A stretch of DNA of 57,647 bases. Origin: a virus. Under the pieces are notes generated by a model. The model did no database searches, had not been told where the DNA came from, and saw only the letters and a program-made list of their open reading frames with translations. The DNA is taken from positions 1 to 57,647 of the IMG/VR virus record IMGVR_UViG_3300048111_000040. One strand, 5' to 3'. The position numbers and the translations under genes were made by a program. Below are positions 1-57,647 of this stretch, in pieces (position 1 is the stretch's first letter; every line of letters starts with the position of its first letter).

Positions 1-2
1 AC

Positions 3-284
3 CCTCATGCCGCCAAGTTGAGAGAACAAAACCTTGCGAAGTTGTTCGGTGAGACTGCGTTTGAGAAAGTTGTTTGTCTTGACACTGGTGCTGACAAGGA
101 CGAGGCGTTAGAACCTTACCGTGACAGCAACTTCGTCTGGATTGAAGACAAGGTTGAGAACGCAGAAGTCGGTGATAAATTAGGTCTAGATAGTATACTA
201 ATAGAACATGCCTATAACATGGACAACAAAGATTTCCCTCTAATGAAAGACTGGAAGGAGGTCTACAACTATTTGGAGGGCTAA
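3..284 (+). CDS. HAD-like phosphatase/nucleotidase, C-terminal fragment
   Basis: The frame is open to the left edge of the window, so only the C-terminal part (about 94 residues) is present. The stretch F-V-W-I-E-D-K followed by a G-L-D-S-I-L-I-E-H-A-Y-N segment resembles motif IV and the closing strand of haloacid-dehalogenase phosphatases, where an E-D pair helps bind the catalytic magnesium. Phage proteins of this kind are often annotated as 5'-nucleotidase-like. The catalytic D-x-D motif would lie upstream, outside the window. The stop codon abuts the GTG start of the carbamoyltransferase, so the two are probably co-transcribed. The substrate cannot be told from this fragment. Confidence 0.5.
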   Translation, partial: PHAAKLREQNLAKLFGETAFEKVVCLDTGADKDEALEPYRDSNFVWIEDKVENAEVGDKLGLDSILIEHAYNMDNKDFPLMKDWKEVYNYLEG

Positions 285-1709
285 GTGCCTAAGCGATTTA
301 CAGGATATTCTCATGGTTATCATGATGCAGCTTTATCGATCATCAATGAAGATGGTGTGGTAGAGTTTGCATCACATGCAGAAAGGTTTAGTGGACGGAA
401 GAACGATCCTATAATACCTTCTTCCTTATGGGAATACAAAAAAGACACCGACCACCTTTCTTTCTATGAAGAGTCGGGAAGAGAATCACCTCTTCAACCA
501 CCTACTGATAAATATTACTCCCACCACGTCTCACATTGTGCAGGCGCATTCTATACTCGTCCTTGGAAAGACCGAGAGTCCACGGTCATGGTATCTATTG
601 ATGGCATCGGTGAACATCAATGCGCTCTTATTCTAGACAACAACTTCAAAGTCATACGAGAATATCACTACCCTAAATCCGTGGGATTGGTGTATACGGA
701 TTGTACTAAAGCATTGGGTCTTAGACCACTTGAAGACGAGTATGTCGTTATGGGTTTAAGTTCCTATGCAGATCCCGATCAGACTATTGTCAATAATATC
801 AAAAAATGGTATGACGACTTTCCACTCATTAATCCAAATGTAGAAGCGGGATTAATCATAGATGGTAGAATCGAACAACCTGACGAAGATCGTATGTACA
901 TGACTCGATACCTAGACGAGTTAGTTGAATCTGGCGTTGAACACGCTGTTATTGCGGCCAGTGTCCAATCATTCGCTGAGTATGCGATAATGGATATCAT
1001 GAAAGAGGCACGTAAACACGGTAGTAAACTCGTCTACTCTGGAGGATGCGCCCAGAATGTTGTTATCAATTCAAGACTGCCTGAACTATTCGATGAGGTA
1101 CATATTGCAGTATCGCCTACAGATGCTGGTTCTTCGTTAGGATGTGCAGCTCATTCATGGAGTCAACATACAGGAAAAGATCAACTCATATGGACTCCTT
1201 ACCTTGGTTATAATATTGATCGAGAAGTAAACCCCAAGGAAGTAGTCGATCACCTCTTAGAACACAAAGTATGCGGTCTGGCGAACGGTAGGGCAGAGTT
1301 TGGGCCTCGTGCGTTAGGTAACCGATCTCTAATCGCAGATGTTCGTTATGATGTAAAGGATACTGTGAACACTATCAAACAGAGACAGAAGTATCGTCCA
1401 TTCGCCCCTGCTATTTTAGAAGAGTATGCAGATCAATACTTTGAAGGGCCTATGAATGAATACATGCAGTACACATCTAAGGCACTCCACGACTACAAGT
1501 CTGTCACGCATGTAGACGGAACCGCACGAGTACAGATAGTGAAGAAAGACTGTCAGTCTGTATTTCGCAAAGTGATTGAAGAGTACTACGAAAGAACAGG
1601 AGTTCCGATGTTACTAAATACTAGTCTCAACATTAGGGGACGACCTATGGTGAATAACGAACATGATGCTAGGTTGTGGGAACAAAAATATAAAGTAAAG
1701 GTATTTTAA
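285..1709 (+). CDS. NodU/CmcH-family carbamoyltransferase
   Basis: This 474-residue protein has the hallmarks of NodU/CmcH O-carbamoyltransferases, which move a carbamoyl group from carbamoyl phosphate to a sugar or antibiotic hydroxyl. An H-D-A-A-L-S segment lies near the N terminus, the H80-H-V-S-H84 metal/substrate motif follows, and E-F-G-P-R-A-L-G-N-R-S, R-P-F-A-P-A and L-L-N-T-S-L-N motifs lie in the C-terminal YrdC-like half. The GTG start at 285 is preceded by a GGAG Shine-Dalgarno. Its length is somewhat short for the family (about 550-600). Next to many glycosyltransferases, its likely role is carbamoylating a glycan. The acceptor is unknown. Confidence 0.85.
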   Translation: MPKRFTGYSHGYHDAALSIINEDGVVEFASHAERFSGRKNDPIIPSSLWEYKKDTDHLSFYEESGRESPLQPPTDKYYSHHVSHCAGAFYTRPWKDRESTVMVSIDGIGEHQCALILDNNFKVIREYHYPKSVGLVYTDCTKALGLRPLEDEYVVMGLSSYADPDQTIVNNIKKWYDDFPLINPNVEAGLIIDGRIEQPDEDRMYMTRYLDELVESGVEHAVIAASVQSFAEYAIMDIMKEARKHGSKLVYSGGCAQNVVINSRLPELFDEVHIAVSPTDAGSSLGCAAHSWSQHTGKDQLIWTPYLGYNIDREVNPKEVVDHLLEHKVCGLANGRAEFGPRALGNRSLIADVRYDVKDTVNTIKQRQKYRPFAPAILEEYADQYFEGPMNEYMQYTSKALHDYKSVTHVDGTARVQIVKKDCQSVFRKVIEEYYERTGVPMLLNTSLNIRGRPMVNNEHDARLWEQKYKVKVF

Positions 1710-2039
1710 ATGAGCGAAGAAGAAAAGAAAGAAACTATGTTTCATCCTGCCGATTCAAACGGTGACGGAAAGGTAAGCGAAGAAGAAGAAAGACTGTATC
1801 TAGAGTTCAAACGTAAAGAACTAGAGGATGCAGATGCTATGCGTGATGCACAACGCAACATGACGTGGTTTGCTCTAGGTGGATTGTTGTTATATCCATT
1901 CGCAGTAGTGACCGCATCTTTGATTGGTCTAGATCAAGCACAAAAAACACTAGGTGACATGGCTCCAACATACTTTGTTGCTGTTGCTGGTATCGTTGCT
2001 GCATTCTTTGGTACGCAAAACTTCGGTAAGAAAAAGTAA
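1710..2039 (+). CDS. EF-hand protein with two membrane segments
   Basis: The 109-residue product contains one complete EF-hand calcium loop, D15-S-N17-G-D19-G-K-V-S-E-E-E26, with acidic or polar residues at all usual ligand positions. A charged helix follows, then two hydrophobic stretches (about residues 52-74 and 86-103) that should span the membrane, and a short basic tail. The start codon directly follows the upstream stop. Small two-helix proteins in phages can be holins, but an EF-hand is not a usual holin feature, so I leave the function open. A calcium-sensing membrane protein is the plain reading. Confidence 0.7.
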   Translation: MSEEEKKETMFHPADSNGDGKVSEEEERLYLEFKRKELEDADAMRDAQRNMTWFALGGLLLYPFAVVTASLIGLDQAQKTLGDMAPTYFVAVAGIVAAFFGTQNFGKKK

Positions 2040-2042
2040 TAG

Positions 2043-3023
2043 ATGGGACAAAAAACCCTGACGGTCAAATGGCGTGGAACCATTGGATTAGGTGATTGTA
2101 TGATGGCGCTTAATTGCGCCCATCATTATGCGTGGCATACAGGATATAAAATAAAACTTATAATGCATTGGGATCACGATGTTGACTACTTGCATCACTT
2201 CGAAGAAGAAGAGACTATCGTGGATAGAATGCAATACATCCACAAATTCTATCTACACAGAGATCAAGTGACCATTTCTCATGAATTTAATCATCGGGGC
2301 GATTTTTATTATGAAAAAGAGTTACTCGAAATAAAAGATAAGAACCGATATGAATTTGAGAATCATTTCTATCACAATGATGCGAAACCTCCACCAAATT
2401 TATGGGCGTTTGATCTCGATCTTACTTCTAATAAGAAATATATTGATCTGAAGTTAGTTAAAACAAAATATATTAATAATAAGGTTGTTATATGGAGACC
2501 TTTACATAACGCTGAAATTGCAAGAAGTTGGAAAAGAAAGTTGACAAATAGTGATTGGGATGTTATAATAACTAAACTCCGCCAAGCGGGATTACACGTA
2601 GTTGAACTTACTTACAGAACACCAATAAGAGAAGCGATGTTTCACTTACAAACATGTAGACTAAGTCTAAGTTACGATGGTATGTGGCACTACGTAGCTA
2701 GAAACCTTTGTATTCCTATGTCTATTGTCTCATCATCGCCCATAACTAAATATCATACACCTAATAGTGTATGTGCGATACTTAGTCATTCTTATAGAAA
2801 AAATCCTAATATTTGGAAGACTGTTGAAACCCAAAAGAATTTAGCGAATTTTTTAGGTGAAACAAAAAAACTAAGTATGCAAAATAAAAAAATGGTGAAA
2901 GGTTTCCGTAAATTTAAATCTCTGTCACACATGATTTCATTCTGGAGAAAACCTAAGAAAGGCCCTACACTTTTAGACAAAGATCACAGAGAGCTTCCAA
3001 AAAGGAAGAAAAAGAAAAAATGA
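2043..3023 (+). CDS. GT9-like (heptosyltransferase-type) glycosyltransferase
   Basis: The 326-residue product starts with W-R-G-T-I-G-L-G-D18, like the G-x-G-D loop that opens GT-B heptosyltransferases. Near residues 208-235 it has a L-S-Y-D-G-M-W-H-Y-V-A-R-N-L-C-I-P segment matching the family's 'D-x-G-x-x-H-x-A-x-x-x-x-x-P' donor-binding region. This suggests transfer of a sugar from a nucleotide donor, as in LPS core building, though overall similarity is weak. The C terminus is strongly basic (K-R-K-K-K-K-K). The gene is very AT-rich and its end overlaps the next start by four bases (ATGA). Alternative: a degenerate GT-B protein without activity. Confidence 0.5.
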   Translation: MGQKTLTVKWRGTIGLGDCMMALNCAHHYAWHTGYKIKLIMHWDHDVDYLHHFEEEETIVDRMQYIHKFYLHRDQVTISHEFNHRGDFYYEKELLEIKDKNRYEFENHFYHNDAKPPPNLWAFDLDLTSNKKYIDLKLVKTKYINNKVVIWRPLHNAEIARSWKRKLTNSDWDVIITKLRQAGLHVVELTYRTPIREAMFHLQTCRLSLSYDGMWHYVARNLCIPMSIVSSSPITKYHTPNSVCAILSHSYRKNPNIWKTVETQKNLANFLGETKKLSMQNKKMVKGFRKFKSLSHMISFWRKPKKGPTLLDKDHRELPKRKKKKK

Positions 3024-3982
3024 ATATAGATAGAGCGGTAATCGAAATCAATGGAGGGTGTAACTACTCTTGTACGATGTGTCCACAGGACGTGCGTACT
3101 GGTGGTAGAGACAAACGTTTCCTACGCAAGATGAACTTGTTAGAGTTTGAAGACAATGTTCGTGATTGCGCTCAACATGGATTACGTGTTGTCAATCTAG
3201 AGGGGAGTGGTGAACCTACACTGAATCGTAACCTACCTGAGTACATTAAGATCGTTAAGAAGTATGGCGCCAAGTGTTTCATGTTCTCTAACGGTTTCCG
3301 TATGGAAGGCGACTTCATGAAGAAGTGTGTAGACGCTGGTCTAGACTTCTATCGTTTCTCTTTTATTGGATACAACAAGGAGAAGTATAACGAATGGATG
3401 CACAATACCGTAGGCGGTAACTTCGACCTGATCACCAAGAACATACGTGAGATGCAAGAGTATGTAGAAGAGACTGGTTCTGATTGTGTTGTGGCGACCT
3501 ACCATCTAATTACCGACAATGACAATGTAGATAATGAACTTGAGTCGTATGTTAAGTTGGTAGATGATCTGGGGGTGAAGACCGAGATCTGGAAGATGCA
3601 CAACTGGTCTGGTGTCTATGACCCAAAACAGAATACACGTAAAGGTAAGACCAAGACATGTGGTCGTCCATTCTCACCTGACGTTGTGATTCGGGCAGGT
3701 GGACTTGATGGTAAGACTGGTGCGGTTGCACCTTGTTGTCAAGTACTGGGACAAGACGAAGAGGCAGTACTGGGTCATACGTCCGAGAATACTATCAAAG
3801 AGATCTGGGATGGGCCTGAGTACACAGAGTTACGTGATCAACATACCACAGGGGATTATCCTGATTATTGTAAATCATGTGATTTTTTGCTTGACGATCC
3901 TGAAGTTTTAGTGTATACTAACCACGAACGAGACTTAATGAAAATGCACGGAACTGAGTTTGATCTAGATGACTACCGATAA
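3020..3982 (+). CDS. radical SAM/SPASM-domain enzyme
   Basis: The 320-residue protein carries the radical SAM cluster motif C14-N-Y-S-C18-T-M-C21 at its N terminus, followed by a G-S-G-E-P-T segment typical of the SAM-binding region. A C-terminal SPASM-like region has C-G-R-P-F, P-C-C-Q and Y-C-K-S-C cysteines able to hold auxiliary iron-sulfur clusters. Such enzymes carry out radical chemistry on peptides or sugars. In a glycan locus a modified sugar or a nearby peptide is the likely substrate, but this is inference. The gene is clearly less AT-rich than both neighbours. It overlaps the preceding gene by four bases and the next by fourteen. Confidence 0.85.
   Translation: MNIDRAVIEINGGCNYSCTMCPQDVRTGGRDKRFLRKMNLLEFEDNVRDCAQHGLRVVNLEGSGEPTLNRNLPEYIKIVKKYGAKCFMFSNGFRMEGDFMKKCVDAGLDFYRFSFIGYNKEKYNEWMHNTVGGNFDLITKNIREMQEYVEETGSDCVVATYHLITDNDNVDNELESYVKLVDDLGVKTEIWKMHNWSGVYDPKQNTRKGKTKTCGRPFSPDVVIRAGGLDGKTGAVAPCCQVLGQDEEAVLGHTSENTIKEIWDGPEYTELRDQHTTGDYPDYCKSCDFLLDDPEVLVYTNHERDLMKMHGTEFDLDDYR
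3891..3919 (+). promoter_or_regulatory. possible internal sigma-70 promoter
   Basis: TTGACG (3891-3896) and TATACT (3914-3919) are separated by 17 bases inside the 3' end of the radical SAM gene. They would start transcription about 42 bases before the AT-rich glycosyltransferase pair at 3969 and 5450. Each box has one mismatch to consensus, so this could be chance. Confidence 0.35.
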
Positions 3983-5453
3983 ACCAAAAGTAATTATTAT
4001 ACGTAATAAAGGGGTTCCTAGTTCAGAAAGTATTGCTAAACAAACTGCTAGGAGTTGGAAAAGATTCGGATACAAGACAGAATTTTTTGATGCCATAACT
4101 CCCAAAGATATTGATCGTTCCCCAGATCGATATAATTATTTAGATTTTGGTGATGAGATATTACCAAACAGATCCCAATATAGAAGAAAATCAAATTCCA
4201 CCAATTGTTACGCTCCTTTAAAAAATGGTTTAGTATCAGATTATAAAGAAAATTGGTATTGTAGAAAAATAAGTCAAACTGAAAAGGCTGTTTACTATTC
4301 TCACATTGAAGCTTTGAAGTTAGTGGAAGAAAGAAAAAAACCACATTTTATTGTAGAACATGATGGTATGATATTAAAAAATCCTGAAGATTTAAACTAT
4401 AAACTATATCAATATATTCAGATCAGTCATTGCATTTTAAGAGGGGCTTACTGGCACCCATCGATGGTTAACAGGATTTTGTGGTTTGTTAAAAGATTTA
4501 GTTTGGGGATCAAGACAAGACCTAGAAATTTTTCAAAGGTAGTAGGTTATGCCCACGGACTTCAGAATGCTGATGGTTGGATAACCACGATCTTACGTTA
4601 TATGATATTAGCTGAATACAAAAAATTATTCAGTAAAACAGTCATGTCGGATAATTTCATGAAAAGGTTTGCTAAAAAAAATATACATTTGAATGATTTT
4701 GTCAAACATTTTGAAGATTCTTATAACCTAGATAATCCTTACATAATTGTCCAAAGAAATAATATGCCAGGGTTGATCGATCATCACAATCATGTAAAGG
4801 TAAAGAATAAAATTGCAGTCATGGTTAATGGTCACATTCCTAATTTTTCGGCTACGAAAACGCCCGCCGTAATGGAAACTATTTGGAATATAAAAGTTAA
4901 TTTCAAAAATTGTGACATATACTGGCAGACATGGGACACACCAGAACAAAGAGAGATTGTTAAAAAATTTCAGATTCATCATATCACAAATGTTAAGTTC
5001 GTTCCACTTCCCGACTCAGTAAATATTAATTCTAATATTTCGCAACGTATTAGTTTTGCAAAACAGTGGGAAAGAATCCCAAAACTTTATGATTATTATG
5101 TGAAGACTAGATGGGATCTCTATTCTGGAGCTTGCGATAGTAGTTTAATAAACAATGATATTATGAAGTTAGCGAAAGATCGAGTAGTAGGAATAGGATT
5201 ACAAGCAAATAAGGGAGACAAGCGAACAACACGCAAAATAATTAATAGTGGTCACTACTGCGTTATTGATAGTATGGTTAGTGAAGGAATAGTGTGTGAT
5301 GATTGTATAATTTTTAAAAAAAGTGATATGGATGGTGTGAGTACAGATCAACCAATTAATAAAGATGAGTGGCATGAAATACTTTGTCAAAAAAGAGACT
5401 ATGTTAATATTGATGGTATCTTTGCTTTGTGGGAACATGTTGAAAACATATGA
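3969..5453 (+). CDS. two-module glycosyltransferase: GT25-like plus R-x-R-W-D module
   Basis: The 494-residue protein has two parts. Residues 1 to about 240 resemble GT25 (LPS glycosyltransferase) proteins: a V-I-I-I-R-N opening, T-E-F-F-D-A-I-T-P, Y-Y-S-H-I-E, and an acidic E130-H-D132 site. From about residue 279 a second module begins with I-A-V-M-V-N-G, includes D-I-Y-W-Q-T-W-D, and carries V-K-T-R381-W-D383. That module is the same family as the four stand-alone proteins encoded at 9944-13069. The gene is very AT-rich (16 G/C in the 60 bases at 4201-4260). It shares an exact 43-base block with its downstream paralogue and overlaps it by ATGA. Substrates are unknown. Confidence 0.6.
   Translation: MTTDKPKVIIIRNKGVPSSESIAKQTARSWKRFGYKTEFFDAITPKDIDRSPDRYNYLDFGDEILPNRSQYRRKSNSTNCYAPLKNGLVSDYKENWYCRKISQTEKAVYYSHIEALKLVEERKKPHFIVEHDGMILKNPEDLNYKLYQYIQISHCILRGAYWHPSMVNRILWFVKRFSLGIKTRPRNFSKVVGYAHGLQNADGWITTILRYMILAEYKKLFSKTVMSDNFMKRFAKKNIHLNDFVKHFEDSYNLDNPYIIVQRNNMPGLIDHHNHVKVKNKIAVMVNGHIPNFSATKTPAVMETIWNIKVNFKNCDIYWQTWDTPEQREIVKKFQIHHITNVKFVPLPDSVNINSNISQRISFAKQWERIPKLYDYYVKTRWDLYSGACDSSLINNDIMKLAKDRVVGIGLQANKGDKRTTRKIINSGHYCVIDSMVSEGIVCDDCIIFKKSDMDGVSTDQPINKDEWHEILCQKRDYVNIDGIFALWEHVENI
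4910..4952 (+). repeat. 43-base direct repeat, copy 1
   Basis: These 43 bases recur without mismatch at 6358-6400, inside the paralogous next gene. They encode the C-D-I-Y-W-Q-T-W-D-T-P-E-Q-R core of the second module. The flanking DNA of the two genes is clearly diverged, so the identity points to recent gene conversion or strong constraint. Confidence 0.9.
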
Positions 5454-7159
5454 CTTTACCAGTAATCATTATACGTGACAAGAACGATCCAAAATCCGAT
5501 AAACTTTCAAAGATAACCAGAGATTCTTGGGAAAAGTTTGGTTACGTAACTGAGTTTTTTGATGCAATAACACCAAATGATTTGGAAAAGTATAATTATT
5601 TGGATTTTGGTAATGAACTATTGCCACACAAATTAGAGTATATATCTAAACAGGCTATAGATCTTGGACTGAAACTTACAGAACCGAGTGAACGTTACAA
5701 ACCGTTGAAAGGATCGGACGGTAAGTTTTATAATAGAGTTATATCAGATACCGCAAAATCAGTTTACTATTCTCACGTAGAGGTTTGGAAACTTATTTCC
5801 AAGAGAAATTGCCCACATATAGTGGTGGATCATGACATGGTGATCACTAACGAATTGCCTGACATGCAATTGTTTGAGTTCTATCAGTTTGGAGAAGCAA
5901 CGGTTCATTGTAGTTATTACACTCCCTATATAATAAACAAGATATTATCTGTCATCGAAAACTTTAGTTTATCTGACCCAATTAGAATCAGTGAAAATGG
6001 TGAGGTTAGTAAATTAAAAAATATTGATGGATATTTGACGAGAATTTTGTTACATTTGATATGGAAAGATCCTTCCTTACAAAATAGATTATGTTTTGCA
6101 ATTGGGTCTATGGTTTATAAATTAAATCATATCAGAAAAGACCGTCATAGTTTATTTTATGACAATGAGAGATGGTCAAACTCTAAGTATGTTTTAGATG
6201 TTTCTAAAAAAGAAAATGCGGTATACGCCACAGTACATCATGAAAAATTTCGAGTTGCAAAAAAAGTTGCTGTAATGGTAAATGGGATGATTCCAAAGTA
6301 CATCAGCACAGATCAAATTAAGGACTCGGTACAAAGATTACGGATGAAATTTCAAGGTTGTGACATATACTGGCAGACATGGGACACACCAGAACAAAGA
6401 AAACTTGTTTACGAAGCGGTCGGCGACAAAATAAAAGTTGAGTTTGTAAAACCACCACCAAAATGTTCTTACAATCCATATAGTTTGGTAAATGAGGAAA
6501 TAGACGAAAAATACTGGCTTGGACTGATCAGATTCGAACAAAGTGGTAAAAAACAAAAAGTCCATTCTCACACTTCTGCTTGTAATCAACAACTGTCGTT
6601 TTGGGAACAATGGAAACGTATTCCCAAAGATTACGACTATTACGTTAAAACTCGATGGGACATATATTTTAATGACAATCTTCCGTTAAAAGAACTGTAT
6701 GCGTTGGCAGATGATAGTGTTATAGGGTTATCTTCCCCTACTAGAAGATCAAGCAACAGTAAACTCAGTGTTAGTTTTAGGGGAATAGACGCAAGAAAAA
6801 ACTGGGATGAGTGGTGTAAAAGAGTTAAAAAGAAAAGAGACATCTATAAACATTATATAGATAGTCCTTTCTACTGTGTAATTGGCGAGGACACTTTAAG
6901 TGAAGGAGGTCGCACGAATCATCCTATTTGGAATAATTTTTTATCGGATATGATGATCATTTTCAAAAAAAGTGATATGGAAGACATTGATGTTTCTAAA
7001 ATGTATGAAGAAAAAAAGTTGTACCCATGTGAGTTTGGTTGGCATCAAATTTTCTGTAACAAAAGACAACATAAGAATGTTGATTTGTTAGTGGCTATTA
7101 AAAGAAATATTATATCAGATGAAAAATTTATAAAATATTGTAGGCGTTTGGGAATTTAA
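5450..7159 (+). CDS. two-module glycosyltransferase, paralogue of the gene at 3969
   Basis: The 569-residue product has the same plan as its upstream neighbour. A GT25-like N-terminal part has V-I-I-I-R-D, T-E-F-F-D-A-I-T-P, Y-Y-S-H-V-E and V-D-H-D in place of E-H-D. A second module from about residue 273 (V-A-V-M-V-N-G ... T-R402-W-D404 ... G-W-H-Q) follows. It is longer by about 75 residues, mostly in inserts within the second module. The ATG lies in an ATGA overlap with the previous stop, implying translational coupling. Low GC sets it apart from the gene at 7165. Probably adds sugars to the same glycan as its paralogue; enzymatic activity is inferred only. Confidence 0.6.
   Translation: MTLPVIIIRDKNDPKSDKLSKITRDSWEKFGYVTEFFDAITPNDLEKYNYLDFGNELLPHKLEYISKQAIDLGLKLTEPSERYKPLKGSDGKFYNRVISDTAKSVYYSHVEVWKLISKRNCPHIVVDHDMVITNELPDMQLFEFYQFGEATVHCSYYTPYIINKILSVIENFSLSDPIRISENGEVSKLKNIDGYLTRILLHLIWKDPSLQNRLCFAIGSMVYKLNHIRKDRHSLFYDNERWSNSKYVLDVSKKENAVYATVHHEKFRVAKKVAVMVNGMIPKYISTDQIKDSVQRLRMKFQGCDIYWQTWDTPEQRKLVYEAVGDKIKVEFVKPPPKCSYNPYSLVNEEIDEKYWLGLIRFEQSGKKQKVHSHTSACNQQLSFWEQWKRIPKDYDYYVKTRWDIYFNDNLPLKELYALADDSVIGLSSPTRRSSNSKLSVSFRGIDARKNWDEWCKRVKKKRDIYKHYIDSPFYCVIGEDTLSEGGRTNHPIWNNFLSDMMIIFKKSDMEDIDVSKMYEEKKLYPCEFGWHQIFCNKRQHKNVDLLVAIKRNIISDEKFIKYCRRLGI
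6358..6400 (+). repeat. 43-base direct repeat, copy 2
   Basis: Exact copy of 4910-4952, within the second module of this paralogue. Sequence identity stops abruptly at both edges. Confidence 0.9.
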
Positions 7160-7164
7160 ATATT

Positions 7165-7956
7165 ATGAAAACATTAGTATATCAAGTATCGGTGAGTAAA
7201 CCCTCTAAGTTATACAACCATTGTATAGAGAGTGTTAAACAGTATTGTGAGAAGTATGGTTTCGACCACCACGTCCAAACCACCCCCAAGATGATGATTC
7301 GTCCTGATCCGTTCTTTTCCAATCGCAGTACAGAGTCATACATGAAGTATGGCGGTTACCTACCCATCTACGAGAAAGAGAATGCGTTCGACATGATGGA
7401 CGGTTATGATCGTCTATTGATTGTTGATGCGGATATCTACATCCGTGAAGATGCACCAAATATTCTAGAAGACTTTGATTGTAACTGTGCGTTTGGAGCT
7501 GTTGCTGAACGTGAGATGGATGTCACCCCCACCTATGCCCAGAAGATCAGAAACTACAGTTCGATGCAGTACAACAATCTGCATTCTGAGAAACTAGATT
7601 TTAAACCAAATCAACTAGGGTTCGAATACTTCAACATGGGTATGATTGTGATCAATGTCGAGAAGTTCAAACCATTCCTGAAAGGTCAGACAGGTAAACA
7701 GTTTATCCAACGGTCAGAGTTCAAAGAGTTTGTTGATGGTATGGGTAACTGGAAGTGGAGTACTGACCAGACACTACTGAACTTCTTTCTGAAGAAATAT
7801 AAAGTCCCTACCAAGCATTTGAGTGGTAAGTGGAACGGACTGTTCAGTGCAGTCAACAACATCAAAGAATGTCACTTTGTTCATTTCTTTCTCAAGAGTA
7901 AGTTACCTAACAACGGTGAGAACGTAGGGGAACTAATGAAAGCGATTGACAAATAA
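7165..7956 (+). CDS. GT-A fold glycosyltransferase with D-x-D motif
   Basis: The 263-residue protein shows a GT-A signature: L-L-I-V-D88-A-D90-I-Y, where the two aspartates would coordinate the metal holding a nucleotide-sugar donor. A later F-N-M-G-M-I-V-I-N segment and W-S-T-D-Q-T-L-L-N-F match the acceptor-side motifs of many bacterial DxD transferases. It starts five bases after the previous stop and uses a less AT-rich composition than that gene. The last bases hold the -35 box of a promoter for the next gene. Sugar and acceptor cannot be told. Confidence 0.7.
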   Translation: MKTLVYQVSVSKPSKLYNHCIESVKQYCEKYGFDHHVQTTPKMMIRPDPFFSNRSTESYMKYGGYLPIYEKENAFDMMDGYDRLLIVDADIYIREDAPNILEDFDCNCAFGAVAEREMDVTPTYAQKIRNYSSMQYNNLHSEKLDFKPNQLGFEYFNMGMIVINVEKFKPFLKGQTGKQFIQRSEFKEFVDGMGNWKWSTDQTLLNFFLKKYKVPTKHLSGKWNGLFSAVNNIKECHFVHFFLKSKLPNNGENVGELMKAIDK

Positions 7957-7974
7957 TCGCCAGTGTGTTATAAT
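7946..7974 (+). promoter_or_regulatory. perfect sigma-70 promoter
   Basis: TTGACA (7946-7951), a 17-base spacer and TATAAT (7969-7974) match the bacterial housekeeping consensus exactly. Transcription would begin near 7981, about 20 bases before the ATG at 8002. It should fire with unmodified host polymerase, so the gene is probably expressed early. Confidence 0.9.
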
Positions 7975-8001
7975 ACACATTAACTACGAGAGGAATATAT
8001 T

Positions 8002-8592
8002 ATGAACGGTTTTAGAAAGTTACAAGCAAGACTTAAAGAAGAAGGATGGTACGTGGGATGGGCGCACTACTGTTGTCAATCATGTGCGTGGATGGATGTA
8101 CCTGATTACTTTGATCCGCATTACGACAAAGACGGATACTTAATCCGTGAAGATAAAGACGGTAACAAGATAGAATACAAAGACGTTGATCTCGCCAAGG
8201 TACTGTTCAATCATTCACAGGATTGTGAGTATGATGTACACGAAGAGTTTATGCAGTCTGAGTTACTTGAAGAAGGAGAAGATGATTTCTTTGAGGAGTT
8301 AGAAGAAGCTCAGTGGGCAGAAGAAGATGGTCAAAAAGGTGCCATGTTAGAAGTCGCCAAGAAGTATGGTGTGGAATCTGTTCTAGAGAATGAACCTGAA
8401 GGATTAATTAAAGAGGGTTCGTTTGTTTGTTTCCCACCAGAGATGCAGAACGAATCGACTTTCTGTTTTAACGGTGACAAAGAAGGCGTAAAGAATTTAA
8501 AGGCGATCATTCCCATCATTGAAGAGTGTGGATGTTCGATACATTGGAACGGTAAGGGCGATACACGTCCTTCCATAAGTTGGGATCTATAG
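8002..8592 (+). CDS. acidic protein of unknown function
   Basis: I do not recognise this 196-residue protein. It is strongly acidic, especially residues 85-110, and carries a cysteine cluster H-Y-C-C-Q-S-C near residue 25 that might bind metal. The C-terminal third ends in a compact segment (G-C-S-I-H-W-N-G). A good Shine-Dalgarno (AGAGGA) and a perfect sigma-70 promoter precede it, so it is one of the few genes in this locus that the host polymerase would read at once. Acidic early phage proteins often bind host factors, but that is speculation here. Its stop overlaps the next GTG start by one base. Confidence 0.75.
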   Translation: MNGFRKLQARLKEEGWYVGWAHYCCQSCAWMDVPDYFDPHYDKDGYLIREDKDGNKIEYKDVDLAKVLFNHSQDCEYDVHEEFMQSELLEEGEDDFFEELEEAQWAEEDGQKGAMLEVAKKYGVESVLENEPEGLIKEGSFVCFPPEMQNESTFCFNGDKEGVKNLKAIIPIIEECGCSIHWNGKGDTRPSISWDL

Positions 8593-9941
8593 TGATTAAG
8601 TTAGTCCTTTTCGATTTAGATGGTGTTCTGATTGATGCGAAGAATATACACTTCGTTGCGTTGAATAAGGCATTAGGCCCTGAGTACGCAATCACGGAAG
8701 AAGAACATCTAGCGACATATGATGGTCTAAAGACTCTACAGAAGTTGGAGATGTTGACCAAAAGAAAAGGACTAGACCCAACACTTCACTCGGAGATTAG
8801 TGAGAAGAAACAAGAGATAACAAGAGACTTATTATCAAATCAAGAACCTATAGAACATATTTGTGATCTGTTCCAAGAACTAGAGGATCAAGGTTACAAG
8901 ATCGGTGTGTGTTCTAATTCTATTAGGCGAACAGTAGTTACGTCACTTGCACAAGCTAAACTCATAAAACACTGTTCGGTGATTCTTTCTAATGAGGACG
9001 TAAAGAATAGTAAACCACATCCTGAGATCTACTGGAAAGCGATGTCAATGATGGGAACGTTACCTGAAGAGACCATAATTGTAGAAGACAGTCCGCCAGG
9101 ATTGTTATCCGCACAGAGATCACGAGCAAACTATATTCGTGTGGATAACCCATATAAAACAACTATAGATAATATCATTCCAAAAATAGAAGGTAAACCT
9201 ATTATGAAAAAGTGGAAGAACGAGAAACTCAATGTTCTTATCCCTATGGCAGGCGCTGGAAGTAGATTCGCAGAGGCGGGTTACACTTTTCCTAAACCGT
9301 TGATCGATGTCAACGGAAAACCAATGATCCAAACTGTTGTGGAGAATCTTGGTTTTGATGCGAACTATATCTTTGTTGTACAGAAAGAACATCGTGAACA
9401 ATATAACCTTGACACCATGTTGAATCTAATTGCGCCTGACTGTAAGATTGTTGAGGTTGATGGTATAACTGAAGGAGCTGCATGTACCGCACTTCTTGCG
9501 AAAGAGTATATCGACAATGATAATCCGTTGTTCTTCGCAAACTCTGATCAGTATGTTGAGTGGGATGTCATGGAGTTCATGTATGCGATGAACGAGAAAG
9601 ATGCTGACGGTGGTATCGTCACCTTTGAGGCGACACACCCAAAATGGTCTTTCGCTAAAATAGACGAGTCTGGTTGTGTTACTGAGGTGGCAGAGAAGAA
9701 TCCTATCAGTAACCTTGCGACTGTTGGTTATTATTACTGGAAGAACGGTAAGGATTTTGTTCACTATGCAGAACAGATGATCGAAAGAGATGTCCGAGTA
9801 AATAATGAGTTCTATGTTTGTCCAGTATTCAATCAAGCGATAGAGGGTGAGAAAAGAATTTATACTCACAATGCATCTAAGATGTGGGGTCTAGGTACAC
9901 CCGAAGATCTAACATACTTCTTAGAAAATTTCAAAGGTTAA
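8592..9941 (+). CDS. HAD phosphatase-nucleotidyltransferase fusion
   Basis: I place the start at GTG 8592 (TAGTG overlap with the previous stop), giving 449 residues; a TTG at 8580 is possible but lacks support. The N-terminal domain is a HAD phosphatase: F-D8-L-D10-G-V-L, V-C-S-N-S, K-P-H-P and V-E-D-S-P-P-G. From about residue 212 follows a sugar-phosphate nucleotidyltransferase: I-P-M-A-G-A-G-S-R-F, F-P-K-P-L-I-D-V-N-G-K-P-M and N-S-D-Q. Together they could dephosphorylate a sugar bisphosphate and then activate the monophosphate, as in the heptose pathway. It thus may supply the NDP-sugar donor for the surrounding transferases. Confidence 0.85.
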   Translation: MIKLVLFDLDGVLIDAKNIHFVALNKALGPEYAITEEEHLATYDGLKTLQKLEMLTKRKGLDPTLHSEISEKKQEITRDLLSNQEPIEHICDLFQELEDQGYKIGVCSNSIRRTVVTSLAQAKLIKHCSVILSNEDVKNSKPHPEIYWKAMSMMGTLPEETIIVEDSPPGLLSAQRSRANYIRVDNPYKTTIDNIIPKIEGKPIMKKWKNEKLNVLIPMAGAGSRFAEAGYTFPKPLIDVNGKPMIQTVVENLGFDANYIFVVQKEHREQYNLDTMLNLIAPDCKIVEVDGITEGAACTALLAKEYIDNDNPLFFANSDQYVEWDVMEFMYAMNEKDADGGIVTFEATHPKWSFAKIDESGCVTEVAEKNPISNLATVGYYYWKNGKDFVHYAEQMIERDVRVNNEFYVCPVFNQAIEGEKRIYTHNASKMWGLGTPEDLTYFLENFKG

Positions 9942-9943
9942 AA

Positions 9944-10699
9944 ATGAAGACTGCGATATTAGTAAACGGTCAAGTCAGAGGAGAATGGAAAAGAAATATA
10001 AAAAGAGTGCATGGCAGATTTCCTGATGCTGATGTATTTACCTCTACTTGGTCAGGCAAAGGCAATGATGACATTGTAGACTTTGTGCATGATCAGCCGT
10101 CTATAAATTATCATCCAGTTTTAGATACTGAACCTTTTCCTAAATGGAAAGATGTACAATATAAACAAACCATGGCCAATGGATCAAACCCGACTTCAAA
10201 AAAACAAGCTCAGTATAGAACAATGCAGATTTTGGGTTACGATAAACTCTTGAATGAAATTAGTGACGAGTACGACATGTGTGTTCGTATGAGGTTTGAC
10301 ACTTATATTTCTTTAGACCCATCGATCGACTGGACAAGTTTGATAAAGAAATCATATGAAGAGAATGTTGCTATCGGGTTTGGAACTAGAGACACTCGTT
10401 GGAAACATGGCATTAACAGATTAAAAGAGTTGCCTAGGTACTATCCTCCAGTTGATAAACCAGCTGCTAAACACTTTGACCCAGTTGAGATAACTAATGA
10501 TTGGGCATACTATCTAATGGATCCATTAATAATTCATCCAAGAAAGTTGTGGGATTCTAAAAGAGTTTGGGATCTACACAACAACAAACAGTTGAAAAGC
10601 GCAGAGTATGGTTGGTATCAAATACTCAGTGAACCATACGAAGAAAGTCATGTGTGTTACTATGGTGGCGCACATGTTGAAAGATTCGTGAAACAATAG
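9944..10699 (+). CDS. R-x-R-[WF]-D module protein, putative glycosyltransferase (copy 1)
   Basis: The start is ATG 9944, two bases after the previous stop; an upstream in-frame TTG would run back into the preceding gene. The 251-residue product is a stand-alone version of the module fused at the ends of the genes at 3969 and 5450. Shared features are M-K-T-A-I-L-V-N-G, F-P-D-A-D-V-F-T-S-T-W, E-Y-D-M-C-V-R-M-R117-F-D119, P-L-I-I-H-P and E-Y-G-W-Y-Q. Here the usual W of R-W-D is F. The R/D pair next to Y-D could serve as a nucleotide-sugar site, but no enzymatic role is proven. Confidence 0.6.
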   Translation: MKTAILVNGQVRGEWKRNIKRVHGRFPDADVFTSTWSGKGNDDIVDFVHDQPSINYHPVLDTEPFPKWKDVQYKQTMANGSNPTSKKQAQYRTMQILGYDKLLNEISDEYDMCVRMRFDTYISLDPSIDWTSLIKKSYEENVAIGFGTRDTRWKHGINRLKELPRYYPPVDKPAAKHFDPVEITNDWAYYLMDPLIIHPRKLWDSKRVWDLHNNKQLKSAEYGWYQILSEPYEESHVCYYGGAHVERFVKQ

Positions 10700-11476
10700 A
10701 TGAAAGTAGCATTACTCATAAGTGGTGAAATTCGAGGTAACTGGAACGACAATAAAGATAGATTAAGACGATGTTTTCCTGACGCTGACATATACACCTC
10801 TGCTTGGAACGCTAAAAAATATGGTGTTGATGTTGATCATGAACCAGAAGACTTTGTTCCAAAAATGCACTATCATCCAGCAATTGATGTCGATCCGTAT
10901 CCAATTCATGAATCACGTGAAAGATCAAAAAACTGGCTTAGTGGAAAAGGATCCTTTACAACTAGATTTCGAGAATTAACTGCAAAACAAACAGTACAGA
11001 TATTATACCATGATCAACTGATCAGAAGAGTTACGTCAGATTATGATATTATAATTAGGGCTAGATGGGATACCGTAGTTTCTGAAAAAATCGACTGGTC
11101 AAAACTTGTAAAGAAATCCTTTGACGAAAATAGGGCGATAGGATTTGATGGATCTGCTGTTAGAAACAGAGACAAGGTTAAGAAACGTCATGGTAACTTT
11201 TCATTTGATGGGTTGGTAGAAATAACAACAAATAATCCTACAGTTAGTAACGAACAGACTTTAGATTGGGCGTTTAGATTACAGGATCAACTTATCATTC
11301 ACCCAAGAAAACTTTGGAACAGTAACCTTGTTTGGAAATTGCACAAAAATCGTAAGTTGCAGATAGGTGGGATTGGTTGGTATCAAGTGTTGAGTGAACC
11401 ATATGGAGACAACCATCTTTGTTATTATGGAGGAGCAACAATCGAACGGTATATTTTGGAGTCAAAGAAAAAATGA
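10700..11476 (+). CDS. R-x-R-W-D module protein, putative glycosyltransferase (copy 2)
   Basis: This 258-residue protein begins on the base after the previous stop. It aligns over its whole length with copy 1: L-L-I-S-G-E-I-R, F-P-D-A-D-I-Y-T-S-A-W, D-Y-D-I-I-I-R-A-R122-W-D124, D-Q-L-I-I-H-P-R-K-L-W and G-W-Y-Q-V-L-S-E-P-Y. Copies 1 and 2 resemble each other more than copies 3 and 4, notably in the shared C-Y-Y-G-G-A segment at the C terminus. Its end overlaps copy 3 by ATGA. Likely a glycan-assembly enzyme, by context. Confidence 0.6.
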   Translation: MKVALLISGEIRGNWNDNKDRLRRCFPDADIYTSAWNAKKYGVDVDHEPEDFVPKMHYHPAIDVDPYPIHESRERSKNWLSGKGSFTTRFRELTAKQTVQILYHDQLIRRVTSDYDIIIRARWDTVVSEKIDWSKLVKKSFDENRAIGFDGSAVRNRDKVKKRHGNFSFDGLVEITTNNPTVSNEQTLDWAFRLQDQLIIHPRKLWNSNLVWKLHKNRKLQIGGIGWYQVLSEPYGDNHLCYYGGATIERYILESKKK

Positions 11477-12300
11477 AAACCGCAATATTGATTAATGGCG
11501 TCTATCGGCCAGAATATGTGAAGATTCATTTTGTCCTTAACCAAATACTAGAAAAATTTCCAGACATTGATGTGTATTTTCACACTTGGGACGAACATAA
11601 ACATCTTGTCCCTCGTTATTTGAATGTTAAATCATGTCCCGAACCAATTATTGATTATGATGCAATGGTAGACCCTGATGTAGATATCTCTAATGAAAGG
11701 TATAATCATTGGCGTCAACAGATAAAGTATTACGAAGATGGTTATCGTAAAGATGATGGTAGTGGAAAAGTAAATATTTCAACAAGAAGATTGAAAAATT
11801 TTGCGAAGTATCGATATTCTGGTACAAAACAAATATTAGGTTATGCTGACCTTTATGAGAAAGTGAGAAAATTAAATAAAGGATACGATCGTTTTATTCG
11901 GACACGATGGGATGTATGTATTCAAGAAAGTGCAGATTTTACTACTTTTCTAAGGCGGTGTGAGATGGGCCCTATTGGGTTTGCCGTACCAGCTAACAGA
12001 TCTTACCCACATTTTTTTAAATCTCTAAGGGATCTTACAAAAGATAAACATTTTCACGAATTTTTTGTTGATCAATTAATAATTCATCATGAAGATCATT
12101 TTGATCCACAGTTAGTTTATAGACTACATAAAGATAAACAACTTCTGCCTGTTGAATGGGGATGGTATCAAGTTATGATTAAAGCATATAAAAATAACCC
12201 TAAAATGTATTTTGGCGGAGCGGGAATATTTCAAAATCTTGGACAAAGAGAATTTATAAAAATGCAAAGGAAGGGTCATGAAAACCGCAATATTGATTAA
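11473..12300 (+). CDS. R-x-R-W-D module protein, putative glycosyltransferase (copy 3)
   Basis: The start is ATG 11473 in an ATGA overlap; an upstream in-frame TTG lies deep in copy 2. The 275-residue product has I-L-I-N-G-V-Y-R-P, F-H-T-W-D, Y-D-R-F-I-R-T-R145-W-D147, D-Q-L-I-I-H-H and W-G-W-Y-Q. It is nearly the twin of copy 4, with exact shared blocks of 29, 41 and 44 bases. Its last 23 bases overlap the start of copy 4, so the duplication has placed one copy's start inside the other's tail. AT-rich. Role inferred from context only. Confidence 0.6.
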   Translation: MKTAILINGVYRPEYVKIHFVLNQILEKFPDIDVYFHTWDEHKHLVPRYLNVKSCPEPIIDYDAMVDPDVDISNERYNHWRQQIKYYEDGYRKDDGSGKVNISTRRLKNFAKYRYSGTKQILGYADLYEKVRKLNKGYDRFIRTRWDVCIQESADFTTFLRRCEMGPIGFAVPANRSYPHFFKSLRDLTKDKHFHEFFVDQLIIHHEDHFDPQLVYRLHKDKQLLPVEWGWYQVMIKAYKNNPKMYFGGAGIFQNLGQREFIKMQRKGHENRNID

Positions 12301-13069
12301 TGGCGTTTACCGACCACAGTGTGTCAAGATCCATGTTGTTCTTAATGAACTATTAGAAGCGTTTCCAGATATAGATCTTTATCTTCACACTTGGGACGAA
12401 TATAAATATCTAGTTCCTGATTATTTGAATGTTGAATCATGCCCCGAACCGATTATTCACTATAATGCGATGTTAGATCCTGATCCACCTTCAAATATTA
12501 AGTATAAGAGCTGGCGTCAACAGTTCATAGATTATGATGCTGGTTATCGTAAAGATGATGGTAGTGGAAAAATACAGGTGAGTGACGATCATCGGAAAAA
12601 ACTACAAAAACATTTTTCAAGCACAAAACAAATATTAGGTTATGCTGACCTTTATGAGAAAGTTCAAAAATTAAATAAAGGGTATGACCGTTTTATTCGG
12701 ACACGATGGGATATATGTGTCCAAGAAGGTGTAGATTTTAATCATTTTTTAAAGTTATGTACTACGGGCCCTATTGGGTTTGGCGCACCAACTAACAGAT
12801 CTTACCCACATTTTTTTAAAAAATTACATCAGATCCGTGAAAATCAAAAAGAAGAAATTATATCTGATCAATTAATAATTCACCATAAAAATCATTTCGA
12901 TCCACAGTTAGTTTATAGACTACATAAAGATAAACAACTTCTACCTTCAGAGTTTGGATGGCATCAAGTTTTAGTTAAACCATATGACGTTAAAAGTAGA
13001 TCGTATGAGAACGGAGCGGGATTATATAGGAACTATAAAGAAAAGAGGAAAAATAATGAACATCGGTAA
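12278..13069 (+). CDS. R-x-R-W-D module protein, putative glycosyltransferase (copy 4)
   Basis: This 263-residue paralogue of copy 3 begins inside the 3' end of that gene. It keeps all the family landmarks: I-L-I-N-G-V-Y-R-P, L-H-T-W-D, Y-D-R-F-I-R-T-R143-W-D145, D-Q-L-I-I-H-H and E-F-G-W-H-Q. The two proteins differ most around residues 100-115 and in the C-terminal 25 residues, so they may recognise different acceptors. An AGGAAGG Shine-Dalgarno precedes the ATG. Its end overlaps the lipase start by 14 bases. Confidence 0.6.
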   Translation: MKTAILINGVYRPQCVKIHVVLNELLEAFPDIDLYLHTWDEYKYLVPDYLNVESCPEPIIHYNAMLDPDPPSNIKYKSWRQQFIDYDAGYRKDDGSGKIQVSDDHRKKLQKHFSSTKQILGYADLYEKVQKLNKGYDRFIRTRWDICVQEGVDFNHFLKLCTTGPIGFGAPTNRSYPHFFKKLHQIRENQKEEIISDQLIIHHKNHFDPQLVYRLHKDKQLLPSEFGWHQVLVKPYDVKSRSYENGAGLYRNYKEKRKNNEHR

Positions 13070-13763
13070 ATCAGCAAAGATGGCGCAACTTGCGTATCTT
13101 GATAGTAAAGAAGCAAAGAAAGGGTTTAAGAAACTCGGATTCACGTCACACAAACTCGTTGACATAGATGGCGCACAAGTTCATCTGGTACGCAACAAGG
13201 AGAGTATGGCGGTCTGTTTCCGTGGTACTGAACCATCAGAGATATCCGACATTCTTGCTGATCTGAAGGCATGGCCATCACGGAGTGAGACTGACGGTTG
13301 GGTACACTCTGGATTTAAAACAGAGCTTGACAAGGTGTGGGAAGATGTGTTACAATACGTCAACAAGTACAGTAAGTTAGATCTGTATATCTGTGGACAT
13401 TCGTTAGGTGGTGCAATGGCAACAATCTGCGCTTCACGATTATCACAGACAAAACATCTGTATACATTCGGTAGTCCACGTGTGGGAACATGTTCTTTTG
13501 TTAAGAACCTAAAAGTACCACATACGAGATGTGTAAATAACAATGACATCGTGACTAGTGTTCCGTTGGTACTGATGGGTTACAAACATCATGGAGAACT
13601 TGTGTATATCAACTACTACGGTAATATCCGTAAGATGACATACTGGCAAAGAGTCAAAGATGGATGGAGAGGACGATGGAAAGCGTTCTGTAAAGGTATG
13701 CCGTTTGACGGCGCATATGATCATAGTATGGTTTACTACGTTCGTTACACAGATAAAAATTAG
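13056..13763 (+). CDS. class 3 lipase-like alpha/beta hydrolase
   Basis: The start is ATG 13056, preceded by AGAGGA; a longer in-frame start would sit well inside the previous gene. The 235-residue protein has the lipase nucleophile elbow G-H-S116-L-G-G followed by A-M-A-T-I-C-A, an upstream V-C-F-R-G-T-E oxyanion-hole motif, and N-N-D-I-V-T-S-V-P with the probable catalytic aspartate. A late H-S-M-V-Y histidine could complete the triad. This matches the Lipase_3 family, which cleaves acyl ester bonds. No signal peptide is seen, so it should act in the cytoplasm or be released at lysis. Membrane lipid or deacylation of a glycan are possible targets. Confidence 0.8.
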   Translation: MNIGKSAKMAQLAYLDSKEAKKGFKKLGFTSHKLVDIDGAQVHLVRNKESMAVCFRGTEPSEISDILADLKAWPSRSETDGWVHSGFKTELDKVWEDVLQYVNKYSKLDLYICGHSLGGAMATICASRLSQTKHLYTFGSPRVGTCSFVKNLKVPHTRCVNNNDIVTSVPLVLMGYKHHGELVYINYYGNIRKMTYWQRVKDGWRGRWKAFCKGMPFDGAYDHSMVYYVRYTDKN

Positions 13764-13771
13764 AGGATGGT

Positions 13772-14035
13772 ATGAGAGTATTAGGTAATAATGTATTAGT
13801 GAGTGAACACAAAGCAGACGAGACTACCTCTGGTGGTATTATCTTGTCGGGTGATATTGCGACTGGAACTAAACCAGCAATAGTTATCGCAACAGGTGAT
13901 GGTGAGGAAGTCATTGCAGCTGCGTTGGCACCAAAGGATAAGATCTATCTAGACTGGTCAAAGGCAATGGCGGTTGAGTTAGATGGTTTAAAGTGTGCGG
14001 TTGTTGATGTAGAACATGTCAAGTTGATTGCATAA
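13772..14035 (+). CDS. GroES-like co-chaperonin (gp31-type role)
   Basis: The 87-residue product follows the GroES pattern: a short strand M-R-V-L-G-N-N-V-L-V, the mobile-loop region T-T-S-G-G-I-I-L-S-G, then T-K-P-A-I-V-I-A-T-G-D-G and a C-terminal D-V-E-H-V-K-L-I-A strand. It is slightly shorter than GroES (about 97). In T4, gp31 replaces GroES to fold the major capsid protein with GroEL; this protein is the candidate for that job here. The start has an AGAGGATGG ribosome site, and the stop overlaps the next ATG by one base. Confidence 0.75.
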   Translation: MRVLGNNVLVSEHKADETTSGGIILSGDIATGTKPAIVIATGDGEEVIAAALAPKDKIYLDWSKAMAVELDGLKCAVVDVEHVKLIA

Positions 14036-14745
14036 TGAAAGCAAGAGTCATCTACGTCAAAGGTCACGAACTTTCTGAAGCGTGTATGCGGAAGACCGTA
14101 GACTCGTTAGTTAAGTATGAATGGGACTACGAAGTCGTGGAGGGGGTAACTCCTAATACTTTAGATGAAGATGAGTTTCCTTGGAAAGATCTTCCTAATG
14201 GTAGACTGGCGAGTATGAAGAATCATAAGAACCCAGAAGAGAAGAGAAAGTATCGAACCAAAAAGTCTTGTTTATTCAATAATCTCAAGTTCGCACAGGA
14301 TGTTATAGAGAAAAATGAATCTATGATTTTCTTAGAACATGATGTTGTGGTCACATCGCCTCCACCAAAAGACACTGGGGTTGAGTATTTTTGTTTTCTA
14401 AACATAGATGGGGCATTTAAAAAACCAAATGTTCTAGCCAATTATCCGCACTTAGTTGATTGGTATAAAAGTCATAGTCATGGGTTAGGGATTCAAGATT
14501 TTCCTTCGAACTATCCTTTGCGATACAATAAAGAGAATGACTGGAAAGGTCAGAGTATCACGCCTGGATTAAGTGGTTATATATTGACAGTTAAGGGCGC
14601 TAAGATGTTGTTGGATAAAGTGGAGAAGTATGGGATAGAACAAGGGGACTTTACCTTCAATAATCGTGTGATACCAATGCAATACATATATCCAAGTCCA
14701 ATAAAATTCCAAAAAATTAACCCAAATTTGAGTCATAAGTTATGA
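14035..14745 (+). CDS. GT25-like glycosyltransferase
   Basis: This 236-residue protein has a Y-E-V-V-E-G-V-T-P-type segment after the first strand and an acidic site F-L-E101-H-D103 at the end of a hydrophobic strand, as in LPS glycosyltransferase family 25. A later L-S-G-Y-I-L-T-V-K-G-A-K-M-L-L segment matches the family's 'A-Y-x-l-s-x-x-G-A-x-x-L' region. It probably transfers a sugar from a UDP donor to an LPS-like or protein acceptor. ATG overlaps the GroES-like stop by one base, and the end overlaps the methyltransferase by four bases. Confidence 0.65.
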   Translation: MKARVIYVKGHELSEACMRKTVDSLVKYEWDYEVVEGVTPNTLDEDEFPWKDLPNGRLASMKNHKNPEEKRKYRTKKSCLFNNLKFAQDVIEKNESMIFLEHDVVVTSPPPKDTGVEYFCFLNIDGAFKKPNVLANYPHLVDWYKSHSHGLGIQDFPSNYPLRYNKENDWKGQSITPGLSGYILTVKGAKMLLDKVEKYGIEQGDFTFNNRVIPMQYIYPSPIKFQKINPNLSHKL

Positions 14746-15299
14746 TGTATGGATTTAATAAAGGTAGTACCGAAACCGCCAAAAAAATACCAAAGGGAAG
14801 TCACGGTGTTGAGTTAGGCGTGTGGAGAGGTGATACGACCGAAAAGTTTATAAAGAACGCAGAAACAATCATTGCTGTCGATCCTTGGTCGATAAAAGGT
14901 AACGAAGATCCCAATCGATTATTTGAAAGATATAAAGATCTTGTAGGCGCAGATAAAATAGAAGATTTTGAACCATACTATGACGATGTACATGCATTTG
15001 TATGTAAACGGTTTAGAAAACAAAAAGGCATCACGGTTAAAAGAATGACATCACAAGAGTTCTTTGATTGGAATACCAAGACGGATTTCGATTGGGTATA
15101 TGTCGATGGTCTACATAATCATGAAGGGTGTTACAATGATTTAGTGCATTGTTGGGACATCATAAAAAAAGGTGGAACCATGTTTGGGGACGACTATCCA
15201 AATAAACCAGGCGTAGTGAGTGCAGTTGATCAGTTCGTGAAGGAACGCAACCTCAAACTACATAAATTCGCAAATAACCAATGGTATATTAAACGGTGA
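14742..15299 (+). CDS. class I SAM-dependent methyltransferase
   Basis: The 185-residue product shows a Rossmann SAM-binding site: H-G-V-E24-L-G-V-W-R-G-D, then I-I-A-V-D-P-W (second strand) and D-F-D-W-V-Y-V-D-G-L-H. The closing G-G-T-M-F-G-D-D-Y motif is typical of the Methyltransf_24 group, which often acts on sugars in surface-polysaccharide clusters. The gene overlaps its neighbours on both sides by four bases. Methylation of a sugar in the locus glycan is the likely task; the exact acceptor is unknown. Confidence 0.75.
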   Translation: MMYGFNKGSTETAKKIPKGSHGVELGVWRGDTTEKFIKNAETIIAVDPWSIKGNEDPNRLFERYKDLVGADKIEDFEPYYDDVHAFVCKRFRKQKGITVKRMTSQEFFDWNTKTDFDWVYVDGLHNHEGCYNDLVHCWDIIKKGGTMFGDDYPNKPGVVSAVDQFVKERNLKLHKFANNQWYIKR

Positions 15300-16009
15300 G
15301 TGATTCTTATATTATTAATGTTGATGGTCAACAACAGGATGCGGTCAAACGTCTGTTGAAGAGTATCAAGGACACTGAAAGTGAATTGAAACCAGAGATA
15401 CTCCGTGCATCTACACCAGAGACGATGGAACAAGATCTAAAGGATATGATCTGTTTTGATCATAGAGACTGGAGATGGAACTGGCCTGTGACTCCTGACG
15501 AAGAAGGTATTGATCTTCAGACAGGGATCTACAAACACGTTTACCGAGCGCAGAACCAGTTAAAGGTTATTGCTTGTGCGGTGTCTCATATGAGAGCGTG
15601 GGAACAGATTATCATGAATGATCAGGCCGCAGTTATCTTTGAGAGTGATGCATTAGTCACACGTAAGTTTACTGGTATGCGTAAGGGTCTAAGTTGTGTT
15701 GGTCTATGTGATCCTCGTGGCGCAACACGGAGAGCGCAACTCTTTCATAAAGAAGTTTCTAAGAGTGATTCTGTCAAATTTGTTCCTCTTGTCAATGAAC
15801 TAGATGAACCGAATATCGCACAAGGTATGGCAGGAGGTTCCGCATACTGGGTAGAACCACACATGGCAAAAGAGTTCTTGAATAAGATTAAAGAAGTCGG
15901 TATGTGGCCCAATGATGCATTCTTATGTACTGCTAACTTTTTGTCTCTTCGTGTCGTATATCCTTACTACACTAGAGTCCAAGGAGTGGAATCAAGTACT
16001 ACATCATGA
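15296..16009 (+). CDS. GT25-like glycosyltransferase
   Basis: The product (237 residues, GTG start within the previous TGA) has a GT25 layout: an opening strand Y-I-I-N-V-D, an A-V-S-H-M-R-A-W segment, and V-I-F-E116-S-D118-A, the expected acidic site. The S-H-x-x-x-W pattern before the acidic site is shared with the GT25-like proteins at 14035, 16006 and in the fusions. Composition is less AT-rich than the R-x-R-W-D genes. Likely adds one sugar in the same pathway. Confidence 0.65.
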   Translation: MSDSYIINVDGQQQDAVKRLLKSIKDTESELKPEILRASTPETMEQDLKDMICFDHRDWRWNWPVTPDEEGIDLQTGIYKHVYRAQNQLKVIACAVSHMRAWEQIIMNDQAAVIFESDALVTRKFTGMRKGLSCVGLCDPRGATRRAQLFHKEVSKSDSVKFVPLVNELDEPNIAQGMAGGSAYWVEPHMAKEFLNKIKEVGMWPNDAFLCTANFLSLRVVYPYYTRVQGVESSTTS

Positions 16010-16647
16010 AATCATTTGTCATAACAATTAAAGATAATCCCAGATCTGTTGAGTCCGCAGAGAAGTGTATCGAGTCTGGTAAAAAAGTCGGGTGTGCCAT
16101 ACGTATGTTCGATGCGATCACCCCCAAAGATAATCCGATGAGACTCTTTGAGAACGAAGGATTAAACTTCCGAGACATTGACGAGAAGTATAGTCGTACA
16201 ATGAATTGTGCAGCTGCATTCTTCTCTCACTACAGTTTGTGGAAGAAGTGTATTCAGATGAACGAGACGTTCGTAATATTCGAACACGATGCAGTACTAC
16301 ACGACAAGGTTCCTACAGTTCCTTTCAAGTATGTAATGAACATTGGTCATCCGTCTTACGGTAAATTCAATACACCGAGTATGTTTGGTGTAAATCCTCT
16401 CACAAGTAAACGTTACTTCCCTGGCGCACATGCGTACATGGTTACACCTAAAGGTGCGAAGAAACTTGTTAACGAAGCAAAGAACGGATTTCCCAGAACA
16501 ACAGACTTATTTTTAAATCTAGATTATTTCCCTTGGTTACAAGAGTACTATCCTTGGACAACTAAAGTAGACGAATCGTTTACTACTATTCAGGCAGAAC
16601 TTGGGACAAAGGCAAAACACCAAAAGGTAGAAGTCATTGATATCTAA
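16006..16647 (+). CDS. GT25-like glycosyltransferase
   Basis: This 213-residue protein resembles the N-terminal halves of the fusions at 3969 and 5450: M-F-D-A-I-T-P-K-D-N-P, F-F-S-H-Y-S-L-W, then V-I-F-E93-H-D95-A. A G-A-H-A-Y-M-V-T-P-K-G-A-K-K-L segment marks the second conserved region. It is thus a stand-alone counterpart of the module that is fused elsewhere in the locus. It overlaps the previous gene by four bases and the next by eleven. Confidence 0.7.
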   Translation: MKSFVITIKDNPRSVESAEKCIESGKKVGCAIRMFDAITPKDNPMRLFENEGLNFRDIDEKYSRTMNCAAAFFSHYSLWKKCIQMNETFVIFEHDAVLHDKVPTVPFKYVMNIGHPSYGKFNTPSMFGVNPLTSKRYFPGAHAYMVTPKGAKKLVNEAKNGFPRTTDLFLNLDYFPWLQEYYPWTTKVDESFTTIQAELGTKAKHQKVEVIDI

Positions 16648-17302
16648 AACATTCCTCACAGGTTGTGATGACAAGACTGAGTGGCAACTACCTTGGTTTA
16701 TTACTAATCTACGTCAACACACAGACACGACTTTGTTGGTTGCTAACTTTGGTATGTCTCAAGACATGTTGGACTCTCTTCAACATGTCGATGATGTACA
16801 TTACTTCGATCTGAACTCCAAGGCAGAGAACTGGTTCAAGAAACCAGCTGCAATGTTGGAAGCATCTAAGATGGGTTACGATAAAGTATGTTGGTTAGAT
16901 ACCGATTGTGAAGTTGTGTGTCCTGATATCGAAACAGTATTCAACTGGACAGAACCAAATAAATTAGGTATGGTCGAAGACAGACCGTGGACTAATAGAC
17001 GTGGTGATATGGGTATCTGGCACAATAGTGGTGTGGTTGTCTTTGAAGGTAGTCCAAACATACTTAAAGATTGGGATAGAGAGTGTACGTTTAGACCAAT
17101 ACGAGGAGATCAAGAAACACTCTATGCCATGATTGGTGGAGACGAAATAAAAAGAATGTCTATCATACGTAGTATACCAAACAAATACAATACGTTACGA
17201 TTAGACTACATAGATAACATCGCTTCTAAAAGACCGTGTGTGATTCATCATACTGGGCAGAAGGGAAAAGAAACTATAAAGAGGAAGATAAAGAATGTAT
17301 GA
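16637..17302 (+). CDS. D-x-D glycosyltransferase (nucleotide-diphospho-sugar transferase type)
   Basis: I take the TTG at 16637 as start (221 residues); AAGGTAG lies just upstream. The core V-C-W-L-D88-T-D90-C-E-V is a GT-A metal/nucleotide site, with W-H-N-S-G-V-V-V-F-E-G and R-G-D-Q-E-T-L-Y downstream as the usual second and third motifs. This resembles nucleotide-diphospho-sugar transferases that glycosylate proteins or glycans. The 3' end overlaps the nuclease gene by eight bases. Confidence 0.65.
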   Translation: MISKTFLTGCDDKTEWQLPWFITNLRQHTDTTLLVANFGMSQDMLDSLQHVDDVHYFDLNSKAENWFKKPAAMLEASKMGYDKVCWLDTDCEVVCPDIETVFNWTEPNKLGMVEDRPWTNRRGDMGIWHNSGVVVFEGSPNILKDWDRECTFRPIRGDQETLYAMIGGDEIKRMSIIRSIPNKYNTLRLDYIDNIASKRPCVIHHTGQKGKETIKRKIKNV

Positions 17303-17660
17303 ATATAAAGCAACGGTTGATCGCTGGGTGGATGGTGACACTGTGGATGTTAACATTGATCTTGGTTTTGATGTTGTCCTTACTAAACAACGTGTTCGGT
17401 TATATGGGGTCAATACTCCAGAATCTCGTACCAGAGACCTTGAAGAAAAGGCGAGAGGACTCGCAGCGAAAGCGTACGTCAACGAGATGGCGCCCGCTGG
17501 ATCGGTAATTACTCTTGTAACTAAAACATATGATGCGAAAGGTAAGTATGGTCGTATCCTTGGTGAGATCGTGGTAGACAAAGAACACGGTACTTATAAT
17601 GTAAATCAAATGTTGATCAATGAAGGTCACGCTAAAGAATACTTCGGTGGTAAACGATAA
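17295..17660 (+). CDS. staphylococcal-nuclease-like (thermonuclease) protein
   Basis: The 121-residue product has the SNase fold signature: V-D-G-D-T-V-D-V-N-I-D, R-V-R-L-Y-G-V-N-T-P-E-S-R (catalytic Arg and Glu region), Y-D-A-K-G-K-Y-G-R-I-L-G, and N-Q-M-L-I-N-E-G-H-A. These correspond to the calcium-dependent nuclease that cuts DNA and RNA. There is no signal peptide, so it would act inside the cell, perhaps on host DNA or in nucleotide scavenging. It sits at the end of the glycosyltransferase run, preceded by an AGAGGA ribosome site. Confidence 0.85.
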   Translation: MYEYKATVDRWVDGDTVDVNIDLGFDVVLTKQRVRLYGVNTPESRTRDLEEKARGLAAKAYVNEMAPAGSVITLVTKTYDAKGKYGRILGEIVVDKEHGTYNVNQMLINEGHAKEYFGGKR

Positions 17661-17776
17661 TGGAACCTTTATCTATTTGGAATGAATTATCTTACTTTGA
17701 CGGCTTGCTTTTCTCGATCTGGATTGGTATAATGTACTATGGTAAAAACTTGATTGATGATTGGTTCGGAAAATAA
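17660..17776 (+). CDS. 38-residue small membrane protein
   Basis: A short frame whose ATG overlaps the nuclease stop (TAATG) and whose stop abuts the next ATG. The product has one hydrophobic helix (L-L-F-S-I-W-I-G-I-M-Y-Y), flanked by charged ends, and should sit in the membrane once. Exact packing between two genes supports it being real. Function unknown. Confidence 0.55.
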   Translation: MEPLSIWNELSYFDGLLFSIWIGIMYYGKNLIDDWFGK

Positions 17777-18391
17777 ATGAGAGTAAATGTTTTAGGTAAT
17801 GGTGATCACAGTTTTCTCTATAAAAGAGGAACTGATGGTAAGTTACTAATTTGTAACATGCCACCATTTGAGATACCGTCTAACGAAGTACATGCATCTT
17901 GCATGGTTGACTTCAAGATGATGGCTGCATTGACCGAAGGTCAGTTTAGACTTGACATGTATGATTGGGTTCTAGGTACTCGTCCTCGTAAGTGGATGGA
18001 GATGCAACCGAACTTTTACCTAAAATACTCGCAGAACATTCGGGGATTCTGGCAAAGAGTCCCTGAGTATGCAATCAATGCAACGAACTTCAGTTGTGGT
18101 CACATGGCAGTTGACTATGCTTGTGGTAAGATGAAAGCGACTGAAGTTCACATCTATGGGTTTGATTCTATCTTTGATTTGAATCTTAGAAGTGCGACAG
18201 ATTTAATTCTTGAAAGTGATCGATCTAAGAACAACACATTCAGAATCGCAAACAATTGGAGACCTATATGGCCTGAGTTGTTTAAAGAATACTCTAATGT
18301 TAAGTTCTACTTGTATCATAGTCATGATAAAGCAAAGATAAAATTACCAGAAAACGTTGAAGTTATAGTTAAATCAAAAAAGGAAATGTGA
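17777..18391 (+). CDS. DUF115/sialyltransferase-fold-like protein
   Basis: The 204-residue product opens with V-L-G7-N-G-D-H-S12, like the G-N-G-P-S-L loop of DUF115 and GT29/GT42 sialyltransferase-type enzymes. It later has F-S-C-G-H-M-A-V-D-Y-A and V-H-I-Y-G-F-D-S, which match their 'S-G-x-x-A-L...A...I-Y-L-x-G-F-D' region. It could therefore bind a nucleotide sugar such as CMP-sialic acid. Similarity is short, so an unrelated fold is possible. It closes the glycan locus. Confidence 0.45.
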   Translation: MRVNVLGNGDHSFLYKRGTDGKLLICNMPPFEIPSNEVHASCMVDFKMMAALTEGQFRLDMYDWVLGTRPRKWMEMQPNFYLKYSQNIRGFWQRVPEYAINATNFSCGHMAVDYACGKMKATEVHIYGFDSIFDLNLRSATDLILESDRSKNNTFRIANNWRPIWPELFKEYSNVKFYLYHSHDKAKIKLPENVEVIVKSKKEM

Positions 18392-18392
18392 A

Positions 18393-18536
18393 GTGAAAGA
18401 TCTTTGGAATAAATTACAAGAAAATATAATTGAGTTTATCAGATACACCGCAGACGATTTCGTTGCAGTTTGGGACTTTCGTCCAAATGTAATTATTTTA
18501 TTATTACTCTTTGCCTTGGGATGTTTTTTTGTATAA
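18393..18536 (+). CDS. 47-residue small membrane protein
   Basis: A GTG start two bases after the previous stop opens a 47-residue frame. An amphipathic N-terminal half is followed by a hydrophobic helix (N-V-I-I-L-L-L-L-F-A-L-G-C-F-F-V) that runs to the C terminus, so the protein is probably anchored by its tail. AGGAAATG lies upstream. The stop codon overlaps the late promoter of the next gene. Function unknown. Confidence 0.5.
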   Translation: MKDLWNKLQENIIEFIRYTADDFVAVWDFRPNVIILLLLFALGCFFV

Positions 18537-18539
18537 ATA
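18532..18539 (+). promoter_or_regulatory. T4-type late promoter, TATAAATA
   Basis: Exact late box six bases before the ATG at 18546. With the usual T4 geometry (box at about -13 to -6), transcription starts at or one base before the start codon, giving a leaderless message. Confidence 0.8.
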
Positions 18540-18545
18540 ACTTAT

Positions 18546-19418
18546 ATGAAAACATTCAGCCAGCACTTATCCGAAGAACAAGAACTCCAACAGTATAGTG
18601 AGATTCTATTAGAGAAACTCATTACGTTCGGAGGTAAAGCCTACCCTAAATTTGGTAACGTTGTTATCATGGCAGGGGGTGCTGGTTCAGGTAAAGGATT
18701 CGTCCTATCTAACCTAGTTGGTCTTGAGGGTAAAGTCTTAGATGTTGACGAACTCAAGACTGCCGCCTCAAAGTCTAAACTGATTCGCAAACGAGTCAAG
18801 GCGGAGACTGGGATGGATATCGAAAAAATCGCATCCGATCTAAAGAATCCAGAGAACGTTGGTAAGTTACACGACATCATTGCCAATGTTCTTTCTCTGG
18901 ACTCTCGTCAAAAGAAAGTATTGATGCGTGGTGTTCTTGCGGCCGCCCCTGATCGTAAACCCAATCTTGTTTTTGATACAACTCTGAAAGATCTACAGAA
19001 GTTAAACAATCTAACTCGTATGTTGACTGACGTAGGTTATGACAAGAAGAACATTCACATCGTATGGGTAGTGAACGATATCGAAGTCGCTAAGGCACAG
19101 AACCTTACTCGTAGTCGTACAGTACCAGCAGAGATCCTAGTTAACACTCACCGTGGTGCATCACAGACTATGGCGGACATCGTTAACATGGGTAAGACTC
19201 TGAAGAGATATATGGATGGGGATATCGTATTCGCATTCAACAAGGTCGGTGTCGATGCTGATCTTAAAGTATCTGGAAAGGGTGGTTCGTTCTTGAAAGA
19301 TGCACAGTACTTCTACGCAAAACGATCTGGTAAACCACCAACACCAGTCGCCAAAATGGAAAAGGATATCAAAGCAAAGATATCCTCATACGTTCCTAAA
19401 AATATTACTTGGGGTTAG
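18546..19418 (+). CDS. late P-loop kinase (zeta-toxin-like) with capsid-targeting leader
   Basis: The 290-residue protein has a Walker A loop G44-G-A-G-S-G-K50-G, D-V-D-E at 66-69 as the acidic partner, and a D-T-T segment near residue 145, the plan of zeta-toxin/chloramphenicol-phosphotransferase kinases. Its first ten residues, M-K-T-F-S-Q-H-L-S-E10, align without gaps with the T4 internal-protein leader M-K-T-Y-Q-E-F-I-A-E, which routes proteins into the prohead and is cut after I/L-x-E by protease gp21. A second L-L-E site ends at residue 23. A late promoter drives it. I infer packaging in the capsid and injection with the DNA; the phosphorylation target is unknown. Confidence 0.7.
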   Translation: MKTFSQHLSEEQELQQYSEILLEKLITFGGKAYPKFGNVVIMAGGAGSGKGFVLSNLVGLEGKVLDVDELKTAASKSKLIRKRVKAETGMDIEKIASDLKNPENVGKLHDIIANVLSLDSRQKKVLMRGVLAAAPDRKPNLVFDTTLKDLQKLNNLTRMLTDVGYDKKNIHIVWVVNDIEVAKAQNLTRSRTVPAEILVNTHRGASQTMADIVNMGKTLKRYMDGDIVFAFNKVGVDADLKVSGKGGSFLKDAQYFYAKRSGKPPTPVAKMEKDIKAKISSYVPKNITWG

Positions 19419-20273
19419 TTATTTGTAGACACTAATGTGATTATTTAAAAAATTATCCAGATCACTCAATTCTTTATTTTCACTCACATGTTTTAAAACT
19501 ATTGCCTCAGACACATTGCCTTTAATAGATAATTTTTTATCGCCTTCAAATCTTCCAGTCTTATCACCGTCCCAGATGTCAACAAACTCACAGTTACTAC
19601 TGACGTAGTTATCAAATACAGGTTTAATGTTTTCTAATGAAAAAGATTTGTTATCTTTTGATGGTATGTTTAGAAAAACCACAGCATCATATTTAGAATC
19701 TTCGGGGTTTCTTAAATTCCAATCTTTTGAGCCGTGTTCATATTGACAACTAGATGATGCACTTTTAACATCAAACCTGTCATAAATTTCATGTAATGTC
19801 CCAGAATATCTTGGTTGCATTGGTCGGTCAACTTTATAAAAAGTTTCAAAATCCCAGTGTTCCATAAAAACTGGAATGAAGTGTATAATCTTATCCAAGT
19901 CAGGATAATTTTTATTTGGAATTTTAGAGGGGGGGTGTCCAAACTTTAGTGTTTCATCTGAAATATCTTGTTTTGGGCGACCGTCTTTATACCATTTTGT
20001 TTCATGGATGTCCATGTGCGTAATAAACAAAATATTTTTGTATCTACGAGACAATAAAAAATTACAATAGTCAGGACACAGATCTATCATCTCATTTACA
20101 AGATTACATTCTGCACTCTCATCCTTGAACGTTACATCATAACCAGTTCTGGCACTCTGACGGATAATTCTGCCATTCAGATAGAGGTACGTAAATTCAA
20201 GTAGATCAGGATCAATCTCTTTAATTTCATTAGATGTTATACGATTCTTGACTATTATGTGTTCTGTTGGCAT
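19419..20273 (-). CDS. protein of unknown function, AT-rich
   Basis: I do not recognise this 284-residue protein. It has no membrane segment or signal peptide. It contains a cysteine pair C-P-D-Y-C around residues 66-70, an I-L-F-I-T-H-M-D-I-H strand with two histidines and an aspartate, and a C-terminal acidic tail. The gene is more AT-rich than its neighbours. Its stop lies directly against the stop of the convergent kinase gene, with no intergenic base. It is transcribed after the 87-residue gene and so is probably a late gene. Possible accession by transfer. Confidence 0.65.
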   Translation of the reverse strand: MPTEHIIVKNRITSNEIKEIDPDLLEFTYLYLNGRIIRQSARTGYDVTFKDESAECNLVNEMIDLCPDYCNFLLSRRYKNILFITHMDIHETKWYKDGRPKQDISDETLKFGHPPSKIPNKNYPDLDKIIHFIPVFMEHWDFETFYKVDRPMQPRYSGTLHEIYDRFDVKSASSSCQYEHGSKDWNLRNPEDSKYDAVVFLNIPSKDNKSFSLENIKPVFDNYVSSNCEFVDIWDGDKTGRFEGDKKLSIKGNVSEAIVLKHVSENKELSDLDNFLNNHISVYK

Positions 20274-20276
20274 GAA

Positions 20277-20540
20277 TTAACCTTTGTAGATACCTTGAAT
20301 GTGATCTTCAAATTGTTCAATCTTCTCGGTACGATTAGGCCACAGAATGTATTCTTTCTCTGGGTTCATCTTTAGATTGTTTAACAATGGTTGAATTGCG
20401 TTATACAAATTGTCTAGTTTTGCTTGGGTTTCTTCTACGGACGATGATGCAGACGTGACTGTTGCTTGCGCCTGTTGCACAACCTCCAGTTCGTTCTCAT
20501 CTACTAGGGTAAACCCAAAATCGAATAGTTCGTTACTCAT
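20277..20540 (-). CDS. small coiled protein, probably late
   Basis: The 87-residue product begins L-F-D-F-G-F-T-L-V-D-E, continues with a Gln/Ala/Ser-rich helix (about residues 20-45) likely to coil, and ends with Y-I-L-W-P-N-R-T-E-K-I-E-Q-F. I have the impression of similar small proteins in marine T4-like phages but cannot name the family. Two late promoters lie upstream; the nearer is five bases from the ATG, so its transcript would be leaderless. Three bases separate it from the next minus-strand gene, making a two-gene late operon. Confidence 0.65.
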   Translation of the reverse strand: MSNELFDFGFTLVDENELEVVQQAQATVTSASSSVEETQAKLDNLYNAIQPLLNNLKMNPEKEYILWPNRTEKIEQFEDHIQGIYKG

Positions 20541-20545
20541 AGTGT

Positions 20546-20553
20546 TATTTATA
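20546..20553 (-). promoter_or_regulatory. T4-type late promoter (minus strand)
   Basis: TATAAATA read on the minus strand, five bases before the ATG of the 87-residue gene. Expected start site coincides with the A of that ATG. Confidence 0.8.
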
Positions 20554-20575
20554 CCTTTTATCTAAATTACCCCTT

Positions 20576-20583
20576 TATTTATA
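20576..20583 (-). promoter_or_regulatory. second T4-type late promoter (minus strand)
   Basis: Another exact TATAAATA on the minus strand, 30 bases upstream of the first. It would give the same operon a short leader, so the gene may be made from leadered and leaderless mRNAs. Confidence 0.65.
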
Positions 20584-20595
20584 TGAAAATAAGTG

Positions 20596-20624
20596 TTGAC
20601 AAAACATGTTTCATCATGTATAAT
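20596..20624 (+). promoter_or_regulatory. perfect sigma-70 promoter
   Basis: TTGACA (20596-20601), 17 bases, TATAAT (20619-20624). It drives the + strand block starting at 20656 and lies back to back with the minus-strand late promoters, separating late from early transcription. Confidence 0.9.
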
Positions 20625-20655
20625 ACTTGTATTGATAATGAGAAGAGAGAAGATT

Positions 20656-20955
20656 ATGACTAGATTTGATAAAGAGAAGTTCAGTTGGGACGGTATGTAC
20701 CTGATGTATCAAGGTGCGTTCGAAGGTTCACGTACTATGGAGCAAGTGTCTCCGAACTGTCACCCATCTTGGCACGGTATGCCAGAACGCACGTTCATTG
20801 CACGATTCAAGTACGGTTCAAAACCTTGGAAGTCGTGGGTTAACTTCCTAGTGAAGAATGCTACTGTTGAACAGTACAAAGAACTGAGTGAAAAAGATAC
20901 TCCAGTTGGTGCAATGGAAACCCTTGGTTTCAAACCACGTAAGAAGAGATCATAA
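20656..20955 (+). CDS. 99-residue early protein of unknown function
   Basis: The start is ATG 20656 after a purine-rich AGAAGAGAGAAG ribosome site; a longer in-frame start at 20593 would lie before the -35 box and cannot be on this transcript. The product is basic at its C terminus (K-P-R-K-K-R-S) and rich in Trp and aromatic residues (S-W-D-G-M-Y-L-M-Y, H-P-S-W-H-G). No family recognised. The perfect promoter suggests early expression, in the manner of T4 host-takeover genes. The stop overlaps the next ATG by one base. Confidence 0.7.
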   Translation: MTRFDKEKFSWDGMYLMYQGAFEGSRTMEQVSPNCHPSWHGMPERTFIARFKYGSKPWKSWVNFLVKNATVEQYKELSEKDTPVGAMETLGFKPRKKRS

Positions 20956-21140
20956 TGGAATACTTACAAGAGGTCACCGATTGGGGTGACCATAACATTC
21001 CCAATCACACATACATTGTTAACTCAGCTGGACAACTGGCTGGTTACATCAAACGGAACACTACTGAAGAGATCATGTTCAAGAAACCTAAGAAGCAATG
21101 GTCTAAGTCACGTAGAAAGTTTATTAAAATAAACGCTTGA
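20955..21140 (+). CDS. 61-residue basic early protein
   Basis: This short frame starts in a TAATG overlap. The N-terminal part is mixed (E-Y-L-Q-E-V-T-D-W-G-D-H), the last 20 residues are strongly basic (K-K-P-K-K-Q-W-S-K-S-R-R-K), suggesting nucleic acid or polymerase binding. Its stop falls inside the -35 box of the next promoter. No family recognised. Confidence 0.6.
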   Translation: MEYLQEVTDWGDHNIPNHTYIVNSAGQLAGYIKRNTTEEIMFKKPKKQWSKSRRKFIKINA

Positions 21141-21166
21141 CAATTGTTGCCCAATGGCATATAATA
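21138..21166 (+). promoter_or_regulatory. perfect sigma-70 promoter
   Basis: TTGACA (21138-21143), 17 bases, TATAAT (21161-21166). Start site near 21173, about 26 bases before the ATG at 21199. The ATG at 21154 lies upstream of the -10 box and is excluded as start for this transcript. Confidence 0.9.
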
Positions 21167-21198
21167 GTTACTTAATTGATGATAGAGAGAGATTTGAT

Positions 21199-21612
21199 AT
21201 GGCAAGACTTCGTTTAGTAATCGAGACCCAGTGTCGTGAAAACTATGGCGCCCATGATTGGGACGGACAGGGTGAATGTCCACAACGTTGGAAGAACAAA
21301 GGTGGTAGCACCTACGTTCTTGACTTCGATCACTCGCAAGATGATGCGAAGGATCTTGTCGAGGCCCTTCGTCCTCTGATTGAGGATAGTAACGAGTCTT
21401 ATCAAGAGTTTATTCTTGACTGGTCTATTGTAGACCGTGACGAGACTCCGTGGGAGTCGTGGGAGTCTCCATACTTCATCACTCGTAACTTCTATGGCAA
21501 CTTTGTTGCTGAGAGGGAGTTACCCCTCAGAGAGGGTAGTAAGGAGTCGTTCGTCATGATGCCGAAAGGCGATCGTTCAGAATACCACGTATCACATAAG
21601 GAGGTTGCGTAA
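21199..21612 (+). CDS. 137-residue early protein of unknown function
   Basis: I choose ATG 21199 (M-A-R-L-R-L-V-I-E) because the earlier in-frame ATG lies within the promoter. The product is rich in Trp and acidic residues (T-P-W-E-S-W-E-S-P-Y), with a Q-C-R-E-N-Y-G-A-H-D-W segment near the N terminus that resembles a short conserved element of several small phage proteins. No catalytic motif is apparent. The stop overlaps the next start by one base. Confidence 0.7.
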   Translation: MARLRLVIETQCRENYGAHDWDGQGECPQRWKNKGGSTYVLDFDHSQDDAKDLVEALRPLIEDSNESYQEFILDWSIVDRDETPWESWESPYFITRNFYGNFVAERELPLREGSKESFVMMPKGDRSEYHVSHKEVA

Positions 21613-21761
21613 TGGTAGAGTTTATAGTTGTTTTTATTGCTTGTTGGTTGGTTTTCTTTGGAGTTATGGGTTCCATAGCTGCAGTTCACGAAGCTAAAGA
21701 AAGACGTAAGAATCACGAAGCTGGTACTCACGATTACTATGGTAACAAACTAGATGATTAG
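21612..21761 (+). CDS. 49-residue small membrane protein
   Basis: ATG overlaps the upstream stop (TAATG). The N-terminal 25 residues are a membrane helix (F-I-V-V-F-I-A-C-W-L-V-F-F-G-V-M-G), followed by a charged cytoplasmic-type tail with R-R-K and D-Y-Y-G-N. Tight packing on both sides supports expression. Function unknown; small early membrane proteins in phages often affect host envelope proteins or superinfection, but nothing here proves it. Confidence 0.55.
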   Translation: MVEFIVVFIACWLVFFGVMGSIAAVHEAKERRKNHEAGTHDYYGNKLDD

Positions 21762-21888
21762 GTTAGTCGATGCTGATAGTAATGTGATTTCCGTTCATGA
21801 AGATTTGCGTGTTGCCTTGTCCGAGATGGAAAGGTTGACATCTTCGGGTGAGTATGATATAATCATGATCGATACATCGGATGTTTAA
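21754..21888 (+). CDS. 44-residue small protein
   Basis: A short frame overlapping the previous gene by eight bases, starting M-I-R-L-V-D-A-D and ending Y-D-I-I-M-I-D-T-S-D-V. The promoter for the next gene lies within it. No family recognised. It is kept because start and stop overlap neighbours in the pattern seen throughout this block. Confidence 0.4.
   Translation: MIRLVDADSNVISVHEDLRVALSEMERLTSSGEYDIIMIDTSDV
21835..21863 (+). promoter_or_regulatory. perfect sigma-70 promoter inside a small gene
   Basis: TTGACA (21835-21840), 17 bases, TATAAT (21858-21863), within the 44-residue frame. Start site would be about 10 bases before the ATG at 21881. Confidence 0.8.
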
Positions 21889-22024
21889 AAAATATAGGGA
21901 AGTTTGTTCCAAACATTGGAAAGAGATTCTGCTTTTGGCCTTCTCTTTCCATTTCGTTATGGATTGGATGATCTTTGCTTTAGGAGCATTGGTCGGTTAT
22001 CACTTGAATGGTCATTGTCACTAA
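21881..22024 (+). CDS. 47-residue small membrane protein
   Basis: The product has a short basic-amphipathic start (M-F-K-K-Y-R-E-V), then one long or two short hydrophobic helices (I-L-L-L-A-F-S-F-H-F-V-M and M-I-F-A-L-G-A-L-V-G-Y) and ends H-L-N-G-H-C-H, a possible metal-binding tail. Stop overlaps the next ATG by one base. Function unknown. Confidence 0.5.
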   Translation: MFKKYREVCSKHWKEILLLAFSFHFVMDWMIFALGALVGYHLNGHCH

Positions 22025-22182
22025 TGAAAAACAAAACACAGTATCGTAAGAACCCTGTTAAAAGAAATATGGATAAGTACCACAAACCTGATACTCACAC
22101 GGACAAGAAGAAAGAGTCCAAGAAGACTGGAGAATATCTAGATGATTCACGGCAGTATGAGACACTACCCGAACGGGCGTAA
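22024..22182 (+). CDS. 52-residue charged small protein
   Basis: I use ATG 22024 in a TAATG overlap; longer in-frame readings start inside the membrane-protein gene. The product is very hydrophilic and basic (M-K-N-K-T-Q-Y-R-K-N, T-D-K-K-K-E-S-K-K-T) and probably unstructured. No family recognised. Its 3' end overlaps the next gene by 41 bases. Confidence 0.5.
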   Translation: MKNKTQYRKNPVKRNMDKYHKPDTHTDKKKESKKTGEYLDDSRQYETLPERA

Positions 22183-22435
22183 GAAGTCGTATAACGCATG
22201 GGGCAAGTCTAAGACCCATAAGTCTGAGTTCAAACCGTACACACCTGAGGCATCATTCAGGCGAGACACACAGGACTATCCGAGCGCCTCTGATACTGTA
22301 CAAAGTAAATCTAATGAAACACTTTCTAGAGAAGAACGTATCGATATATCTTCTGGTTATACTATCGCCCCTGCTTATAACAAAGGTGCGTATCAAGTAA
22401 TCAGTAGAAAAAATGTTGAAGATATTGGCAGATAA
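22142..22435 (+). CDS. 97-residue basic protein of unknown function
   Basis: The start at 22142 has a GGAG site nine bases upstream; ATG 22157 is an alternative. The N-terminal half is basic with R-K-K-S-Y-N-A-W-G-K-S, the C-terminal half contains T-L-S-R-E-E-R-I-D and ends in A-Y-Q-V-I-S-R-K-N-V-E-D-I-G. Likely nucleic-acid or polymerase binding by charge, but no family is recognised. Confidence 0.55.
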   Translation: MIHGSMRHYPNGRKKSYNAWGKSKTHKSEFKPYTPEASFRRDTQDYPSASDTVQSKSNETLSREERIDISSGYTIAPAYNKGAYQVISRKNVEDIGR

Positions 22436-22438
22436 CGC

Positions 22439-22467
22439 TTGACAAATGTTGACAGATGTTCTATAAT
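22439..22467 (+). promoter_or_regulatory. perfect sigma-70 promoter
   Basis: TTGACA (22439-22444), 17 bases, TATAAT (22462-22467). Start near 22474, about 19 bases before the ATG at 22493. The -35 surroundings (CGCTTGACAA) repeat those at 21138. Confidence 0.9.
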
Positions 22468-22492
22468 GACATTCTGTTAATGAGGATAGTAC

Positions 22493-22906
22493 ATGTATTT
22501 TATTGAAGGTCGTCACGCAAAGAAAAAAATCGTTGATCAGTATGTGAATAATCTGATGGTCGCTTTGAAGATCCATCGATTTACTGCTCGACTAGTCAAT
22601 GTCAAGTTCAAGTCTGTACTTGATGATGAGGCTGACGGACTTTGTATTGGTGATGACACTGAAGTGTTTGTAAGTATCGGAACCAAAGATAAAAGTTTTA
22701 TGAGACAGATGCAGGCACTTGCACATGAGATGGTTCATGCTCGACAGTTCCTACGTGGAGAGTTGACGTGTGAAGGTGGTTTCGCATGGAAAGGTAACAA
22801 CGCATCTGAGTTTAAATATAAAGATCAACCGTGGGAGATAGAGGCGTATAAACTAGAACGTGATCTATTTCTTGATTGTTTCCCATTTGATGAATTGGAG
22901 ATTTAG
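22493..22906 (+). CDS. SprT-like zinc metalloprotease
   Basis: The 137-residue product carries the zincin site A-H78-E-M-V-H82, with a preceding hydrophobic strand (T-E-V-F-V-S-I-G) and a downstream E-I-E-A-Y-K-L-E in the position of the third metal ligand. This fits small SprT/WSS1-like proteins; cellular members cut proteins cross-linked to DNA. As an early gene under a perfect promoter it could process host DNA-bound proteins or simply serve DNA repair. It is part of a run leading to gp33 and gp32. Confidence 0.7.
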   Translation: MYFIEGRHAKKKIVDQYVNNLMVALKIHRFTARLVNVKFKSVLDDEADGLCIGDDTEVFVSIGTKDKSFMRQMQALAHEMVHARQFLRGELTCEGGFAWKGNNASEFKYKDQPWEIEAYKLERDLFLDCFPFDELEI

Positions 22907-22907
22907 A

Positions 22908-23120
22908 ATGGCAATAAATAAAGTTCAACGTTATGCAATGATCAAAGCAGCTGCGGAGAAAATCCAAAGCGCAAAGTTGCATGAGAAGAAAGTTGATAGA
23001 TTAGTGGCATCTGTCGAGAAGTTCGATGACATGTCCGAAATACACTGGAGTGATGCAGAAGACTATGCGAAGGCACACTTTGGTGACGTACTTGAAAATA
23101 CTCGCATAGGGGAAATTTAA
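22908..23120 (+). CDS. 70-residue protein of unknown function
   Basis: ATG 22908 is one base past the previous stop; an upstream in-frame start lies in the protease gene. The product is mostly helical by composition (K-A-A-A-E-K-I-Q-S-A-K-L-H-E-K-K) with an acidic C-terminal half. No family recognised. Co-transcribed with its neighbours. Confidence 0.65.
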   Translation: MAINKVQRYAMIKAAAEKIQSAKLHEKKVDRLVASVEKFDDMSEIHWSDAEDYAKAHFGDVLENTRIGEI

Positions 23121-23121
23121 A

Positions 23122-23502
23122 ATGGCAAAATCTAAAGCAACCAAGGGTGACAGTAAAGGCGAACCAATAGTAACCGAAGAAGATGTTAAACAAAATAAAT
23201 CTTCTGGTTTACATGCTTTTAAAAATCTTGATCCAACTTCTTTTCCAGAAGTTGATGATCAAATTATATATGAAGCTATTTGTTCTGATGTATTGCATGG
23301 ACTCTATGTCAACCACTTGAATTGGTATATGAAAAATAAAGATGTTAAAAGTGCTGATGAACTACTTACTAAAGAACAGTGTGAAACTCATGAGAAACAA
23401 TTAAACATTTTAGAGAGCGCTATTTGTTATGTTGATCAAACTGATGAATGGTTGAATGATCTACATGAAGGTAAGTTTAATGAAAAACCTAAAGATAAAT
23501 AA
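23122..23502 (+). CDS. 126-residue protein of unknown function
   Basis: The gene starts one base after the previous stop. The first 30 residues are Lys/Asp-rich and probably disordered, then follows a helical core with several aromatic residues (Y-E-A-I-C-S-D-V-L-H-G-L-Y-V-N-H-L-N-W-Y-M) and three cysteines. No known domain. AT-richer than surrounding genes. Confidence 0.6.
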   Translation: MAKSKATKGDSKGEPIVTEEDVKQNKSSGLHAFKNLDPTSFPEVDDQIIYEAICSDVLHGLYVNHLNWYMKNKDVKSADELLTKEQCETHEKQLNILESAICYVDQTDEWLNDLHEGKFNEKPKDK

Positions 23503-23516
23503 ACTGGAGATATATA

Positions 23517-23789
23517 ATGGTAGTAGAATATAGTAAAGATGAAGTGGTCGAAATGCTTCAAGATGGTATGGTTGATCTATCGTTCACCAAAGTAAAAGAT
23601 GGTGGTGTACGTGAGATGAAAGCAACTCTTGATTTCGATTTAATTCCCGAAGAGAACGTTCCTAAGAGCGGTAAGAGTGTTGATCAGTCTGTAGGTGGTA
23701 ATGAGACTGTTCGAGTATTCGACTTAGTGATCAAAGAATGGCGATCATTCCGTATGGACTCTCTTTTAACTTTTATGCCAATCGAGTAA
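23517..23789 (+). CDS. SH3-like fold protein (DUF2693-type)
   Basis: The 90-residue protein has D-L-S-F-T-K-V-K-D-G-G-V-R-E-M-K-A-T-L and closes with V-F-D-L-V-I-K-E-W-R-S-F-R-M-D-S-L. This 'F-T-K-x-x-G-x-x-R-x-M-x-x-T-L ... V-F-D-x-x-x-x-x-W-R-x-F-R' pattern recalls small DUF2693/SH3-barrel proteins common in T4-like phages. Their function is not established. A GGAG ribosome site precedes the ATG. Confidence 0.55.
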   Translation: MVVEYSKDEVVEMLQDGMVDLSFTKVKDGGVREMKATLDFDLIPEENVPKSGKSVDQSVGGNETVRVFDLVIKEWRSFRMDSLLTFMPIE

Positions 23790-23793
23790 AGAT

Positions 23794-24360
23794 ATGAAAA
23801 AGAAACGCAAACCAATGACCGAAGAACAGCGACTTGCAGCTGCGGAGCGTTTGCGAATCGCTCGTGAAAAAAGAGGACACGATGGATCTGCATCTGTTCA
23901 TCCAGATTTGTTGGAGATGGACGAAGACAGTCCTATCCATTGGAAGAAGGTTCGGGGGTGGGTAAAAGAACTTACCTCCGAAGTTAGTTCCAAGAAACGA
24001 AATCGTTTATCGAAAGATAAGGACGAACGTCATGAATATCAGATCCTTGATGTCTATTTGAAAAACTTGAAGTCATACCTGTCTAGTGGGATATATCAAG
24101 ACAGTCGTTATGGACGTAATCGTGAGGGTACAATGAAAACTATTTGTTTAACTATGGCATACTATCCAGACGGCACACCAAAACGATCTATCGGTACGTA
24201 CTACCCAGATATAGCACAGGTGTGGACTCAAGAACTGAGGAATGAATGGTATGGTAACAACGAACCAAGAAGAACCTACAAAAGAGAACTTCCTGAACAA
24301 GAAGAAGTTTTCGAAGATGGTGGAGACGGCAGTACGGATGAATGGAATGTCCTACCTTGA
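23794..24360 (+). CDS. 188-residue basic protein upstream of gp33
   Basis: The product begins with a basic helix (K-K-K-R-K-P-M-T-E-E-Q-R-L-A-A-A-E-R-L-R-I-A-R-E-K-R), continues with a mixed globular part (T-I-C-L-T-M-A-Y-Y-P-D-G-T-P-K-R-S-I-G-T-Y-Y-P-D) and ends acidic. This suggests a nucleic-acid-binding protein, but I do not recognise the family. Its last 119 bases overlap the reading frame of the gp33-like gene, though the true overlap depends on that gene's start. Confidence 0.65.
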   Translation: MKKKRKPMTEEQRLAAAERLRIAREKRGHDGSASVHPDLLEMDEDSPIHWKKVRGWVKELTSEVSSKKRNRLSKDKDERHEYQILDVYLKNLKSYLSSGIYQDSRYGRNREGTMKTICLTMAYYPDGTPKRSIGTYYPDIAQVWTQELRNEWYGNNEPRRTYKRELPEQEEVFEDGGDGSTDEWNVLP

Positions 24361-24502
24361 TGCAATTGTTTGGTTGTGTGAACAAAACAATATAGAGATC
24401 GAAGATATCAAGAAATATCTCTCGCCTTCTATTACTGAGAATCTTGAGAAGGAAGCGATGGATCTCAACTTTTTGCCTAAGGTAAATACTTTGGATGTAT
24501 AA
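24242..24502 (+). CDS. 33: gp33-like late transcription co-activator
   Basis: The 86-residue product matches the core of T4-type gp33, which links the sliding clamp gp45 to RNA polymerase and allows gp55-dependent late transcription. The match is M-S-Y-L-D-A-I-V-W-L-C-E, an E-D-I-K-K-Y-L segment, then A-M-D-L-N-F-L-P-K near the C terminus. The start is uncertain: ATG 24242 has GAGG almost touching it, ATG 24251 has it at ten bases, and ATG 24317 would remove the overlap. Position shortly before gp32, as in T4, and the late promoters in this window support the call. Confidence 0.65.
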   Translation: MNGMVTTNQEEPTKENFLNKKKFSKMVETAVRMNGMSYLDAIVWLCEQNNIEIEDIKKYLSPSITENLEKEAMDLNFLPKVNTLDV

Positions 24503-25007
24503 AGTAGGTAAGGTTATAGATTCTGATATCTTAGAGGAGATGGCTGAAGAATGTCTTTCTAGAATCTGGGGTTCCAACCAGTCTAAAGTAACTGGTAATA
24601 ACCCATATAGCGATGTTCGTACTAGTAAAACGTTTCAGTCTCATTATAGATTGTATCCAGAATTTTGTGAACAATTAGAAGACTGGGTAGGTATGGGTTG
24701 TAAGGTTAGTCAACTGGACTTATTGTTGTATGAGGAAGGTGATAAATTTAAAATTCATCTCGATGAATCTAGCGATGATAGCTTTCGCAGGTATTGGTCT
24801 ACTACTACGGTTCTTAGATTATCTGATGATTTTGTTGGCGAAGGTTTAAGGATATATGGGGATGACCCAAAAAACAAATATAGTATTCCCAGACAGGAAG
24901 TCGGCGATACCGTAATATTTAGATCTAATCTTTGGCATGAAGCTTCACCTGTAGAAAAGGGAACTCGCATTGTTGCGGTTGCGTGGTTAGATTACCCAAA
25001 ATTATAA
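24495..25007 (+). CDS. 2-oxoglutarate/Fe(II) oxygenase (prolyl-hydroxylase type)
   Basis: The 170-residue protein has the double-stranded beta-helix oxygenase residues: iron ligands H88-x-D90 in F-K-I-H-L-D and H148 in L-W-H-E-A, with R158 (G-T-R-I-V) placed to bind 2-oxoglutarate. Such enzymes hydroxylate proline, lysine or other residues and are frequent in marine T4-like phages. The target is unknown. The ATG overlaps the gp33 stop by eight bases. The end is overlapped by the late promoter box upstream of gp32. Confidence 0.85.
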   Translation: MYKVGKVIDSDILEEMAEECLSRIWGSNQSKVTGNNPYSDVRTSKTFQSHYRLYPEFCEQLEDWVGMGCKVSQLDLLLYEEGDKFKIHLDESSDDSFRRYWSTTTVLRLSDDFVGEGLRIYGDDPKNKYSIPRQEVGDTVIFRSNLWHEASPVEKGTRIVAVAWLDYPKL

Positions 25008-25010
25008 ATA
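25003..25010 (+). promoter_or_regulatory. T4-type late promoter before gp32
   Basis: Exact TATAAATA. It overlaps the oxygenase stop codon and lies four bases before the -35 box of a sigma-70 promoter, so gp32 can be transcribed early and late. Confidence 0.65.
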
Positions 25011-25014
25011 ATGC

Positions 25015-25044
25015 TTGACACATGAATACTATATGTGTTATAAT
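25015..25044 (+). promoter_or_regulatory. sigma-70 promoter of gp32
   Basis: TTGACA (25015-25020), 18 bases, TATAAT (25039-25044). Start near 25051, leaving a leader of about 60 bases before the ATG at 25112. Confidence 0.85.
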
Positions 25045-25077
25045 ACTGTCTTACATTATGAGCAACATTTGGATAAA

Positions 25078-25104
25078 CTGTAAATACTCTGTAAATATAA
25101 AGGA
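25078..25104 (+). promoter_or_regulatory. possible gp32 translational operator
   Basis: The nine-base unit CTGTAAATA occurs at 25078-25086 and again at 25089-25097, directly before the AAAGGA ribosome site (25099-25104). T4 gp32 represses its own translation by binding an A/U-rich unstructured leader. This AT-rich repeat sits where such an operator would be. Confidence 0.35.
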
Positions 25105-25111
25105 AAACAAT

Positions 25112-26038
25112 ATGTCTTTTTCAAATCTAAAGTCGGGTAGAACCGATATCTCTAAACTGGTTTCAGCTGCACAAGAAGTATCTGGTGGCCAGAAAACCAA
25201 AAACAAATACGATGACGAACGCAAATGGAAACCAACTGTCGATGACGCTGGTAACGGTTATGCTGTCATTCGTTTTCTTCCAGCAATGGAAGGACAGGAA
25301 CTACCTTGGGAACGTTACTGGGATCATGGGTTTAAAGGCCCAACTGGTCAATGGTACATCGAAAAGTCTTTGACATCAATCGGACAGAAAGATCCAGTCG
25401 GTGAGTTGAACTCACGTCTGTGGAACTCTGGTAACGAGGATGATAAAGAAACTGCTCGTAAACAAAAGCGTAGACTCCATTACGTATCAAACATTCTTGT
25501 AGTGTCTGATCCTTCTAACCCATCGAACGAGGGTAAAGTATTCTTGTACGAGTATGGTAAGAAGATCTTTGATAAGTTGATGGACGTTATGCAACCACAA
25601 TTCCCTGGCGAAGAACCAGTAAACCCATTCGACTTTTGGACTGGTGCAGATTTCCAGTTGAAGATTCGCAATGTGGCGGGATATCGTAACTATGACAAAT
25701 CTGAGTTTAAATCACAGTCTGCATTGTTTGATGCTGATGAAGTTAAACTAGAGGCGACTTACAATCAACTCCACGACCTTGCGGAGTTTGTTGATCCGAA
25801 ACAATACAAGTCATATGACGAACTGAATTCACGTCTACAACTTGTGTTGGGTCATTCGGTAGGTGAAGGTGCTACTATGAAGAATGAGGCGTTATCGCAA
25901 TCTGCGGAAGCGGCTCCTGCTACTAGTGCATCGGAACCAGAAATCGTATCGGCTCCAGAGCCTGCGATTGAGTCTGCATCATCTGATGATGAGGACGACA
26001 CACTATCTTACTTTGCCAAAATGGCACAAGCAGACTAG
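25112..26038 (+). CDS. 32: single-stranded DNA-binding protein gp32
   Basis: I start at ATG 25112 (308 residues, AAAGGA upstream); an ATG at 25022 falls inside the promoter. The N terminus has the basic/polar LAST-like region for cooperativity. The core shows G-Y-A-V-I-R-F-L-P, W-D-H-G-F-K-G and H-Y-V-S-N-I-L-V-V-S-D-P ... G-K-V-F-L-Y-E-Y-G-K-K-I-F-D-K, all recognisable in T4 gp32. The C terminus is acidic (D-D-E-D-D-T) for partner contacts. The cysteines that bind zinc in T4 gp32 are absent: the corresponding stretch reads S-L-T-S-I-G-Q-K-D-P-V-G-E-L. It coats single strands in replication, recombination and repair. Confidence 0.95.
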   Translation: MSFSNLKSGRTDISKLVSAAQEVSGGQKTKNKYDDERKWKPTVDDAGNGYAVIRFLPAMEGQELPWERYWDHGFKGPTGQWYIEKSLTSIGQKDPVGELNSRLWNSGNEDDKETARKQKRRLHYVSNILVVSDPSNPSNEGKVFLYEYGKKIFDKLMDVMQPQFPGEEPVNPFDFWTGADFQLKIRNVAGYRNYDKSEFKSQSALFDADEVKLEATYNQLHDLAEFVDPKQYKSYDELNSRLQLVLGHSVGEGATMKNEALSQSAEAAPATSASEPEIVSAPEPAIESASSDDEDDTLSYFAKMAQAD

Positions 26039-26060
26039 TGTTTAATTAAAAGAGGTGGTA

Positions 26061-26089
26061 AAGGGGGAACTTCGGTTCCCCTTTTTTTT
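26061..26089 (+). terminator. rho-independent terminator after gp32
   Basis: GGGGAAC (26064-26070) pairs with GTTCCCC (26075-26081) across a TTCG tetraloop, followed by eight T. This is a textbook strong terminator. Its T run overlaps the stop codon of the convergent gene (26088-26090). Read on the other strand it has only three T after the stem, so it should work mainly for gp32. Confidence 0.95.
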
Positions 26090-28229
26090 ATCCGACTCCG
26101 TAGGATTGATCTAGGGGATCTACTGCCGGCATGTTTTGACTCATAACAATCCCTGAAGAAGAGTTGTTGTTGACTACTTGTGTAGATGGTGCGACAATCA
26201 TTGCTTGTTGTCTTCTCTCTTCTGCAGCTAATGCTCTTTCTGCATTTTCTTTGTTTGCGAGATCTACCTCTTCACCTCTACTGTGTCTCATCATCAAATC
26301 TCTAGATCTTGTTAACAATTTCTCACGTCTAGCTTCGTCCATCTTCGCTAGTTTAGCGGTATCGAGATCTCCGTATTTTTCAACGTCCGCTTTCTCTTGC
26401 GCTTGTTTTTCTTTAAATTCCGCAAGTTGCATTTCTCTTATACGGAGAGATTCTCGCATCTCTTCCATTTGGTCTTCCTGACCTTCTTCTGTATTATCAT
26501 ATTCCATCCACGCTGCTGCTGATTCACGACCCTCAGCTCGAGCCTTTTCAATATCCGCATCAGTCCATGTAAAGGTAGTATCTCCTGATTCAAGTCTCGC
26601 TTTGAGTTGATCAATTTCTGCCTTTAGTTTCTCTTCCCCAGACATACGTTGTTCTTCTTTCTTCTTCTCTAACTCAGTTGTGTCGCCTGTCTTAATTGCG
26701 TTCATCTGCGCCTTTTTAAGTTCTGGTGTACTTTCTAGTTGTTGTGGTTCTTCGGTCGGTAGTTCTGAACCCTCTGGTTCGGATACTGCTGGTTGACCCG
26801 CCCATTCATAAACAGAATCGGGTACAAACTTAGACATGAACGAACCTTGTTTTGGTAACAACCCAATGAAAAAGTCTTTGATACTTTGTTTGATATTCGC
26901 AATACCTTCGCCAAGTGCAGCGAACATATCGTCCCCACCCTCAAACATTCCGAATACTTTCTCAATCAAACCGAGGAACACATTCTTAATACTTGTTGCG
27001 ATAGAACCAAAGAAACCAGAGATTGCGCCAAATATACCGCCATCTTTAAATCCTTCTATTGCCCCTTTGAACGCATCCTTGTAGATCTGGACTAAACCCC
27101 CGAAAAATCCGAAGACTCCATTGGCAATTCCGTCTACCAATCCACTGAACAGTCCTGAGAAACTGAATCCAGCCAATAGGTTCTCAAAGTTCTTGAATCC
27201 TAGTTTACCAGCAATCCAACCAATACCACTCTTCAATAGATCTAAAGGCATCATGATGATACCGTTGACCGCACCCTTAATAAATCCAAAGAAACCTTTA
27301 GTGACACTCTTGAGTAGACCATCACCTTCTTCTCTGGACTTGGTGAAGTCTGCGAACATACCTTTGATACCACCGATAAGACCAGTGATTATTGTGATAG
27401 GAAGTGCAATTACACGACCAACTACTGCGAATGCTCTGAATACAACATTAAATGTTCTGGCAAACCCACTAAAGAGTCTACCGACCGTTCTAAATCCGTC
27501 ACCTATTCTACTAAAGAATTGACCTATCCTACCAGTTTGGGCAGCTGCACCATTCATTACTCTACCGATAGAACCTATTGCTCTTCGGATTCTATTGAAT
27601 GGTCTAAGGATGAACCTATTCGTCATTCTACCTATGCTAGCAAAGAAACCAGTTATTCCTCTTTGAAGACTAACGAATCTTCCCATCGCACCACGGACTG
27701 CTCTGGTTTCACCTCTTAGTCCTGCCTTAAATGCTTTACTAATATTAGTAAAGAAGTTCGTTACAGGTTTAAAGAAATCCTTTATCGTAGTAATCATACT
27801 AACGAATTTCCCTTGTACAAACTGAACTAACCTAGTGTTCTTAAAGAAATCCTTTGTACTCTTAGCTAATAGAGTGAATGGACGAGTAATAGTTTTAACA
27901 ATACCAGCGACAAGACCAAGAACCGCACCAGTCAAACCAGCAACGATTCCACCGAGTACCCCGATGAATCCAAAACTACCGTTATCTTGAGGGGCAGGAG
28001 GGGGAGTGCCTCCACCGCCAGATGGGCCACCACGGTCGTCGCCCTCTTGGTCATCTTGAGATCTTTGACGATCAAGCGCCATCCCATCCAACATGTCCCC
28101 AATAAGATTCTTAGTGGTTCGTGTGTTGAATGCAATTTCACCCGAACGATCATTGATTTCCCCAAGAGTCTTCTCATTAGAAAGCCTTAGTTTGTCGATC
28201 GCACCTTGAATGTTCGCCTGTCTTGCCAT
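26088..28229 (-). CDS. 29: gp29-like tail tape-measure/hub protein
   Basis: The 713-residue protein has the build of a tape-measure protein. A helical N terminus (to about 60) and a Gly/Pro-rich linker (65-85) come first. A long middle follows with repeated hydrophobic Gly-rich segments (G-F-I-G-V-L-G-G-I-V-A-G-L-T-G), alternating with Phe/Lys repeats such as K-D-F-F-K. The C terminus is highly charged and coiled. In T4, gp29 (590 residues) sets tail length within the tube. It lies directly after the gp26 frame and its -1 extension, the classical place for a tape measure behind its chaperones. The assignment rests on position and composition rather than on a specific motif. Confidence 0.6.
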   Translation of the reverse strand: MARQANIQGAIDKLRLSNEKTLGEINDRSGEIAFNTRTTKNLIGDMLDGMALDRQRSQDDQEGDDRGGPSGGGGTPPPAPQDNGSFGFIGVLGGIVAGLTGAVLGLVAGIVKTITRPFTLLAKSTKDFFKNTRLVQFVQGKFVSMITTIKDFFKPVTNFFTNISKAFKAGLRGETRAVRGAMGRFVSLQRGITGFFASIGRMTNRFILRPFNRIRRAIGSIGRVMNGAAAQTGRIGQFFSRIGDGFRTVGRLFSGFARTFNVVFRAFAVVGRVIALPITIITGLIGGIKGMFADFTKSREEGDGLLKSVTKGFFGFIKGAVNGIIMMPLDLLKSGIGWIAGKLGFKNFENLLAGFSFSGLFSGLVDGIANGVFGFFGGLVQIYKDAFKGAIEGFKDGGIFGAISGFFGSIATSIKNVFLGLIEKVFGMFEGGDDMFAALGEGIANIKQSIKDFFIGLLPKQGSFMSKFVPDSVYEWAGQPAVSEPEGSELPTEEPQQLESTPELKKAQMNAIKTGDTTELEKKKEEQRMSGEEKLKAEIDQLKARLESGDTTFTWTDADIEKARAEGRESAAAWMEYDNTEEGQEDQMEEMRESLRIREMQLAEFKEKQAQEKADVEKYGDLDTAKLAKMDEARREKLLTRSRDLMMRHSRGEEVDLANKENAERALAAEERRQQAMIVAPSTQVVNNNSSSGIVMSQNMPAVDPLDQSYGVG

Positions 28230-28235
28230 TTCTTT

Positions 28236-28430
28236 TTATCCGTTTTGCTGGTTTTGTTTCTCTATTCTTTCATTCTCTTCCTTCACATGTTCTAATAACA
28301 TAGCTACGTATATTTCCCTCTCCCATGGCATCATCATGTCCAGTTCTGTTAAACTATAATGATGATGTTGCATCATTGCAAAATTCGTCTTATAATGATT
28401 TACAAGACTATCATGAGAAAGGTTTAGGAT
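28236..28430 (-). CDS. -1 frame extension of gp26 (G/GT-like tail chaperone extension)
   Basis: Reading continues in the -1 frame from the slippery site at the end of gp26 for 64 residues, ending at TAA 28236-28238, seven bases before the tape-measure ATG. The peptide includes N-L-S-H-D-S-L-V-N-H-Y-K-T-N-F, S-L-T-E-L-D-M-M-M-P-W-E-R-E-I-Y-V and a charged helix. The 'M-P-W-E-R-E-I-Y' pattern is typical of the second half of phage tail-assembly chaperones. The ATGs inside the frame have no Shine-Dalgarno, so a frameshift fusion of 301 residues (237 + 64) is the likelier product. Alternative: separate translation from ATG 28374-28376. Confidence 0.7.
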   Translation of the reverse strand: MLNLSHDSLVNHYKTNFAMMQHHHYSLTELDMMMPWEREIYVAMLLEHVKEENERIEKQNQQNG

Positions 28431-29140
28431 AAAAAATCCGATATCCCTTTAAGTTCAATTTCATTCTCAGTTTCACAATTCAAACATGTAAACTTCGCTT
28501 CATGTTTCATTGATGGAAGGTCACCGATATACTTGGTAACTTTCTCAAACTGATCACTCGTCATCGATTCGATGAACTCGTACAATTCTTTCTTAGACAC
28601 ATCTTTCGCATCTATTCTTTCTTCGTCCAAACCTTGTTTAGTAACAATGGCTGAAACACTGTGAACAACCATCGACATTCCAAGTTCAACTTGGTCGGCA
28701 TTTAGGTTAGAGTCCATCAATGCCTTATAAGGCGGATACTTCATCTCTACTGACACTTCATCTGTCAAATCAACAGTTGGATTCCTTTCCCCGATCTCAA
28801 CTCTGATACTAGCTAGATCGACAGAGTATTCGTGTTGCGTACCACATTCCTTACACTTCAACAATACTGTAGACTTCTCACCAGCAGACTTAGAACGAAT
28901 TTGAGTAAACATATACTCAACATCAAATGTCGCTAAATCATGTACGTTAATGTTTTCTTGAACACACGCTTCAATGGTAGAGACGATTGCTTTCAACGCT
29001 TGTTTCTGATCACCAGATTCAAACGCCATCATCAACACCTTTTCCTCCTTAACAAGATATGGTCTAAATGTGACCTTCTCTCCTGTTGACGGAACCGATA
29101 ATTCATATATCGGTGCAGTGTTTAACTTTGGTAATGCCAT
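28424..29140 (-). CDS. 26: gp26-like baseplate hub/tail-assembly protein
   Basis: The 238-residue product resembles the T4 gp26 baseplate family (PF12322-type): L-P-S-V-x-type N-terminal strand with V-T-F-R-P-Y-L-V-K-E-E-K-V-L, a helical middle with M-F-T-Q-I-R-S-K-S-A-G-E, and a pair of C-x-x-C knuckles at C96/C99 and C219/C222 that could bind one zinc together. An AGGAGAAATG site supports the start. An ACTAAATA box lies 43 bases upstream. The last codons contain the slippery heptamer, so this is the 0-frame (G-like) product of a probable frameshifting gene preceding the tape measure. Confidence 0.75.
   Translation of the reverse strand: MALPKLNTAPIYELSVPSTGEKVTFRPYLVKEEKVLMMAFESGDQKQALKAIVSTIEACVQENINVHDLATFDVEYMFTQIRSKSAGEKSTVLLKCKECGTQHEYSVDLASIRVEIGERNPTVDLTDEVSVEMKYPPYKALMDSNLNADQVELGMSMVVHSVSAIVTKQGLDEERIDAKDVSKKELYEFIESMTSDQFEKVTKYIGDLPSMKHEAKFTCLNCETENEIELKGISDFLS
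28430..28436 (-). other. -1 slippery heptamer T TTT TTA
   Basis: On the minus strand the gp26 codons read GAT TTT TTA TCC TAA, so the heptamer T TTT TTA is correctly phased for tandem slippage one base back, two codons before the stop. It is the same heptamer and phase as the HIV-1 gag-pol site. No obvious downstream pseudoknot was seen by eye. Confidence 0.75.
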
Positions 29141-29182
29141 TTCATTTCTCCTAATAATTTAGAAATAGTTTAAATCAAAATA

Positions 29183-29190
29183 TATTTAGT
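29183..29190 (-). promoter_or_regulatory. possible variant late promoter, ACTAAATA
   Basis: ACTAAATA on the minus strand 42 bases before the gp26 ATG. The same octamer occurs at similar distances before gp4 and before the last fibre gene. Confidence 0.45.
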
Positions 29191-29196
29191 GTGCGA

Positions 29197-29901
29197 TTAA
29201 AAGAAACTCAGTCCGCCACTAATTATCTTATCGAATATACTCTTCGCATCTGCGGACTCTGCCTCCCAATCCTTGAACTTGAACGATACTGTAAGTTCCA
29301 TGATTGCGTTCTCTTGATCATTTCCTAACTGAGTGTCACTCATTGTAGTGGGAATCGCATCGATTAATCTACAACTGTAGGACATCTCGTCCTTAGTACC
29401 CAAATCCAAATCGATCTCACCTTGCGACAATTTAAACGGCCCAATGTCTGGTAGTCGATTACGAATAAGTGGGTCTACTTTCTTCAAGAAAGGAATTTGT
29501 TTGTTAAAGACTGGAATAGTCGCAGCCTTAGACATTGTCTCGATCTTTATATCACGAGCATATTCTTTATAGTAACCGACTTCACCTTTGTTGAATGCCA
29601 CTTTTTGCCATTCATTGAAATAGTTTTTTACAGTATGATTAGTGGGAACATGAAATGTCATGGTCACTTCGGACACACTCATTTGGTTCACAATATCATA
29701 CTTGTACATACCAACTTGTTTTTCAAGTGTACCTAACTGACGGCCAGGCATCAACACTGCCTTACACAAAAGGTTTAGATCTTTGGTATTGTACCCTTTT
29801 ATCGGAGGTAAAATTACACGAAAAAGATTTGGTCTTTGAATGTTACCACTCTTACCAAGTAAACCTTTTAGTTCTTCTATGTCGCCTAGTCTGCTACCCA
29901 T
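29197..29901 (-). CDS. 54: gp54-like baseplate tail-tube initiator
   Basis: The 234-residue protein belongs to the T4 tail-tube (gp19/gp54) fold group: L-L-C-K-A-V-L-M-P-G-R-Q-L-G-T resembles the 'x-x-x-V-x-L-P-G-R-x-x-x' entry, and V-T-M-T-F-H-V-P-T-N-H-T-V-K-N-Y-F-N-E-W-Q the 'M-T-F-x-V-x-x-x-x-x-x-x-x-F-x-x-W' region. The C-terminal half includes S-Y-S-C-R-L-I-D-A-I-P and T-V-S-F-K-F-K-D-W. In T4, gp54 caps the baseplate and starts tube polymerisation with gp48, whose homologue is encoded at 31058. It overlaps the preceding minus-strand gene by eight bases. Confidence 0.65.
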   Translation of the reverse strand: MGSRLGDIEELKGLLGKSGNIQRPNLFRVILPPIKGYNTKDLNLLCKAVLMPGRQLGTLEKQVGMYKYDIVNQMSVSEVTMTFHVPTNHTVKNYFNEWQKVAFNKGEVGYYKEYARDIKIETMSKAATIPVFNKQIPFLKKVDPLIRNRLPDIGPFKLSQGEIDLDLGTKDEMSYSCRLIDAIPTTMSDTQLGNDQENAIMELTVSFKFKDWEAESADAKSIFDKIISGGLSFF

Positions 29902-30499
29902 CTATCATTTGCCTTGAATCGTAGAATACTTTCTGAGAGTTTGCCTTTCTGAACTGTGCAGTTGGTAAGAAAGTCGCAATCTCCCACTCTGGTGTTTGTA
30001 CTTCTGCGAACCGACTTTTTACATGTGCGGTCAGGTAGTGTTTCAAACACGGTTTATAGTACCGCATCTTTGCGGTTTTCTTTAATATGCGATAGGTCAA
30101 CTGCATCCTTGCAGTCTTTGTCATCTTCGCACCGAGTACATCCATCAATGCATCCAGAAACTTCGCACGAAGAATCGGAGGCAAGTAATGTAAGTTTAGA
30201 CCGTAGAATCCACCTTCTGCTGGGCCTATAATGATTACTAACGGAAACGCATCGTAGTATGGTAGAGTCTTCTTATGTTTTGGATCATAGAAGAACATCT
30301 GCATAGAACCAATCAACTCCCTATTATCCGCCTTTGATGCATCACGTCTTTTCAACGGATCTTCTTTCATCAATGCTTCACGGTTGATCGAACGTAGATT
30401 CGATGCTTTCTGTCTAAACCAGTCACGACTTTCTTTGGTACGAGGTGTTACGCCCGCACGGAATGCCTGTAGTTCCAGTCTATTGAATAAATTACTCAT
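29894..30499 (-). CDS. conserved late protein of unknown role
   Basis: I do not assign this 201-residue basic protein. It starts M-S-N-L-F-N-R-L-E-L-Q-A-F-R-A-G-V-T-P-R-T, has M-F-F-Y-D-P-K-H-K-K-T-L-P-Y-Y-D and P-L-V-I-I-I-G-P-A-E-G-G-F-Y-G-L-N-L-H-Y-L-P-P segments, and a Lys/Arg-rich helical C-terminal half. It lies between gp4 and gp54, so a virion-assembly role is likely. A late box ends five bases before its ATG, predicting a leaderless mRNA; no Shine-Dalgarno fits between them. Confidence 0.7.
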   Translation of the reverse strand: MSNLFNRLELQAFRAGVTPRTKESRDWFRQKASNLRSINREALMKEDPLKRRDASKADNRELIGSMQMFFYDPKHKKTLPYYDAFPLVIIIGPAEGGFYGLNLHYLPPILRAKFLDALMDVLGAKMTKTARMQLTYRILKKTAKMRYYKPCLKHYLTAHVKSRFAEVQTPEWEIATFLPTAQFRKANSQKVFYDSRQMIDG

Positions 30500-30504
30500 A
30501 CGTC

Positions 30505-30512
30505 TATTTATA
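30505..30512 (-). promoter_or_regulatory. T4-type late promoter (minus strand)
   Basis: Exact TATAAATA on the minus strand, in the 14-base gap after gp4 and five bases before the ATG of the 201-residue gene. Confidence 0.8.
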
Positions 30513-30513
30513 C

Positions 30514-31002
30514 TTATTTTTTACGTTTTTTAAAAGGTTTTAAAGGTTTTAATGGTTTAGTTGACTTAGGCATAATACCCATGGCCGTCAGTTCCTTTTC
30601 TGTCCAGATCTCGAATCCCCACCCCCGATCTTTTGCATATTCAGATGCGGCCTTCCATTTGTTCTGGTTCTTGACATAGGTAAACGATTCTGTTAACATA
30701 CGTTTAGTACGTCTACCTTTTATCTTAGGTTTCTGTGTTTCTTTGAATGGTTTGACTTCAATCAACTTTGTTGTACCATTTTTGTATACAATGACAAAAT
30801 CCATAAAGTAACGATGATACTTTCGATCTACTTCATATAGATAAGGTATGACGATCTCTTCAGATCCCCACTCGACTATATTAGAGTCGTTATCACAGTG
30901 GCGCATAACATGTCTTTCCCATAGTGATCGATACACTATGTTAGATACGTCCCCCAGATACTTCTCTGGATTTTTTGGTTTATATTTGCCCGAATATGCC
31001 AT
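30514..31002 (-). CDS. 4: gp4 head completion protein
   Basis: The 162-residue protein is clearly T4 gp4-like: M-A-Y-S-G-K-Y-K-P-K-N-P-E-K-Y at the start, Y-R-S-L-W-E-R, E-W-G-S-E-E-I-V-I-P-Y, H-R-Y-F-M-D-F-V and L-I-E-V-K-P-F-K-E-T. The conserved D, E-x-K pattern is that of Vsr/TnsA-type endonuclease folds. In T4 it is needed late in head maturation to make heads competent for tail joining. The C terminus is a repetitive basic tail (K-P-L-K-P-L-K-P-F-K-K-R-K-K). It is the first gene of the minus-strand late run. Confidence 0.85.
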   Translation of the reverse strand: MAYSGKYKPKNPEKYLGDVSNIVYRSLWERHVMRHCDNDSNIVEWGSEEIVIPYLYEVDRKYHRYFMDFVIVYKNGTTKLIEVKPFKETQKPKIKGRRTKRMLTESFTYVKNQNKWKAASEYAKDRGWGFEIWTEKELTAMGIMPKSTKPLKPLKPFKKRKK

Positions 31003-31010
31003 AGAAACCT

Positions 31011-31018
31011 TATAAATA
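31011..31018 (+). promoter_or_regulatory. T4-type late promoter before gp48
   Basis: Exact TATAAATA, 39 bases before the ATG at 31058, in the 55-base divergent gap between gp4 and gp48. It should drive the rightward hub operon. Confidence 0.85.
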
Positions 31019-31040
31019 GATTAAACAGTTTTTATAACCC

Positions 31041-31048
31041 TATTTAGT
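31041..31048 (-). promoter_or_regulatory. possible variant late promoter before gp4, ACTAAATA
   Basis: ACTAAATA on the minus strand, 38 bases before the gp4 ATG. A TATAAAAA near-match also lies at 31029-31036 on the same strand. One of the two presumably drives the minus-strand late run. Confidence 0.4.
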
Positions 31049-31057
31049 GGAAACCTT

Positions 31058-32071
31058 ATGCCAGCAAAAAACACATATCAATATCCTCTTCATGACGAAG
31101 ATGATTATAAAGGGAGAATCCGATTCACTCTCTTTGCTGAGTCCTACCTCAACACTGGTCTTTCAGATGTTTTGAAAGATAAAAAGAGTGATTTCGAACA
31201 ATTGAAGAAAAAAAGAGACGATCTTCTTCAACAATCAAAACTTGAAGCTTCATTAGTTGGTGTTTCCAAAGATACCACAAGAGAAGATCTTACTTCAGTG
31301 ACACTAGAACTAGAGGAACTGTCTGCTGAATTAAAAGCTTTCGATGGGGAAAGAAACACGACTGAATTGGGCGCAAAACCTAGACAAATCGTTGACACTG
31401 AGGTTTTGTTATATCTTCCACAAGGATTACAATTCAGAGACAATGTAACATACGAGAACGTTGATGTAGGTTCTACAGGAGCTGCGGTGTCTCAAGGTGC
31501 AGGCATATTAGGTTCTATGGCAGATGGTGTAGGGTCATTTGTACAGGGAATGTCTGGGGGTGGTGCAGACGGTCTTGCGAAACTTGCGACCGTGAAACTG
31601 GCCTCAGCGGCAGGTAAGTTTAGTGATGAGATTACGGCAGGTCTTAAACTACAAACTGGTGTTACTACTAATCCTAATTCACGTTCGTTATTCAAACAAG
31701 TAAACATGCGTGAGTTCCAGTTCAACTTCAAGATGATCGCAAGATCCAAAGCAGAAAGTGATCAAATCAAAAGAATCGTTAATCTCTTCCGTAGTGAGTT
31801 ATATCCTGAAGACATTGAAGTGACGGTTGGTGGTCAAGAAATATCCTTGGGTTATGAATTTCCAAACAAGTTCAACATCGAGTTTGAATATGACGGTAAA
31901 ACCATTGCACATAAAGTAAAACCTTGTTTCTTGCGTTCGGTTGACACAACATACAATGCTAGTCAGATGGCGTTTCATCAGGACGGTGAGTTCTTAGAAG
32001 TAGACATGAACCTTAACTTTACCGAAACTGTAACATTGTCTAAGAAAGACATTCAGAAGGAAGGTTTCTAA
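31058..32071 (+). CDS. 48: gp48 baseplate tail-tube cap
   Basis: The 337-residue protein resembles T4 gp48: Y-Q-Y-P start, a variable helical insert (residues 45-95), then N-P-N-S-R-S-L-F-K-Q-V-N-M-R-E-F-Q-F-N-F-K-M-I-A-R-S-K-A-E-S-D, followed by R-I-V-N-L-F-R-S-E-L-Y-P and a closing S-Q-M-A-F-H-Q-D-G-E-F-L-E-V-D-M-N-L-N-F-T-E. This second half is the tail-tube-type domain that seats on the hub. A Gly/Ala-rich stretch (about 145-175) may be flexible. It heads the rightward late operon. Confidence 0.8.
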   Translation: MPAKNTYQYPLHDEDDYKGRIRFTLFAESYLNTGLSDVLKDKKSDFEQLKKKRDDLLQQSKLEASLVGVSKDTTREDLTSVTLELEELSAELKAFDGERNTTELGAKPRQIVDTEVLLYLPQGLQFRDNVTYENVDVGSTGAAVSQGAGILGSMADGVGSFVQGMSGGGADGLAKLATVKLASAAGKFSDEITAGLKLQTGVTTNPNSRSLFKQVNMREFQFNFKMIARSKAESDQIKRIVNLFRSELYPEDIEVTVGGQEISLGYEFPNKFNIEFEYDGKTIAHKVKPCFLRSVDTTYNASQMAFHQDGEFLEVDMNLNFTETVTLSKKDIQKEGF

Positions 32072-33118
32072 ATGAGTACAAAATATTTTAAAAACTTTGA
32101 GAAAATATTCTATAGATTTGGTGACGAGATCTCATCTTCTCTGTTTCAAAATTTAACCCAGTATGTCGATATTATTGATCAAATAAAATCTCAAACCGCA
32201 TTTTATGAAGATTACACAATTAAGTCGGGTGATAGACCAGATACTTTGTCAACACAGTTATACGGTGACCCGAAATATTATTGGACATTCTTTTTGATGA
32301 ATGACGATCTACGTGAATCTGGATGGCCACTAAAGAATGAAGAAGTTTTAAAAGTAGCGAAAGATTTCTATCCTCATCGTGTGCTTACAATTACTAGCGA
32401 TATCAGTTCAGCTGAAGGTGGATATGATTACCGTGTGGGCAGAAGGGTCATAGGAAATGACTCTGGTACACATGGAACGATTATAAAACGTAATTTAGAT
32501 TTAGGTCAGTTAGTGTTAGATACTACTCACGATTTTGAACCAGTTACTCCTGATAGAGTTATCACGATTGATGTTAATAGTAATGGTGCGGCAGAAATAG
32601 AATTAACCAACGAACTAGAGTTTTTTACTGATACCCCTTTATGGATTATGACTAAAACAAATTTAGATGATGTCAATGCTACTCCAGAAGTAGTATCTAA
32701 TTTTACAGTTACATTATCAGAAATCGATACTAAAGCTTCAATAAGAAGTATACCATTTCAGCCAGGTAATTTCCAATATCAAGTTACTGCTAAAATACTT
32801 CTACGTAATGCTGATGAGAGTAGATACTTTGTTGGAGAGGTTTTAAGATTGTTTGACGCTTCAACTGGACTTGAAGTTCAAAAAAGATTATTCAGGGAAG
32901 ACCCTCAATATCTTGCCGTGCATCACTATGAAAATAGTGAAGGTGAATGGGTAGACATCGATCCTTATAATGAAACTATTCCCGCTGGGTTAACAGCAGT
33001 AACGAATTTACAAAGAGTTCAGAAGAAAAATGATGACCTAAAACAGATAAAGGTTTTAAAATCTAGTGCCGTTGAAACGGTGGTTAAAGAGTTCCATAGG
33101 TTACAACAAGAACGATGA
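32072..33118 (+). CDS. 53: gp53 baseplate wedge protein with extension
   Basis: The N-terminal 120 residues match T4 gp53: I-I-D-Q-I-K, Y-T-I-K-S-G-D-R-P-D-T-L-S-T-Q-L-Y-G-D-P-K-Y-Y-W-T-F-F-L-M-N-D, the LysM-like core that links wedges around the hub. The protein is 348 residues against about 196 in T4; residues 120-300 form an added beta-rich segment, and the end K-N-D-D-L-K-Q-I-K-V-L resumes the gp53 C terminus (L-R-Q-I-K). So an insertion domain sits inside the gp53 fold. ATG follows the gp48 stop directly; the 3' end overlaps the next gene by four bases. Confidence 0.85.
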   Translation: MSTKYFKNFEKIFYRFGDEISSSLFQNLTQYVDIIDQIKSQTAFYEDYTIKSGDRPDTLSTQLYGDPKYYWTFFLMNDDLRESGWPLKNEEVLKVAKDFYPHRVLTITSDISSAEGGYDYRVGRRVIGNDSGTHGTIIKRNLDLGQLVLDTTHDFEPVTPDRVITIDVNSNGAAEIELTNELEFFTDTPLWIMTKTNLDDVNATPEVVSNFTVTLSEIDTKASIRSIPFQPGNFQYQVTAKILLRNADESRYFVGEVLRLFDASTGLEVQKRLFREDPQYLAVHHYENSEGEWVDIDPYNETIPAGLTAVTNLQRVQKKNDDLKQIKVLKSSAVETVVKEFHRLQQER

Positions 33119-34446
33119 GTGTAAAAAGCGAACAACAATCACAATACAAGATTACTGAGGCATACATCACCTCGGAATCGATGGGCGGTGAAGACCAGAG
33201 AATAAATATAAATTCCAACATCGTTGAAATAGTTTTCTTTGAGAGTTTGGAAAAACCATATATTTCTGGTCAGATTGCTATATCTGATGATCAGGGTTTT
33301 GTTGACGCTATTGGATTTTCTGGTACGGAAAGATTGTTCATTCAACTCGCATCTGAAGATGATACGTTAGAACCAATAATGTCTAGAACATTTATCATGA
33401 CCAGTATTGATCAATCGATTAAATCAAACGATGCTGGACAGGCGAGTGTATATTTATTTACAATTTTAGATGAACATGCATTTTATAGCAGAACACGAAA
33501 GGTTAGTAGGTCAATTACGGATTCGTTAGAATCTGAGATAACAAAAATATGTATTCAAGACTTAAAAAAACAAGTTGACGTTTCATACTTATATCCTTCA
33601 GTTCAAAATAATGTTAAAGTACTCATACCATACATGCACCCACTTGAGGCATGTGAGTGGTTGAGAGATCGTGCGACCACAGTAAATGGTTGTCCATTAT
33701 TCTTGTATGCTTCTATACATGATACCAATTTAAGATTGGGTAGTCTCGATAAGATGTTGGAACAAAACCCTTGGAACGAAAAACTTCCGTATCTTTACTC
33801 CCCATCAAATGTTAAGAAGACAGAAGAAAAATCACCACTCCATCGTACAATGCAAGTTCAAACTATGCGAACGGCAAAAATGCAGAATACAATGAAACAA
33901 ATGATGTCGGGTGGCATTGGTGCAGTTTATAATAACACAAATTTAAATACAGGTCAAGTAACTTCTCAACACTTTGATGTGACAAAGGTTATCGATAAAT
34001 TAAAAGATAATGAAATAATACCCAAAGAAAAGCAACAGAACATTTATCCTGAAGAGTTTTTAATACAAAATGAACATTTGCATGATGTGAACGCTAAAAT
34101 ATTTCACCAGATAACATCTACTGGTACATATGGAACTTGGAAGAGTTATCATGATGAGTTAAAGCCTGGAAGTTTCACCACAAAAATAGGTAACTACGCT
34201 ATCCGCAACATGTTATTAAAAAATATGTTCGAGATTACAGTGCCTGGCGCAGGGTTTATTGTTTCCAAAGCAAGTGTTGGCGATATTGTTACTGTTAACA
34301 CTATATCAGATGATGGCGACACAACAACATCTGAAACATTGGATCTGTTACGTAGTGGAGATTTCTTAATATACAATGTTAGGCACACATTTAAAAACAC
34401 TCGACATGATGTTGTCATGTCGGTTTGTAAGTTAGTGAGGGGATAA
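33115..34446 (+). CDS. 27: gp27-like baseplate hub protein
   Basis: This 443-residue protein is in the right place and of the right size for gp27 (391 residues in T4), the trimeric hub ring that holds gp5. It begins Y-K-I-T-E-A-Y-I-T-S-E, has V-E-I-V-F-F-E-S-L-E-K-P-Y-I-S-G-Q-I-A-I-S-D-D with alternating strands like tail-tube-type domains, then L-I-P-Y-M-H-P-L-E-A-C-E-W-L-R-D-R-A, which matches the hub 'P-F-x-A-x-x-x-L-x-x-x-A' element. A late G-D-I-V-T-V segment is the usual pre-C-terminal barrel. Overlaps gp53 by four bases and the gp5 part by one. Confidence 0.7.
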   Translation: MSVKSEQQSQYKITEAYITSESMGGEDQRININSNIVEIVFFESLEKPYISGQIAISDDQGFVDAIGFSGTERLFIQLASEDDTLEPIMSRTFIMTSIDQSIKSNDAGQASVYLFTILDEHAFYSRTRKVSRSITDSLESEITKICIQDLKKQVDVSYLYPSVQNNVKVLIPYMHPLEACEWLRDRATTVNGCPLFLYASIHDTNLRLGSLDKMLEQNPWNEKLPYLYSPSNVKKTEEKSPLHRTMQVQTMRTAKMQNTMKQMMSGGIGAVYNNTNLNTGQVTSQHFDVTKVIDKLKDNEIIPKEKQQNIYPEEFLIQNEHLHDVNAKIFHQITSTGTYGTWKSYHDELKPGSFTTKIGNYAIRNMLLKNMFEITVPGAGFIVSKASVGDIVTVNTISDDGDTTTSETLDLLRSGDFLIYNVRHTFKNTRHDVVMSVCKLVRG

Positions 34447-35333
34447 TGAAGGCAATCCAATCAGAATTTTACGGAGACAACACTCGTTGGTTTATTGCCG
34501 ATGTTGTTGACCACACACCCCCATACGGATATGAAGGTCGTGTTAAGATTCGTGTCCACGGTGTACACAATCCATCAACAAGAGAGATACCCCAGAACGA
34601 CCTTCCTTGGGCCCAAGTAGTATTACCTACAACCGAAGGTGGAGTGTCTGGGTTAGGTAGAACACCTAGACTCACTTCAGGTGCGACTGTATTCGGATTT
34701 TTCATGGACGGTAAAGCGTCACAGGTTCCTATAGTTGTAGGGTCGATTCCTAAAATAGAGTATCCTACTCGTGTACAGAGACAAGTTCAATTTTCAACCG
34801 TGATGGAAAGAATAGATCAAGACGTTGTTTTTTATGACCAAGAGATACAAGTCATCGACTCGAAAAAAGTAGAAGATGAAGAGTTTGGTGATGTGCCTGG
34901 GGATACGATTGAAAAACGTAAATTGGAAGGAATAAAATACTTCATGAACGCTGGTTATACTTTGAATCAGTCTATAGGTATTATTGCTGGTTTGTTAAAT
35001 AGATCTAATTTAAATAACACTGCGGTTGTAAAGGAAGATGAGTTTAACCCATTAGGTATAGCTGGATGGAAAAACGAAAGAAAACTTTTACTAAAAAGAT
35101 TTACTAGTGATTGGAGAAAGTATAGTTCACAGTTAGTGTTTGTTAAATATGAACTAAATAGTTCACAAGCAGCTGCTAACATACGATTAAAAAGAACCAC
35201 AACCTTAGAAAAAGATACAAAAAATAGTTGCCAGAGAGTATTTGCAAAATACTATTTGGGACTAAAGAAAGATATTGATTTTCAAAGTATCGACAAAATT
35301 GTAGTTGATCTTCAAAACCTTGTAGGTGAATAA
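34446..35333 (+). CDS. 5: gp5 N-terminal part: OB-fold plus degenerate lysozyme-like domain
   Basis: Residues 1-105 match the T4 gp5 OB-fold: W-F-I-A-D-V-V-D, G-R-V-K-I-R-V-H-G-V-H, L-P-W-A-Q-V-V-L-P and V-F-G-F-F-M-D-G-K ... V-V-G-S-I-P. Residues about 160-275 look like a Phage_lysozyme2-type (PF18013-type) glycosidase: K-Y-F-M-N-A-G-Y-T-L-N-Q-S-I-G-I-I-A-G-L-L-N, P-L-G-I-A-G-W-K-N-E-R-K, V-F-V-K-Y-E-L. Where that family has its catalytic Glu (x-x-E-S), this protein has R186-S. So the domain is probably inactive. It has no beta-helix, which is encoded two genes downstream. 295 residues against 575 in T4. Confidence 0.75.
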   Translation: MKAIQSEFYGDNTRWFIADVVDHTPPYGYEGRVKIRVHGVHNPSTREIPQNDLPWAQVVLPTTEGGVSGLGRTPRLTSGATVFGFFMDGKASQVPIVVGSIPKIEYPTRVQRQVQFSTVMERIDQDVVFYDQEIQVIDSKKVEDEEFGDVPGDTIEKRKLEGIKYFMNAGYTLNQSIGIIAGLLNRSNLNNTAVVKEDEFNPLGIAGWKNERKLLLKRFTSDWRKYSSQLVFVKYELNSSQAAANIRLKRTTTLEKDTKNSCQRVFAKYYLGLKKDIDFQSIDKIVVDLQNLVGE

Positions 35334-37259
35334 ATGCCACTAAATAAAAATCAATTAAATTCTAGATTACTATCAAACCAAACAGGACAGAGTTTTGGTA
35401 AAGACATACAGAATAATGTTAACGATCTAGTAGAAAAGAACTTCGCAAAGAATGCGACTCTTCTGGGTGATGGGCCTGGCAGTATACATGCTGGTATCGA
35501 ATCACTAGAGAGCAAAGTTGATTTTGCAGGCAGTACATCTCTGGGTGATGCGATGTGTTCCTTTGGCGACGAGGTTACTGGTATCTCTGGTATACCCAAT
35601 CCAACATCTGTAGAACTCGACTTGTCAGTTCCTACGTTTACTGCGACTACCGTCACGGACACCGATTCTTACGGTCAGGCAGAAACAACAATAACAGCAG
35701 GTGCAACAGAGAACCAACCTGTATCATCGGTATTATCTCAACTTACTGGACTGAAAGAAACAACTGTTCCTAAATTGCCTATTCAGACACTTGGTGGTTC
35801 TTCATTAGATGCTATTGATGCGACTGCGAGTGATGCGACTGGTAAATCAAACATATTGAAATCAAAAATTGAAGGTGTTGCTGCGGAAGCGAAAGCTGCA
35901 TCTGGTACTGGTGGTGGTGCGGATGGTGGACTAGGTGCTGTCACTGGATTATTAGATAAAGCAAAAGACATGATATCAGAAGTTGCAAAGGAAGTTTCAT
36001 CAATTCCTTCTTTAAATATCAATGCGCCTGACCTGAGTAATGTGACAAATGCCATCGGTAACATCGATGCGCCTTCTACACCTAATTTAAACTCTATCGG
36101 ATCATCACTAGATCAGTTAGCAGAAGAAGTTATTAGTGGTACAAATCCATCATTAGGGGATTTAGTAAAATCACAAACCAGTCTTGATAATTTTTTCAAC
36201 AAACCTAAAGTAAAGACTGGACTCGGTTTGTTACAAGACATTGTTGAAGATATAACAAATGATGTGACATCTAAAATTAGAATTTTTACTAGTAATGCCC
36301 GACTACCTACCGATCAAGTATCCGAGATAACTAATAATGCATTGAAAGATAGTAAAGAAAATAGAGACAAAGCTACTCAGGATATCATCAAAAAAGATAC
36401 TACATTCAGTTCGGAAATGAAAAGTGTTATTGGTTCGATACCCGATGGTATAGACAATGATACTTTCGTTGCAACATTAAAAGTTAAAGCTAGAAGTTCT
36501 CAGATTCCACAAACAGAAATAGATCTAGTTGAGACACGAGTTTTTGAAGTGGCTGATGAACTACTTGAACTCGACACCACAATTTCAGGAACACTCATTA
36601 AAAGTTCTGATGACTTTGTGGTTGAAGAATATGATCTCGGTGAAACACTTGCTAAGTTTAATGGCCAAAAAACTGCCTTCAACACTTTTACATATGTCGA
36701 TTCTAAAGAAGAACTAGGTGCCGAATTTAGAAAGATAAAACGTGTTATAACACAAATGATTGTCCACGCATCGGATACTTACACTAATCAAAACATTGGT
36801 TCCGAAGAACTTCATATAGAACATAATGACAAAGATTTAGACGGTCTGCAATATCATTTTGTCATAAGAAGAGATGGTAAATTACAAAGAGGTCGTCCCC
36901 TAGACACGACAGGGCAATCAAGTAAACTTAGAGGACACGATGTTAGATCTATAGATGTTTGTCTAGTAGGGGGTCTAAACTGTTCGACAGGTTGTGAGAA
37001 TCCAGACCAATATCGATCCCCCCAATCTTACACACGTGAACAGATGTCAACTTTAGAGGCAGTGTGTGAAGCATTCTACCGTAGGTATCATGGCGGACAA
37101 GTGTTCGGACACAATGAAATCGAACCTTTAGTTACAGATCCATACTTTGATGTCTCACAGTATGTTGAGACGTTGTTCCGCAAAAGTTCGGTGTACCAAG
37201 ATCTAATCAAAGACCAGTCATTAACACCAGATGAATTGATAACGAAGAAACCACAATGA
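35334..37259 (+). CDS. hub-associated N-acetylmuramoyl-L-alanine amidase
   Basis: The 641-residue protein has a long, Ser/Thr/Ala-rich, probably extended N-terminal part (1-460) and a C-terminal Amidase_2/PGRP domain. Its zinc ligands appear as H478 (V-H-A-S), H593 (F-G-H-N-E) and D602 (T-D-P-Y), with H508 in Q-Y-H-F-V-I near the active site. Such enzymes cleave the bond between N-acetylmuramic acid and L-alanine in peptidoglycan. Sitting between the OB-fold and beta-helix parts of gp5, it most likely supplies the tail's wall-cutting activity in place of the T4 lysozyme domain. It overlaps the next gene by four bases. Confidence 0.8.
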   Translation: MPLNKNQLNSRLLSNQTGQSFGKDIQNNVNDLVEKNFAKNATLLGDGPGSIHAGIESLESKVDFAGSTSLGDAMCSFGDEVTGISGIPNPTSVELDLSVPTFTATTVTDTDSYGQAETTITAGATENQPVSSVLSQLTGLKETTVPKLPIQTLGGSSLDAIDATASDATGKSNILKSKIEGVAAEAKAASGTGGGADGGLGAVTGLLDKAKDMISEVAKEVSSIPSLNINAPDLSNVTNAIGNIDAPSTPNLNSIGSSLDQLAEEVISGTNPSLGDLVKSQTSLDNFFNKPKVKTGLGLLQDIVEDITNDVTSKIRIFTSNARLPTDQVSEITNNALKDSKENRDKATQDIIKKDTTFSSEMKSVIGSIPDGIDNDTFVATLKVKARSSQIPQTEIDLVETRVFEVADELLELDTTISGTLIKSSDDFVVEEYDLGETLAKFNGQKTAFNTFTYVDSKEELGAEFRKIKRVITQMIVHASDTYTNQNIGSEELHIEHNDKDLDGLQYHFVIRRDGKLQRGRPLDTTGQSSKLRGHDVRSIDVCLVGGLNCSTGCENPDQYRSPQSYTREQMSTLEAVCEAFYRRYHGGQVFGHNEIEPLVTDPYFDVSQYVETLFRKSSVYQDLIKDQSLTPDELITKKPQ

Positions 37260-38686
37260 CAGTACAAAACAAAAAGAAAAATTTAGGGGAAAATGTCGCT
37301 AAGGAAAAAACTCTTGGTGTACCACTTGATGGGTTCCAAGATCCTACAGGCGAGTTTCCCAAGACAAATTATCATTATTCGTCTTCCATAAACTATGCGG
37401 CTCGTGGTTTTGAAGTAAACGAATTATATCTTGGGGGTGGGGATTTCAATGTATCACTCAACCTAGAAGATCAACAACCTTCACAGTATCCATTCAATCA
37501 GGTTATGGAGACTGCATCTGGTCATGTTGTTGAACACGATGACACCCCAGGCGGTGAACGTATTCTTATCAAACACCGTAAAGGTGGTGGTATTGAAATG
37601 CGAGCGGACGGTTCTATCATTATATCATCCCCGAACAATAAAGTCGAGGTGACTGGAGGAGACAATACGGTCATCGTAGAGGGTGATGCAGAGATGGTCT
37701 ATAAAGGTAATCTTAACCAGACGGTTACAGGTGACTGGAATATGGACGTAGGTGGTAACCACAATCTTAACATACATGGACACAATAAGCAACATGTATT
37801 GTTGAACAAGAGAACCGAAGTATCGGGTAACACAGAACATATCACTAAACAGTCTGCTTCGTACAAGACCGTAGAGAACAAGACAGAACTCGTTTTAGGT
37901 AACAACACTGAGTGGACTAAAGGATATTCTAAAGAACATGTTGAGGGAGAACTCAATGTGTTTACTGACAATCGTTTGATCATGACTGCAAAGGACGAAT
38001 ACATTCAGACCGCACCAGTAATGGCAATCACAGGTGCAGAGTTATCGGTCATGGGTATGAAAGGTGTGATCGGGGGTGAACAGGTAGAGATGACTTCACC
38101 AGTTTACATGGGGCCAAAAGGTGCGGTTCCATTTGCATCTGGTGCTGCGTTCTACGGATCATTCCACGGACAGGCAACGGAAGCGATCAAGTCATACAAT
38201 GCGAACAAAGCAGATAAGGCAAAAGAAGCAGGGAAGGCAGGAACTGCTGGTGCGATAGGTGCAGCTGGATCACCACCAAGCGGATGGAAGGCTGCCACAG
38301 AATCACAAGAGTCTATGACACCTAAGAAACCAGTACCACTTGCAGATGCGATTGGTGCGATGATGACTATGGGGCCCTTCTCTGTACGCACCGTGACTAT
38401 AGATGCTGGTGACGTATTGAAGAACAAAATACTTCTACGTGACGACTATGAAGGACTATTCGAAAAGGTTCCATCTACACAAGAGATTCGATCTACGATT
38501 CGTGACACAGCTAACCGTTCTCTTATTGGAAACAAGATGGTCGGTGAAGGTAGATTGAATGCTGACTACGACAATACGAGTCCACCTAAGATTGGTAGAA
38601 CTGCATCGAAGAAACAGTCTTCACGTTTCGGTAGTGTTCCTATTGGTAATTCTATTGGTAGCAGAGGAAAGAGGTTTACAGGATGA
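37256..38686 (+). CDS. 5C: gp5 C-terminal part: beta-helix needle
   Basis: The 476-residue product includes M-E-T-A-S-G-H-V-V-E-H-D-D-T-P-G-G-E-R-I and K-H-R-K-G-G-G-I-E-M, the same as the region after the lysozyme in T4 gp5. It then has repeats of the needle type (V-I-V-E-G-D-A, V-Y-K-G-N-L, V-T-G-D-W-N-M-D-V-G-G) that wind into the triple-stranded beta-helix. The residues after about 270 are Ala/Gly-rich and lack T4 counterparts. It should trimerise below the hub and pierce the outer membrane. That it is a separate gene is unusual for this family. Confidence 0.85.
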   Translation: MTVQNKKKNLGENVAKEKTLGVPLDGFQDPTGEFPKTNYHYSSSINYAARGFEVNELYLGGGDFNVSLNLEDQQPSQYPFNQVMETASGHVVEHDDTPGGERILIKHRKGGGIEMRADGSIIISSPNNKVEVTGGDNTVIVEGDAEMVYKGNLNQTVTGDWNMDVGGNHNLNIHGHNKQHVLLNKRTEVSGNTEHITKQSASYKTVENKTELVLGNNTEWTKGYSKEHVEGELNVFTDNRLIMTAKDEYIQTAPVMAITGAELSVMGMKGVIGGEQVEMTSPVYMGPKGAVPFASGAAFYGSFHGQATEAIKSYNANKADKAKEAGKAGTAGAIGAAGSPPSGWKAATESQESMTPKKPVPLADAIGAMMTMGPFSVRTVTIDAGDVLKNKILLRDDYEGLFEKVPSTQEIRSTIRDTANRSLIGNKMVGEGRLNADYDNTSPPKIGRTASKKQSSRFGSVPIGNSIGSRGKRFTG

Positions 38687-39279
38687 TTATATTACCAGAT
38701 CCAATTTACAATCCAAACTTTCTTGATGGAGATAAGATCTCATCGAGAACTAAGTTAGCGCCAGGCGTAACCATTGCGAAATACCTTGGTGCGTATGGGG
38801 ACAAGACACCGTTCTCTCATATCGGTACGGCAGAAGAAAGGAAACAGATTGCACGTAACCTTTATCTACATGCAGAGATGTACAGAACAATCAATGGTAA
38901 TACCGAGTTGTTCAATGATGTACGTCTGATTGTGAGTGAAGGAATATACAAAGGTGGCCCTCTAGAGACAGTTGGGGGAGATAATATTAAAAAACAAAAT
39001 GGTCGTGTTGTAGTATATCAAGTTATTGATAGAGAAGGCAAGATAGATCACACCGCAACATTTGATGTGGCGGAATATTGGAAAGACTATTGTTTCTATG
39101 ACAAGATAACTCTAGACTATGATATCTACAATCCAGATGGTTCATTAACTTCACAGATTGTAGTAGAAATGCCTGATGTCCCAGAATCATTTGATATAAA
39201 CTTTAAACTTGGTATCGCAACAAATTACAACGGAAAACTTCTGACTAGTGGTGAATTAGTTGAAGTAAAGTTGAACTAA
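38683..39279 (+). CDS. hub-operon protein of unknown function
   Basis: I do not recognise this 198-residue protein. It starts M-I-I-L-P-D-P-I-Y-N-P, has A-R-N-L-Y-L-H-A-E-M-Y near residue 60 and a beta-rich C-terminal half (V-V-V-Y-Q-V-I-D, D-I-N-F-K-L-G-I). It overlaps the needle gene by four bases and ends the hub operon just before a late promoter, so it is probably a virion or assembly protein linked to the needle, perhaps its tip or chaperone. That is inference from position. Confidence 0.65.
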   Translation: MIILPDPIYNPNFLDGDKISSRTKLAPGVTIAKYLGAYGDKTPFSHIGTAEERKQIARNLYLHAEMYRTINGNTELFNDVRLIVSEGIYKGGPLETVGGDNIKKQNGRVVVYQVIDREGKIDHTATFDVAEYWKDYCFYDKITLDYDIYNPDGSLTSQIVVEMPDVPESFDINFKLGIATNYNGKLLTSGELVEVKLN

Positions 39280-39283
39280 AATG

Positions 39284-39291
39284 TATAAATA
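39284..39291 (+). promoter_or_regulatory. T4-type late promoter before gp25
   Basis: Exact TATAAATA, 26 bases before the ATG at 39318, in the 38-base gap after the previous gene. Confidence 0.85.
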
Positions 39292-39317
39292 GATACAAGG
39301 TTATTTAAGAGACTATT

Positions 39318-39776
39318 ATGGCAACACAAAGAGCATTATCAATAGAAGATAAAGATCTAATCAATCTTTCGACTGTGAAAACAACACAGAACAAAGAATA
39401 TTCGGATTTAGATATTTCTCTCGCATTATCAAATACTACTAAAGATGTGTTTAAAAAGTTTAATGCTCAGTCAGTCAAATTTGCGGTTAGAAATCTTTTG
39501 TTGACCAATCAAGGAGAAAAACCATTCAATCCTTACTATGGCGCAAACCTGTATGACTATTTGTTTGAGTTATCAGATCAACATACAGAAAGATCAATGA
39601 TTCGTGAAATAAGAAATGCTATTGAAGTTTTCGAACCTCGTGTCGATGTTTCTTCATTAGAAATACTTGTTAACATGGAACCAGACAATAACTCAGCAGA
39701 AGTAACTGTTATTTTTAAAATAATAAACACTGGGGAACTAGTGGAATTTACTACCGTACTAAGTAGGTTAAGATAA
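39318..39776 (+). CDS. 25: gp25 baseplate wedge protein
   Basis: The 152-residue protein fits the GPW/gp25 family: a Y-S-D-L-D-I-S-L segment near the N terminus, V-R-N-L-L-L-T-N-Q-G-E-K-P-F-N-P-Y-Y-G, then E-I-R-N-A-I-E-V-F-E-P-R-V. These are the conserved family motifs. gp25 starts sheath assembly and binds the gp6-gp7 wedge core. It stops one base before the gp6 gene. Confidence 0.9.
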   Translation: MATQRALSIEDKDLINLSTVKTTQNKEYSDLDISLALSNTTKDVFKKFNAQSVKFAVRNLLLTNQGEKPFNPYYGANLYDYLFELSDQHTERSMIREIRNAIEVFEPRVDVSSLEILVNMEPDNNSAEVTVIFKIINTGELVEFTTVLSRLR

Positions 39777-41606
39777 ATGGCGACAACGATTAAATCAACA
39801 GCGTTAGACTTTCAGTCAATTAAGAATAATCTGAAAGAATATCTAGAACAAGAAAAAGAATTTAAAGACTTTAATTTTGAGGCATCGGGTCTTTCGAACA
39901 TTCTCGATGTGTTGGCATACAATACTCACATAAATGGATTGACAGCTAACTTTGCTTTGAACGAAGCGTTTCTTGGAACTGCACAACTTCGTAGTTCTTT
40001 GGTATCTCTTTCTGAGGGTATCGGTTATATTCCTGATAGTAAACACGGATCATCTGCGGAAATAAAGATGTCATTGAATTTATCTGGTATTAACAATCCC
40101 AGTCCTAGAATATCCCTCGCAGCTGGATACAAATTCACATCAGCCGTTGACGATGTTGATTATACATTCCAAACTACAGAAACTATAACCGCAACCAATG
40201 ATGGTTTTGGATTCTATGAGTTTAAGTTAGACAACGGCACTAATGTTATTCCTATCAAAGAAGGTATTGCAAAAACTAAAACATTTATTTCTGGTGATAA
40301 TACAGAGAATGTGACATACATTATACCAGACTCAAATTTAGATCTTACTACTGCGGTGGTTAAAGTTTACCCTAGTTCAACTTCTGAGGAATTTGCTGCC
40401 TATAACAATATTTTAGACACCAATGTCTTGAACGAAAATACTACCATTTACATTCTAAAAGAAATGCCTAATGGTTACTTTGAACTTACATTCGGTAACG
40501 GTACTACATTAGGTAAGACACCTCAACCAGGCAACAAGATTGTTGTTGAGTATTTGTCCGTCTCTGGCGCAGATGCAAACTTTGCGGAAATATTCGAACC
40601 AATTTCAGCTATAGCGAATGTCGCACCTGATACAGATCAGGTTCCAACAATAACAACCGAAACCAGAAGTTCTGGTGGCGCTGATAAAGAATCAATAGAA
40701 TCTATTCGTAAGAACGCACCGTTCCAATATGCAGCTCAGAATAGAATGGTGACTCATGCGGACTATTCGTCTCTTGTGTTACGTAACTTTTCGTCCTTGA
40801 TTAGAGATATCAAGTCTTGGGGCGGAGAGGACAACATAATTAAAGAATATGGTTGTGTTTATATGTCGGTTCTGTTTAACTCAGAAATTCCAGAGAATAC
40901 TGTTAATAGAACAAAAGAATCCATTATAGATCTCGCAGAACAATTAGCTATCGCTTCTTTTGATTTGAAGTTTGCTGACCCTGTAACCACATTCGTTGAA
41001 CTTGACACACGTTTTCAGTTTAACGAAAGGTTGACATCTTTGACTCTGAATACTATTAAGTCTCAGATCGATGATGTCATAAGAAATTACTTTGCAGAAA
41101 ATACAGGTAAATTTGATCTAGCATTTAGGCGTTCGAATCTACTAACATTGATAGATGACGTTTCGCCTTCTGTTCTTTCTTCACGTGCTGATGTTAAAAT
41201 GCAACAGAGAATTACTCCAATACTGGGCGGAAAGTATGATTATAAATTAAAATTCCCAGTTGATATTGCTAACCCAGATGACGACACTTTCATTATTTCG
41301 TCAACAAACTTTACTTTAAATGGTGTTACGTGTCAAATAAAAAATAAGTTGAGTAGCAACACTTTACAAGTAATTAACTTACAGGACAATCGAATTGAAG
41401 TAGATGACGTAGGTTATTTTACAATTGAAGGTGATGTTCATTTAGTTGGTTTACAAGTTGATTCTTTGATAGGTGGACAAACACAAATTAAAATTTCCAT
41501 ATTCCCTGGCAATCAATCTCTTATTGTCCCGACAAGAAATGATGTCTTGGTATATGACGAGTCAGCATCTAAATCGGATGGTGTACTAACAACAGCGACT
41601 AACTAA
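39777..41606 (+). CDS. 6: gp6 baseplate wedge protein
   Basis: At 609 residues this is close to T4 gp6 (660). The first 120 residues contain L-D-F-Q-S-I-K-N-N-L-K-E-Y-L, L-D-V-L-A-Y-N-T-H-I-N-G and A-F-L-G-T-A-Q-L-R-S-S-L-V-S-L, the gp6/gpJ 'baseplate J' features. Later it has Y-F-E-L-T-F-G-N-G-T-T-L-G and an A-P-F-Q-Y-A-A-Q-N-R-M-V-T-H-A-D-Y segment, both standard in baseplate J proteins. gp6 dimers join the wedges and form the iris that opens during contraction. Overlaps gp7 by one base. Confidence 0.9.
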   Translation: MATTIKSTALDFQSIKNNLKEYLEQEKEFKDFNFEASGLSNILDVLAYNTHINGLTANFALNEAFLGTAQLRSSLVSLSEGIGYIPDSKHGSSAEIKMSLNLSGINNPSPRISLAAGYKFTSAVDDVDYTFQTTETITATNDGFGFYEFKLDNGTNVIPIKEGIAKTKTFISGDNTENVTYIIPDSNLDLTTAVVKVYPSSTSEEFAAYNNILDTNVLNENTTIYILKEMPNGYFELTFGNGTTLGKTPQPGNKIVVEYLSVSGADANFAEIFEPISAIANVAPDTDQVPTITTETRSSGGADKESIESIRKNAPFQYAAQNRMVTHADYSSLVLRNFSSLIRDIKSWGGEDNIIKEYGCVYMSVLFNSEIPENTVNRTKESIIDLAEQLAIASFDLKFADPVTTFVELDTRFQFNERLTSLTLNTIKSQIDDVIRNYFAENTGKFDLAFRRSNLLTLIDDVSPSVLSSRADVKMQQRITPILGGKYDYKLKFPVDIANPDDDTFIISSTNFTLNGVTCQIKNKLSSNTLQVINLQDNRIEVDDVGYFTIEGDVHLVGLQVDSLIGGQTQIKISIFPGNQSLIVPTRNDVLVYDESASKSDGVLTTATN

Positions 41607-42688
41607 TGAATTTAAATAGTAACGGACATCAGGACAAAACGTTACACGACTTAGGTCGGAGGGAGTTAAACCTTCGTCACTATAAAGTCGAGGAGGTTTT
41701 ACCCGACCATATTGTTGAGAATTATCCGAAGTTAGTACAGTTATTGGAAACGTACTTCCATTTTGAAGAACAGTCGGGTTCGCCGACAGATCTTTTGAAT
41801 GAACTGTTTACGTTAAGAGATATTACACAGACAGACATAGATCTGTTATCATTCCTAGAAGACGAATTACTTTTGGGACAATCCTACTTCGAAGGATTCC
41901 AAGATAAGAGAGAGGCAGCAAAGTACTCGAATACATTGTATCGATCAAAGGGTACTAAGTATTCGATACAACAGTTCTTCCGTACATTCTTTGGTATAGA
42001 TCCAGACGTAGTTTATACAAAGAAACAAATATTCACATTGAACGAATCTGAGGTTGGCCCATCATCGCAAAGATTCTTGACTGATGATAAACTATATCAG
42101 ACATATGCTATTCAAATTAAAAGTGAATTGTCGATCAATGAATGGAGAGAAATTTACAAGTTGTTTGTTCACCCTGCTGGTATGTACTTGGGTTCTCAGG
42201 TACAACTTCAAGGTGTGGTTGATATTGACTTTGAAATACAACCGCCCCCAGGCTTACTGGACATTCCGCCTCAAGAAGTTGAGAGTATTGCTAACGTACG
42301 TCATCCGTTGGGTATTGCTGATCATACCGCACTATTCGACATTCCACTTTCAGGATTAGGAGGAGATGAAATGAAATTTAGAATGAGTATGGGCAGTAAA
42401 GGTACATATCCTAATCCAGCGGGTAATGACATTAAAGATGTCGAAGATGTATCTATCAGCGAATTACAAGGTCTACATAGTAACTTGTTGGAATTTTTAC
42501 GTCCAGATTCACCAACATTTGATGAAGATGATGATGACAGTGGTTCTGCAATGGGTCTATCTGCACTAGAAACATTGGATCAGGATAGATTCACTTGGGT
42601 CAATAAAAGAAGAGAAGATGGTGACAATACGGCGGTGGGCGTAACAGGTGACTCAGATAGTGAAATAACTCTGAATGAGTTACTATAA
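41606..42688 (+). CDS. 7: gp7-like baseplate wedge protein (tail protein I-like)
   Basis: The 360-residue product lies directly after gp6, as gp7 does in T4, but is only a third of the T4 length (1032). Its N-terminal half has L-P-D-H-I-V-E-N-Y-P-K-L-V, E-Y-F-H-F-E-E-Q-S type helices, K-R-E-A-A-K-Y-S-N-T-L-Y-R-S-K-G-T-K-Y-S-I-Q-Q-F-F-R-T-F-F, which matches the P2 gpI-like core that pairs with gp6. It keeps the wedge core and lacks the outer arms. An acidic C-terminal tail (D-E-D-D-D-D) is present. Symbol by position and core match only. Confidence 0.6.
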   Translation: MNLNSNGHQDKTLHDLGRRELNLRHYKVEEVLPDHIVENYPKLVQLLETYFHFEEQSGSPTDLLNELFTLRDITQTDIDLLSFLEDELLLGQSYFEGFQDKREAAKYSNTLYRSKGTKYSIQQFFRTFFGIDPDVVYTKKQIFTLNESEVGPSSQRFLTDDKLYQTYAIQIKSELSINEWREIYKLFVHPAGMYLGSQVQLQGVVDIDFEIQPPPGLLDIPPQEVESIANVRHPLGIADHTALFDIPLSGLGGDEMKFRMSMGSKGTYPNPAGNDIKDVEDVSISELQGLHSNLLEFLRPDSPTFDEDDDDSGSAMGLSALETLDQDRFTWVNKRREDGDNTAVGVTGDSDSEITLNELL

Positions 42689-42691
42689 AAC

Positions 42692-42699
42692 GTATAAAT
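42692..42699 (+). promoter_or_regulatory. T4-type late promoter
   Basis: Exact TATAAATA, 29 bases before the ATG at 42729, in the gap after the gp7-like gene. Confidence 0.85.
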
Positions 42700-42728
42700 A
42701 GAATCATAGAACTTTTAGGTAAAAGTAA

Positions 42729-43736
42729 ATGGCAAGACAAAATTTAAACAACGGTTCGTTACCCAATGATGGTACAGGTGATACTCTGCGTGTTGCATCA
42801 CAGAAGATCAATCAGAACTTTCAGGAAATTTATACGTTCCTTAGTGGTGATCCCGATGCACTTTCTGGTCAGTTAGCTATTGAAAACGATGCCCTTGTTT
42901 TTGAGGGATCGTCAACGGATCAACACGAAGTTAGGTTGAAGGCTGCAAACGCAACTGCGGATCGTATCCTTACTCTTCCAGATGCGGATGGTGACTTCGT
43001 ACTTACGGTTGCAACTCAGACGTTGACTAACAAGACGATCACAAGTCCCACGATCTCTAGTCCAACAATCTCTGGTTTGACGATCACTGATGGTGGTGCC
43101 AATCACCAATATTCTCTAGTTCCATCTGACATCGTTGCGAACAGAAACATAAACTTACCACTACTAACAGATAGTGATGAGTTTACCTTTAATGATCACA
43201 CACAGACACTAACCAATAAAACTTTAACCACACCAAAAATTACTGGCGGATCTATTAACGACATTTCGGGTAACGAAATACTGAGTCTCAATAGCGTTGG
43301 CAATGCAGTCAATCATATCGAAGTTCTTAGTGCGGCCAATGCCGCACATCCTGCTGTTAAAGCTGTCGGTGATAATACTAATATAAATTTAGACTTATTC
43401 GGTAAGGGTACTGGTGGCGTTAGGATTCAAGACAAATTAATATTAGCAACACAAAATGCGACTAGCAACCCATCTAATATTTCTTTGCTTTCACCTATAA
43501 CGTTCCTCAACATATCATCAGGTTCACCGACTTGTTCAATACTTGATGGTACAGAAGATGGTGAAGTAAAACATATTATCAACAGGAATACCGCCACTTG
43601 GACTTTAGATATTCCAGGCAATCCTTCGGGTCACGATGAGGTATCGATACCAGAACGTGCATCTATATCTTTAGTGTATTCAAGTATTACAACAGAGTGG
43701 TACATAATTTCAAATAACGGCGCAACGGTTTCATAG
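42729..43736 (+). CDS. fibre-like virion structural protein
   Basis: The 335-residue product starts with L-N-N-G-S-L-P-N-D-G-T-G-D-T-L-R-V-A-S-Q-K-I-N-Q-N-F-Q-E-I-Y, an N-terminal attachment motif common to many T4-like baseplate and short-fibre proteins. The body holds repeats such as T-Q-T-L-T-N-K-T-I-T-S-P-T-I-S and T-Q-T-L-T-N-K-T-L-T-T-P-K-I, typical of trimeric beta-structured fibres. The end may be a small head domain. It lies between gp7-like and gp8, so it probably binds the wedge (gp10/gp12-type role). Exact T4 counterpart not certain. Confidence 0.6.
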   Translation: MARQNLNNGSLPNDGTGDTLRVASQKINQNFQEIYTFLSGDPDALSGQLAIENDALVFEGSSTDQHEVRLKAANATADRILTLPDADGDFVLTVATQTLTNKTITSPTISSPTISGLTITDGGANHQYSLVPSDIVANRNINLPLLTDSDEFTFNDHTQTLTNKTLTTPKITGGSINDISGNEILSLNSVGNAVNHIEVLSAANAAHPAVKAVGDNTNINLDLFGKGTGGVRIQDKLILATQNATSNPSNISLLSPITFLNISSGSPTCSILDGTEDGEVKHIINRNTATWTLDIPGNPSGHDEVSIPERASISLVYSSITTEWYIISNNGATVS

Positions 43737-43745
43737 GAAAAGTAA

Positions 43746-45200
43746 ATGAGTGCTATAGTAACAGACAAAATTAAAAAACAATTTCTTCTTGATCTATTCA
43801 ACGATTTTGATTCCACTGGTGTAAGATATTACGCTGGTATCGGTAGATCTGAACAGTGGGATGCATCAGATAATCCTGTTACTCCACAACCTCGTGTTAG
43901 AGATGAACGTGATGCTAGAATGAACATGCAGTCTATGAAAAATATCACCGACAGATCATTCGTTGTTCCTCGTAGTAATTGGACTTCTGGTGCGATATAT
44001 AACCATTATGATGATGACACGATTGGTTACCCACTCAATCAATTCTATGTAATGAATAGTAACCAAGAAATTTACATTTGTGTACAACAAGGTAGAGATG
44101 CTAATGGTTCCGCTGTAGTTTCTACGGAACAACCAACTGGTAACACAAACGGTCAACCATTTGAAACTTCCGATGGATATCGATGGAAGTTTATTTTTTC
44201 TATTGGTGCTTTGCGTGCTTCTAAATTCCTTTCTTCGTCTTATATGCCTGTACAGCTTGTTGATTCCGATGAAGCTGCATCTGTTGATGCGACTGCGGAA
44301 GTAGTAGAACAACGTGCAGTACAATTAGCGGCAAGGCCTGGTGAAGTGGTGGGTATTGAAGTTACTGATCAAGGTAGTGGTTATACTTCTACACCTACAG
44401 TTGAAGTAATAGGTGATGGCACAGGTTGTGTACTTGTTCCAATTATTTCGGGTAATGCATTAGTAGATGTTAGGGTTAAGGGAGATTCTGATAGAAATCT
44501 AAATGGAACATTACCATCTAGTTACGCATCACTTGCTGCAGACAAACGTTCCTTCCGTGGATCTGGTTATAAACGTGCTAGTGTTGCTATCACTGGTGGT
44601 GGTGGTACTGGCGCAAAAGCTCGTGTTATTCTTGGCCCAGAGAAGGGTCTGGGCGCTGATCCGAGAGATGATCTGAAAACAGGTGCGTGTATGTTCAACG
44701 CTAAGATCGATGGTACAGAAAATGGAGATTTTTTGATAGGTGACAACACCTTCCGTCAAGTTATACTTGTTCGTAATCCATTGGTTAGAGATTCTGCTAA
44801 TAGAGAAGACACACACTTTTTCGCTGATGCGACAGGCAGTACACTAGATAGAATTGAATTGAGTGGCGCTGGTACTTTCACTGAAGATACAACAATTACT
44901 TCACAGACAGGTGCTTTACCTAGAGCAACGGCATATGTTGATGCTATCGACTCTGTCGATGCGGTTAATAATGAAGTGAGACTACTAGTGCATCAAACAG
45001 AAGATACTCAATTTAGAGCATTTGCAGATGGAGATGTTGTTGAAAATCCTAGTGGTGTTCAAGGGACTATAAAATCTAATGGATTCCTTAGAGGAGAGAT
45101 AGATCCTCATTCTGGAGAACTCCTATATATTGATAACAGAGCAGCAGTTGATCGTTCAGCTGAACAAACAGAAGATTTAAAAATCGTAATACAACTCTAA
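43746..45200 (+). CDS. 8: gp8 baseplate wedge protein
   Basis: The 484-residue protein has I-V-T-D-K-I-K-K-Q-F-L-L-D, G-I-G-R-S-E-Q-W, V-V-P-R-S-N-W-T-S-G and the T-S-D-G-Y-R-W-K-F-I-F-S-I motif, which all align with T4 gp8 (334 residues), a dimer on each baseplate wedge. An added region from about residue 200 includes I-E-V-T-D-Q-G-S-G-Y-T-S-T-P-T-V, a small beta motif found in marine phage structural proteins. The gene starts nine bases after the previous stop. Confidence 0.85.
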   Translation: MSAIVTDKIKKQFLLDLFNDFDSTGVRYYAGIGRSEQWDASDNPVTPQPRVRDERDARMNMQSMKNITDRSFVVPRSNWTSGAIYNHYDDDTIGYPLNQFYVMNSNQEIYICVQQGRDANGSAVVSTEQPTGNTNGQPFETSDGYRWKFIFSIGALRASKFLSSSYMPVQLVDSDEAASVDATAEVVEQRAVQLAARPGEVVGIEVTDQGSGYTSTPTVEVIGDGTGCVLVPIISGNALVDVRVKGDSDRNLNGTLPSSYASLAADKRSFRGSGYKRASVAITGGGGTGAKARVILGPEKGLGADPRDDLKTGACMFNAKIDGTENGDFLIGDNTFRQVILVRNPLVRDSANREDTHFFADATGSTLDRIELSGAGTFTEDTTITSQTGALPRATAYVDAIDSVDAVNNEVRLLVHQTEDTQFRAFADGDVVENPSGVQGTIKSNGFLRGEIDPHSGELLYIDNRAAVDRSAEQTEDLKIVIQL

Positions 45201-45213
45201 GGTAACATAGAAG

Positions 45214-48200
45214 ATGCCAACGACTTATACAGAAAATACTTTTGCGACAACTTATAAAGACGATTACGATAAGAGTAAAAATTATCATAAGATCTTATTT
45301 AATAGTGGACGTGCGTTACAAGCAAGAGAGTTAACTCAGTTACAAACAATAATTCAACAACAGTTTTCTCAACTCGCTGGTAACTTGTTTAACGAAGGCG
45401 CATCAATAACTCCAGGCTCGTTTAGAGTTGACAACAAACTAGAGTTTATTAAAATTGAGTCACCGTCCTTCCCTGATGATCCAAGTGTACTAGAAGGTTT
45501 AACGTTCAGAAACTCTGATAGTTCAATTGAATTTTTAGTTGTTAATGCTATTGCAGCTGAGAATAGTGATCCAGACACATTATTCGTAGAGTATTTGAAG
45601 GATCAGTCTCAGACTACTCAAGGCACTAGAATTTCAGCTGGTGAAGAAATAACTAGTACGACTGGTTCATCATTTACATTTAATGTTCAAACCACTAATA
45701 CTTCTCTTAATCCAGCGGTAGGTTTAGGTTCCGCCATATCTGTTGACGAGGGTCATTTTTTCATACAAGGTCACGTTGTTTACTGTCCTCCACAAAAACT
45801 AATTTTCCGTAAATACGAAACCGACCAATCGAGTCGTTTTGGTTTTAAGATTACCCAAGATATCGTAAACGTTGATGACGATGCTACCCTATATGATAAT
45901 CAAGGGGCGACACCAAATTTAACCTCGCCTGGAGCTGATAGATATCGAATCACTCTTACTCTTGCTGACGGTAGGGTTGTAAAAAACAACGAAAACTTTA
46001 TTCCAATTATTGAAGTTGTTGGTGGACAGATTGTTTCTAAAACAACAACAAGTTCTGGTTTCAAGTCTATCAAAGACGAGATGGCAATCCGTACTCACGA
46101 AGAATCTGGTGATTATGTTAGACGTTATTTCCGTGCTTCGTTTGAACCTAACAATGCCACTACTTTTAAACTAAAAGTAACACCAGGCACCGCATATGTT
46201 AAAGGTTATCGTATCAACAAAGATGCGCCTACCACTATCCTTTCGGATAGACCTACTGACACCATCATTAGAAATAATGATGCAATTACTGTTGACTATG
46301 GTAACTACTTCCTGTATACTGACGGTAAGGGTGATATGCCAGACTTTACTTCTTGTCAAGAACTACAGTTGAGAGATGCTGTTAATGGTGGCGGTAATGC
46401 TATTGGTACAACTAATGTTCGTGCGTTGAATTCAAATAGTTCTGTGTTAGGAACACGAAAATTACACGTTTTCAATACAAAAATTACAAATCCTGCTAAA
46501 ACCATACGAGACATTAAGTCTATCGTAACCGACACTGGTGACGCTACTAACAATTATGTGAATCTGTATCAAGAACAAAATCAAACTGCTCTGTATCAAA
46601 CGAGTCAACGAAATCTTATATTTGATAGTCCGTTACCCAGACCAAAAACCTTTACCGATCATTTAATGACGGTTGCAAAAAAGAAAAGTGTCACGGCTTC
46701 TGGGACTACCGCAACACTTAATGTTACTAGTGGTAATGCCTTAGCTAATTCTGGAGAATGGATCGTATCTTCACCAGACTCAGATCACGTTGACGGTTCG
46801 TTCATTAGTTTTGGGACTAACTCATCAACAATTAATGGCCTTGCAAATGGTGTAACTTATGAGGTCATGCATTATGAACAGATACCTAATCCTCAGAGAA
46901 AACAAAAAACACTAACTAAAGTCACAGGAACCTATGGATTAGACTCCGATGGTCAAGGTGTTAAGTTCTTAGATCTAGCACAAACCGATTTATATAGAAT
47001 CAATGCTTGTAAAGCGAATGATGTCAATGGTAAAAATGTTTTATCTTCCTTTAAAGTTGATAATGGTCAGAGAGACACGCACTATGATCTAGCAAAATTA
47101 ATATACAGTCACGGTCTGGACTCTGTAGGTCAAAATGTCTATGTTGACTTCGATTATTTCGCACATGGTACTGGTGATTTCTTCGATGTTAGTTCATACT
47201 CTGGTCAGGTTGACTACGTAAATTTACCTGTTCACCGAACCGAAAATGGTAGACTAGTAAGTTTGCGTGATGTTATCGACTTACGACCAACTGTGAATGG
47301 TAGTGGTAACTTCACATCAGGTTTAACTTTAGACCTACCACAAGCAAATACTTTGATAAACGCTGACGGTGAGTACTTCATGCCTCGTCTTGATAAACTA
47401 GTGTTATCGAAAGGCGGCGAGTTACGATTGATCATGGGTGTACCATCATTACAACCTAAGTATCCTTCTACTCCTGTTGATTGTATTGATCTCTACAAGA
47501 TCCAGATGAATGCAAACACTTTGCATACTAAAGATATCGAAACCACGATTATTCCTAGACGTGGTTATACGATGGAAGACATCAACAAGATTGAAAAAAG
47601 ACTTGACAAGTTAGAACAAGCGACTACACTTTCTTTACTAGAAGTCAATGCTGCTAATGAAAGACTTTTTGATTCCACTGGTGAAGAAAGAATTCACACA
47701 GGTTTCTTTGTAGATAACTTTAAGAACCAAAAATTCACAGATACCAAAAGCATTGAGCATAGAGCATCAATGGATGTGACTAAAGGGTTAATTAGACCTG
47801 GCTATAAGTGTAGATCGACATTCTTAAATTATGATAGTGATAACTCCACAAATACTGTTAAAAAAGGCGACAATGTTTATCTTGCACACACCGAGAAAGT
47901 ATACCTTTCCCAGACTGTTGCATCTAGAACTATTAATGTTAACCCATTCCATGTTGAAAAGACCGCTGGTGATCTAGTACTTTCACCCTCAAAAGATACT
48001 TGGATGGAAATAGATCATGATGCTCCACTTTTGGTTGATGGTGGCACTGAATTTAGTACTGATCAGGGTCTACTCTATAATATTGGAGAATATTCGTGGA
48101 GTGGTATAGATGTCGCTGACCTTCAGGTTGGAATGACTTCAGAACCTCTGGTTGCAACCTCTCTACCAGTAACAACACTGATAGGTACTGATACTTCATT

Positions 48201-51200
48201 TATCGGTCAGAAAGTTACGGAAGACCTAGGTGACTGGGTATCCACAGGTTCAACATCAACTAATGAAGTCTTATCAACTGGTACTGAAATTCTTTCACAA
48301 ACAACGAACAGAGTTGTTGGTGACACCAAAGAAGTCACCACAAAAGATGTAACCTATGGAGTAGTAGGTCATCAAGATGAGTTTGATTGGGACTATACAA
48401 CAGGTCAAAACGGAAAGTCTTGGCCTCCAGGCAAACTCAGAGAGGCTGATGAGTGGGTATTCCAAAAACCTGCTAATCACAACTTCAATAGTTATGTCGG
48501 TACTTGTCCACGAAGTAATCACAACGAACATGCTGATGTTTTTGTTTCGGAACCACCAGCGGATGCAGCTCAAAAGAATACCTTCAAATCGACAAACCCA
48601 TATACCGCTCAGGGTTATTATGACCCTAATAACGGTGTTTGGACGTTTGCTGGCGAAGGTTATACAGCTAAAAAAGTTAAACCTGGCGGTCTAGTCCTAA
48701 TCAGGGGGATCAAAGACGGAAAATTCCACCTCAGAACTACTAAGGGAAGAAGACTGTCTAGCGGTAATCTATCAGGCAAACGGTCATTTGCTATCTATGT
48801 AGGTGATGCAACTGCGGTTAATAATGTGGTTATAACTGATTACTATACAGATGTCAGCACAGAAATTGAAACGTATAGTCGTGACACTGGTATTCAGGTT
48901 ACAACTACCAATACTAGTTTAGCGAAGACTGATACTGTAAGTACAACAAACTATAATCTAACAACAGAAGAATATAACACTGCAACCGAAACAACTACTT
49001 CGGTAGCAAGAATTGTTTCGGAATCTGTTCTCGAAGAAATTGTAGACAATCGTGTATTACAAATATTGCACATTCCTTTCATGAGATCGAGAAAGGTATC
49101 GTTCAAGGCGACCAACTTACGTCCAAATACTCGTTACTTCCCATTCTTTAATGACACGGATGTGTCTAGGTTCTGTAAACCGAAGACTTTCTATAAGTCT
49201 TCCACACTTGAAGATCCTGATTATTTTGATGTTGAGTCTGGCGCAAACATGGTTCCAGAGGTAGAATTACCAACCTCAACCGAACACTCCGAAGGTTCTG
49301 GTTCATTGATATCTGATGGCAATGGTGTTCTTGAGGGTGAGTTTGAAATCCCTAATATAGTTCAACCTCCGATGCGATTCCCAACTGGAACAGCGTTGTT
49401 CGAATTGTATGATGTTAGTGTACCAGACAAGGACAAGGCGTTGTCTTACGCATCACAAAGATATACTTCTGCTGGTGCGATTCAAAGTCTACAGGGTGAG
49501 TATACGGTCACTACAACTCGTGTATTAGAAACTAGTGGCATACAGGATACCACAGTTGACAACGACAGATTCACTACTCATACTGTAAGTTCGGATGATC
49601 CGATAGTAGCGTCCAACATAGTAACAGATGAGAAAGTTGAGATCACCAGAACTCCAGTACATGGAGAGACCGAAGTAAACACCGAGATTACTGGTACTCA
49701 ATCTATTCATGTTGGACAGAACGTGACATATGATTATGCTCAGGGTCAAGGTGGTCTTGCCAGTTATGTTTACGATAACGAACAGACCTTCATACCTAGA
49801 TACGGTACTGGTGATGGAGTAGTTACTATTCAACCAAAAGGTGCGGTTTATAAGGATGAAGATCCAACTGCACAATCATTCGAGGTACTAGATCCAAATG
49901 GTATTACTCTGACTCGTGTAAGATTATTCTTTGCTGAGAAACCTTCGGCAGAAGATATCCAACACGGTGTAAGTATTGCAATTACGGAAGCTCCTGCTGG
50001 TAAACCAGATCGTACCCGAAGAGTTCCAGGCTCACTTGTGAACTTGATTCCTTCTCAGGTTAGAACTTTAGCTGAAAGTGGCGCTACTATAGGTGATATG
50101 TTATCAACTGGTACTGACTTCGTATTTGACGAACCGATCTTCTTGCAAGGTAATGGTGCAAACTACGCAATCATTATTCGTTCTAAGTCTATGAAGTATA
50201 AGTTGTACATCTCACAAGTAAAAGAGTTCTTGTTAGGTTCTACCGATACACTTATTCAACAACAACCAACTTTAGGTTCGTTGTTCGTATCTCAGAATAC
50301 AGATGTTTGGGAACCACGTGGTGAACAAGATCTGGCGTTTGTCTTCTATCGTGCGGAGTTTGAAACCAAAGGTACGGTACAGTTGGCCAACCGAAAACTT
50401 CGACCAATGAAATTAGTAGCTAATCCTATAATGACTGATGAAAATGACGACAGTGATGGATCAGGAAATGCGACTGTTACCGTTTTTGCTGAAGGTCATG
50501 GTCTGAGAAAGGGCGATAAGACTAGAATATTTGGATTAACTAGTAGTACATCTTACAATGGTATCCAAGGTTCTGAGATTATGTCTGAGGGTGCCAACAA
50601 GGCTGCTGTAACAACCAACTTGTTAGAGGTTCAGGGTGTAGATGCTACAAGTATCCGAGTTAAAGTAAGAGGTAAATCAAACGCTAACGGAAGGACTGGT
50701 GGTGGTACGGTTACGATGTTACAACACTTGCCTTTTGAACAGATCAGACCAGACTTCGATATAGTACAACCAGAGACTACTAACTATACTTTCTCTGCAA
50801 AAATGTATGACAATTCACCGTTGAGTGACAGTGACGGAACTAGATTTGTTAGGGATACCAATTTCACTTTAATGAAGAATAAAACTAGATTGGATCTGGA
50901 TAAGGAATATTGTATTTTCAATACATTTGAAGAAGAGACTGAGAATAATTTTGTTAATCCACTTGATGCCAACGATAAGTTTAAGTCATTTGCTGGTCAG
51001 TTGGTATTAACAACTGCGGATACACGAGTTAGTCCTATACTAGACATGGAGTCATCTGATCTTAAACTGACACACAATGTTATTGATAACAATGATGAGT
51101 TTATTGACGAGGAGTTCATTTTTTCTGATGAGTTGGATAACAGGTACAACGAACTTGATGAAGAAAACATTTTAGGTGGTACAGTCGCCGCTAAACATGT

Positions 51201-51537
51201 CTGTATTCCAATTGATCTAGCGCAATCGTCTCAGGGTATTTCGGTTAAGATGGGTGTGAATAGACCACCAGACACAGGTATTGGTCTATACTACAGAACT
51301 TGTAATAAAGACCAAAACATTAAAAATGTGAGTTGGAATTACATATCTCCAGAAGGTGATATGCCTGCGGATACTAATAAAAATAATTTCCGTGAGTATC
51401 AGTTCGTAATTGGGGACAATCCAGTTCAACCGTTGACAAGATTTGATAGGTTCCAGTTGAAGATAGTATTCTCTAGTTTGACTGCTGCTAAAGTTCCTGT
51501 AATTAAATCATTGAGGGTGATAGCACTTGCAGACTAA
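45214..51537 (+). CDS. giant baseplate/fibre-associated protein (DUF4815-type)
   Basis: With 2107 residues this is the largest gene here. The N-terminal ~350 residues, with Y-K-D-D-Y-D-K-S-K-N-Y-H-K-I-L-F-N-S-G-R-A-L-Q-A-R-E-L-T-Q-L-Q, match the DUF4815 domain of virion proteins in marine T4-like phages. A helical stretch near residues 790-830 (E-D-I-N-K-I-E-K-R-L-D-K-L-E-Q-A) could trimerise. The rest is beta-rich. Next to gp8 and fibre genes, it probably forms a baseplate arm linking wedge and fibres (a gp10-like position). Several unrelated domains seem to be chained; I cannot name them individually. Confidence 0.65.
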   Translation: MPTTYTENTFATTYKDDYDKSKNYHKILFNSGRALQARELTQLQTIIQQQFSQLAGNLFNEGASITPGSFRVDNKLEFIKIESPSFPDDPSVLEGLTFRNSDSSIEFLVVNAIAAENSDPDTLFVEYLKDQSQTTQGTRISAGEEITSTTGSSFTFNVQTTNTSLNPAVGLGSAISVDEGHFFIQGHVVYCPPQKLIFRKYETDQSSRFGFKITQDIVNVDDDATLYDNQGATPNLTSPGADRYRITLTLADGRVVKNNENFIPIIEVVGGQIVSKTTTSSGFKSIKDEMAIRTHEESGDYVRRYFRASFEPNNATTFKLKVTPGTAYVKGYRINKDAPTTILSDRPTDTIIRNNDAITVDYGNYFLYTDGKGDMPDFTSCQELQLRDAVNGGGNAIGTTNVRALNSNSSVLGTRKLHVFNTKITNPAKTIRDIKSIVTDTGDATNNYVNLYQEQNQTALYQTSQRNLIFDSPLPRPKTFTDHLMTVAKKKSVTASGTTATLNVTSGNALANSGEWIVSSPDSDHVDGSFISFGTNSSTINGLANGVTYEVMHYEQIPNPQRKQKTLTKVTGTYGLDSDGQGVKFLDLAQTDLYRINACKANDVNGKNVLSSFKVDNGQRDTHYDLAKLIYSHGLDSVGQNVYVDFDYFAHGTGDFFDVSSYSGQVDYVNLPVHRTENGRLVSLRDVIDLRPTVNGSGNFTSGLTLDLPQANTLINADGEYFMPRLDKLVLSKGGELRLIMGVPSLQPKYPSTPVDCIDLYKIQMNANTLHTKDIETTIIPRRGYTMEDINKIEKRLDKLEQATTLSLLEVNAANERLFDSTGEERIHTGFFVDNFKNQKFTDTKSIEHRASMDVTKGLIRPGYKCRSTFLNYDSDNSTNTVKKGDNVYLAHTEKVYLSQTVASRTINVNPFHVEKTAGDLVLSPSKDTWMEIDHDAPLLVDGGTEFSTDQGLLYNIGEYSWSGIDVADLQVGMTSEPLVATSLPVTTLIGTDTSFIGQKVTEDLGDWVSTGSTSTNEVLSTGTEILSQTTNRVVGDTKEVTTKDVTYGVVGHQDEFDWDYTTGQNGKSWPPGKLREADEWVFQKPANHNFNSYVGTCPRSNHNEHADVFVSEPPADAAQKNTFKSTNPYTAQGYYDPNNGVWTFAGEGYTAKKVKPGGLVLIRGIKDGKFHLRTTKGRRLSSGNLSGKRSFAIYVGDATAVNNVVITDYYTDVSTEIETYSRDTGIQVTTTNTSLAKTDTVSTTNYNLTTEEYNTATETTTSVARIVSESVLEEIVDNRVLQILHIPFMRSRKVSFKATNLRPNTRYFPFFNDTDVSRFCKPKTFYKSSTLEDPDYFDVESGANMVPEVELPTSTEHSEGSGSLISDGNGVLEGEFEIPNIVQPPMRFPTGTALFELYDVSVPDKDKALSYASQRYTSAGAIQSLQGEYTVTTTRVLETSGIQDTTVDNDRFTTHTVSSDDPIVASNIVTDEKVEITRTPVHGETEVNTEITGTQSIHVGQNVTYDYAQGQGGLASYVYDNEQTFIPRYGTGDGVVTIQPKGAVYKDEDPTAQSFEVLDPNGITLTRVRLFFAEKPSAEDIQHGVSIAITEAPAGKPDRTRRVPGSLVNLIPSQVRTLAESGATIGDMLSTGTDFVFDEPIFLQGNGANYAIIIRSKSMKYKLYISQVKEFLLGSTDTLIQQQPTLGSLFVSQNTDVWEPRGEQDLAFVFYRAEFETKGTVQLANRKLRPMKLVANPIMTDENDDSDGSGNATVTVFAEGHGLRKGDKTRIFGLTSSTSYNGIQGSEIMSEGANKAAVTTNLLEVQGVDATSIRVKVRGKSNANGRTGGGTVTMLQHLPFEQIRPDFDIVQPETTNYTFSAKMYDNSPLSDSDGTRFVRDTNFTLMKNKTRLDLDKEYCIFNTFEEETENNFVNPLDANDKFKSFAGQLVLTTADTRVSPILDMESSDLKLTHNVIDNNDEFIDEEFIFSDELDNRYNELDEENILGGTVAAKHVCIPIDLAQSSQGISVKMGVNRPPDTGIGLYYRTCNKDQNIKNVSWNYISPEGDMPADTNKNNFREYQFVIGDNPVQPLTRFDRFQLKIVFSSLTAAKVPVIKSLRVIALAD

Positions 51538-51766
51538 ACCTAAAAAGTATATAACAGTAGAGGGTCACCCAGATTTGGCTCGTGACCCTGATACTGGAGC
51601 TATAGTTAATATAAATACTAGAAAGGTTCAACAGCAGTTAGAACAGAAACGTCTTAAACACCAAAAAATAAAAGAACAAAAAGATCTGAAAGCAAAGGTT
51701 GAAGGTTTAGAGAGTGATATCTCAGACATGAAAAATATGCTTTCGCAACTTATAGAGAAACTATAA
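51527..51766 (+). CDS. 79-residue coiled-coil protein
   Basis: TTG start overlapping the previous gene by eleven bases. The N-terminal third includes V-E-G-H-P-D-L-A-R-D-P-D-T-G-A-I-V-N-I, the rest is a heptad-like charged helix (L-K-A-K-V-E-G-L-E-S-D-I-S-D-M-K-N-M-L). The same 'D-P-x-T-G-A-I-x-N' layout is familiar from small genes beside baseplate genes in other marine phages. It may be an assembly factor or a fibre adaptor. Stop overlaps the fibre ATG by one base. Confidence 0.65.
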   Translation: MQTKPKKYITVEGHPDLARDPDTGAIVNINTRKVQQQLEQKRLKHQKIKEQKDLKAKVEGLESDISDMKNMLSQLIEKL

Positions 51767-54438
51767 TGTCAAGAAAACCAATAGTAAGATTACAAGAGTC
51801 ATTTAAACTGTTTGTTGACAAGTTCAACATACTGAGTAATAATGTCGGTGATCCATCGCAACTGAATACTTATCAAGACAGTGATCTTGTTACAGTATTG
51901 AATGAGATTGAAGCTGCATTCGATGCATCTGCTGGTGAGATCTTATATCCAAACGGACAAGCGGGGGAGACTCAGACACGACTGAAGATTAGTACTAATC
52001 AAAGTGGTGGTACAGACATCGACATTGATGCTGGTCAAGACTTTCTTGTTGATGCCGTTCGTCATATCAATCTTACTAGTGTTAATTTTGACGGTGATCA
52101 TTCTGGAACCTACATCAATAAGGTTGCCAGTACATCTCTAGATTCTGTTGGTGGAACAATCACCGTAACAGGTAACTCTACATACACTCTCACAACTGGT
52201 AGTAACTTTATTCAGAATACTACTGGTAATATCGACATGAGCGCATCTGGTAATTTCATTTTTGATGCACTTGGTGATATTACTCTTGACGCTGACGGTA
52301 ACGACATTATCTTTAAGAATGGTCAGGGTGGAGATACAGTAACCCATAATATTGCCGATGATGGTCATTATACCGTGACTACACCAAGTGATTACACTGT
52401 TGATGTGGATGGCGACATAACCTTTGATGCTGAAGGTAACGACATTATCTTTAAGAATGGTGATGGTAATGACCAAGTAACTCATAATCTTGGTGTTAAT
52501 GGTACATATACAATAAGTACACCCGCCAACTTGAAACTTGATGTGGTAGGGGATATCGTCCTTGATGCGGACGGTAACGACCTAGTCTTCAGAAATGGCG
52601 ATGGGGGTGATTCTTGTCGAATAAACCTTAATAACGATGCCACATTCGATATACATGTTCCTTCTGATTTCTTAGTAGATGCGGCCGGTGACATTACCCT
52701 CGATGCTGGTGGAGATAACATAACATTAAAAGACGGTGGTACAACACGTCAACAATATACTCTAGGTGGAACAACCACAATTGCAACAACTGGTAACCGA
52801 ACCGAAACTGTTACAGGTAATGTATCGGACAGTGCGGTTGGAACATACCATATCGGTGCGACTGGAAACATGGACATCGATACACGAGGAACATTCGATA
52901 TTGTATCTGGTGGTGCTTATGGTGTTACAACTGGTGCTTCTTTCACTCAAACAACTACTGGAACCGTAGATATAAATGCATCTCAGGATATCACACTAAA
53001 CACTGACGGTGATATTGTTCTGGATGCTGGTGACAGTGATATTATATTCAGAAGAAATGGCCCATCAAATAACTATGCAAGATGGCAGATGGGTACTGAA
53101 GGCAACCCTAATAACTTCAAATTAAATGTGGGTAAAGGTGATTTCACCGTTGATGTCGCTGGTGACATTACCCTCGATGCTGGTGATAGTGATATCTTAT
53201 TCAATCGTAATGGTGTTGAGTTTGTAAAAACTCGAATGGGTGTTGCTGGCGCACCATCACGCACTCGAATTATATACGGTCAAGGTGGGGTTGAGTTTGA
53301 AGCGGCTGGCGACATCACACTAGATGCTGGTGGTGAAGACATCAGACTAAAAGATGATGGCGTTGAGTTTGGTAAACTCCGTCATATCGGTTCTAACCAA
53401 TTAGGTATCTACTCAAATCAAACACTTGCATTATCATTCGAAGATTCAGATGCAGTATTCAATAACGATGTAAACATTGAGAACGATCTTGATGTTGACA
53501 GACATTTGAATGTAGATGGTGATACCACATTAAATGGTAATGTCACTCTGGGTAATGGAACAGGGGATGACATTACATTCACTGGTCAAGTTGCATCAAA
53601 CATAGTTCCTAAATCAGACAACGCATATAACTTAGGTTCTTCTGGTAAAGAATGGAAAAACGGTTACTTTGACGGAACAGTATTTGCAGATAACCTAGAC
53701 GGTGACAGTGGTACTATCGCAAACTTCAATTTCAAAGATAACACAATTTCAGGTACATCTGGTATTAACCTTGATGCTACTGGTGATATTATACTACATG
53801 CAGCTGGTGATGATATTAAGTTTGAAGGAAGATATAACAGTATCGATTCAGACAGAGTAACCTTTGATCTAGGTAACAATAGTAATTCAGTGACACAACA
53901 TGTTTATAACAGAAATTTAGTTTTTGAAGTCGATAAGAATATTTATCTTGATGCCAACGAAGGTCGTGTCTACTTACGTGATTCGGCATCGAACGGTAGA
54001 TTCCAAGTACACTTTACTACTGCGACTGGTACTGAAATAGATGTGCCTAATGGTAGTCTGACATTTGATGTTGATGGTGACATAGTACTAGATGCCAATG
54101 GCGGTGACGTACTACTTAAAGACGGTGGAACTCAGTTCGGTAGATTCCAGAATACTTCGGGTAACTTGATAGTAAGATCTGGTGATACCACTGCAATGAC
54201 ATTCAGTGGTGCGAATGTTACAACTGCTGGAACTATCACGCCAGGCACAACACTAAATACAACTGCAACCGAACTTGTCGGTGCGATTAACGAAGTACAT
54301 GATGATGTGGGAACACTTACGGATTTGTCAGATTCGGATTATTTAAATCACAAACAGAGTATAATTGCTGCTCTAAACCGAGTGGGAGCTAGGGTAATAA
54401 ACGTCTATGACGCTTCGGGCAACCTACTAAATACATAA
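51766..54438 (+). CDS. repetitive tail fibre protein
   Basis: The 890-residue protein opens with a helical attachment part (to about 60). Nine copies follow of a unit with core G-D-I-[TVI]-L-D-A-x-x-x-D-I-x-F-[KR] (first near 52273, last ending near 54130), plus a decayed tenth (K-N-I-Y-L-D-A-N-E-G-R-V-Y-L). Spacing varies from about 45 to 100 residues with serine/threonine-rich strands between. This is the pattern of a trimeric beta-fibre shaft. Near the C terminus, A-I-N-E-V-H-D-D-V-G-T-L-T and a final R-V-N-V-Y-D-A-S-type segment may form the tip. Likely binds a receptor or carries one that does. Confidence 0.8.
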   Translation: MSRKPIVRLQESFKLFVDKFNILSNNVGDPSQLNTYQDSDLVTVLNEIEAAFDASAGEILYPNGQAGETQTRLKISTNQSGGTDIDIDAGQDFLVDAVRHINLTSVNFDGDHSGTYINKVASTSLDSVGGTITVTGNSTYTLTTGSNFIQNTTGNIDMSASGNFIFDALGDITLDADGNDIIFKNGQGGDTVTHNIADDGHYTVTTPSDYTVDVDGDITFDAEGNDIIFKNGDGNDQVTHNLGVNGTYTISTPANLKLDVVGDIVLDADGNDLVFRNGDGGDSCRINLNNDATFDIHVPSDFLVDAAGDITLDAGGDNITLKDGGTTRQQYTLGGTTTIATTGNRTETVTGNVSDSAVGTYHIGATGNMDIDTRGTFDIVSGGAYGVTTGASFTQTTTGTVDINASQDITLNTDGDIVLDAGDSDIIFRRNGPSNNYARWQMGTEGNPNNFKLNVGKGDFTVDVAGDITLDAGDSDILFNRNGVEFVKTRMGVAGAPSRTRIIYGQGGVEFEAAGDITLDAGGEDIRLKDDGVEFGKLRHIGSNQLGIYSNQTLALSFEDSDAVFNNDVNIENDLDVDRHLNVDGDTTLNGNVTLGNGTGDDITFTGQVASNIVPKSDNAYNLGSSGKEWKNGYFDGTVFADNLDGDSGTIANFNFKDNTISGTSGINLDATGDIILHAAGDDIKFEGRYNSIDSDRVTFDLGNNSNSVTQHVYNRNLVFEVDKNIYLDANEGRVYLRDSASNGRFQVHFTTATGTEIDVPNGSLTFDVDGDIVLDANGGDVLLKDGGTQFGRFQNTSGNLIVRSGDTTAMTFSGANVTTAGTITPGTTLNTTATELVGAINEVHDDVGTLTDLSDSDYLNHKQSIIAALNRVGARVINVYDASGNLLNT
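52273..54130 (+). repeat. fibre shaft repeats, nine units
   Basis: The DNA coding the G-D-I-T-L-D-A unit recurs nine times. The strongest nucleotide identity is an exact 27-base block at 52297-52323 and 52435-52461. The others have diverged. Confidence 0.8.
54426..54433 (+). promoter_or_regulatory. possible variant late promoter, ACTAAATA
   Basis: ACTAAATA 34 bases before the ATG at 54468, overlapping the 3' end of the fibre gene. Same octamer and similar distance as on the minus strand before gp26 and gp4. Confidence 0.45.
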
Positions 54439-54467
54439 TATAGAAACCCACAAAAGGTTGTAACTGA

Positions 54468-57400
54468 ATGTCAACAGACTTACTACTCAAGATAACGGAA
54501 GGTAATACGCCTATTGGTAAAGGTGATTTACAACGGTTGTCTGCGGCCGAAGAAAAGTATGTCGCTCACCTTGCTGGTGTTGAACTCAATGTATATCGTG
54601 ATGTCTCCGATTCTTATGGTACACTTAGAACAGGTACTCAATCACAAAGCGGTACTTTTGAAGTAGGATCATATGTAGATACAAAATATAATGAACAAGT
54701 AGGTACTCATCCAGAATCTTCGATATCGATTACCAGTACCACAACATATTTAAATACTGTTGAATCAGGAAGTTACCCGAATACCAGTCTAGAAGGAACT
54801 ATACGCAATAGACCTTTAGTTTATGGTACAGTTGATGACAAACTTGGTCTTCATGAGATAAATGATACTGACTTAGACACCTTTGCTGATAAGATGAATG
54901 GTCTTATCGTACAAAACGATTACGCTGGTTCTCTCAGATTAGAACCATCCACATTTAATGACCCAACCTACGAAAAAGTCAATACTGGAGGCGGTGGAAC
55001 AACTACCACTCTCTTTACCGATAGAAGAACGGACGGCACTAGTGTAGTTTATCATATTTGGAGAAAAAAAGGAACTACTGGTAGTATTCCAACTGGCGCC
55101 ACTTCATGTAATATCGCTAAACTTGACCGTGTAAACAATGTATCCCAAGCTATTACTGATCCAGAAAACCTATCAATAAAACCCCTCTCTGCTGATGATC
55201 TATCCTATGTGATAGGTAAAAGGTGTAAGTACCGAAGAGGCATACAAGGCAATGTAGGCACTTACCAATTGAGGAGTTCTGGTCAAGGAGTTCCTACCGA
55301 TACAGGAACTTGGGCATCAGTAGGTACAGCGACAGACATAAGAAATAATAAAATAGATGTTGATCAATTAAAACCCAGAGTCTCTGGTTTTATCGGAGAG
55401 AGAGACGAAAATCGTGAACTCCCTGTAAGTAAAACTTTTAACAGATTGTTCGTTGGTGATTATCTTGGTGATTTTATAAAAGAATTTGTGGGTGATTTTA
55501 TTGGTAATTTTGCTGGTGAATATACAACAGCATATGAGGGTAATTTTATTGGTTCTGTTGAAATTGATTATACTGGGGCTTATACTGGGGATTATGTTAG
55601 GCAATATGAAGGTAACTATATTGGCGACTTCATTGGTAATTATACTGATACATATCAAGTATCTTATACTGGTAATTTTTCACGTAATATAATAAAACAT
55701 AGATCTGTTAATGTACTAAAACCAAACGAAATAACTTATACTGGTCTGACATTCAGTAATCCTTACGCTGGTGACTATACTGGTGATTTTATTGGATATA
55801 CCGCTGGTATAGGTTATACTGGTAACTATACTGGTAATTTCACATTCCATCGATCAACTAATTTCGCTGGTAACTATGGTGGCGCTAATTTCGAAGGTAA
55901 CTACGCATCTGTAACTAATACTAGAGTTTCAAATTTTGTTTCTACACGCAATACAATAACACCAATAATAAAATTGGTACGTACACGTGAACGTGTAGTG
56001 GAATTTATTGGTAACTATGAACAGAATAGACAAGTAACTTATACTGGTGATTTTAGTAGAGATTTTGTTGGTGATTATACTGGTGTTTATGTTAGAGATT
56101 TTACTGGTAACTATACTGGCGACTTCATTGGTGATTTTGTTGGGAATTATACTAGACAATATACTGGTAACTATACTGGCGACTTCATCGCTAATTTCAT
56201 TGGTAACTACTTACTGCCTCCGCAGAACTATCTTAATTCTGTCGCTACATCAATTACCTATACAGGCAACTATACTCAAAGGACTCAGGTAGCTTACAGT
56301 AGAGTACGTGACGCCAACATGGGCGACCCAGTATATTCTGGTAATTATCTTAAATCTGGATGGCAGGCTGATGAAGCGATCGGGTCAAGCACAGATACAG
56401 ACCCAAGTGGGTTTTTTGCCGGCAGAGCAGTGTATATAAAGCATATTCCCGGCGGTTATACAGCTGATTTTGATGATCCTAAACAGATTGGATTCTTTAC
56501 TCTGGGCCCAGCTCCTTATCCTGATTTTACTCGGTTTAGGAAAGATAACGCTGGATCGTACACAGGGCAAGGGACGATAACTTACGTAGGTAGTAGGAGT
56601 TATGTATCAGGTACTCCAGACAACCCTCACTACGCTGATTCCTATATAGGTTTCGTGTACCGCACAGCCCCAGGCGGGCCCTCCTCAACGTATGTTGGCG
56701 AAGATGTTTTTGTAGGTAACTACGTAGGTCTTCCATTTTATGACCCTCAGTATTTCGTTGGTAATTACGTCAGAACGTATGAAGGAAATTACATAAGGGA
56801 TTACACTGGTGGCCTCAGACTGGAAGGTTACACTGGTGGTTATATAGGTTTTGTCGCATATACTAATGAATCGGTAAGACGTACGGCAGACGTGACAGTA
56901 AATAAGACTTACATTAGTACAAGACATACATCGGTCGATGTTATAACAAACTACACGAGAGAACCCGATGTCGCTTACGCTAGAGAAACAAAAGATTCTA
57001 TTACAAAAGAGAGAGATCAGACCAGAACTTCCGTCACAAGAATAACTAATTATGTTGGCGACTTTCAAAGCATTGTTCTAAAACCTAGGCAAGTAACTTA
57101 TACTGGTAATTTTAGTAGCGTTTTTGTTGGTGATTTTATTGGTGATTATACCGAAGAAAGTACTTTAACTTTTGAAGGAAACTTTGTTGGTGACTACATT
57201 CCGAAATACACTGGTGATTATATTGGTAACTTCCAAAATTCCGCTACGAGCGTAAGTGAGAGAGTTAGCGTCAGGGAGGGTAACAGAACACGACTCTCTA
57301 CTCGTACTATAGTTGAACAAGGTGACTCAGTGGGGACTTTTGTTGGTGATTATGTTAGACAATTTGCTGGTGATTTTATAAAGGATAGAACTCGTAATTC

Positions 57401-57647
57401 TACTGCAAGTATTTCAGTTGATCGTCAATCAAACAACCTATATACTTCGACTAGGCAGACATCCGTTAACACTCTAGATTATGTTAGTAAAACATTTACT
57501 GGTAATTTCCAAAGTACTAAAGTAGTTAACAGATCTGTTACATCAACAAGGGACACAGAAATAACTTACATCAACGAATTAGATGCAACCGCAAATTATC
57601 AAAGCACCCAAGTTAGAAATAGGTATGAATACTACACTGGTGTATAT
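54468..57647 (+). CDS. large [FY]-x-G-[DN] repeat fibre protein, 3' end outside window
   Basis: An open frame of 1060 codons from ATG 54468 runs to the window edge without a stop. Residues 1-320 are non-repetitive (A-A-E-E-K-Y-V-A-H-L-A-G-V-E-L near 30; W-R-K-K-G). From residue 328 a four-residue unit, [FY]-[ITVE]-G-[DN], is repeated in blocks (F-V-G-D-Y-L-G-D-F, Y-T-G-N-Y-T-G-D-F-I-G-D-F). The blocks are separated by Arg/Ser/Thr-rich spacers and by one longer non-repetitive insert (about 590-750). It is the last fibre gene visible, so it may be an adhesin for host recognition. No stop or frameshift was seen on manual translation. Confidence 0.8.
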   Translation, partial: MSTDLLLKITEGNTPIGKGDLQRLSAAEEKYVAHLAGVELNVYRDVSDSYGTLRTGTQSQSGTFEVGSYVDTKYNEQVGTHPESSISITSTTTYLNTVESGSYPNTSLEGTIRNRPLVYGTVDDKLGLHEINDTDLDTFADKMNGLIVQNDYAGSLRLEPSTFNDPTYEKVNTGGGGTTTTLFTDRRTDGTSVVYHIWRKKGTTGSIPTGATSCNIAKLDRVNNVSQAITDPENLSIKPLSADDLSYVIGKRCKYRRGIQGNVGTYQLRSSGQGVPTDTGTWASVGTATDIRNNKIDVDQLKPRVSGFIGERDENRELPVSKTFNRLFVGDYLGDFIKEFVGDFIGNFAGEYTTAYEGNFIGSVEIDYTGAYTGDYVRQYEGNYIGDFIGNYTDTYQVSYTGNFSRNIIKHRSVNVLKPNEITYTGLTFSNPYAGDYTGDFIGYTAGIGYTGNYTGNFTFHRSTNFAGNYGGANFEGNYASVTNTRVSNFVSTRNTITPIIKLVRTRERVVEFIGNYEQNRQVTYTGDFSRDFVGDYTGVYVRDFTGNYTGDFIGDFVGNYTRQYTGNYTGDFIANFIGNYLLPPQNYLNSVATSITYTGNYTQRTQVAYSRVRDANMGDPVYSGNYLKSGWQADEAIGSSTDTDPSGFFAGRAVYIKHIPGGYTADFDDPKQIGFFTLGPAPYPDFTRFRKDNAGSYTGQGTITYVGSRSYVSGTPDNPHYADSYIGFVYRTAPGGPSSTYVGEDVFVGNYVGLPFYDPQYFVGNYVRTYEGNYIRDYTGGLRLEGYTGGYIGFVAYTNESVRRTADVTVNKTYISTRHTSVDVITNYTREPDVAYARETKDSITKERDQTRTSVTRITNYVGDFQSIVLKPRQVTYTGNFSSVFVGDFIGDYTEESTLTFEGNFVGDYIPKYTGDYIGNFQNSATSVSERVSVREGNRTRLSTRTIVEQGDSVGTFVGDYVRQFAGDFIKDRTRNSTASISVDRQSNNLYTSTRQTSVNTLDYVSKTFTGNFQSTKVVNRSVTSTRDTEITYINELDATANYQSTQVRNRYEYYTGVY
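55449..57647 (+). repeat. 12-base-period tetrapeptide-coding repeats
   Basis: Runs of a 12-base unit with consensus TAT-ACT-GGT-AAT and variants (TTT-ATT-GGT-GAT) occur in clusters at about 55449-55680, 55760-55910, 56010-56215, 56700-56850 and 57055-57240, then singly to the edge. Confidence 0.85.

Follow-up and report, generated by a model that had tools for sequence, protein, structure and literature searches.

The window analysed here, the whole 57,647-nucleotide stretch of IMG/VR virus record IMGVR_UViG_3300048111_000040, carries on its minus strand a gp26 gene with a tail tube gene before it and a tape-measure-like gene after it (Table 1), the gene order of frameshift tail assembly chaperones. 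The gp26 protein matched PF12322 (T4_baseplate) with 184.8 bits against a curated cut-off of 24.5 (E 2.3e-54), and phrog_150 with E 1.8e-58. Direct reading confirmed what the first-pass annotation had described at the end of this gene: it reads GAT TTT TTA TCC TAA, and the T TTT TTA heptamer lies in the X XXY YYZ phase that is right for simultaneous -1 slippage. From the heptamer on, the -1 frame meets its first stop, a TAA, at 28238-28236; the 64 codons that follow the slip include MPWEREIY. The products deduced by frame have 238 residues (gp26) and 301 residues (fused), also as claimed. This frame does end just before the tape-measure-like gene, whose ATG is at 28229, but the gap is six bases and not the seven given earlier, a trivial difference. 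The -1 extension alone matched phrog_634 ('baseplate hub assembly catalyst', the T4 gp51 family) with E 2.1e-27, and it also matched the C-terminal columns 231-281 of phrog_150.

Table 1. Features at the gp26 locus of the window, with the evidence for each.
Feature	Position	Strand	Evidence
Predicted frameshift gene, whole, 301-aa fusion product	28236..29140	minus	fusion HMM aligned across the junction with gp51 of T4 relatives
gp26, short tail assembly chaperone form (TAC-N), 238 aa	28424..29140	minus	PF12322, phrog_150, AlphaFold and Foldseek
In-phase slippery heptamer T TTT TTA	28430..28436	minus	sequence; TTTTTTN in relatives
-1 frame extension, 64 codons and stop, C-terminal part of the predicted long form (TAC-NC)	28236..28430	minus	phrog_634, phrog_150, dN/dS
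Shine-Dalgarno-like AAAGGG, candidate stimulator, 8 nt before the heptamer	28445..28450	minus	GG conservation and anti-Shine-Dalgarno pairing in relatives
Possible hairpin of 9 bp, 21 nt past the heptamer	28387..28408	minus	region z -2.8
Tape-measure-like gene, downstream, 713 aa	26088..28229	minus	phrog_4200 (E 3.1e-8) and other tape-measure families
Tail tube gene, upstream	29197..29901	minus	phrog_45 (E 2.5e-31)

A sequence search for a solved homologue found none. The AlphaFold model of the window's gp26 had a pLDDT of 91, and when it was compared with the PDB by Foldseek the highest-probability matches were to the HK97 tail assembly chaperone 2OB9 (probability 0.92-0.93), with E values of 0.29-0.5 and TM scores by target of 0.40-0.51 over part of the model. 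The extension was modelled as helices in a T4-type gp51 relative, which is a natural fusion. The window's gp26 also has two CxxC knuckles, C96/C99 and C219/C222, which are found in T4 gp26 and in the family consensus as well and gave weak zinc-ribbon matches. The protein may possibly bind zinc.

The window has 111 copies of the hexamer TTTTTT, where 104 were expected. A run of six Ts is therefore common by chance, and the window on its own gives the heptamer little significance. The comparison with relatives is what decides. These were collected by scans of IMG/VR and from GenBank phages, which gave 253 loci where the end of gp26 is complete, in 78 clusters at 80% amino-acid identity. Since the clusters share descent, we give counts as counts and not as independent probabilities. 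An in-phase TTTTTTN near the gp26 stop, together with an open -1 frame, was present in 251 of the 253 loci and in 77 of the 78 clusters. Heptamer, phase and -1 frame, which had been proposed as points for comparison, were all kept among relatives that span cyanophages and phages of Sinorhizobium, Vibrio, Stenotrophomonas, Acidovorax and Desulfovibrio. A scan seeded with the Desulfovibrio phage protein returned zero loci and one seeded with the Stenotrophomonas phage protein two. One Stenotrophomonas phage contig (L259), near-identical to locus L258, has five Ts instead of six and a shifted frame; this is likely a sequence error or a variant.

The six Ts might be a functionless by-product of a conserved D-F-F/L peptide in an AT-rich genome. 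Such runs are indeed frequent in the window, and the Phe-Phe pair is partly conserved even in T4 gp26. When each protein was held fixed and synonymous codons were redrawn by its codon usage, however, an in-phase T6 close to the end of gp26 was expected in about 26 of 77 clusters, as compared to 77 of 77 observed, with the reservation that the relatives are not independent. The P-site codon was TTT in all 77 clusters, although TTT makes up 63% of the Phe codons in the same genes, and the base before it was T in all 77 too. The A-site codon varied between TTC, TTT, TTA and TTG, so that its residue switches between Phe and Leu while the six Ts stay constant. T4, where frameshifting is not needed, shows the reverse: its gp26 site reads GAG TTC TTT GAG, with Phe-Phe kept, T6 gone and the -1 frame closed. 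The probability that we leave to a mere by-product is practically negligible.

A homopolymeric site could also be used at the level of transcription, where slippage of RNA polymerase on the T run would yield a mixed mRNA pool encoding both forms. A minority of relatives do have seven or eight Ts. In bacteria, transcriptional slippage usually needs 8-9 Ts, whereas 59 of 77 clusters have an A-site codon other than TTT and hence a run of about six. The strict codon phase and the purine-rich element upstream also favor slippage of the ribosome, and we consider a transcriptional origin very improbable.

The -1 frame behaves in evolution like coding sequence. Over 178 pairs, dN/dS of the extension was 0.107 in this frame, whereas the remaining frames gave 0.88 and 2.5; the extension is under strong purifying selection. 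In many records it is a small gene in its own right ('gp51, baseplate hub assembly catalyst'), a CDS of about 35-60 codons that would be translated from an internal start. In 42 clusters the -1 frame has its first ATG at codon 20-21 (at codon 20 in the window), some clades have an internal ATG at codons 4-5, and in T4 the annotation of gene 26' shows internal initiation within the gp26 gene. Conservation of the extension, however, begins with the heptamer, before the usual ATG is reached; this ATG lies within the conserved block. Annotated starts vary by record with no single start position conserved, and in the Desulfovibrio phage extension a survey of start codons found no ATG, GTG or TTG. 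The second frame is thus conserved as an extension of the protein and does not depend on having its own start codon. A -1 stop is located three or fewer nucleotides before the heptamer in 11 of 76 clusters, which leaves slippage as the natural entry into the frame in these genomes. Finally, a separate gene would leave the conservation of T6 unexplained, and T4 gp51 has the corresponding region fused to a gp26-like domain. Independent initiation of the extension thus appears quite improbable to us.

The comparison with T4 links the two frames to known proteins. T4 gp26 covers columns 14-235 of phrog_150, whereas T4 gp51 covers columns 13-280 and in addition matches phrog_634. On an HMM built from 74 fusions, T4 gp26 aligned up to position 236, which is the frameshift point, whereas gp51-type proteins aligned through the junction (IME13 gp51, for example, over 66-287). 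Since the gp26 alignment ends at the junction and that of gp51 crosses it, the two genes of T4 correspond to the two products of the frameshift gene. Gene counts fit this picture. PF12322 was found once in each of 21 single-gene genomes (10 with the frameshift and 11 more, six of the latter Ackermannviridae) and twice in T4, in IME13 and in two other genomes with gp51. A separate pair of genes 26 and 51 in the style of T4 was not found in the window or in a 144-kb contig with an identical gp26, each of which had one PF12322 copy, although both records may be fragments. At another locus (L269:2001-2746), a T4-type gp51 gene is split across two frames in mid-gene, away from the slip position; this split is an indel or a sequencing error.

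Elements that might stimulate slippage were looked for on both sides of the heptamer. Upstream, a GG at -11/-10 was present in 77 and 75 of 77 clusters, respectively. Pairing with the anti-Shine-Dalgarno sequence amounted to -6.2 kcal/mol as compared to -4.9 kcal/mol in synonymous controls (p 4e-9, without correction for the tree), a signal that is partly due to a conserved glycine. The window's own pairing was not above that of its synonymous control. Downstream, the 60-nt regions after the heptamer folded better than in-gene controls, with a mean z of -1.74 as compared to -0.40. A structure shared by all relatives was rejected, as RNAalifold gave no consensus. In the P-SSM2-like clade, a hairpin starts 5 nt after the heptamer and is nearly invariant in 56 distinct sequences (loci L086 and L100-L179). 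Synonymous diversity was 0.11 at this hairpin as compared to 0.35-0.37 further up- and downstream. Covariation was looked for and not obtained, since the pairs are nearly invariant, and the support is one of synonymous constraint. The hairpin is a probable frameshift stimulator in that clade, whereas for the window the evidence for stimulatory elements near the slip site is weak.

The Ackermannviridae constitute an exception. We read eight loci from this family or its close relatives that have the conserved -1 extension, and in seven of them (L094 and L271-L276) the heptamer is missing and [A/C/G]TT TT[C/T] is found instead, for example in A ATT TTC ATT TAA. Vibrio phage Bakedbeans (L277) retains T TTT TTC. 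The six of these phages that were searched over the whole genome have a single PF12322 gene each. Most of the Ackermannviridae examined thus keep the extension without the canonical heptamer, so that the motif is no prerequisite for the extension by itself. Single-gene -1 frameshifting might be the general state of gp26-type genes, which T4-type phages replaced with gene 51, while most Ackermannviridae drifted to N NTT TTY and kept the -1 extension. We give this history about even credence. If true, one chaperone family would have changed its route to two isoforms at least twice.

In all likelihood, then, two forms of a tail assembly chaperone arise from the gp26 gene of the window via -1 ribosomal frameshifting. 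The first-pass annotation had proposed such a G/GT-type role, which gained support from conservation, the phrog_634 match, the equivalence with T4 gp26 and gp51 and a tentative structural resemblance to 2OB9. The phage, an oceanic one, very probably makes the short and the long version by a one-base backward slip of the ribosome. Heptamer, phase, extension, selection and homology can be read from the sequences; that ribosomes slip in the cell, how often they do so and which proteins are bound is inference. Most ribosomes would read on to the gp26 stop and produce the 238-aa short form. A minority would slip by -1 with tRNA-Phe in the P site and tRNA-Leu in the A site on U UUU UUA, giving a 301-aa long form with a 64-residue tail that is predicted to be helical. 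The long form would probably join the tape measure protein, encoded by the next gene, and the tail tube protein, encoded by the gene before, as is thought for lambda gpG/gpGT. T4 would produce the equivalent pair from its genes 26 and 51.

This reading would account for the apparently tiny orphan 'gp51' of marine T4-like phages. It would also explain why the essential gp51 of T4 resembles gp26, the former being the long and the latter the short form of a single chaperone. The extension matched 621 phage records. Those examined make it a gene by itself, 'gp51 baseplate hub assembly catalyst', with starts that vary, or call it hypothetical, or leave it without annotation, and a joined CDS was not found among the annotated GenBank regions examined. 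The earlier remark that the frameshift is not annotated routinely was thus right for GenBank, and many phage genome annotations could be corrected. Relatives with one gene and with two may further serve as a natural system to study why tail length and assembly depend on the proportion of short and long form.

Tail assembly chaperones of the lambda gpG/gpGT type were reportedly described by Xu, Hendrix and Duda in 2004. Characteristic of frameshift chaperones are two products, the long one in minor amount, that are required for tail assembly but do not end up in the virion. By layout, the window resembles lambda in the position between the tail tube and tape measure genes, in a short and a predicted -1 long form with a common N-terminus and in a slippery site close to where the first frame ends. 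The slippery heptamer of lambda is G GGA AAG, whereas that of the window is T TTT TTA, and the window has a larger N-domain with paired CxxC motifs. In PMC3004832, gp26 and gp51 of T4 figure as hub assembly chaperones. The family PF12322 is common to T4 and the window, the short form corresponding to gp26 and the long form to gp51 with its equivalent C-terminal extension, but T4 uses two genes where the window has one gene and a probable -1 frameshift. In Vandenendeviridae and Andersonviridae, the chaperone locus has a poly-T -1 frameshift with the motif GTTTTT (PMC12846349). As in the window's relatives, it lies just upstream of the tape measure gene and the extension was annotated as a separate gene; these are, however, other phage families, with GTTTTT instead of T TTT TTN, and the comparison is by description. 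According to PMC10885494 and PMC12846349, Vladimirov et al. (2022) identified tail assembly chaperones of T4-like phages, and the latter paper, from 2025, cites them for known poly-T -1 frameshift signals in T4-like TAC-N genes. By these accounts, frameshift chaperones of this type are already known in T4-like phages, and the window is a well-supported further case. What our analysis adds is the breadth of the family, the split between one gene and two, the hairpin of the P-SSM2 clade and the loss of the heptamer in most of the Ackermannviridae examined.
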